Part shown: positions 1-23,105 of the stretch, in pieces
Position numbering within the stretch: position 1 is the first letter of the stretch
Layout: every line of letters starts with the position of its first letter
Source: a virus
Strand: one strand, 5' to 3'
IMG/VR virus record: IMGVR_UViG_3300014827_000023
Coordinates: 1 to 23,105 of that record
Length of the DNA: 23,105 nt
Notes under the pieces: generated by a model
The model's database searches: none
What the model was told of the DNA's origin: nothing
The model's input: the letters and a program-made list of their open reading frames with translations, nothing else
Program-made: the position numbers and the translations under genes

Positions 1-493
1 CTTTTGAGGTTGAAGTAGTTCCTGCTGGGTTACGTCCTTGTGTGATAGTAGGAATATAAGCGTTATCAGTTACATCTGCTACAGTGGTTCCGTCGAAGTA
101 TTTAAAGTTTGTTCCATCAAGGATAAAGAATAAATCGGCAAGAGTATAGCCTTGAGAACGTGCATCCGCAAGGCCGGTGAACACTAATACAGGCTGGTTT
201 GTTCCTGTCTGTGTATATAGTTTTGTTGTATGATGAATTAGATGGAATGTTGTGCCGTTCTTCTTCTTATAGTCCCATTCACCGTTTATCGCTCCCACTC
301 CTAATGTGGTGGGATAGAGATATGATTGTCCTTCTCTAGAATTAAGTTGTCTGCCATCATATAAAACGTTTTGACAATTTGCCGATTGATCGTCGTTGAT
401 CTGGCTTTCTGCGTAGGTTGAATATCCACCGTTGAAGTTATCGAAATGTAATACAGGAACAACATTCTTTTTCTTAGTATTGATCTGTATCAC
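1..493 (-). CDS. Tail/head-completion structural protein, 5' part only (P22 gp10-like candidate)
   Basis: An open frame runs from a GTG at 493 to the window edge, giving the first 164 residues of a longer protein. The GTG follows GGGGGTGGTAAA, a usable ribosome binding site that overlaps the end of the preceding gene. The N-terminus reads VIQINTKKKNVVPVLHF and is followed by NFNGGYSTYAESQINDDQS and then beta-rich sequence with DGRQLNSREGQ. This type of opening, directly after an adaptor gene, is seen in podovirus proteins that close the head-tail channel (P22 gp10 or T7 gp12-like nozzle proteins). That role is inferred from position and style; no catalytic motif is present. The C-terminal portion lies outside the window. 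Confidence 0.75.
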   Translation of the reverse strand, partial: MIQINTKKKNVVPVLHFDNFNGGYSTYAESQINDDQSANCQNVLYDGRQLNSREGQSYLYPTTLGVGAINGEWDYKKKNGTTFHLIHHTTKLYTQTGTNQPVLVFTGLADARSQGYTLADLFFILDGTNFKYFDGTTVADVTDNAYIPTITQGRNPAGTTSTSK

Positions 494-494
494 T

Positions 495-1349
495 TTACCA
501 CCCCCAGTTATAGGAGTCTTTTATTGGTCTATACTCTGCTCTAAAGAATATACTATTGAAGCCATCGTTCCAAAGGTTTAGCCAGTTTCCTGCTAGTGTT
601 GGATCATCTGGACTAGATATTAAGTCATACTGATACGCTGCGAAGTAACAAAGTATTCGAGGGTCGATCAGCTCCGGAAACTCTAATACATCAGTCTGAA
701 ATACCATGTCTCTAGGAAGATAGGTGTACTCTATGTTGATTACGTCACCGCTCTTTTTACGTGGACATATGAATAATGCAGTGCCCATCCATTCATACGT
801 TACGTCAAAACCTGTAGAGTCAGTTATCAGATTACCGTCTTTGTCCTTAACCTTCTCCGTGAGAGAATTAATATTGACGAATAGTTTGCTAAGATTCGTC
901 ACATCAAACTTACCATTTGCACCTAATGTAATTTGCTCAGTAAAGCTAGGTTGGAATTTCTCTTTTGCGATCTTATTTTTTGCTCTATTTAATGAGGTTA
1001 TTATTTTGCGTACTTCTTGTAGGTTCTTTCCAATGTAATCACCTGTTATAGGATCTTTGACAACTTTTTGATTGTCAACTAGCAGAAGTGTCTCTGTTAT
1101 CAGAAGGTCTAGTGTCCATTGATCTGTAGAGTTGTAGTTATAATAGATATCAAATTGACCAGCATACGTTCCCGGTATAGTAATAACGTTTAAAGCCATA
1201 GTGTAGTCTGTGAAAAAAGGGGTATATGTTAGTAAGTCTGTCGAAGTGAAGTCCACTTTAACGATAGATGCAAAGGTAAGAGGAAGGGCATACGTATTTG
1301 GTACAATATCCGATGTGACTGTTATTTTATCGACTGCTAATAATAGCAA
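495..1349 (-). CDS. Putative head-to-tail adaptor (connector) protein
   Basis: 284 residues. The start codon is TTG at 1349, chosen because GGAGGTGATACCTG precedes it with normal spacing; no in-frame ATG sits near the start. The N-terminal half is beta-rich (KITVTSDIVPNTYALPLTF). The C-terminal third contains LIDPRILCYFAAYQYDLISS followed by LWNDGFNSIFFRAE, an amphipathic helical ending typical of phage proteins that dock under the portal. It lies directly upstream of a gp10-like gene, the same neighbour order as P22 gp4-gp10. Function is inferred from context and the helical C-terminus. It could alternatively be another minor structural protein. Confidence 0.6.
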   Translation of the reverse strand: MLLLAVDKITVTSDIVPNTYALPLTFASIVKVDFTSTDLLTYTPFFTDYTMALNVITIPGTYAGQFDIYYNYNSTDQWTLDLLITETLLLVDNQKVVKDPITGDYIGKNLQEVRKIITSLNRAKNKIAKEKFQPSFTEQITLGANGKFDVTNLSKLFVNINSLTEKVKDKDGNLITDSTGFDVTYEWMGTALFICPRKKSGDVINIEYTYLPRDMVFQTDVLEFPELIDPRILCYFAAYQYDLISSPDDPTLAGNWLNLWNDGFNSIFFRAEYRPIKDSYNWGW

Positions 1350-1393
1350 CAGGTATCACCTCCGTTTATGTCGTATAATGCATCTACTACACT

Positions 1394-3010
1394 TTAAATC
1401 ATATTAGTTACAACACTTTTAACCATCCACATATTATCGACTTGCATTAACACAACATAATCTTTCATAGCTAAAACTAGATTAGCCTTAATGTTAATAT
1501 TACCACCTATACCCAAAGTCATTATACCGTTCCAAGCAATTAAAATAATTTCTTCCGTTCCTCCATAATTATATTCTATAGTGGTTATCGTTGCAGGTAA
1601 CCCACCAACCCTTGAACACTTGGAATAAACTTGTAAAACCCCTGCAACACCTGCAATATCTTGGTTTGTGTAATTCACTCTATTATAATTCGACGAGACA
1701 TTACTAGAATAAAGATAATTTCCTTCAATACATTGAGTTGCTCCACCCATATTAATATTTTCACAGCCTAAAATACTATTATTAGTAAATTTATAATTAG
1801 AACTTCCACTATCCCCCCAAATCAGATACCCCGTATTATCTCCAACAGTACCACATACCCTAAATTCATTTCCGTTAGATATTAATATGTTCTGACAACT
1901 CACCGACACGTCAATACATTTTTGTATATTTTCCCAATATCCTCCAAACCATTTAATATTAGTTGATCTTTCGAACGATACACCTTTAATAGCGTTGCCA
2001 CAATAACATTGTATAAAGGTCTGCCCATTACCTCCTAAATCTCCCTGTATAACTTGTAAGTCATCACGAACTCTTCTGAATCTTACAGCTAATTGAGTTA
2101 CGTTTATTCCATACGCTGAAAAATCACATTGCGTCCAGGTCATTTGTTCAACTTGACCTTCTTGACACATACACATACTTGTTGGATTTGACGAAGTAAC
2201 AAACCGGCACATTTTCCATGCTACAAATTGATGTGGTAAATTTGTACCCGAACCACCTATTAAGGATAGTTGTGAAGCATCAAAGTTAGCAACTATTACA
2301 TTACTAAATGTCCCATACCAAATACCACCATCATTATATACAGCTCGTGGTGAACCTTTAAAATAAAGACCATGTTGTCCGGGGTTTGTACCTGCAATAC
2401 CATAAAAGAATAGGTCTTTAATAGTCATATATACAATTGGACCTACCGCTAAAACGACAGATTGTAATTCAGTGGAAGGAAGTGGTGTTAAAATGGTTAA
2501 ATCTTGTCCTGCTCCTGAAATATGTGTTTCAGAACTTAATGTTAATTTTATATAGCGCAATGTTCCTTTAGGTATAAAGATATTTGTAAAGTTGTCTAAT
2601 AAGGCTTGCAGTGCCAGAGTATCATCTGTAACACCATCCATCACACAAGCAACATATCCCACTGGGGGGAATTTTACATTGACATCAATACTATCAATTT
2701 TTGTCGTAGTATTAGCCAACTGCGTATCAACGCCATCTAACCTTATTCCTAAACTAGCACTTGATCCTCTAGCTACAACTATCTCAGCATTGCTACTACC
2801 TGCATTTATAACAAGTGCATTAAATGTAGTTTCTAAGGTAGTAAAATCTTCTTCTAGTTTATTCTGCTTTGATGTATTAGAAGCAATTACAGGAACATTA
2901 GTTGATAATAGATTTTCCTGTTCAGTCATTCTAACTTCTAATGTATTGATTGACTGAGTATTAGGAATGATTGAACTATCTAATGTTGTTGATATTACCG
3001 TTACTGCCAT
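1394..3010 (-). CDS. Beta-helix tailspike or fibre (pectate-lyase-like fold)
   Basis: 538 residues, start ATG after GGAAGGTGAAAGA. Residues 20-70 (TLEVRMTEQENLLS, KQNKLEEDFTTLETTF) look like a coiled-coil trimerisation stalk. They are followed by SSNAEIVVARGSSASLGIRL, a linker style seen in Firmicutes phage tail fibres. From about residue 115 the segment VMDGVTDDTLALQALLDN is the classic entry to a right-handed parallel beta-helix (pectate lyase 3-like, compare DGxTDDTxAI). The remainder has repeating short beta strands, consistent with a helical spike that binds or degrades surface polysaccharide. It lies between coat and adaptor genes, unlike P22, where the spike gene is at the end of the late operon. 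Whether it acts on the tail or as a head fibre cannot be told from sequence. Confidence 0.8.
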   Translation of the reverse strand: MAVTVISTTLDSSIIPNTQSINTLEVRMTEQENLLSTNVPVIASNTSKQNKLEEDFTTLETTFNALVINAGSSNAEIVVARGSSASLGIRLDGVDTQLANTTTKIDSIDVNVKFPPVGYVACVMDGVTDDTLALQALLDNFTNIFIPKGTLRYIKLTLSSETHISGAGQDLTILTPLPSTELQSVVLAVGPIVYMTIKDLFFYGIAGTNPGQHGLYFKGSPRAVYNDGGIWYGTFSNVIVANFDASQLSLIGGSGTNLPHQFVAWKMCRFVTSSNPTSMCMCQEGQVEQMTWTQCDFSAYGINVTQLAVRFRRVRDDLQVIQGDLGGNGQTFIQCYCGNAIKGVSFERSTNIKWFGGYWENIQKCIDVSVSCQNILISNGNEFRVCGTVGDNTGYLIWGDSGSSNYKFTNNSILGCENINMGGATQCIEGNYLYSSNVSSNYNRVNYTNQDIAGVAGVLQVYSKCSRVGGLPATITTIEYNYGGTEEIILIAWNGIMTLGIGGNINIKANLVLAMKDYVVLMQVDNMWMVKSVVTNMI

Positions 3011-3030
3011 TCTTTCACCTTCCTTCTGAT

Positions 3031-3126
3031 CTAATAAAGTGCAAGCATATAGGATTCAATTGCCTTTTTCCAAACTAAATATCCTGCTCCATTTAAATTT
3101 CCTTTAATTTGTGGTGGCATAATCAT
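3031..3126 (-). CDS. Very small protein between structural genes (31 aa)
   Basis: A 31-codon frame begins at ATG 3126, where the preceding gene's stop and this start share one base (TGATG), a typical coupled arrangement. The product is MIMPPQIKGN followed by a short amphipathic helix ending SYMLALY. It fills the 115-bp space between the 133-residue structural protein and the spike gene almost exactly. I do not recognise a family. Translation is inferred from the coupling; no independent ribosome binding site is evident. Confidence 0.4.
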   Translation of the reverse strand: MIMPPQIKGNLNGAGYLVWKKAIESYMLALY

Positions 3127-3527
3127 CAGTTAGGTACTCCCCAATAAGATATTGTAATTGTACCAGTTGTTGGCGCAACAGTTGCGGTTACTGATACAGC
3201 TATGGGTATTTTGAATATACCATCGAAAAATCTGGGATTGCCGTCATTTATAATAATTATCCTACCATCACTAATTGCGATGGCAAATGTTAAGCTTTTG
3301 TCTGAAATTACATTACTTCCATCGGATTCAGATACCGCGCCCAGACCACCAATAACAAACTGTATTGTACACGCTTGGTTAAGGGTACTTCTAACAGTCC
3401 ATACCCCACCTTTCGCATATTTCGATAAATCAATAGTTGGTGATGAGTGTCCTACTATATCGGTAATTGCTAAGGCATCAAACAAAAATACCTCTTCCAC
3501 AAATTTGCTTGCTATCGAAACTAACAT
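3126..3527 (-). CDS. Small beta-rich structural protein downstream of coat gene, possibly decoration protein
   Basis: 133 residues, start ATG after TAGGAGATGATCGA. The sequence is dominated by alternating hydrophobic/polar beta strands (CTIQFVIGGLGAV, SLTFAIAISDGRIIIIND, IPIAVSVTATV) and ends TGTITISYWGVPN. No enzyme motif or signal peptide is visible. It is the first gene after the coat-gene terminator and is coupled to a 31-codon ORF and then the spike gene. A capsid decoration protein or fibre-base protein fits the position and composition, but this is inference only. Confidence 0.65.
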   Translation of the reverse strand: MLVSIASKFVEEVFLFDALAITDIVGHSSPTIDLSKYAKGGVWTVRSTLNQACTIQFVIGGLGAVSESDGSNVISDKSLTFAIAISDGRIIIINDGNPRFFDGIFKIPIAVSVTATVAPTTGTITISYWGVPN

Positions 3528-3560
3528 TCGATCATCTCCTATAAACTTAAATTCGATAAT

Positions 3561-3591
3561 AAAAAAGGGCAGGAGAGGTTATCCCCTGCCC
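3561..3591 (-). terminator. Intrinsic terminator after the coat gene
   Basis: On the minus strand GGGCAGG pairs with CCTGCCC (plus-strand positions 3567-3573 and 3585-3591), a 7-bp GC-rich stem followed directly by TTTTTT (3561-3566). It lies about 40 bp past the coat stop codon and before the next gene. It would limit read-through so that coat protein exceeds spike and adaptor proteins. Confidence 0.85.
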
Positions 3592-3630
3592 CAATGGTGA
3601 TAGTGCAGAATAATGATTATTAATTTATAA

Positions 3631-4461
3631 TTATACTGATATTTTCCACGAATAAAGGCCGTTCACTTTAGCTGCTAATACGAATGCATCGTAGCGCATA
3701 CGCATGTCAATCTGGATTCCGCTGATCCCAGGAGGATTCTCATGGATCTTATAGTCTTCGAGTTTCTTTACTCCGACTGTTACCGTTGGATGGCATAATA
3801 CAAATGCTACGGTAGCAGGCATATACGAAGAAGGCACTGGAACAATCTTAACGCCATCCACCATACCAATCATGCCGTTAATACGTTGATTCATGGCGAC
3901 CTCAGAAGCCAATACGAAATTATTGTCTTTCTTTAGGAAGGAATAGAAGGCATAGGTGCAAAATGCGATACGACCATCTACAGGTACTTTGGCGTTTCCT
4001 AAGAACTCTTGTGCAGTTAGGAAGCTAGAATAAGCATTAGTAGCAGTAATAGCTAGGGTTGTGGTAGCTAAGTTTGTTATTGCCGCTGCTGACATCACGC
4101 CGATACGATAGGTGTCGATCTCCGGCAAATAGACCTCGTTAATCTGTCTGGATAAGATCTTGTTACCTTGTGCAGTTGAATTAGTGTCATCAAGTGTCTT
4201 GCGGTCTGCCGTGATGGTAGCAGAACGGTCTTTAGTGACTGTCATAGTTTGCACTGTGTTTTGTTGCTCTGCTGCTACGCCATAACGAGCTGCACCAGTA
4301 AGCGTGTAGTCACTCAGTGCGGTTGTAGGATAGCTGTAGGCGTTTACCGTAGATACACCGCTCCATACATAGTCTGAGTTTACCGCTGCCTCTGTGAGGG
4401 ATTTGAGGGTGAAACGTTCTGATACCTTAGTGTCGAATTTTGATGCATAGTTAATAGCCAT
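3631..4461 (-). CDS. Major capsid (coat) protein, HK97-fold type
   Basis: 276 residues, start ATG after AAGGAGTG with an 8-base spacer. The N-terminus MAINYASKFDTKVSERFTL, the central helix ILSRQINEVYLPEIDTYRIG, and the C-terminal half (GRIAFCTYAFYSFLKKD, VDGVKIVPVPSSYMP, then AFVLCHPTVTVGVKKLEDYK and DAFVLAAKVNGLYSWKISV) are the spine helix and P/A-domain pattern of HK97-fold coat proteins. It follows the scaffold gene by 14 bp and precedes a strong terminator, the usual setting for the most abundant virion protein. Length is on the short side for the fold. Confidence 0.85.
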   Translation of the reverse strand: MAINYASKFDTKVSERFTLKSLTEAAVNSDYVWSGVSTVNAYSYPTTALSDYTLTGAARYGVAAEQQNTVQTMTVTKDRSATITADRKTLDDTNSTAQGNKILSRQINEVYLPEIDTYRIGVMSAAAITNLATTTLAITATNAYSSFLTAQEFLGNAKVPVDGRIAFCTYAFYSFLKKDNNFVLASEVAMNQRINGMIGMVDGVKIVPVPSSYMPATVAFVLCHPTVTVGVKKLEDYKIHENPPGISGIQIDMRMRYDAFVLAAKVNGLYSWKISV

Positions 4462-4475
4462 TTAAAAAACACTCC

Positions 4476-5273
4476 TTATTCGTCAAAGCCCTCGAAGATC
4501 TTGTCTGCCTTTGCTGTATCTGATCCATGACCAGTAACGCCACCGACAGGCGCCTTCTTGGAGTTCTCTGCGTTCTGTTTTAATATTTTCATTTCGGACA
4601 TAAGCTCTTGGTTCTGTTGCATCCCGTAGGACTGGGAAAGATCCATACCATTTTCTACTCTCTGCCAAGTCTCAGGTTTAATCGATTCTGGTTTAACATC
4701 GGGGAAGTTGGCGTTAAAGTTGTTGTACATGCTGTCAGACTGTTGCTGTGTTGCGTTAGCCTGTTCTCGCTGCGCTTGTGCCTTTTCCCTTGTTCCCAGC
4801 TCGTAATCTCTCTTGACTTGTTCAGGAGTTAAACCCTGTTGCGTTGCAGTTTGCTGGAAATACTGATCTTGCAATGCGGTTATATAATCATCCTCAGACA
4901 TGCCGTAGCTATCGGCAATCTGCTTAAACTTACTGTGTTGTGCTAGACGTGGATCTGCTTCTGCTGCTTGTAATTTCTCGAAAACTTTCTCATAATTTAA
5001 TCCTTTTTGTGAAAGCGTTCTAACTTCTTCTTCGGTGTAATCTCTCTCTTCATGGTTGTATTTCAGCTTCATATAAGCTGGTGTTTCTGCTACTGTCTCA
5101 ACTTCAGTGGTGTCCTCTGTTGTTTCAGGAGCTTCTGTCGTGGCTTCTGGTTCTGTTCCCTCGGATGTCTCTGGTTCTAAATCAAATACAACATCACTAA
5201 AGTCGTCCGAACCTCCGCCGATGGCATCGTCTGCGCTCATGCATGGTGACATGAACAATCTTGAATTAAACAT
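4476..5273 (-). CDS. Capsid scaffolding protein
   Basis: 265 residues, start ATG after AGAGGTAGTTT. Residues 14-65 are very acidic and low in complexity (rich in E, T and D), the middle is strongly helical and charged (YTEEEVRTLSQKGLNYEKVFEK, an order typical of phage scaffolds), a Gln/Ala-rich segment follows near 165-180, and a basic patch KILKQNAENSKKAP lies near the C-terminus, where scaffolds bind coat. The gene lies between portal and coat, the normal scaffold position. No protease motif is visible, so it is probably a removable scaffold rather than a protease fusion. Confidence 0.85.
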   Translation of the reverse strand: MFNSRLFMSPCMSADDAIGGGSDDFSDVVFDLEPETSEGTEPEATTEAPETTEDTTEVETVAETPAYMKLKYNHEERDYTEEEVRTLSQKGLNYEKVFEKLQAAEADPRLAQHSKFKQIADSYGMSEDDYITALQDQYFQQTATQQGLTPEQVKRDYELGTREKAQAQREQANATQQQSDSMYNNFNANFPDVKPESIKPETWQRVENGMDLSQSYGMQQNQELMSEMKILKQNAENSKKAPVGGVTGHGSDTAKADKIFEGFDE

Positions 5274-5289
5274 AAACTACCTCTTTCAA

Positions 5290-5309
5290 TGTGCCTTTGG
5301 TTGGGCACA
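5290..5309 (-). promoter_or_regulatory. Small hairpin in leader of the scaffold gene
   Basis: TGTGCC and GGCACA (5290-5295 and 5304-5309) form a 6-bp stem with an 8-base loop just upstream of the scaffold ribosome binding site and downstream of the terminator at 5337-5356. No U-tract follows on the minus strand, so it is not a terminator. It could be a processing or stability hairpin; function is unknown. I saw no convincing promoter in 5274-5366. Confidence 0.35.
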
Positions 5310-5336
5310 AACTTTTTTACTTACATTTTGGCATAT

Positions 5337-5356
5337 AAAAAAGACCTCTTCGGTCT
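5337..5356 (-). terminator. Intrinsic terminator after the Met/Lys/Pro-rich peptide gene
   Basis: On the minus strand AGACC, loop GAAGA, GGTCT is followed by T6 (5337-5342). The stem is only 5 bp but has a tight loop and a clean U-tract. It begins about ten bases after the stop codon of the small gene and separates the portal transcript from the scaffold-coat genes. Confidence 0.6.
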
Positions 5357-5366
5357 GTGAGTTAAC

Positions 5367-5540
5367 TTATTTCTTTTTCATGGTCTTCTTTGGCATTGCT
5401 TTAGCTGGCATTCCTTTAACCGGCATCGCTTTAGCTGGCGTCTTTGCCATGTTACGCATCATTGCCATCTCTTGTAAATAAGGCATCTTACCTAATTCAG
5501 GCTTCTTATTGGCCTCTACCATTACTGGCTTCTTCTTCAT
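5367..5540 (-). CDS. Small Met/Lys/Pro/Ala-rich peptide between portal and scaffold
   Basis: 57 residues. The ATG at 5540 overlaps the portal stop by four bases (ATGA), so translation is probably coupled. The protein is very basic: it begins MKKKPVMVEANKKPELGKMP and ends in short repeats of A-K-x-M-P (AKAMPVKGMPAKAMPKK). Composition suggests an unstructured, nucleic-acid-binding or virion-internal peptide. I do not recognise a named family. A terminator lies immediately downstream, making this the last gene of the portal transcript. Possible roles are DNA condensation or portal assembly; both are guesses. Confidence 0.65.
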   Translation of the reverse strand: MKKKPVMVEANKKPELGKMPYLQEMAMMRNMAKTPAKAMPVKGMPAKAMPKKTMKKK

Positions 5541-7438
5541 TGTCCACCACCACCCTTCATCGTTTGTTTAATGCCTGATTGCATTAGGGACATTATAGTT
5601 TTCTGTTGTTGGTCAGCAGGAAGTTGTTTGATTTGGGCTTGTGTTTGTGGTGGTAAGCTATCATAGAAGTCAGCTATCTTGGCATGTTCATCTTGTTGCT
5701 GTTGCGCTTGGTCCTGCGTCTGAGCCTGTTGTTGCCCTTGTTGGTCTACTTGTGCTTGCTGTTGTCCTTGTGCCTGCTGTTGCTGTTGTTGCGCTTGTTG
5801 AGTTGCCATCTGTTGTTGTTGGTCCATTTGCTTTTGTAAGTTCTCTTTTACCTTCTCGATAAGATCAGCATTTTTATAGTTCTCTGGTAAGTTCTCGAGA
5901 TAATCTATCATAGTGAATAGTGGATCTTTCATGCCTAACAATCTATCCATCATTTGAACCTGAGCAATCTCACTATAGTAAGAACTCGGTCCTACGTCAC
6001 ACTTAACATTCAACCAAAGTTTTTTAAGTACTGAGAAATCAAAATCAACTTTCTGTCTTAATCCCTTTGATTTAACAATGATAGGTCTTGTTCCATAGTT
6101 GGTACCCATGAGATCTATTAAAATACGAGCAATGTTTTCTATCCACTCATATAAGTTAGCCCTAGTATTTTCTAGGGGGATAGCTGCCTGACGTACCGTA
6201 GACGCTATAGCCGTGCCACTTGCTTGCTCTGGATTGATATTTCCTAGTGCTGCATCATTGATGCCTAACATTTCCTTGGTGTAGGAAATAGCCATATCAA
6301 TAACTTTGATAATCTCACCAGACATAACTCCTGGTTGTATCTGCCCTATGTGATTCATGATGGACTCATTTGGCATTAGCCCACGAAGTCCTAAGCTTTC
6401 CCCAACTCTATTAGTAGGTTCTGGCATTCTATCGGCATTGTAAACAATCTTGGAAAACGCTGCATTCATTAGATGCCACATCACCATAGCGAATTGCCTG
6501 TTAATGTATATTTGATTTGGAATAATACCAGAGCATAAAGCTCGACCGTGATACTGGTTCTCTTGTTTCTCCCAACAGAGCCCTGTCACTGGATAGTCGT
6601 TTAAGCCTGTTTCTACATCTTTATACATATAAGCACCCTCAGTACATTTAGATGCCAGGATAGTGTCCTTATCGGCGTCGTAGGTGTAACAGATAACATA
6701 GAGTGCCTTACCTGATGACTTTCCGTTATCACTTAATATCTCTATCTTAGCCATTTCCCCAGCTTCATATTGCCAGTTAGAGTCTGAGGTGATATTGTCG
6801 ACTTCTTGAGCGTTCTTATACTGCTGTGCTTCTTTCTGTAGGCTCTTTACCATGTCCCTTCCAGTAACTAGTATATAAGGCTGAGTATACTTATCTATGC
6901 ATGGATTGTTTGGATTACCAAGGAATACGTTTGTTCCATTAACAAGTTCTCCGCATATCTCACCTTCTATGTTACCGAACATACCACCGTATGGTTTCTT
7001 CTTCATATCGAAGTAGCCGTGAAAGTAAACATCACCCATACGAGAAGCCTTGAACAATGCATCGCGGATCATGTTATCCATTTTAAACTTCTCGAATAAG
7101 TTCTCAATCTCTCCTGTGGCTATGTCAGAAGCATGTTGTTGGTCCTGCATCTCTGGGGTTTGCTGTTCTTCTTCTTCTGCATACTCTAGGGGCTCTAATT
7201 TGACAGAAGTCTTAGATGAAGTAATAGAAGCAACGAAGAATGTTTCAGCACGTTTCATGATGTTGAATACTGGTGTTGGCATACCGTTATTCTCTACGTT
7301 CTTCCATTGTCTATCGTTAACAAACTCTATGTTTAGGTTGACCATGTCATTGTATGGTGGTTCCAAGCTGTTGTTATACTTGCGTCCATCTAATAACTTC
7401 TGCCAGTCCTTAGTACAATCTCCCATGTAGTTACTCAC
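5537..7438 (-). CDS. Portal protein, large P22-type
   Basis: 633 residues, start GTG at 7438 preceded by GGAGGGGTAATAA. The N-terminal region contains YNDMVNLNIEFVNDRQWKN and VFNIMKRAETFFVASITSSK, the wing and stem pattern of podovirus portals. The middle has GLCWEKQENQYHGRALCSGI and NRQFAMVMWHLMNAAF. ALGNINPEQASGTAIASTVR, near residue 400, is a common portal motif. Residues of about 530-600 are a Gln/Ala-rich low-complexity tail, like the extended helical barrel region of P22-like portals that reaches into the head. It acts as the dodecameric DNA channel on which terminase docks. Length fits the P22-type class (about 600-750). Confidence 0.88.
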   Translation of the reverse strand: MSNYMGDCTKDWQKLLDGRKYNNSLEPPYNDMVNLNIEFVNDRQWKNVENNGMPTPVFNIMKRAETFFVASITSSKTSVKLEPLEYAEEEEQQTPEMQDQQHASDIATGEIENLFEKFKMDNMIRDALFKASRMGDVYFHGYFDMKKKPYGGMFGNIEGEICGELVNGTNVFLGNPNNPCIDKYTQPYILVTGRDMVKSLQKEAQQYKNAQEVDNITSDSNWQYEAGEMAKIEILSDNGKSSGKALYVICYTYDADKDTILASKCTEGAYMYKDVETGLNDYPVTGLCWEKQENQYHGRALCSGIIPNQIYINRQFAMVMWHLMNAAFSKIVYNADRMPEPTNRVGESLGLRGLMPNESIMNHIGQIQPGVMSGEIIKVIDMAISYTKEMLGINDAALGNINPEQASGTAIASTVRQAAIPLENTRANLYEWIENIARILIDLMGTNYGTRPIIVKSKGLRQKVDFDFSVLKKLWLNVKCDVGPSSYYSEIAQVQMMDRLLGMKDPLFTMIDYLENLPENYKNADLIEKVKENLQKQMDQQQQMATQQAQQQQQQAQGQQQAQVDQQGQQQAQTQDQAQQQQDEHAKIADFYDSLPPQTQAQIKQLPADQQQKTIMSLMQSGIKQTMKGGGGQ

Positions 7439-7644
7439 TTATTACCCCTCCTTCCCAGTGCGACATCCATGTCATAGTTCATTACATTCTCCATACCTAC
7501 TCTTTGTAGTTCTAACTGCATTTCTTCCTGCTCTGTACGTTTGTCTAAGATAGACTGCTTGGCATGTCTTAGGCCTACTGTGTACGCTATATAAAGGCAT
7601 GAGATGGAAAATACTGTCGCTAATACTCCAATGAGTGTGTCCAT
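7435..7644 (-). CDS. Small single-pass membrane protein between terminase and portal
   Basis: 69 residues, ATG after AAGGGAGAAACAT; its stop overlaps the portal GTG by four bases. Residues 4-24 (LIGVLATVFSISCLYIAYTV) form one membrane segment, followed by a charged, probably coiled-coil helix (HAKQSILDKRTEQEEMQLEL) and a basic end. It resembles the holin-like or unknown membrane peptides often found in Firmicutes phage packaging modules, but there is only one transmembrane helix and no adjacent lysin, so holin function is not supported. Confidence 0.65.
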   Translation of the reverse strand: MDTLIGVLATVFSISCLYIAYTVGLRHAKQSILDKRTEQEEMQLELQRVGMENVMNYDMDVALGRRGNK

Positions 7645-7732
7645 ATGTTTCTCCCTTCTGTGTATTAAACGTTATTGCATGGATGTAATTATACTTTGAT
7701 TGTTGTACGACTTATTGTACCGATATAACGAT

Positions 7733-7762
7733 AAAAAAAGGCCATTATCTAATATAACGACC
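7733..7762 (-). terminator. Intrinsic terminator after the large terminase gene
   Basis: On the minus strand GGTCGTTAT and ATAATGGCC (7754-7762 and 7740-7748) form a 9-bp stem, counting two G-U pairs, with a 5-base loop. T7 follows at 7733-7739. It ends the terminase transcript 29 bp past the TerL stop. A TATAAT at 7688-7693 (minus) just downstream could be the -10 of a promoter for the portal genes, but no matching -35 hexamer is visible. Confidence 0.8.
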
Positions 7763-7790
7763 AAAGTACATTAAACGTTCGTTTGTTGTA

Positions 7791-9248
7791 CTACCATTTC
7801 CAAAACTCTTTAGGCATCTCTCTACCTAAGTCATTGATCATCTTGTTGTATCGTCCTTGCTCTGACTCTGGATCTATTACAGCAGGCTTGATCATTAGAT
7901 TCGCTCTCATATAGTTACCAAGGCCAGTTAATGAATCCGCGCCGTCGTCATGCTTGTTCTTGCCCATCTTGACGTATGAAGTAAGCTGTCTCATGAACTT
8001 ATCGTAGTCTGATCCTATCTCGTAATCCTTACGGAAGTACATATACTCTTTGTTGTATCCTGCACACATCAATATCCTAGTCTCTTTGTTCGTTGTTGCA
8101 TTGCATGTAATGACGCTACAGTAAGACTTACCTTCTATAAGCTTTGCTATGTTACGGCTATATTGATATCCGCCATTGTTTGATTCTATCTGCATGATCT
8201 GCGCCTTAACGTCAATGATCTGCTGTGCAACTAAAGGCTCCGTTATCTCCACTCCGTCCTGAGTAAACACAACGTTAGTGATATAGGTGTGTTCCCCATA
8301 ACGCTTACCTATTAAGGAACATAGATAATCGTCACCTTTATCTGCTGTATCAGTAAACCCTACTATTGCATCGGGAGTCTTGGTTGCTATGTCTGCCATG
8401 CTGAATCGATTAAGTTCTTCTATAGGATATAACAACCCTTTAGACTCAATAGGGTGCTGCATGAACTCCGCTTCCCATATGAAGTCTTCTGTGATCTTAC
8501 GTAGTGAGTGATACTCTGACGTTGTCTTGATCTCTTCGCAGAATGTTTCTCCGCTGTCATTGAGTGCTGGTATGTTGATTATCTTCATGCCCTGCTTGTA
8601 TGTCTCGCTCTCTGCGTCTGTGAGCCTGCCTATAGGGTCCTTGCGAGTCCATCTGGTAGCAATGTGTATCTCAGGACAACCACTCTCTAACCGGCTCATG
8701 TGGGTTGATGTGTACCAGTTCCATACGTTGTCTATGACTGTCTCTGACAAGGCTTCTTCAATGTTTTTGAGTCCATCGTCAAGGATTGCTAGGGTCTTGC
8801 AACCAAACCCTGTTATAGGTCCACCTACGCCGGCACAGAAGTAAGCAGGCTGTGTGTTCTTATTGATGTTCCAGTTATCTATAGCACCCTTGACTACGAT
8901 GCCAGGGAATACCTTCTTATACTTAGTATTAGGTATGATGCCGTCCCTTATGTCTTTACTAAACTTCTCAGCTAACTTAGCGGCGTAACAGTTTCTCATT
9001 ATACTACCGTCTGGGTTGCGTCCTAACATCCAAGCACAGAAGAGAGACGTTATATAGCTCTTTCCTGCCCTCGGTGGCATACTCACGGCTAGTTCTATTA
9101 CTTTACCGTCCGCTACCTCCTGGAAGGCATCTGCAATAAGCTTAAGATGTGGCTTACCGATGGTGAAGAATGATGAGTCCATGTATACGCAGAAGTCATA
9201 AAAGGATTGCCTACATAACTCTAGTTGGAGCTGTTGCAGTATGCTCAT
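7791..9248 (-). CDS. terL: Terminase large subunit (packaging ATPase-nuclease)
   Basis: 485 residues. Walker A is MPPRAGKS at 57-64, Walker B is LAILDD at 153-158, and a coupling motif may be IATRWTRKDP at 196-205. The C-terminal RNase H-like nuclease has FTDTADKGDD at 298-307, IESNNGG at 354-360 and DDGADSL at 434-440, which provide the acidic metal-binding residues (D300, E355, D435 or D438). The enzyme translocates DNA into the procapsid and cuts concatemers. Length and motif order are normal for the family, and nothing is missing. It overlaps the small subunit gene by 38 bp and is followed by a terminator. Confidence 0.95.
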   Translation of the reverse strand: MSILQQLQLELCRQSFYDFCVYMDSSFFTIGKPHLKLIADAFQEVADGKVIELAVSMPPRAGKSYITSLFCAWMLGRNPDGSIMRNCYAAKLAEKFSKDIRDGIIPNTKYKKVFPGIVVKGAIDNWNINKNTQPAYFCAGVGGPITGFGCKTLAILDDGLKNIEEALSETVIDNVWNWYTSTHMSRLESGCPEIHIATRWTRKDPIGRLTDAESETYKQGMKIINIPALNDSGETFCEEIKTTSEYHSLRKITEDFIWEAEFMQHPIESKGLLYPIEELNRFSMADIATKTPDAIVGFTDTADKGDDYLCSLIGKRYGEHTYITNVVFTQDGVEITEPLVAQQIIDVKAQIMQIESNNGGYQYSRNIAKLIEGKSYCSVITCNATTNKETRILMCAGYNKEYMYFRKDYEIGSDYDKFMRQLTSYVKMGKNKHDDGADSLTGLGNYMRANLMIKPAVIDPESEQGRYNKMINDLGREMPKEFWKW

Positions 9249-9660
9249 TCTTAATCAACTCTCTTATCTGATCAGGTGTAAGATGGGAAAAGTCCATTGT
9301 TATATCATTATCGGCCTTCTCAGTTGCTTCACCTAGTAACAGTAATTCAAGCTTTACTATTGTTTCATAGTCTTTAACCGTTTCTATGTTAACAGGTCTC
9401 ATCCTGATAATTGCTTCTGATATTATCTTTAAGTGCTTTGCTTTTTCATTAAGCACGGTTATATTAGTTTTCTTTTCTAATGATTTACCGATGTTAATAT
9501 CCCTCTGTATAATGCGTTCTTGCCAGTCAAATTCCTTGCTCCACTTGAATAATGACCTTTCACTGAACTTAAACTGAATAGCTACTGAACTAAGGTTTCT
9601 TTTATCTCCAAGTGAATAGTAATACTCAAAGGCTTCCTTATGCTGTAGTGTCTCAGTCAC
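9211..9660 (-). CDS. terS: Terminase small subunit (DNA recognition)
   Basis: 149 residues, start GTG at 9660 after AAAGGTGA with a 7-base spacer. Residues 20-48 contain a helix-turn-helix (LSSVAIQFKFSERSLFKWSKEFDW) that is characteristic of Firmicutes phage small terminases, followed by helical oligomerisation sequence and an acidic C-terminal part (DITMDFSHLTPDQIRELIKN). It overlaps terL, which supports the call. It would bind the packaging start site and recruit the large subunit. The recognition site itself is not identifiable here. Confidence 0.85.
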   Translation of the reverse strand: MTETLQHKEAFEYYYSLGDKRNLSSVAIQFKFSERSLFKWSKEFDWQERIIQRDINIGKSLEKKTNITVLNEKAKHLKIISEAIIRMRPVNIETVKDYETIVKLELLLLGEATEKADNDITMDFSHLTPDQIRELIKNEHTATAPTRVM

Positions 9661-9675
9661 ATTACCATCACCTTT

Positions 9676-10131
9676 CTATCTCCAATGTTCCTTAACATAT
9701 CCCCTTATCCCATTCTTCGGCTTATACGCAGTATAAATCAATCGAAATGCTTCTTCTGCTTCTTCGAAATCCTCTGGTAGTTCATCCCTCATATATAGCA
9801 TGGCTAGTGACGGGCTACGCGAACCTCCAACGTTGCAGTGCACGAGTACTTTCTTATCATGATCTAAGTAAAACTTAATAAATACTAACGCTTCGTTAAT
9901 CATTTCTTCTGCAAAGTATTTCTTGCTGTCCGCATCTATTATGTTGAGTGCTAACTCGTTACCCCTGAGTGCGTACAAATATTCCTTATGGTTCTTATCT
10001 AGTGGTCTCCCTTTATATCCAACAAACCGTCTGTGATAAGGCTCCTTGCAAGCGTGAACTATAGCAAAGTCTGTTAGCCCTATACAGTCGTTTGTGTTAC
10101 CTACAAATAGGTTATGTTTTACCTCGATCAT
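9676..10131 (-). CDS. Dual-specificity/tyrosine-phosphatase-like protein
   Basis: 151 residues; the ATG at 10131 overlaps the upstream stop by four bases. The signature VHCNVGGSRSPS at 97-108 is a complete Cys-x5-Arg phosphate-binding loop (C99, R105) followed by Ser, as in dual-specificity and tyrosine phosphatases. D66 or D68 in NIIDADSK is a plausible general acid on the preceding loop. The family removes phosphate from Ser/Thr/Tyr proteins, or sometimes from RNA or lipids. It lies between a Cys-rich small protein and the small terminase at the start of the late operon. Substrate is unknown; it could act on a host regulator or on a virion protein. Confidence 0.85.
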   Translation of the reverse strand: MIEVKHNLFVGNTNDCIGLTDFAIVHACKEPYHRRFVGYKGRPLDKNHKEYLYALRGNELALNIIDADSKKYFAEEMINEALVFIKFYLDHDKKVLVHCNVGGSRSPSLAMLYMRDELPEDFEEAEEAFRLIYTAYKPKNGIRGYVKEHWR

Positions 10132-10340
10132 ATAAAGACCGGCTTATTGCTCTGCATCATACGATTAAATGCTATATATGCCGGGCTATCCTCATACTCT
10201 GCTGTTACCCATTCACCTACCCAGGATTCTTCTCGACACTTTTCTTTTTCTATGTTCCAACGTCTGCATGTGGCGCAGTTAACGCGAGCATCGTTATATT
10301 TTGCTATAAATTCTTTACATGATCTTTTCTCGCCCAACAT
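10128..10340 (-). CDS. Small Cys-rich protein, putative zinc binding
   Basis: 70 residues, ATG at 10340 after GAGGTGTAACGATC, with the binding site formed by the 3' end of the preceding gene. Cysteines appear as SCKEF near the start, NCATC in the middle and EKC later, so one metal site of the form C-x(n)-C-x2-C-x(n)-C is possible. It is coupled to the phosphatase gene by an ATGA overlap. The C-terminal half (YEDSPAYIAFNRMMQSNKP) is not diagnostic. The family is not recognised. Confidence 0.7.
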   Translation of the reverse strand: MLGEKRSCKEFIAKYNDARVNCATCRRWNIEKEKCREESWVGEWVTAEYEDSPAYIAFNRMMQSNKPVFI

Positions 10341-10345
10341 GATCG

Positions 10346-10672
10346 TTACACCTCACTCACATATTTTACAACCGTTTGGAGTGCATTTATTTGTGCTGAT
10401 ATGGCTTTGAGAGAATCTCTGCCACTTACATATCTCGCTTCTGCTAAGTCTCTGTTAAACTTTAGCTCCGAGGTATTACCTCTGGCTATGTCTGCTATTA
10501 GAGTTACGCTCATACCCTCTAGTTTGAGCTTTACTATATCTCGGCCTAGTGCACTCCTGTATGCCTGTTCTGTTTCTGCACTTGCCTTAGCTAATATAAA
10601 TAAAGCATCGCTACCTTTTGACAGGCGTTTAGATGCTTCGTGAATTTCAGATGCAATGGATTGTACTTCCAC
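10346..10672 (-). CDS. Conserved coiled-coil phage protein, first gene of the late operon
   Basis: 108 residues from GTG 10672. I prefer this start to the in-frame ATG at 10720 because AAGGGGTGACAAA precedes the GTG ideally and because the sequence from there (VEVQSIASEIHEASKRLSKG) resembles the start of a widespread Firmicutes phage small-protein family. The ATG at 10720 lies inside a leader hairpin and adds 16 residues unlike the rest. The protein is almost wholly helical: an N-terminal charged helix, then RSALGRDIVKLKLEGMSVTL with IADIARGN, then a C-terminal coiled coil ending INALQTVVKYVSEV. Function is unknown in the family. It often lies just before terminase, as here. Confidence 0.75.
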   Translation of the reverse strand: MEVQSIASEIHEASKRLSKGSDALFILAKASAETEQAYRSALGRDIVKLKLEGMSVTLIADIARGNTSELKFNRDLAEARYVSGRDSLKAISAQINALQTVVKYVSEV

Positions 10673-10681
10673 TTTGTCACC

Positions 10682-10739
10682 CCTTATATTTGGGTATAAG
10701 GAAACCCCGGATCGAGTCATTAACTAGTCTCATCCGGGG
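10682..10739 (-). promoter_or_regulatory. Structured leader with two hairpins in front of the first late gene
   Basis: Hairpin 1 pairs CCCCGGAT with ATCCGGGG (10732-10739 and 10705-10712; 8 bp, 19-base loop). Hairpin 2 follows four bases later: CCTTATA with TATAAGG (10695-10701 and 10682-10688; 7 bp, 6-base loop). The 3' arm of hairpin 2 contains the beginning of the AAGGGG ribosome binding site for the GTG at 10672. Hairpin 1 is followed by TTTCC rather than a clean U-tract, so it is at best a weak terminator. Attenuation or translational control is inferred. Confidence 0.6.
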
Positions 10740-10756
10740 CACACCTCTTATAGAGA

Positions 10757-10786
10757 ATTATATCATGCTTGTCAACCTAATGTCAA
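10757..10786 (-). promoter_or_regulatory. Sigma-A-type promoter for the late operon
   Basis: Minus strand: -35 TTGACA at 10781-10786, -10 TATAAT at 10757-10762, spacer 18 bp; both hexamers are perfect. Transcription should begin near 10750. A second TTGACA at 10770-10775 lies inside the spacer, 11 bp away. An inverted repeat ATATCAT (10760-10766) and ATGATAT (10789-10795) brackets the -35 region and touches the -10, suggesting an operator for a repressor or activator. It lies in the 134-bp gap between the HNH gene and the first late gene. Confidence 0.75.
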
Positions 10787-10805
10787 CTATGATATGATGT
10801 AATAT

Positions 10806-11657
10806 TTAAAGTAATGATAGTTGTTGGAAGTTGTTCTTGTATTTAAGATAACTAAGCACTTCTTTTTCCCTTGCCTTACTATAATATGATTGCTTTGGAT
10901 ACCAATTAGAAAATAGCTTTTTACCTTTTGAGCTATTACAGCTCAGGCATGAACATATGATATTTGACGCTGAGTATTCACCTCCGAGATTCAATGGGTA
11001 AAGATGATCTTGTGCTAACGGCTTAACTTCCCCACAGTAAGCGCAAGAATTATTAAAATGTTTCTTGATAGTTTCCCATTGTTCCACTGTTAGCGTGTGT
11101 GGAACCTTTCTTGCTTTAGCTCTTCTATTTTGTGCATTAATAGTCAGTTGGGTTCTATTTGCCTTAATGTATATCTTAGCTCGCGCTGCATGGTATTCTT
11201 TATGGGCTTCATAGTATGATTTTTGAGCAATTGCAAATCTATCTTTATTTATTTGATAGTATTCTTTTTTATATATTTTAATTTCCTTGTCATGTTCTTC
11301 TACGTATACCTTATCCCTGATCTTCCGGCATTCTTTGCATGTTCCAGATATGCCACTCTCTGACTGATTAGTTCCAATAAAATACTCACTAGTTGACGGT
11401 TTTTCTACCCCGCATTTTATGCACGTCTTAACTGTCGGTATTATTTTAATTGCGTTCTTATCCCTGTGCTTATATATCTTTTTCTTCCTAGCTATTTCTT
11501 CTTTATTAATTTTGCAGTATTCTTTTCCATGTTTTCTATGACGTTCTTTATAGCAGATCTTACATTCGGACCTAATACCATCCTTATACTTTGACGTTTT
11601 TGGGAAATATTCACTAGTCTCTGGCTTCTCAATACCGCACTTGCTACATTTCTTCAT
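10806..11657 (-). CDS. Free-standing HNH endonuclease with two N-terminal zinc fingers
   Basis: 283 residues, ATG after GGCAGGAGG. Two tandem zinc fingers are visible, C4-x2-C7 with C32-x2-C35 and C79-x2-C82 with C107-x2-C110, each containing a Cys-x2-Cys-Gly-x-x-Lys-Pro opening. A long basic, Tyr-rich helical stretch with KEY/KSY-type repeats follows (about 120-170). The HNH domain is at the end: C205/C208, QDHLYPLNLGG with D217-H218, N232, and CSCLSCNSSKG with C237/C240 and N241. This is the plan of phage homing-type endonucleases. Its own leader and promoter candidate, and its place at an operon boundary, suggest insertion. No intron around it is evident. Confidence 0.88.
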   Translation of the reverse strand: MKKCSKCGIEKPETSEYFPKTSKYKDGIRSECKICYKERHRKHGKEYCKINKEEIARKKKIYKHRDKNAIKIIPTVKTCIKCGVEKPSTSEYFIGTNQSESGISGTCKECRKIRDKVYVEEHDKEIKIYKKEYYQINKDRFAIAQKSYYEAHKEYHAARAKIYIKANRTQLTINAQNRRAKARKVPHTLTVEQWETIKKHFNNSCAYCGEVKPLAQDHLYPLNLGGEYSASNIICSCLSCNSSKGKKLFSNWYPKQSYYSKAREKEVLSYLKYKNNFQQLSLL

Positions 11658-11766
11658 AAAAATAAACCTCCTGCCGTTTTTACCTGAATGTTTTATGGAA
11701 GAAGGGAACTCAGGAAAGTCACCTTTTCAGCTTAAAGAGCTACTTCAAGCCTATCTTCCTACCTAT

Positions 11767-11775
11767 ATTATACCA
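11767..11775 (-). promoter_or_regulatory. Extended -10 promoter candidate for the HNH endonuclease gene
   Basis: On the minus strand TGG-TATAAT (11767-11775) matches an extended -10 element (TGn-TATAAT) exactly. The -35 region is poor, which extended -10 promoters tolerate. It would give a leader of about 100 bases before the HNH start. The leader has short complementary pieces but no strong hairpin that I can confirm. The 11658-11792 gap otherwise holds nothing recognisable. Confidence 0.4.
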
Positions 11776-11792
11776 TATTTTTGTGTGATGTT

Positions 11793-12170
11793 CTACCTAA
11801 ACTCGCCCCATAAGTACTGTGTCGGTTTATTTCCCTTATTTGATTTCTTAACATTGGACTTACTACCACCGCCTGGAACTATAGCACCCGCCATCGCCTT
11901 ATACGGATCCTTATACATCAAATCTCCTATATGGTACTTTCTATAGTCCTGCCAACGCTCTTCCTCACTCATGGTCGAAAACTCGCTAAACCACGTCCCT
12001 TTTATGCTATGTGCTGACTCTATCGCTGTTTTACTTACTACTGCTTCCGCTATCTCTGCTGCTATTACTATAGTTTCTATTTCTCCGTGGTATAGTCCAG
12101 CTATGCACTTTCTCTCATGACTACACATTGTGCAATCTTCCCAGTTGTTAGGGCATACTCTCTCTTTCAT
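11793..12170 (-). CDS. Cys-cluster protein of unknown function
   Basis: 125 residues, ATG preceded by GAGGGGTAGCAT. The N-terminus has four cysteines in 17 residues (VCPNNWEDCTMCSHERKC), a probable zinc site. A helical hydrophobic region (IETIVIAAEIAEAVVSK) follows. The C-terminus is basic and low in complexity (GGGSKSNVKKSNKGNKP). The preceding 32-residue ORF ends two bases before its start region. I do not recognise the family; small phage proteins with similar N-terminal Cys clusters are common near nucleotide-metabolism genes. Confidence 0.7.
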   Translation of the reverse strand: MKERVCPNNWEDCTMCSHERKCIAGLYHGEIETIVIAAEIAEAVVSKTAIESAHSIKGTWFSEFSTMSEEERWQDYRKYHIGDLMYKDPYKAMAGAIVPGGGSKSNVKKSNKGNKPTQYLWGEFR

Positions 12171-12173
12171 ATG

Positions 12174-12272
12174 CTACCCCTCTATCTTTTTCTGTTTATT
12201 CACTTCCAACATAGGGATATATCTTGTCCATAGAGTGCTTATTATTAGCTTCACAAACTCATCCTTGCTCAT
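12174..12272 (-). CDS. Tiny ORF (32 aa), coupled to a membrane peptide gene
   Basis: ATG 12272 lies within the end of the upstream 37-residue gene, overlapping it by 14 bases. The product MSKDEFVKLIISTLWTRYIP followed by a basic tail forms one amphipathic helix. Its 3' end GAGGGGTAG supplies the ribosome binding site for the next gene. Translation is inferred from the tight packing; the family is unknown. Confidence 0.45.
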   Translation of the reverse strand: MSKDEFVKLIISTLWTRYIPMLEVNKQKKIEG

Positions 12273-12372
12273 GGTCTGCCCTCTTGCCAACGGTTAACAC
12301 CGATAAAAGCAGGACTCCTATTATTCCCCCTGTTATGTTTCCGACCATAAAGGATATAAGATCAATTAGCAT
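12259..12372 (-). CDS. Small single-pass membrane peptide (37 aa)
   Basis: ATG at 12372 overlaps the end of the preceding gene; GAGGGGGAAGATAA is the ribosome binding site, formed inside that gene's last codons. The product is mostly one hydrophobic segment (LIDLISFMVGNITGGIIGVL and on to about residue 28) with a glycine-rich centre, followed by a short charged tail KRADHEQG. It fits a phage inner-membrane peptide. Function is unknown. Confidence 0.55.
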   Translation of the reverse strand: MLIDLISFMVGNITGGIIGVLLLSVLTVGKRADHEQG

Positions 12373-12797
12373 TTATCTTCCCCCTCTACTCCTATTGCCA
12401 TCATGAGTCTTGTCAGGGCATGAGATAGGTGATCGTCTTGTTTATCTCCGGCTAAGTAAGCGTAGGCGTGAGATATTGCGTGGTTAATGTGGCTCTCCGT
12501 GTCTATCTTGCGCCAGTTATCTTTGCCGTATCTCACTTCGCCTGTATGCAGTACGTTTGCGAGTGCAAATATAGCTTTTGTGTCAATCAGGTCAAATCTA
12601 TAGTCTAGCTTGGATTGCCGGCCACCTTGGGAGTTGGTTGTCATTTCTTCCTCTGCTACTCCGTTTATCTTCTTGTTTTCTGTCACTTTTATGTCTCCCT
12701 CTGCTTCCCATCTATCCCTATATACATCGCATATTGTACAAGGAAATTTACCTAATACAAGTCTTTCATGTCGGCAGTTCTCGCATGATTTTATCAT
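12366..12797 (-). CDS. Zinc finger fused to a DUF5664-like dATP/dGTP diphosphohydrolase domain
   Basis: 143 residues, ATG after AGGAGGTAGCTAA. Residues 5-23 form a Cys-x2-Cys...Cys-x2-Cys knuckle (C5, C8, C20, C23). After a charged linker, residues 58-136 read GGRQSKLDYRFDLIDTKAIF, then EVRYGKDNWRKI and HINHAISHAYAYLAGDKQDD with HALTRLMMAIG, the pattern of the DUF5664-like family annotated as N-terminal dATP/dGTP diphosphohydrolase domain, an all-helical MazG-related fold. It may adjust the purine dNTP pool. An internal ATG at codon 52 with GAGGAAG before it could give the hydrolase domain alone. Partner enzymes for 2-aminoadenine synthesis are not seen. Confidence 0.75.
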   Translation of the reverse strand: MIKSCENCRHERLVLGKFPCTICDVYRDRWEAEGDIKVTENKKINGVAEEEMTTNSQGGRQSKLDYRFDLIDTKAIFALANVLHTGEVRYGKDNWRKIDTESHINHAISHAYAYLAGDKQDDHLSHALTRLMMAIGVEGEDKC

Positions 12798-12814
12798 TTA
12801 GCTACCTCCTGTTT
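12794..12814 (-). repeat. 21-bp direct repeat, copy 1 (embedded ribosome binding site)
   Basis: The stretch 12794-12814 is identical to 13042-13062. In coding orientation it encodes the C-terminal KQEVAK of one gene and contains AGGAGG plus the ATG of the next gene. The repeat marks two successive gene junctions. Confidence 0.85.
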
Positions 12815-13045
12815 AATCAGTTCCTTTAGCCAGGTGGATGTTATTCTGATCTGTACATTTTCACACAATGTTTCAAGATGGTTTTCTCCGCATGGGTCCC
12901 AACAGTAATAATCTCTATTCTTATTTACGAGAGATAAAGCAATCTCCAATAATTTATTCTCATGCCTAAGATCCTCATATTCCTTAGATAGAATTATTAG
13001 CTTTCGTTCGGCTTCATCATCATCCCAATTACGGTTATTATTCAT
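12794..13045 (-). CDS. Small acidic helical protein of unknown function
   Basis: 83 residues, ATG after AGGAGGTAGCTAA; its start overlaps the stop of the HNH gene. The first half is a charged helix (DDDEAERKLIILSKEYEDLR, ENKLLEIALSLV) likely to form a coiled coil. The second half contains YYCWDPCGENHLETLCENV with three cysteines and a histidine, a possible metal site. It ends KQEVAK, the same six residues as its upstream neighbour. I do not recognise a family. Confidence 0.7.
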   Translation of the reverse strand: MNNNRNWDDDEAERKLIILSKEYEDLRHENKLLEIALSLVNKNRDYYCWDPCGENHLETLCENVQIRITSTWLKELIKQEVAK

Positions 13046-13062
13046 TTAGCTACCTCCTGTTT
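13042..13062 (-). repeat. 21-bp direct repeat, copy 2 (embedded ribosome binding site)
   Basis: Identical to 12794-12814, 248 bp away. It encodes the KQEVAK C-terminus of the HNH gene and provides the ribosome binding site and start codon of the following gene. Confidence 0.85.
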
Positions 13063-13551
13063 TATGTTCCATCGTTGTATTAATTCCTCGTCACGACACC
13101 CCGTCACTTTCGCCAGCTCTCTCATTGTCTCTACATACTCCGGATAGTATCTCTCCTGCCATTCCTCTAAAAACCGTTGTTTTGTGTTCTCTCTCTTGGG
13201 GTTGTGTATCTCCGTGTGACATTCTGAGCACTCCGACACTACATTTTCCATGCGCTGAATGTATTGCGGTCCATACCTTGTGCTTTGTTTAATAATGTGG
13301 TGATGACTTGACGCCACCCCTCCGCATGTTACGCATTGCCCTTGGTCCCTTTCCTCTGCCTGTTTATACGCCAGGGACTTCATGCGCTCTTTTATTTTGT
13401 TATGCGATCCTTTAGGCTTAGGCTTTCTATTTGTTTTCTTACGTTTTGGCAAACTGAGTGAATTCCAGAATTCTTGTCTGCTCTCATGTGCCATATCTTC
13501 TTTTACTCTTCTTGTGTGTTGTTGCCATTTGCTAGCCTTAGTTGTGGGCAT
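13042..13551 (-). CDS. HNH nuclease-like protein
   Basis: 169 residues. A basic N-terminal half (about 35-60, PKRKKTNRKPKPKGSHNKIK) precedes an HNH core: C73-x2-C76, HHHII at 83-87, ENVVSECSECHTEIH with N103, C108-x2-C111, H112 and H116. The Cys pairs would hold zinc and the HHH...N...H set the catalytic metal. The C-terminal helix ends KQEVAK. Its place next to a RusA-type resolvase and replication genes suggests a recombination or DNA-processing nuclease rather than the packaging HNH, which usually lies beside terminase. A homing role cannot be excluded. Confidence 0.8.
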   Translation of the reverse strand: MPTTKASKWQQHTRRVKEDMAHESRQEFWNSLSLPKRKKTNRKPKPKGSHNKIKERMKSLAYKQAEERDQGQCVTCGGVASSHHHIIKQSTRYGPQYIQRMENVVSECSECHTEIHNPKRENTKQRFLEEWQERYYPEYVETMRELAKVTGCRDEELIQRWNIKQEVAK

Positions 13552-13563
13552 AGGTCATACCCC

Positions 13564-13914
13564 CTATACTATTTCTATCTCCATCCTCTGATCTTCCTTA
13601 CTGCATGGTTTCTTTGTTACCATTGCCCAGGTGACTTGCCGATCATCTACATATGCGACTTTATTTAATCCGTCTAGTGCTGACTTTAGATAATTGTCTA
13701 TATCTCCATCGTTCCCCATGGGAGTAGTTACACCGGAGAGGTAAACTGTTACCTTCACGCTCACTTTTTCGCTTGTTGGTATTTCACACCAGGGCTTTGC
13801 TATAATCCCTATCATTTCTTTATAAGCTAAGTATCTTCTCGCTGATTTCTTCCAGAGTGTTTTCTGTGTCATTCGTACTGCCGGGATAGGCCTGCCGGGA
13901 ATCACTATATGCAC
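13564..13914 (-). CDS. rusA: RusA-type Holliday junction resolvase
   Basis: 116 residues, start GTG at 13914 with GAGAGGGTGAGATA before it. The central motif GDIDNYLKSALDGLN at 70-84 followed by YVDDRQV at 88-94 is the RusA signature. D71, D73 and D91 match the catalytic acids of the family and K77 the conserved lysine. RusA dimers cut Holliday junctions and branched DNA, here presumably to resolve replication or recombination intermediates before packaging. Length is close to the E. coli enzyme (120). It lies 12 bp upstream of the HNH gene. Confidence 0.92.
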   Translation of the reverse strand: MHIVIPGRPIPAVRMTQKTLWKKSARRYLAYKEMIGIIAKPWCEIPTSEKVSVKVTVYLSGVTTPMGNDGDIDNYLKSALDGLNKVAYVDDRQVTWAMVTKKPCSKEDQRMEIEIV

Positions 13915-13950
13915 TATCTCACCCTCTCTAATCTCTCTACCCTATATTTC

Positions 13951-14169
13951 CTACATACCCATATCCCGAAGTCTCCTATAGGCATCCTCGTCCCTCTGGA
14001 CGTGTTCTGGCTTGTCTAGCGACTCCCTTAATTGCTGTAATTTCACTTCTACTCCTGCTCTCTTCTCGATTAAGGTCATATAGGCCGTTATTCTGCCCTC
14101 TACTTCTTCGAGTGTCATTGATTTCTCGAGTAGACAATGGAGTAAGCCACGGATGGGATATTCTTTCAT
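13951..14169 (-). CDS. Small helical protein of unknown function
   Basis: 72 residues; ATG 14169 overlaps the stop of the repeat protein by four bases (ATGA), favouring this frame over a longer overlapping frame at 13976-14227. The product is mainly charged helix (MTLEEVEGRITAYMTLIEKR, VEVKLQQLRESLDKPEH). It resembles the short phage ORFs between primase and RusA in Firmicutes phages, but no function is known. A 36-bp gap separates it from rusA. Confidence 0.65.
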   Translation of the reverse strand: MKEYPIRGLLHCLLEKSMTLEEVEGRITAYMTLIEKRAGVEVKLQQLRESLDKPEHVQRDEDAYRRLRDMGM

Positions 14170-14669
14170 GTCGTTGCCCCTTTCTTAACAAATAAACTCG
14201 GTCCTGTTTTCCAGTACGATTTTTCATGGGCTCTCTGCGTTACTTCTCTTATCGTTAGTTTCTTTGTTGTCATGGCTTGCTCTAGCGTCCATCCGTGTCT
14301 CATGCGATCAGTAAACGCTGCGTAAGTTATTCCCATTTCTTTTAACGCTTCATCCACGTTGGGGTATTTTCTGTTGTTTTGGACCATTTCTTTCATCTGT
14401 GTTTTCATATCGAATAGTGGCCTTGTCGCTGCGTCCTCTACTGTCCATCCCCTTCCTATCCTTGTCTGCATCGTTTTGTACTTGATTCCGTTGGATTCAG
14501 CTATCTTCCTCCACTCGGTCAAGTCTCTTCTGTTGCGATATGGCTCTGTTATTGCTCTTTCTTTGCTCCATCCGTAGGAACGTATTCTGTTATCTAAGTT
14601 ACTTGCGCTGATTCCATTCTGCGCTGCTTGTTGGTATTCGGTAGGGGTTACATAAAACTCATACGCCAC
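14166..14669 (-). CDS. Protein with three HTH-like G-I...G-W repeats
   Basis: 167 residues, start GTG at 14669 after GGAGG with a 10-base spacer. Three related units are visible: NGISASNLDNRIRSYGWSKE (18-37), NGIKYKTMQTRIGRGWTVED (60-79) and MGITYAAFTDRMRHGWTLEQ (112-131). Each has G-I, a helix with R, G-W thirteen or fourteen residues later, and then E-x-A-x-T. The pattern fits small DNA-binding helix-turn-helix units repeated in tandem, as seen in some phage proteins and in DNA-contact segments of homing nucleases. No catalytic domain is present. A sequence-specific DNA-binding role is inferred. Confidence 0.7.
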   Translation of the reverse strand: MAYEFYVTPTEYQQAAQNGISASNLDNRIRSYGWSKERAITEPYRNRRDLTEWRKIAESNGIKYKTMQTRIGRGWTVEDAATRPLFDMKTQMKEMVQNNRKYPNVDEALKEMGITYAAFTDRMRHGWTLEQAMTTKKLTIREVTQRAHEKSYWKTGPSLFVKKGATT

Positions 14670-14871
14670 GTTTCGCGTACCTCCTTTTGAAGTTATCCAC
14701 GAATCCAGAAGGAACCCAATCGAATATACCTACGTTCGATCCCATGCCGTGCTTTTTCATGAAGTTACTGACTCCTCCTTCTGTGCAACCTAGCTCTTTT
14801 GCCATTTCCTTGCAGAGCAGGCCACGCTCCCATAGCTTTATTGCTTTGTCTTTGTCTATTTTTACTGCCAT
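14659..14871 (-). CDS. Small helix-turn-helix protein
   Basis: 70 residues, ATG after GGAGCGAGCAAC. Residues 8-42 (DKAIKLWERGLLCKEMAKEL and GCTEGGVSNFMKKHGMG) form a clear helix-turn-helix of the kind found in small phage regulators and resolvase-like domains. The remainder is basic (NFKRRYAKRGV). It overlaps both neighbours by about ten bases. It may regulate middle genes, but no operator can be assigned. Confidence 0.72.
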   Translation of the reverse strand: MAVKIDKDKAIKLWERGLLCKEMAKELGCTEGGVSNFMKKHGMGSNVGIFDWVPSGFVDNFKRRYAKRGV

Positions 14872-14972
14872 GTTGCTCGCTCCTTTGCAATCTCAGCACG
14901 TTTTACTGGATCTTTCTCTGCTATTAGCCTTATTACTTTCTTCACAATCTCCGCGAACTTATCGTCACTCAT
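14862..14972 (-). CDS. Tiny charged helical ORF (36 aa)
   Basis: ATG 14972 overlaps the stop of the upstream ORF by eight bases, and its own stop overlaps the next ATG by ten. The product MSDDKFAEIVKKVIRLIAEK plus KRAEIAKERATWQ is one charged helix. A GTG two codons upstream (14978) with AAAGGA before it is an alternative start. Packing on both sides supports translation. No family recognised. Confidence 0.5.
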   Translation of the reverse strand: MSDDKFAEIVKKVIRLIAEKDPVKRAEIAKERATWQ

Positions 14973-15141
14973 TTCCACATCGAATCGTCCTTTCTAACTG
15001 TGTTACTATGTCAAACATTATTTTGTAGCGTGGATACCATTTCTTTAGTTCTTCCTCTGTGCGTTCCGGGCTGTCGATCCAAGTCATAGCACTTATAAGT
15101 CTAGGTGAGAGTTTTTCGTATTGATCTCTAACTAATCCCAT
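14965..15141 (-). CDS. Small phage protein downstream of the primase-helicase
   Basis: 58 residues from ATG 15141, which has GGAGGATTGCCC in front; an earlier in-frame ATG at 15189 lies deep inside the primase gene with no comparable site. The sequence MGLVRDQYEKLSPRLISAMT, then RTEEELKKWYPRYKIMFDIV is helical and acidic/basic mixed. It overlaps the primase stop by ten bases. Function unknown. Confidence 0.6.
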   Translation of the reverse strand: MGLVRDQYEKLSPRLISAMTWIDSPERTEEELKKWYPRYKIMFDIVTQLERTIRCGNE

Positions 15142-16955
15142 GGGCAATCCTCCGCAGCCGCTACTTCTCGTTCTGCTGTTTGTTCCCATCCATATACTTT
15201 CTTTTCATTTGTACTTCCATTGAAATATCTCAGCGTTTTTTGGCTAAAGTAGAACTTAAACACTTTGCGTTGTCCTACCGTCCTATCTTTTAAGCTTGTT
15301 ATAAGTGCGTCGCATCCCTCATCTGTCCACACTCTCTCTACTGCTATAATGTTGTCTGCCTTATTTGGAATGTTGTTGCTCCCTGATATGTCTGTCTTTT
15401 CTAGGTTTCCTTCTTCTCCCTTGATCTCGCTTTTAATCTTGTTTGGGTGAGCAACTAGCACTATGTGTGTTTTGGTATTTGTTACGAAATTCTTACATCT
15501 CTGTACAAAGTTGGCCTGATCTGAGTTAAGAGAATCTGCATTTTCCTCTAACCTGGACATTAGGTTGTCAATCACAAACAGTTTTACTCCATATCGTTTA
15601 GCTGCTAACTCCATAAGCTCAAAGAACTTGTCTAAATCACTTGATACTGCATCAACTCGCCTGTCGTAGAGATATAAAGTTCCTTCGTGCCACTCTTTGA
15701 TTCTCTTTATGATCTCCGGCTTGATAACGTCAATCACCTTGTACTTGGTCTGTACTTGGTCCATGTACTCTTTTTTGTTACCTACGATTTGCTTGTATAG
15801 CCAATCTTGTATCTTGTACTCGCTCATCTCTCCGCTATAGAGAAATGTTTTTACTTGTCGGTCTAAGCAATGCGCCATGATCTGACTTACAAAGGTTGTT
15901 TTTCCCTCTCCATTTCTGCCAAATATGACGGTTAATTCTCCTTCTTTCCAATCACCAACATATGAGTCGTAACCGTAGAACCCTGTTTCTATTCCATTCT
16001 CTGTTGTGTTCTTATACTCAACATGAGCCATGTCCAACATTCCAATTGGCATTGTATTGATTGCGTCGTTTATCATTGCGAGGACTTTCTCTGGACCATG
16101 CTTATAAAGAACTTCGTTTGCATCCTTTAGTTTGTCGGCTACGATTACTTTTACGTTTTGCAATCTTCTAGTTATGTTGTCTGCAAACTCTAGTCCCGGC
16201 TTGTCGTTGTCGGCCCATACGATGATCTCACGCCCCTTAAGCCACTCCCAGCATGTTTCTATCCAAGTTAGATTATTAGCCCCTGATGGTGCGCTTACGA
16301 CGTTCTCATAGCCACTCTGCCATATTGCCATTGAATCCATTTGTCCTTCCGTGATCAGTAATGGTTTTTCTCTTACGATGTGGTCCATTCCCCATAAAAT
16401 AGGCTCGGTCCCTTTTTCACAACCTCCCTTAAATCCTTTCGGCTTAATCTCCCTATAAGTAACGTGTATCAAGTCTGTATCTTGTTCCCTGTAATATGGG
16501 AAAACGTAGACGTTTGAGCCGTTCCATGTGAACTCCCTAACATCCCACTCGTCCAAGGTTTTCTTTGTTAGCTTCCGTACTGCCATTAAATCAATGGCTT
16601 CCTGTGATAGTTCCCTTGTCTCAATATGGGGTAGTACATAGGCTTTCTTCTCTGCTCGGTTGGTTGGTGCAAATATGTTTAACTCCGCTTGCCCTGTTAT
16701 GTCCATAATTCTCTCCTTTGCTTGGATAAAGTTCATATTTTCAAACTCTGTGTAGTATCTGTAGATGTCTATTTGTCCTCCGCAGCCGTGACATCTCCAC
16801 ATCATCCCATCCTTAAACCATCCCATTGACGCTGTTTTCTCAGAGTGTAGAGGGCATCTAACCTTTCCTGCGTGATTAGGTTGAAAGTTTAGACCGTCTG
16901 CAATGATGTCTCTTGCTGATTGCCCTAGGATTTCTTTTAGATCCTTAGCATCCAT
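15132..16955 (-). CDS. Bifunctional primase-helicase (T7 gp4-like)
   Basis: 607 residues, a single polypeptide with both replication activities. A zinc-binding domain has C34, H37, C55 and C58 (RCPLH...RCHGCGG). The TOPRIM primase core has LLITEGQMDSMAIW at 199-212 (E203) and WADNDKPG at 247-254 (D249, D251). The RecA/DnaB-type motor has Walker A GRNGEGKTT at 346-354, Walker B LFVIDN at 459-464 and HIVLVAHP at 497-504. All key residues are present. It would unwind the fork and make primers, acting with the initiator just upstream. It abuts the initiator gene directly. Confidence 0.95.
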   Translation of the reverse strand: MDAKDLKEILGQSARDIIADGLNFQPNHAGKVRCPLHSEKTASMGWFKDGMMWRCHGCGGQIDIYRYYTEFENMNFIQAKERIMDITGQAELNIFAPTNRAEKKAYVLPHIETRELSQEAIDLMAVRKLTKKTLDEWDVREFTWNGSNVYVFPYYREQDTDLIHVTYREIKPKGFKGGCEKGTEPILWGMDHIVREKPLLITEGQMDSMAIWQSGYENVVSAPSGANNLTWIETCWEWLKGREIIVWADNDKPGLEFADNITRRLQNVKVIVADKLKDANEVLYKHGPEKVLAMINDAINTMPIGMLDMAHVEYKNTTENGIETGFYGYDSYVGDWKEGELTVIFGRNGEGKTTFVSQIMAHCLDRQVKTFLYSGEMSEYKIQDWLYKQIVGNKKEYMDQVQTKYKVIDVIKPEIIKRIKEWHEGTLYLYDRRVDAVSSDLDKFFELMELAAKRYGVKLFVIDNLMSRLEENADSLNSDQANFVQRCKNFVTNTKTHIVLVAHPNKIKSEIKGEEGNLEKTDISGSNNIPNKADNIIAVERVWTDEGCDALITSLKDRTVGQRKVFKFYFSQKTLRYFNGSTNEKKVYGWEQTAEREVAAAEDCPWD

Positions 16956-17705
16956 CTACATATCATCTCTCCTTATTCCAGCACTCTCTCCTTCTGTTAC
17001 GCCTAATCTTCCTTTTGGCTTTTCACGCTGTTTAGGATTATCTACTTTTATGGAGTTCATAACTTTTTCAGCTACCCAACTATTAATTGCTCCGTAATCT
17101 GATTTATATGTCTTTCCGTTGGATTGCTTGTACGCTCCTAATTTCTCAATCATCGTGTTTGTATTGGGAATTCCATATTTTTCTACTAACGTTTCGTATT
17201 CCGCTGGAAGAAGGGAGACGTTATCGGAGCATTGTGTCTTTGTATCTTTTATAGAATGATCTATTATAGAAGTATCTTTGTTAGGCGATTCTGTCCTAAC
17301 CCTTGGGCGATTCTGTCCTAAGGGTAGGGCGATTCTGTCCATAGGGTTAGGCGTTTCTGTCATAATGTCATAATCTTGTAATGCGTCAAGTTTTGCCGTA
17401 GGAGAGATATACGAGAAGTTTCCTTTCTTACCTTTCCTGACGTTTGTAAGATTTCTTAGCAATAGAAGGTCTTTCCCGTACATCTCAATTTTTCTCTTTA
17501 GGTTGCGCTTGGTTCCTATGATCGGTATTTGCTCTAAAAGGTAGGTGTAGTTGATCCACATATACTTAACTCCGTCGAAATCCTTAAACTCCATAGTTGC
17601 CGATGAATACATATCCTTGATGGTTCTTAGGATAAAAGCATCCTCTACGCTAAGCTTGTTCTCTATCAGTTTTTCTTGTTGGAAGCCTAATATTGTATAT
17701 TTCAT
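16956..17705 (-). CDS. Replication initiator protein with origin inside its gene
   Basis: 249 residues, ATG 17705 overlapping the upstream TGA (ATGA). The N-terminal 100 residues (SVEDAFILRTIKDMYSSATM, YMWINYTYLLEQIPIIGTKR, GNFSYISPTAKL) form the winged-helix pattern of phage and plasmid initiators such as RepA_N/phage O-type proteins. The centre, about residues 115-145, is low-complexity and encoded by the iterons. The C-terminal part (YETLVEKYGIPNTNTMIEKL with KSDYGAINSWVAEKV) resembles the helicase-loading end of DnaD-like replication proteins. It would bind the iterons and load the primase-helicase encoded next. The binding role is inferred. Confidence 0.82.
   Translation of the reverse strand: MKYTILGFQQEKLIENKLSVEDAFILRTIKDMYSSATMEFKDFDGVKYMWINYTYLLEQIPIIGTKRNLKRKIEMYGKDLLLLRNLTNVRKGKKGNFSYISPTAKLDALQDYDIMTETPNPMDRIALPLGQNRPRVRTESPNKDTSIIDHSIKDTKTQCSDNVSLLPAEYETLVEKYGIPNTNTMIEKLGAYKQSNGKTYKSDYGAINSWVAEKVMNSIKVDNPKQREKPKGRLGVTEGESAGIRRDDM
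17284..17362. repeat. Four 22-bp iterons, candidate replication origin
   Basis: The 13-mer GGCGATTCTGTCC occurs at 17284-17296, 17306-17318 and 17328-17340. A variant GGCGTTTCTGTCA is at 17350-17362. The spacing is exactly 22 bp each time, about two helix turns, so the copies face the same side of the helix. Twenty-two is not a multiple of three, so the repeat moves through all reading frames of the initiator gene and cannot be explained by protein repeats. Beside it, 17220-17283 is AT-rich (TTTTATAGAATGATC and TATTATAGAAG segments), as expected of an unwinding element. The layout matches lambda ori within gene O. Confidence 0.85.
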
Positions 17706-17863
17706 ACTTTATCTACTTCTGATGCTGTAAACTGCTTAACTTTCTTCTCCCAAAACCTCTGCATGATCGCTTGTTGCTTCTCCGGGTTATTGGCGCGCCA
17801 TTCTCTGTGCTTCTCGGTTGATCTAGCCCTTTTTTGTTCAGGTGTCTTCTTAGCTAGTTCCAT
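17702..17863 (-). CDS. Small basic protein ahead of the replication initiator (53 aa)
   Basis: ATG 17863 with AGGAGGAT seven bases upstream; the stop overlaps the initiator start (ATGA). The product MELAKKTPEQKRARSTEKHR with EWRANNPEKQQAIMQRFWEK is basic, helical and of the short arginine/glutamine-rich type often found before phage replication genes. It is the first gene of the replication operon. A nucleic-acid-binding role is plausible but unproven. Confidence 0.7.
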   Translation of the reverse strand: MELAKKTPEQKRARSTEKHREWRANNPEKQQAIMQRFWEKKVKQFTASEVDKV

Positions 17864-17930
17864 CTATAAAATCCTCCTACAAACTTTTTAAACTATTTTA
17901 GCGAATCTATTGCACAACTTGTACATGTGT

Positions 17931-17943
17931 GGTATATTATACC
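17931..17943. promoter_or_regulatory. 13-bp palindrome over overlapping promoter elements
   Basis: GGTATATTATACC is a near-perfect palindrome. On the minus strand it contains TATAAT (17936-17941), 73 bp before the first replication gene, though a matching -35 is poor. On the plus strand TTGCAC (17910-17915), 17 bp, TATATT (17933-17938) is a weak promoter pointing into the hairpin region. An operator controlling one or both is likely. Confidence 0.45.
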
Positions 17944-17960
17944 TAGGCAGAACAAATAGA

Positions 17961-18101
17961 CCACTTGATGGTGGGAATTGTTTTCCTCAGCTACTTAAAT
18001 AGCTGCGTTCGTTCGCACGGACAAATTACTTGGAGCTTTTGCTCAATCGGCATACTCTGGATTTATCAATACTGGTAATATTGATGAACCGAGAGTGTGC
18101 C
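17961..18101. ncRNA. Run of five hairpins, candidate structured RNA or leader
   Basis: Stems seen: CCAC/GTGG (17961-17974), AGCTA/TAGCT (17989-18004), TGCG/CGCA (18004-18017), GAGC/GCTC with a TTTT loop (18033-18044), and a long one from 18049 to 18101. The long one has a 10-bp outer stem GGCATACTCT/AGAGTGTGCC with one G-U pair, a GG/CC step and a 7-bp inner stem ATCAATA/TATTGAT. No credible gene covers it. It could be a plus-strand RNA from the weak promoter at 17910-17938, or part of the long minus-strand leader of the replication operon. I cannot match it to a known family. The region 17864-18260 holds nothing else coding. Confidence 0.45.
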
Positions 18102-18163
18102 AAAACCTGTTTTATGTATAACCGATAATCAGCCCCCTTATTGGAAATCTTACCTACCTGTCT

Positions 18164-18192
18164 AGTATAGCATACCTTGGTCAATTTGTACA
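18164..18192 (-). promoter_or_regulatory. Candidate promoter of the replication operon
   Basis: Minus strand: -10 TATACT (18164-18169) with a TGn extension (TGC), -35 TGTACA (18187-18192), spacer 17 bp. Transcription from about 18157 would give a leader near 295 bases containing the hairpin array before the first replication gene. It partly overlaps the inverted repeat at 18177-18229. Confidence 0.45.
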
Positions 18193-18229
18193 TAGTGTAT
18201 AACGTACATTTTATGTTTAATTTGACCAA
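18177..18229. promoter_or_regulatory. Inverted repeat between divergent promoters, candidate operator
   Basis: TTGGTCAA (18177-18184) and TTGACCAA (18222-18229) are perfect inverted copies 37 bp apart. GTACAT occurs twice between them (18188-18193 and near 18204-18209). The right arm is the -35 box of the RHH gene; the left arm lies beside the minus-strand promoter. A regulator bound at both could shut both directions. The RHH protein is the obvious candidate but this is inference. Confidence 0.5.
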
Positions 18230-18250
18230 ATTTCGACTATCTGTTATAAT
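18222..18250 (+). promoter_or_regulatory. Promoter of the RHH regulator gene
   Basis: -35 TTGACC at 18222-18227, 17-bp spacer, -10 TATAAT at 18245-18250. Only one base departs from consensus. The start codon at 18270 leaves a very short leader, enough for the TTGGAG binding site. Confidence 0.75.
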
Positions 18251-18269
18251 TTAATTGGAGTTGATAAAA

Positions 18270-18461
18270 ATGTCTAGAGAAAAACCAAAAGAGAACTTAC
18301 TTCGATTTCCGACAATGATAACGCCTAAGCAATCAGAGGATATTGACCGTTACCGACAGGATATTGGGACGCTGCCAGCCAAGGGAAAGGCTGTTCGAGA
18401 TTTGCTTGAACTTGGACTAGAGACATACTGGAATAAGAAGAAGGATGGAGCCGGGAAGTAA
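18270..18461 (+). CDS. Ribbon-helix-helix-type regulator (only plus-strand gene)
   Basis: 63 residues. I choose ATG 18270 because TTGGAG lies nine bases before it; an upstream in-frame TTG at 18255 would overlap that site. After a basic start (MSREKPKENLLRFP), residues 15-55 fit a ribbon-helix-helix: short strand PTMITP, helix KQSEDIDRYRQDIG, turn with LPAKG, helix KAVRDLLELGLETYW. Such Arc/CopG-like dimers bind operators through the strand. It is transcribed against the surrounding operons from its own promoter, beside an inverted repeat that includes its -35 box, suggesting autoregulation and control of the replication operon. Confidence 0.75.
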   Translation: MSREKPKENLLRFPTMITPKQSEDIDRYRQDIGTLPAKGKAVRDLLELGLETYWNKKKDGAGK

Positions 18462-18475
18462 CCCGGCTTCTTTTT
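18447..18475 (+). terminator. Intrinsic terminator overlapping the RHH stop codon
   Basis: A 9-bp stem (18447-18455 with 18462-18470, core AGCCGGG/CCCGGCT, one G-U pair) has the loop AAGTAA that contains the TAA stop codon (18459-18461). TTTTT follows at 18471-18475. The last translated codons therefore form the 5' arm of the stem. It keeps plus-strand transcription out of the early operon. Confidence 0.88.
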
Positions 18476-18480
18476 ATCCC

Positions 18481-18582
18481 CTATTTTCCCATGAGTATTT
18501 TTCCTAATCTTTTTCCGATGTACAAGGCCACAAAATATATACATAAAGCTTCTGCTATTATTATCAATTGGCTGTAATCCAT
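18481..18582 (-). CDS. Small membrane peptide (33 aa)
   Basis: ATG 18582 follows AAAGGAGTGAGCTAA, a strong ribosome binding site. The product MDYSQLIIIAEALCIYFVAL and YIGKRLGKILMGK is one membrane helix with a basic cytoplasmic tail. It is the last gene of the ParB-like operon and stops within a few bases of the RHH terminator, so the two transcripts converge. Family unknown. Confidence 0.6.
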   Translation of the reverse strand: MDYSQLIIIAEALCIYFVALYIGKRLGKILMGK

Positions 18583-18606
18583 TTAGCTCACTCCTTTCAT
18601 CTCCAC

Positions 18607-19383
18607 CTAAAGACTTAGATGTTTGTTTTTAAGTTTATTCTTGCTTAATTTTGAATTATAATATTTGAAAATAGTATTCACTGTTTTTATAACTTTCGGA
18701 ATATTATTAGTATCGTTATCAGCCTCTCTCCCTATCTTTACAGGTTCTACTCTTTTAAGTTGTCTGATAAAGGTTTCCATTTTAATATCGTCTTTGTATA
18801 TACTGATAAATTCAGAAACGCCTCTTAACATATTCTGGCTAAATGCTTCGTTCGCACCAGCCCATGTTAATTTTATGAATTGTAAGGTGCTATCCAAGTG
18901 ATCTTTACCGTGTTTTTTATAAATTTTACTCAGGGCGGCTATCGCATTAATCTTATTTTTACCAGTACCCTTTGAAATCCCCATGCCATTTTTTTCAACT
19001 ATATATTTTATATCAAGTGCTTCCTTATTTTTTGCTTCAACCTCAGCGTTAAAATAATCCAAAGCCGATAATTTGTATCTAATGCCATTAAGGTCTATGA
19101 ATAAATTAGCTTCTTCCTCATAAGTCAATCCATATAAAACTTGGCACATTAACATTGGTACTTTTGCCATTCTTGCGGAATAAGCTCTATGTTGTCCGTC
19201 TATTACGTTAAAATCACCATCTCTAAAACTAACTGTTATAACACCAACCTTATTCATATCAAAATTAGTAGCTATTTCCTTTGCAAAAGTTGGGTTCAAA
19301 GCTCTTTGATACACACCAACTTTTAAGTTTTTTACAGAAACCATTTCATAAGTTGCATTTGATATTAAATTTATATTTTTCAT
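18607..19383 (-). CDS. ParB-like DGQHR-type protein
   Basis: 258 residues. The motif FNVIDGQHRAYSARMAKVPM at 58-77 is the ParB/sulfiredoxin-fold signature (D62-G-Q-H-R66), preceded by VGVYQRALNPTFAKEIATN, the usual first helix of that fold. The rest is helical and charged with no DNA-binding domain that I recognise; the C-terminus is Lys/Asn-rich. DGQHR proteins include CTP-binding ParB relatives and DndB-like regulators, and unassigned phage proteins (DUF6551-like). It follows a second ParB-like gene by three bases, so the two are probably made together. Confidence 0.75.
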   Translation of the reverse strand: MKNINLISNATYEMVSVKNLKVGVYQRALNPTFAKEIATNFDMNKVGVITVSFRDGDFNVIDGQHRAYSARMAKVPMLMCQVLYGLTYEEEANLFIDLNGIRYKLSALDYFNAEVEAKNKEALDIKYIVEKNGMGISKGTGKNKINAIAALSKIYKKHGKDHLDSTLQFIKLTWAGANEAFSQNMLRGVSEFISIYKDDIKMETFIRQLKRVEPVKIGREADNDTNNIPKVIKTVNTIFKYYNSKLSKNKLKNKHLSL

Positions 19384-19386
19384 TTT

Positions 19387-20403
19387 CTATTCCTCCATTA
19401 AATTTATTATTGTTTCTAAACTTGATATTGCTTTTTCCAATAGCTCTTTTGGTTTTGTTTGACCCTTAAAAACCGATTTCATGTACAAAAATTGATTAAT
19501 AGCCATGTTAAATTCACTGACTATATCCTCTAATTGTGATATACTTTCGTTGTAGATAAATTTGTCAGTGCCTTCTTCGGAAGGCTTTTTTCTTTTCATT
19601 TCCTCAAGTATTGTGTCAACTCCATCTACAACATGACTGTTCATTGCCCTTATTTTTTCTCGTGCGTTAGGGTCATTGGTTATTCTTAAGGCATTTTTGC
19701 AGGCTTTGCACTCTCCTCTCCCATTGCTAAATTCTGTTGCGGACTTTCTTATTCCGCATGTTGTGCATATTTTTCTTTCTTCCTCACCATCCTTCATTAC
19801 TTCTTCTAGCACTTCTTCTTTTGACTTTAATGGTCTTATTTCCCTGTAAACTTTATTGATTTTCTTACTGCCTTTTGATAATGCTTCCTTTTGTTCCGGC
19901 GTAGCTTCACGCTCTATAACTTTGATTTTGGCAATAGTGTCATGGCCTACACCGGCTAGTTTCGCTATTTCGTCGCGGGTTTTGGTCGACACTTGTGCTG
20001 AATTCGGCACAAGTGATTTACCAGGAGCAGTCCCGCCATGTTCTTTTTGCCTAGCCTTAGCTCCCTCACCAATAATCGCCTCTAGCTTCAACGCTAACTT
20101 TCCCCTCTCATAGTTTGGTAGATTCCTCCTTCCAAACTGATTTCTTATGATCCATTCGATGGCTTCCTCTCTGTCTTTAATTTCTATTGGCATTGTTTTG
20201 AAAGGTATATTGTTTTTAGTACATATCTCATAACGGTTATGTCCATCAAGTAAAATATCATTCCATGTTACAAGTGCATCCCTACAGCCTTTATCTATAA
20301 TGTTTTGTTCTAGTTGCTGATATTCTTCATTTGTAAGTGGTGGAATGAGTTGTCTGAATTCACTGTCTAATTTCATATACTTGGAATTAATATCTATACG
20401 CAT
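19387..20403 (-). CDS. ParB/Spo0J-like protein with internal zinc finger
   Basis: 338 residues. The ParB N-terminal domain has LTNEEYQQLEQNIIDKGCRD at 23-42 and ILLDGHNRYEI at 50-60, the nucleotide-binding or nuclease-like core. A helix-turn-helix follows (DEIAKLAGVGHDTIAKIKVI, 144-163), as in ParB and KorB. Next comes a zinc finger, C213-x2-C216 and C232-x2-C235 (CTTCGIRKSATEF, GECKACKN), resembling the fingers of the window's HNH endonuclease. The C-terminal 90 residues are helical. Such proteins bind DNA and regulate or organise it; no ParA is present here, so true partition is unsupported. Confidence 0.8.
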   Translation of the reverse strand: MRIDINSKYMKLDSEFRQLIPPLTNEEYQQLEQNIIDKGCRDALVTWNDILLDGHNRYEICTKNNIPFKTMPIEIKDREEAIEWIIRNQFGRRNLPNYERGKLALKLEAIIGEGAKARQKEHGGTAPGKSLVPNSAQVSTKTRDEIAKLAGVGHDTIAKIKVIEREATPEQKEALSKGSKKINKVYREIRPLKSKEEVLEEVMKDGEEERKICTTCGIRKSATEFSNGRGECKACKNALRITNDPNAREKIRAMNSHVVDGVDTILEEMKRKKPSEEGTDKFIYNESISQLEDIVSEFNMAINQFLYMKSVFKGQTKPKELLEKAISSLETIINLMEE

Positions 20404-20408
20404 TTAAA

Positions 20409-20582
20409 TCACTCCTCCCATTGAATTAATACTGTTGATCCCTTTTGTTCACGGAGCCACAACACAAAATCCCCTCCGTGCATATTGCCTTCTTCTTTCA
20501 TTGCCTTTTTCATCAGAACATGTATCAATTCTGCTAGATCACTGTATTTAATTTTCAATAGATTCTTAGGCCCTTTACTCAT
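20409..20582 (-). CDS. Small phage protein (57 aa) between zinc-ribbon and ParB-like genes
   Basis: ATG 20582 overlaps the preceding stop by eight bases. The product MSKGPKNLLKIKYSDLAELI then HVLMKKAMKEEGNMHGGDFV and LWLREQKGSTVLIQWEE has an N-terminal helix and a beta-rich C-terminus. Its GGAGGAGTGA 3' end supplies a ribosome binding site for the ParB-like gene. No family recognised. Confidence 0.6.
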   Translation of the reverse strand: MSKGPKNLLKIKYSDLAELIHVLMKKAMKEEGNMHGGDFVLWLREQKGSTVLIQWEE

Positions 20583-20979
20583 ATGATACCTCCGCGCTTA
20601 CCCAGCCATCTCTTCCGTTATTTCCCTTAGTGCTGTAGATGCAACCACAATTCAAGCAATTAACAGCTATAATGTCGTATGGCTGGTCAAACTTCTCTTC
20701 TTGGGTGCGAAGGTATCTCGAATCAATTGAGTTGCAGGAAGGGCAATTCTCGCTCATCTGAGATGATTCAATGGAGATAATGGGAAGCCCTGGTGCATGG
20801 TCTGAGTAGAATATGCGAACTGAGTAGCCGAAGATGGGAATTTTAGTTAGATTGTATTTTTCTGCTATGGCTGCGACTGCTCTCATCATTTCGTTTCTTG
20901 TGCCGATACCTTTTGAGTGATCGTTAATTAGTTGGTGTATTGAGGTTCTATCTTCTATTGTTGGGAATTGTTTTATCAT
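20575..20979 (-). CDS. Zinc-ribbon protein of unknown function
   Basis: 134 residues, ATG after AGGAGGTAGCAACC. The N-terminal half is helical (IHQLINDHSKGIGTRNEMMR and AIAEKYNLTK). The C-terminal half has C-P-S-C near residue 80 and C-L-N-C near 109, one zinc ribbon of the C-x2-C...C-x2-C type with a beta-rich middle. It may bind nucleic acid or a protein partner. It lies between SSB and ParB-like genes; role unknown. Confidence 0.7.
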   Translation of the reverse strand: MIKQFPTIEDRTSIHQLINDHSKGIGTRNEMMRAVAAIAEKYNLTKIPIFGYSVRIFYSDHAPGLPIISIESSQMSENCPSCNSIDSRYLRTQEEKFDQPYDIIAVNCLNCGCIYSTKGNNGRDGWVSAEVSYE

Positions 20980-21013
20980 GGTTGCTACCTCCTTTAATTA
21001 ATTACATTAGATG

Positions 21014-21385
21014 CTAAAAAGGGATATCACCCTGGTCCATATTTACTTCTGCTCCTAAGTGCTGATTTTCTTCATGCTTAGGCTTACTTCCTATAAACTC
21101 AACTCGATCTGCTAATATCTCAGTCTTATAATGCTTAACCCCATCCTTTTCCCACGTAGAGGTCTGTATTGACCCTGTAACACCTGCTTGAGATCCCTTG
21201 ACTAGATAGTTAGCAACGCTCTCAGCCTGGGCCTTGAAACAGATAACAGGCAAGAAGTCTGCTGTTTTGTCTTTGGAGTAGGGACGGTCTACCGCTAGGA
21301 CAAATTTGCATACCGCAACACCTGATGTTGAAAAACGTAATTCTGGATCGGCGCATAATCTTCCGACAAGTTGTACTGAATTCAT
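21014..21385 (-). CDS. ssb: Single-stranded DNA-binding protein
   Basis: 123 residues, ATG after GGGGGATAAATA. The OB-fold is clear: MNSVQLVGRLCADPELRFST at the start, then VCKFVLAVDRPYSKD, DFLPVICFKAQAESVANYLV and KGSQAGVTGSIQTSTWEKDG. The acidic end DMDQGDIPF is the typical tip that contacts partner proteins. It coats single-stranded DNA during replication and annealing, consistent with the neighbouring annealase. It is shorter than E. coli SSB because its linker is short, normal for phages of Firmicutes. Confidence 0.95.
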   Translation of the reverse strand: MNSVQLVGRLCADPELRFSTSGVAVCKFVLAVDRPYSKDKTADFLPVICFKAQAESVANYLVKGSQAGVTGSIQTSTWEKDGVKHYKTEILADRVEFIGSKPKHEENQHLGAEVNMDQGDIPF

Positions 21386-21387
21386 TA

Positions 21388-21750
21388 TTATTTATCCCCC
21401 TTATTTTTTTGAGTGCAATCATTGCAAATACAACCAATATCCATTCGAGTGCTGAAATCTCCACATTGTTTACAAATCATTTCTGCGTAGAATGGGACCA
21501 CTCCAATGTTTTTATAATCCTGTGGGAGAAGATCCTCTGCTGCACATTTCAAATTGCAAACAATCTCCATTTTATGTTTTACCACAGTTGTCTTGTCCCC
21601 ATTCTTTCTCCTCGAAATACCCACATAGATATGATCCTTCGGGCAGTTCTCCCAACTTGGAAGTTCAGCCCTTCTTTTAATTTCCTTGACGATCACAACC
21701 GCCGGTGTATCATGCCAGTATTCCTTGACATTTCTTTCAAACTTGTTCAA
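21388..21750 (-). CDS. Zinc-ribbon protein beside SSB, unknown function
   Basis: 120 residues. Cysteines come late: EIVCNLKC in the middle and C-K-Q-C / C-I-C-N-D-C near the end (ICKQCGDFSTRMDIGCICND), a compact zinc ribbon. The first half is mixed (MNKFERNVKEYWHDTPAVVI, IKRRAELPSWENCPKDHIYV). It starts one base before the annealase stop and ends two bases before SSB, so it belongs to the recombination operon. No enzymatic motif is seen. Confidence 0.7.
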   Translation of the reverse strand: MNKFERNVKEYWHDTPAVVIVKEIKRRAELPSWENCPKDHIYVGISRRKNGDKTTVVKHKMEIVCNLKCAAEDLLPQDYKNIGVVPFYAEMICKQCGDFSTRMDIGCICNDCTQKNKGDK

Positions 21751-21751
21751 A

Positions 21752-22330
21752 TTATTTTCCTCCTATTACTGCTGTGAGCGACTTAGTTTTTAGATCCGTA
21801 TAGAGTTCGTTGGCTTTTTCTTTCGTCCACTTCGAGAAGTCTTTGCATCCGGCTATTTCCTGCACTTGCTCCATGCTGTAGCCTAGTTTTTTACACTCAT
21901 TCCAAAAGGACACCCAGTTGACTTTCTCGCTTGTCTTTAATGCGTCCTGTTGTGTCATTGGTTTGGATACTGCTCGTAGTGGTTGTGGCTGTGGTCCTTG
22001 GTTTAATCTGGCATTTGCCACCTCTTCTCTTGATGCTACAGACTTCTTGATCTCATAACCCATCATTGCCAATGCTCTTCCTACTGCGCTCGTTTCTCCG
22101 TTCTCGACGTGTGAAGTCTTATTGATGTACGTTGACCCTGCTTTCTCCATTGCGTGGCCTGTGCATGGCCTCTTGTCGTCCTGGTCCCTATAGATGTAAG
22201 CCTTGATGATTACCTCATCATTTGCATTGGAGATAATTTCAGTTTGGATTGAACCTTGTGGATGTTCCTTGTAAAATGCTGTGATCCGATCATTCACTGT
22301 GATGTAGTCGTCGAGATTGAAGTTTGCCAT
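21752..22330 (-). CDS. Erf/Sak-like single-strand annealing protein (candidate)
   Basis: 192 residues, ATG after AGGAGGAATAAACA. The core TSHVENGETSAVGRALAMMG (72-91) is the conserved segment of ERF and Sak/Rad52-like phage annealases. It is preceded by a beta-rich part (SIQTEIISNANDEVIIKAYI). A Gln/Pro-rich linker follows (NQGPQPQPLRA), then a C-terminal helical tail. The protein would pair complementary single strands, aided by the nearby SSB and by RusA further along. Length is typical. A Rad52-type and an Erf-type assignment are both possible by eye. Confidence 0.75.
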   Translation of the reverse strand: MANFNLDDYITVNDRITAFYKEHPQGSIQTEIISNANDEVIIKAYIYRDQDDKRPCTGHAMEKAGSTYINKTSHVENGETSAVGRALAMMGYEIKKSVASREEVANARLNQGPQPQPLRAVSKPMTQQDALKTSEKVNWVSFWNECKKLGYSMEQVQEIAGCKDFSKWTKEKANELYTDLKTKSLTAVIGGK

Positions 22331-22355
22331 TGTTTATTCCTCCTTTATCTAATCT

Positions 22356-22850
22356 TTATCTGATCCTTAATGATCTGCCCACAGTTAGCTCCGCACCAGG
22401 TACAACTTCCTTTGCCTTCAACGCATCTGCAACCAATTTTTTATTAACCTCATAACGCTCTGGCACTAATGTGAGGAATCTACCTGGCACTTTATCTTCA
22501 TCGTAAACATAAACGGCAGGTGGATTGTTTTGGATCTTGATTGATCTAGTTGGCGATTTGAGGGTATCAATATCTAATTGGGTCATAACTCCCTGCAGGT
22601 AGTTCTTCATGTTCTCTACAGCTTTCTCGCGGCTTCTACGGCGTATTGCTAAACGCTTCTCTTCGTTCTTTATTACCTCTGCTTCTGCTTCAATTTGTTT
22701 GATGATGTTTGCAATACTAATTGCCTTTCCCTCAATCTGGCCCTCTAATATAGTTAAGGCGTGGAGTATGTCTTGATCTGGCATTTCATCATCAATGAGA
22801 GATAAGAGGTTATTGTATCCAGTGCTTAGTTCATATAAGGCGATAGACAT
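22356..22850 (-). CDS. Siphovirus Gp157-like protein
   Basis: 164 residues; its ATG shares one base with the upstream stop (TAATG). The N-terminus MSIALYELSTGYNNLLSLID, then GQIEGKAISIANIIKQIEAE and RRRSREKAVENMKNYLQGVM are the signature of the Gp157 family: a long coiled coil with a conserved basic knot. The C-terminal 50 residues are beta-rich (TRSIKIQNNPPAVYVYDED). Family members were described as phage resistance-related in Streptococcus thermophilus phages, but usually lie in recombination operons, as here. Molecular role is uncertain. Confidence 0.88.
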   Translation of the reverse strand: MSIALYELSTGYNNLLSLIDDEMPDQDILHALTILEGQIEGKAISIANIIKQIEAEAEVIKNEEKRLAIRRRSREKAVENMKNYLQGVMTQLDIDTLKSPTRSIKIQNNPPAVYVYDEDKVPGRFLTLVPERYEVNKKLVADALKAKEVVPGAELTVGRSLRIR

Positions 22851-23029
22851 TATTTATTCAACTCCTTGTGCATTACGTTCATTGGAAACTGCTCATTCAT
22901 TGGAGTTGTTACCGTAGTCAAATGAGTTTGACTGAATCCTTTGTCGAAGCCTGAGTTACTACCTGCTGTGAAACCTCCTGCGAATGTTATTACCAATACC
23001 ACTACTGAGACAATAATTTTCTTCATCAT
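22850..23029 (-). CDS. Small exported or membrane-anchored peptide (59 aa)
   Basis: ATG 23029 (or the adjacent ATG 23026) follows GAGGGAGAGATTGAA. Residues 1-23 are MMKK plus a hydrophobic segment (IIVSVVVLVITFAGGFTAG), a signal peptide or anchor. The rest is polar (NSGFDKGFSQTHLTTVTTPM). It is coupled to the Gp157-like gene. Small surface peptides in phage early operons sometimes act in exclusion of other phages; there is no direct evidence here. Confidence 0.6.
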   Translation of the reverse strand: MMKKIIVSVVVLVITFAGGFTAGSNSGFDKGFSQTHLTTVTTPMNEQFPMNVMHKELNK

Positions 23030-23055
23030 TTCAATCTCTCCCTCTTCTTTTTAAT

Positions 23056-23105
23056 TTAGCAAGCCTTACTTTGGAATCTGTCATAACAACTCGGGCATCT
23101 TAAAT
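23056..23105 (-). CDS. 3' end of a gene, zinc-ribbon-like tail (partial)
   Basis: The frame entering from the right edge reads LRCPSCYDRFQSKAC then TAA at 23056-23058. The C-P-S-C followed by a terminal Cys fits the last half of a zinc ribbon. Only 15 codons are visible, so other frames are possible; one ends at 23081. A 17-codon frame at 23031-23084 (MTDSKVRLAKLKRRGRD) overlaps it and could be a micro-ORF, but support is too weak to list. Confidence 0.4.
   Translation of the reverse strand, partial: LRCPSCYDRFQSKAC

Follow-up and report, generated by a model that had tools for sequence, protein, structure and literature searches.

Organization of the replication locus

The window analyzed here, by which we mean the whole 23,105-nt stretch, is a linear 23-kb virus record that is perhaps a fragment, and a second origin or a loader could sit elsewhere. 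A replication initiator gene (16956..17705, 249 aa) is followed directly on the minus strand by a primase-helicase gene (15132..16955, 607 aa), and a single-strand DNA-binding protein is encoded on the same strand in the same early region (21014..21385; PF00436, E = 9.8e-29). The initiator matched phrog_13246, ‘replisome organizer’ (E = 1.6e-17), and its relative in phage TJE1 carries the annotation ‘replication initiation protein’. Profile searches returned no Pfam or NCBIfam match for the initiator; PF04492 (Phage_rep_O) had no match in the window at E ≤ 0.1 or among 23 relatives at E ≤ 1, and the RepA_N profile PF06970 had none in the window at E ≤ 10, and the initiator was accordingly not assigned to either family by sequence. 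A sequence search found no solved-structure relatives of the initiator, and no plasmid relatives were found at the DNA level.

The structure of the initiator was predicted with pLDDT > 90 for most of residues 1–109, and we delimited an N-terminal domain at residues 1–118 (17352..17705, minus strand), a predicted winged helix and the presumed iteron binder. Residues ~120–165 were predicted to be disordered and form a linker encoded by the iterons and AT-rich DNA described below. The C-terminal part, which was poorly predicted, is helical and includes an apparently exchangeable domain (~residues 166–222; 17040..17210, minus strand) homologous to the C-terminal domains of L044, L050 and FP_Brigit. 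Fold comparison of the N-terminal domain gave modest matches (4pql, Z = 8.6; 4pt7, Z = 8.4; 2v79, Z = 8.2; MepR/MarR tied), with RepA_N plasmid initiators, DnaD N-terminal domains and MarR-type proteins among the top rows. The predicted fold supports DNA binding while the tied scores leave its ancestry undecided, and because the matches are modest and tied with MarR-type repressors, we infer iteron binding by this domain. By modeled fold, the RepA_N plasmid initiators or DnaD may be nearer analogues than lambda O.

The downstream enzyme was initially annotated as a T7 gp4-like single-chain primase-helicase, in agreement with the Zn finger, Toprim and DnaB_C domains found in one chain and with Twinkle and T7 gp4 as its closest solved-structure relatives. 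The initial annotation also set this enzyme in the place of a DnaB loader partner. No DnaC-like loader (PF01695) was found by six-frame search of the window and no DnaC-like gene was found in five related contigs with close primase-helicases, all of which may be fragments.

In-gene iterons and the adjacent AT-rich segment

The 13-mer GGCGATTCTGTCC has exact copies at 17284, 17306 and 17328 and a copy with two mismatches at 17350, giving four matches compared to 0.29 expected (four were never reached in 100 shuffles), with no further copy anywhere in the 23-kb window. Tandem Repeats Finder placed an array at 17280–17365 with a period of 22 and 3.9 copies, the top score of the window. The repeat unit of ~19 bp reads TTAGGACAGAATCGCCTAA in gene orientation, in which the units follow one another on the minus strand as iteron 1 (the variant, TTATGACAGAAACGCCTAA, 17347..17365), iteron 2 (TATGGACAGAATCGCCCTA, 17325..17343), iteron 3 (TTAGGACAGAATCGCCCAA, 17303..17321) and iteron 4 (TTAGGACAGAATCGCCTAA, 17281..17299), the last having the clearest imperfect dyad of the four (TTAGG/CCTAA). 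The first iteron begins at nt 341 of the initiator gene and the spacing is 22/22/22. The three exact copies and one variant every 22 bp reported in the initial annotation were thus located and exceeded shuffled expectation; its coordinates captured the array but were slightly too narrow, as the units span 17281–17365. Dyad symmetry of the window iterons taken alone was weak (P = 0.05) and was stronger in relatives.

Each 22-bp step shifts the reading frame, and the iteron copies fall in phases 1, 2, 0 and 1. We compared the array with sequences in which the protein and codon usage were fixed and synonymous codons permuted (300 shuffles), and found that the period-22 score of the window (37/44) was reached in 0/300 (null maximum 31). 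Because synonymous shuffles never reached this score, the repeat is not caused by a repetitive protein. The window repeat is selected as DNA and not via the protein, as had been proposed from the passage of the repeats through all frames.

Directly downstream of the iterons in gene orientation lies an AT-rich segment with 15-bp repeats (GATACTTCTATAATA..., 17236..17280, minus strand), a probable unwinding element whose position and AT content are conserved in relatives. The stretch carries its own 15-bp repeat, in frame, at 17242–17277. An AT-rich stretch adjoining the iterons had been noted at the outset, and in a stability scan of the replication region (14600–17900) the 42-bp window of lowest stability began at 17242, with 17238–17279 ranking among the top 0.6% over all 23 kb. 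GC skew was rejected as an origin marker, as skew simply tracks gene orientation in the window.

Conservation of the array within an initiator family

Residues 1–118 characterize a family (MKYTxxGFxQ...) for which neither Pfam nor NCBIfam has a profile, with relatives in viral contigs, bacterial genomes (mostly Clostridia, and also spirochaete bins) and the isolated phages phiFN37 and TJE1. Across 27 family genes, window included, we found 3–6 repeats spaced 20–25 bp apart with a median array start at nt 341; spacings clustered at 21–23 bp, where the 20–26 bp spacing permitted in the mechanical repeat search restricts what a spacing average can show. Synonymous shuffling over spacings of 20–25 bp was significant at P ≤ 0.01 for 14/25 family initiator genes, while L012, L019, L021 and L032 failed when taken alone. 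Of the genes found later, which provide an independent check, the Clostridia prophage genes L063, L064, L067 and L068 also passed, L066 and L070 failed when taken alone, and L071 was borderline. In L071, the N-terminal domain continues into methyltransferase-like sequence in one 514-aa frame, which is either a fusion or an assembly artefact.

Repeat sequences were entirely different between family phages (for example TTGGGACAAAATGTCCCAA, GTACGGTAAAAATACCGGA and TACGACTCAAAAGTCGGAG), and tended toward imperfect dyads with an A-rich centre. Iteron arms matched their own partners at 0.68 and the arms of other phages at 0.52 (maximum 0.59 in 300 swaps), and N-terminal domain similarity predicted iteron similarity (ρ = 0.50, P = 0.001, 27 phages) while C-terminal domain similarity hardly did (ρ = 0.13, 27 phages), with the iteron consensus letters for both the arm-matching and co-variation tests chosen by eye from mechanical lists. 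The segment after the array was richer in AT than the rest of the gene (0.79 compared to 0.67), also at third codon positions (0.92 compared to 0.70; Wilcoxon P ~ 1e-8). Spacing was maintained as the repeat sequence drifted, the opposite of the loss of period in close relatives that the initial annotation had named as counting against its reading. Repeats of 22–23 bp also occurred in a similar place within initiator genes of other N-terminal families, at 3601–3668 in L051 and 3447–3514 in L049 (Phage_rep_O), and the layout thus extends beyond the window family.

Helicase systems and the C-terminal tail

Genes neighboring the initiator varied among family relatives: L013 has a DnaC-type loader there, L010 a protein that combines an NrS-1 polymerase HBD domain with a DnaB-like helicase domain, L019, L020, L021 and L025 a DnaB helicase, and phiFN37/L015 and L037 other primase-helicases. 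The pairing of a window-family initiator with a gp4-like primase-helicase recurs in phiFN37, the one isolated phage in which we found it. We found no paper on this pairing in a literature search that was thin on subscription journals. Relatives in the N-terminal domain differed in their C-terminal domain as well as in the neighboring helicase system, and the window-type C-terminal domain was missing from the closest N-terminal relatives. The same N-terminal domain combined with differing C-terminal domains and neighbors indicates that the N-terminal domain and origin constitute a cassette, with the iteron block lying at the boundary beyond which C-terminal parts are swapped.

A search starting from the helicase gave initiators of quite different types, encoded upstream of helicases 54–81% identical to that of the window. 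These included a Phage_rep_org_N protein with Phg_2220_C (L041), a match to Phage_rep_O (PF04492; L049), Lin1244_N (L053), Phg_2220_C (L051) and two unnamed types with C-terminal domains resembling the window’s (L044 and L050). A tail pattern, GRxGVT...GxRRDDM, was common to these otherwise unrelated initiators upstream of the window’s helicase clade. In the window, the C-terminal tail (KGRLGVTEGESAGIRRDDM, 16956..17018, minus strand) overlaps what is likely the ribosome-binding site of the following gene, the RR codons coinciding with its expected position. The tails read GRLGVTEGESAGIRRDDM in the window, GRIGVTEGEGAGIRRDDM in L041 and GRVGVTVAEDPGPRRDDM in L044, and end in ...FGVTVANPEKIIRRDDY (L049), ...RVLEGEGAGERRAE (L050), ...GERRPDW (L051) and ...RRDDY (L053).

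Window and L041 initiators had only their last 28 residues in common (68% identical, E = 8e-8). Over 18 codons of the tail, the two differed by 7 synonymous and 2 amino-acid changes, including 5 synonymous and 2 amino-acid changes in the 13 codons upstream of RR (GRxGVT..E..G), as expected of a protein segment under selection, with the numbers being small and L044 less conserved. A scan with the DNA pattern of the tail recovered only the helicase loci already known and one chance match, in L057, with no initiator or helicase nearby. The tail is not universal among phages with primase-helicases, as it was absent in L045–L048, phiFN37, L075 and L078. In L075, the helicase is 61% identical to that of the window and its ribosome-binding site reads ...IRREKP. 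Judged from these alignments the tail is a good docking-peptide candidate, and a contact between initiator and primase-helicase through it is conceivable, although we give this somewhat less than even weight.

Neighboring features of the early region

Upstream of the replication operon, strong consecutive hairpins are predicted in the intergenic region at 17985–18115 (z = −5.9 on the plus and −4.9 on the minus strand). The main hairpin is conserved in L009 (~79% DNA identity, one compensatory change), and an Rfam search of the window, these hairpins included, gave no match; the hairpins may represent an RNA leader or resemble a single-strand origin. At 18177–18250, an inverted repeat (18177–18194/18212–18229) overlaps a near-consensus promoter, TTGACC-17-TATAAT, serving a small divergent gene (18255–18461) that is ribbon-helix-helix-like by eye, and the repeat looks like an operator. 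Two adjacent ParB-like proteins are encoded at 18607–20403, one with DUF6551 and the other matching phrog_4715 with an endonuclease VII-like segment, and no ParA was recognized in the early region holding them. A family of repeated-motif proteins (MxYxFYxTPExYxxAxQNGI...) is represented at 14166–14669, twice in L009 (5221–5643 and 6096–6608) and in L041 (7376–7942).

A putative origin within the initiator gene

The array and AT-rich segment very probably constitute a phage replication origin embedded in the initiator gene, and we have high confidence in an origin whose iterons the initiator would bind. The initial annotation had likewise read the locus as a lambda-like origin inside the initiator gene, and the start at nt 341, 22/22/22 spacing, AT-rich DNA downstream and period kept in relatives all accord with it. 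By analogy, the origin would be of the lambda/RepA_N type.

We infer the binding, melting and recruitment parts of the model. The winged-helix N-terminal domain would bind each of the four 22-bp iterons, probably with a dimer seated on every imperfect dyad, so that roughly one protein unit falls on every two turns of the helix. Iteron-bound initiators would then assemble into an O-some-like complex, which would melt the AT-rich 15-bp repeats immediately downstream in gene orientation, and both steps are proposed because of the close analogy with lambda O and RepA_N plasmids (PMC7466680, PMC5703833, PMC7145576). The C-terminal domain and tail would deliver to the melted DNA a helicase, most likely the phage’s own gp4-like primase-helicase encoded directly downstream, which would prime and unwind without a separate loader; this delivery step is suggested by the swap pattern and the tail. 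Physical recruitment of the primase-helicase by the initiator is plausible because C-terminal domains are swapped and the tail follows the helicase clade, and we lean slightly in its favor. A more general scheme, which we consider less likely than not, would divide phage initiators into three parts. The N-terminal domain would be inherited along with the iterons in its gene, the C-terminal domain would be exchangeable, and a short docking tail (GRxGVT...GxRRDD[MY]) would accompany one kind of primase-helicase and bring it to whichever origin is present, irrespective of the remainder of the initiator.

The main competing account concerns recruitment and has a substantial share of the probability, if a little less than half. 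The origin would be real, but the primase-helicase would load itself or be brought by another factor, with the tail being the helicase translation signal plus hitch-hiking sequence. To our knowledge, T7 gp4 does not require an initiator protein for loading, the RR codons of the tail are AGG/AGA-rich and resemble a Shine-Dalgarno sequence, and the ribosome-binding site in L075 is present without the remainder of the tail. However, the tail upstream of RR is kept between the window and L041 though the initiators are otherwise dissimilar, and C-terminal domains swap together with helicase systems.

Accounts in which the array is no origin fared worse. The repeats could be operators through which the initiator represses or modulates transcription of its own gene, with replication beginning elsewhere, since iterons frequently serve as regulatory sites too in iteron plasmids and the N-terminal fold is in common with MarR-type repressors; the array nevertheless lies ~340 bp within the gene and not at the promoter, AT-rich DNA follows it in relatives where helicase genes often adjoin, and the identical layout is a proven origin in lambda (PMC7466680), which makes this improbable. 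It is less probable still that the nearby ParB-like proteins (18607–20403) use the repeats as a centromere-like or other site: although two such proteins are encoded in the early region (phrog_1033, DUF6551, phrog_4715), the array goes with the initiator N-terminal domain in ~27 phages and the iterons co-vary with that domain. Least probable, to the point of being negligible, is that a repetitive, low-complexity protein linker gave rise to the repeat. The region is indeed a predicted disordered linker, and repeats are in frame in some relatives whose spacing is 21 or 24 bp, but the 22-bp step in the window runs through three frames and is lost in synonymous shuffles (0/300), which refutes repetitive protein as its cause.

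With the in-gene origin as the preferred reading, the family bears on how phages with a T7-like primase-helicase direct the enzyme to a defined origin. It offers a natural set in which one origin and DNA-binding module occurs together with primase-helicases, with DnaB helicases and with DnaC-type loaders, along with a short candidate docking tail, and therefore makes the question of which initiator part chooses the helicase testable by domain swaps. The layout also suggests a simple way to locate origins in uncultured phages of Bacillota and Fusobacteria, namely to look ~340 bp into the initiator gene for 22-bp dyads and then AT-rich 15-bp repeats.

Comparison with known systems

In-gene origins are already known in lambda, RepA_N plasmids and lactococcal phages. 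The initiator family is new here, as are the tail, the pairing with a gp4-like primase-helicase, and the retention of period, position and dyad despite drift in sequence. Lambda O and Stx O bind as dimers to in-gene iterons beside an AT-rich tract required for unwinding (PMC7466680). Like the window, lambda ori has four iterons 20–24 bp apart (array start nt 349 and spacings 20/24/23 when lambda O was run through the same script), imperfect dyads with an A-rich centre and an AT-rich segment directly downstream, and lambda O likewise has a DNA-binding N-terminal part and a separate C-terminal partner part. The window differs in lacking a PF04492 match, in its unrelated iteron sequence, and in having a primase-helicase as the next gene instead of the DnaB loader lambda P.

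RepA_N plasmids have their origin within rep, where semi-palindromic iterons surround a poly-A tract; the C-terminal domain has a host-specific function and in pSK41 binds DnaG (PMC5703833, PMC7145576). The RepA_N proteins of pSK41 and pTZ2162 resemble the window initiator in their in-gene origin, semi-palindromic in-gene iterons and exchangeable C-terminal domain, and their winged-helix N-terminal domains (4pql, 4pt7 and 5kbj) were among the top fold matches of its predicted one. While the RepA_N C-terminal domain contacts the replication machinery, the window initiator showed no sign of a DnaG-binding C-terminal domain; it also has no PF06970 match, is phage-borne, and has fold scores tied with other winged helices. 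Among lactococcal phages, the organizers of TP901-1 and Tuc2009 bind repeats inside their own genes, as cited in PMC8965321. TP901-1 ORF13, Tuc2009 Rep2009 and r1t ORF11 are Bacillota phage initiators that we liken to the window’s by description, and the r1t partner is a DnaC-like loader, unlike the window’s primase-helicase.

T7 gp4 and Twinkle, like the window enzyme, combine Zn finger, Toprim and hexameric helicase domains within a single chain. We know of no iteron initiator of the window kind in T7, and the primase-helicase gene directly after an iteron initiator gene sets the window apart from that phage. Fusobacterium phage phiFN37 (OR492271) differs from the window in iteron sequence, C-terminal domain and helicase subfamily, and the RRDDM tail is absent. 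It shares the same N-terminal family, 22-bp repeats (nt 426–490 of the initiator gene), AT-rich 15-bp repeats and a primase-helicase gene directly downstream of the initiator.
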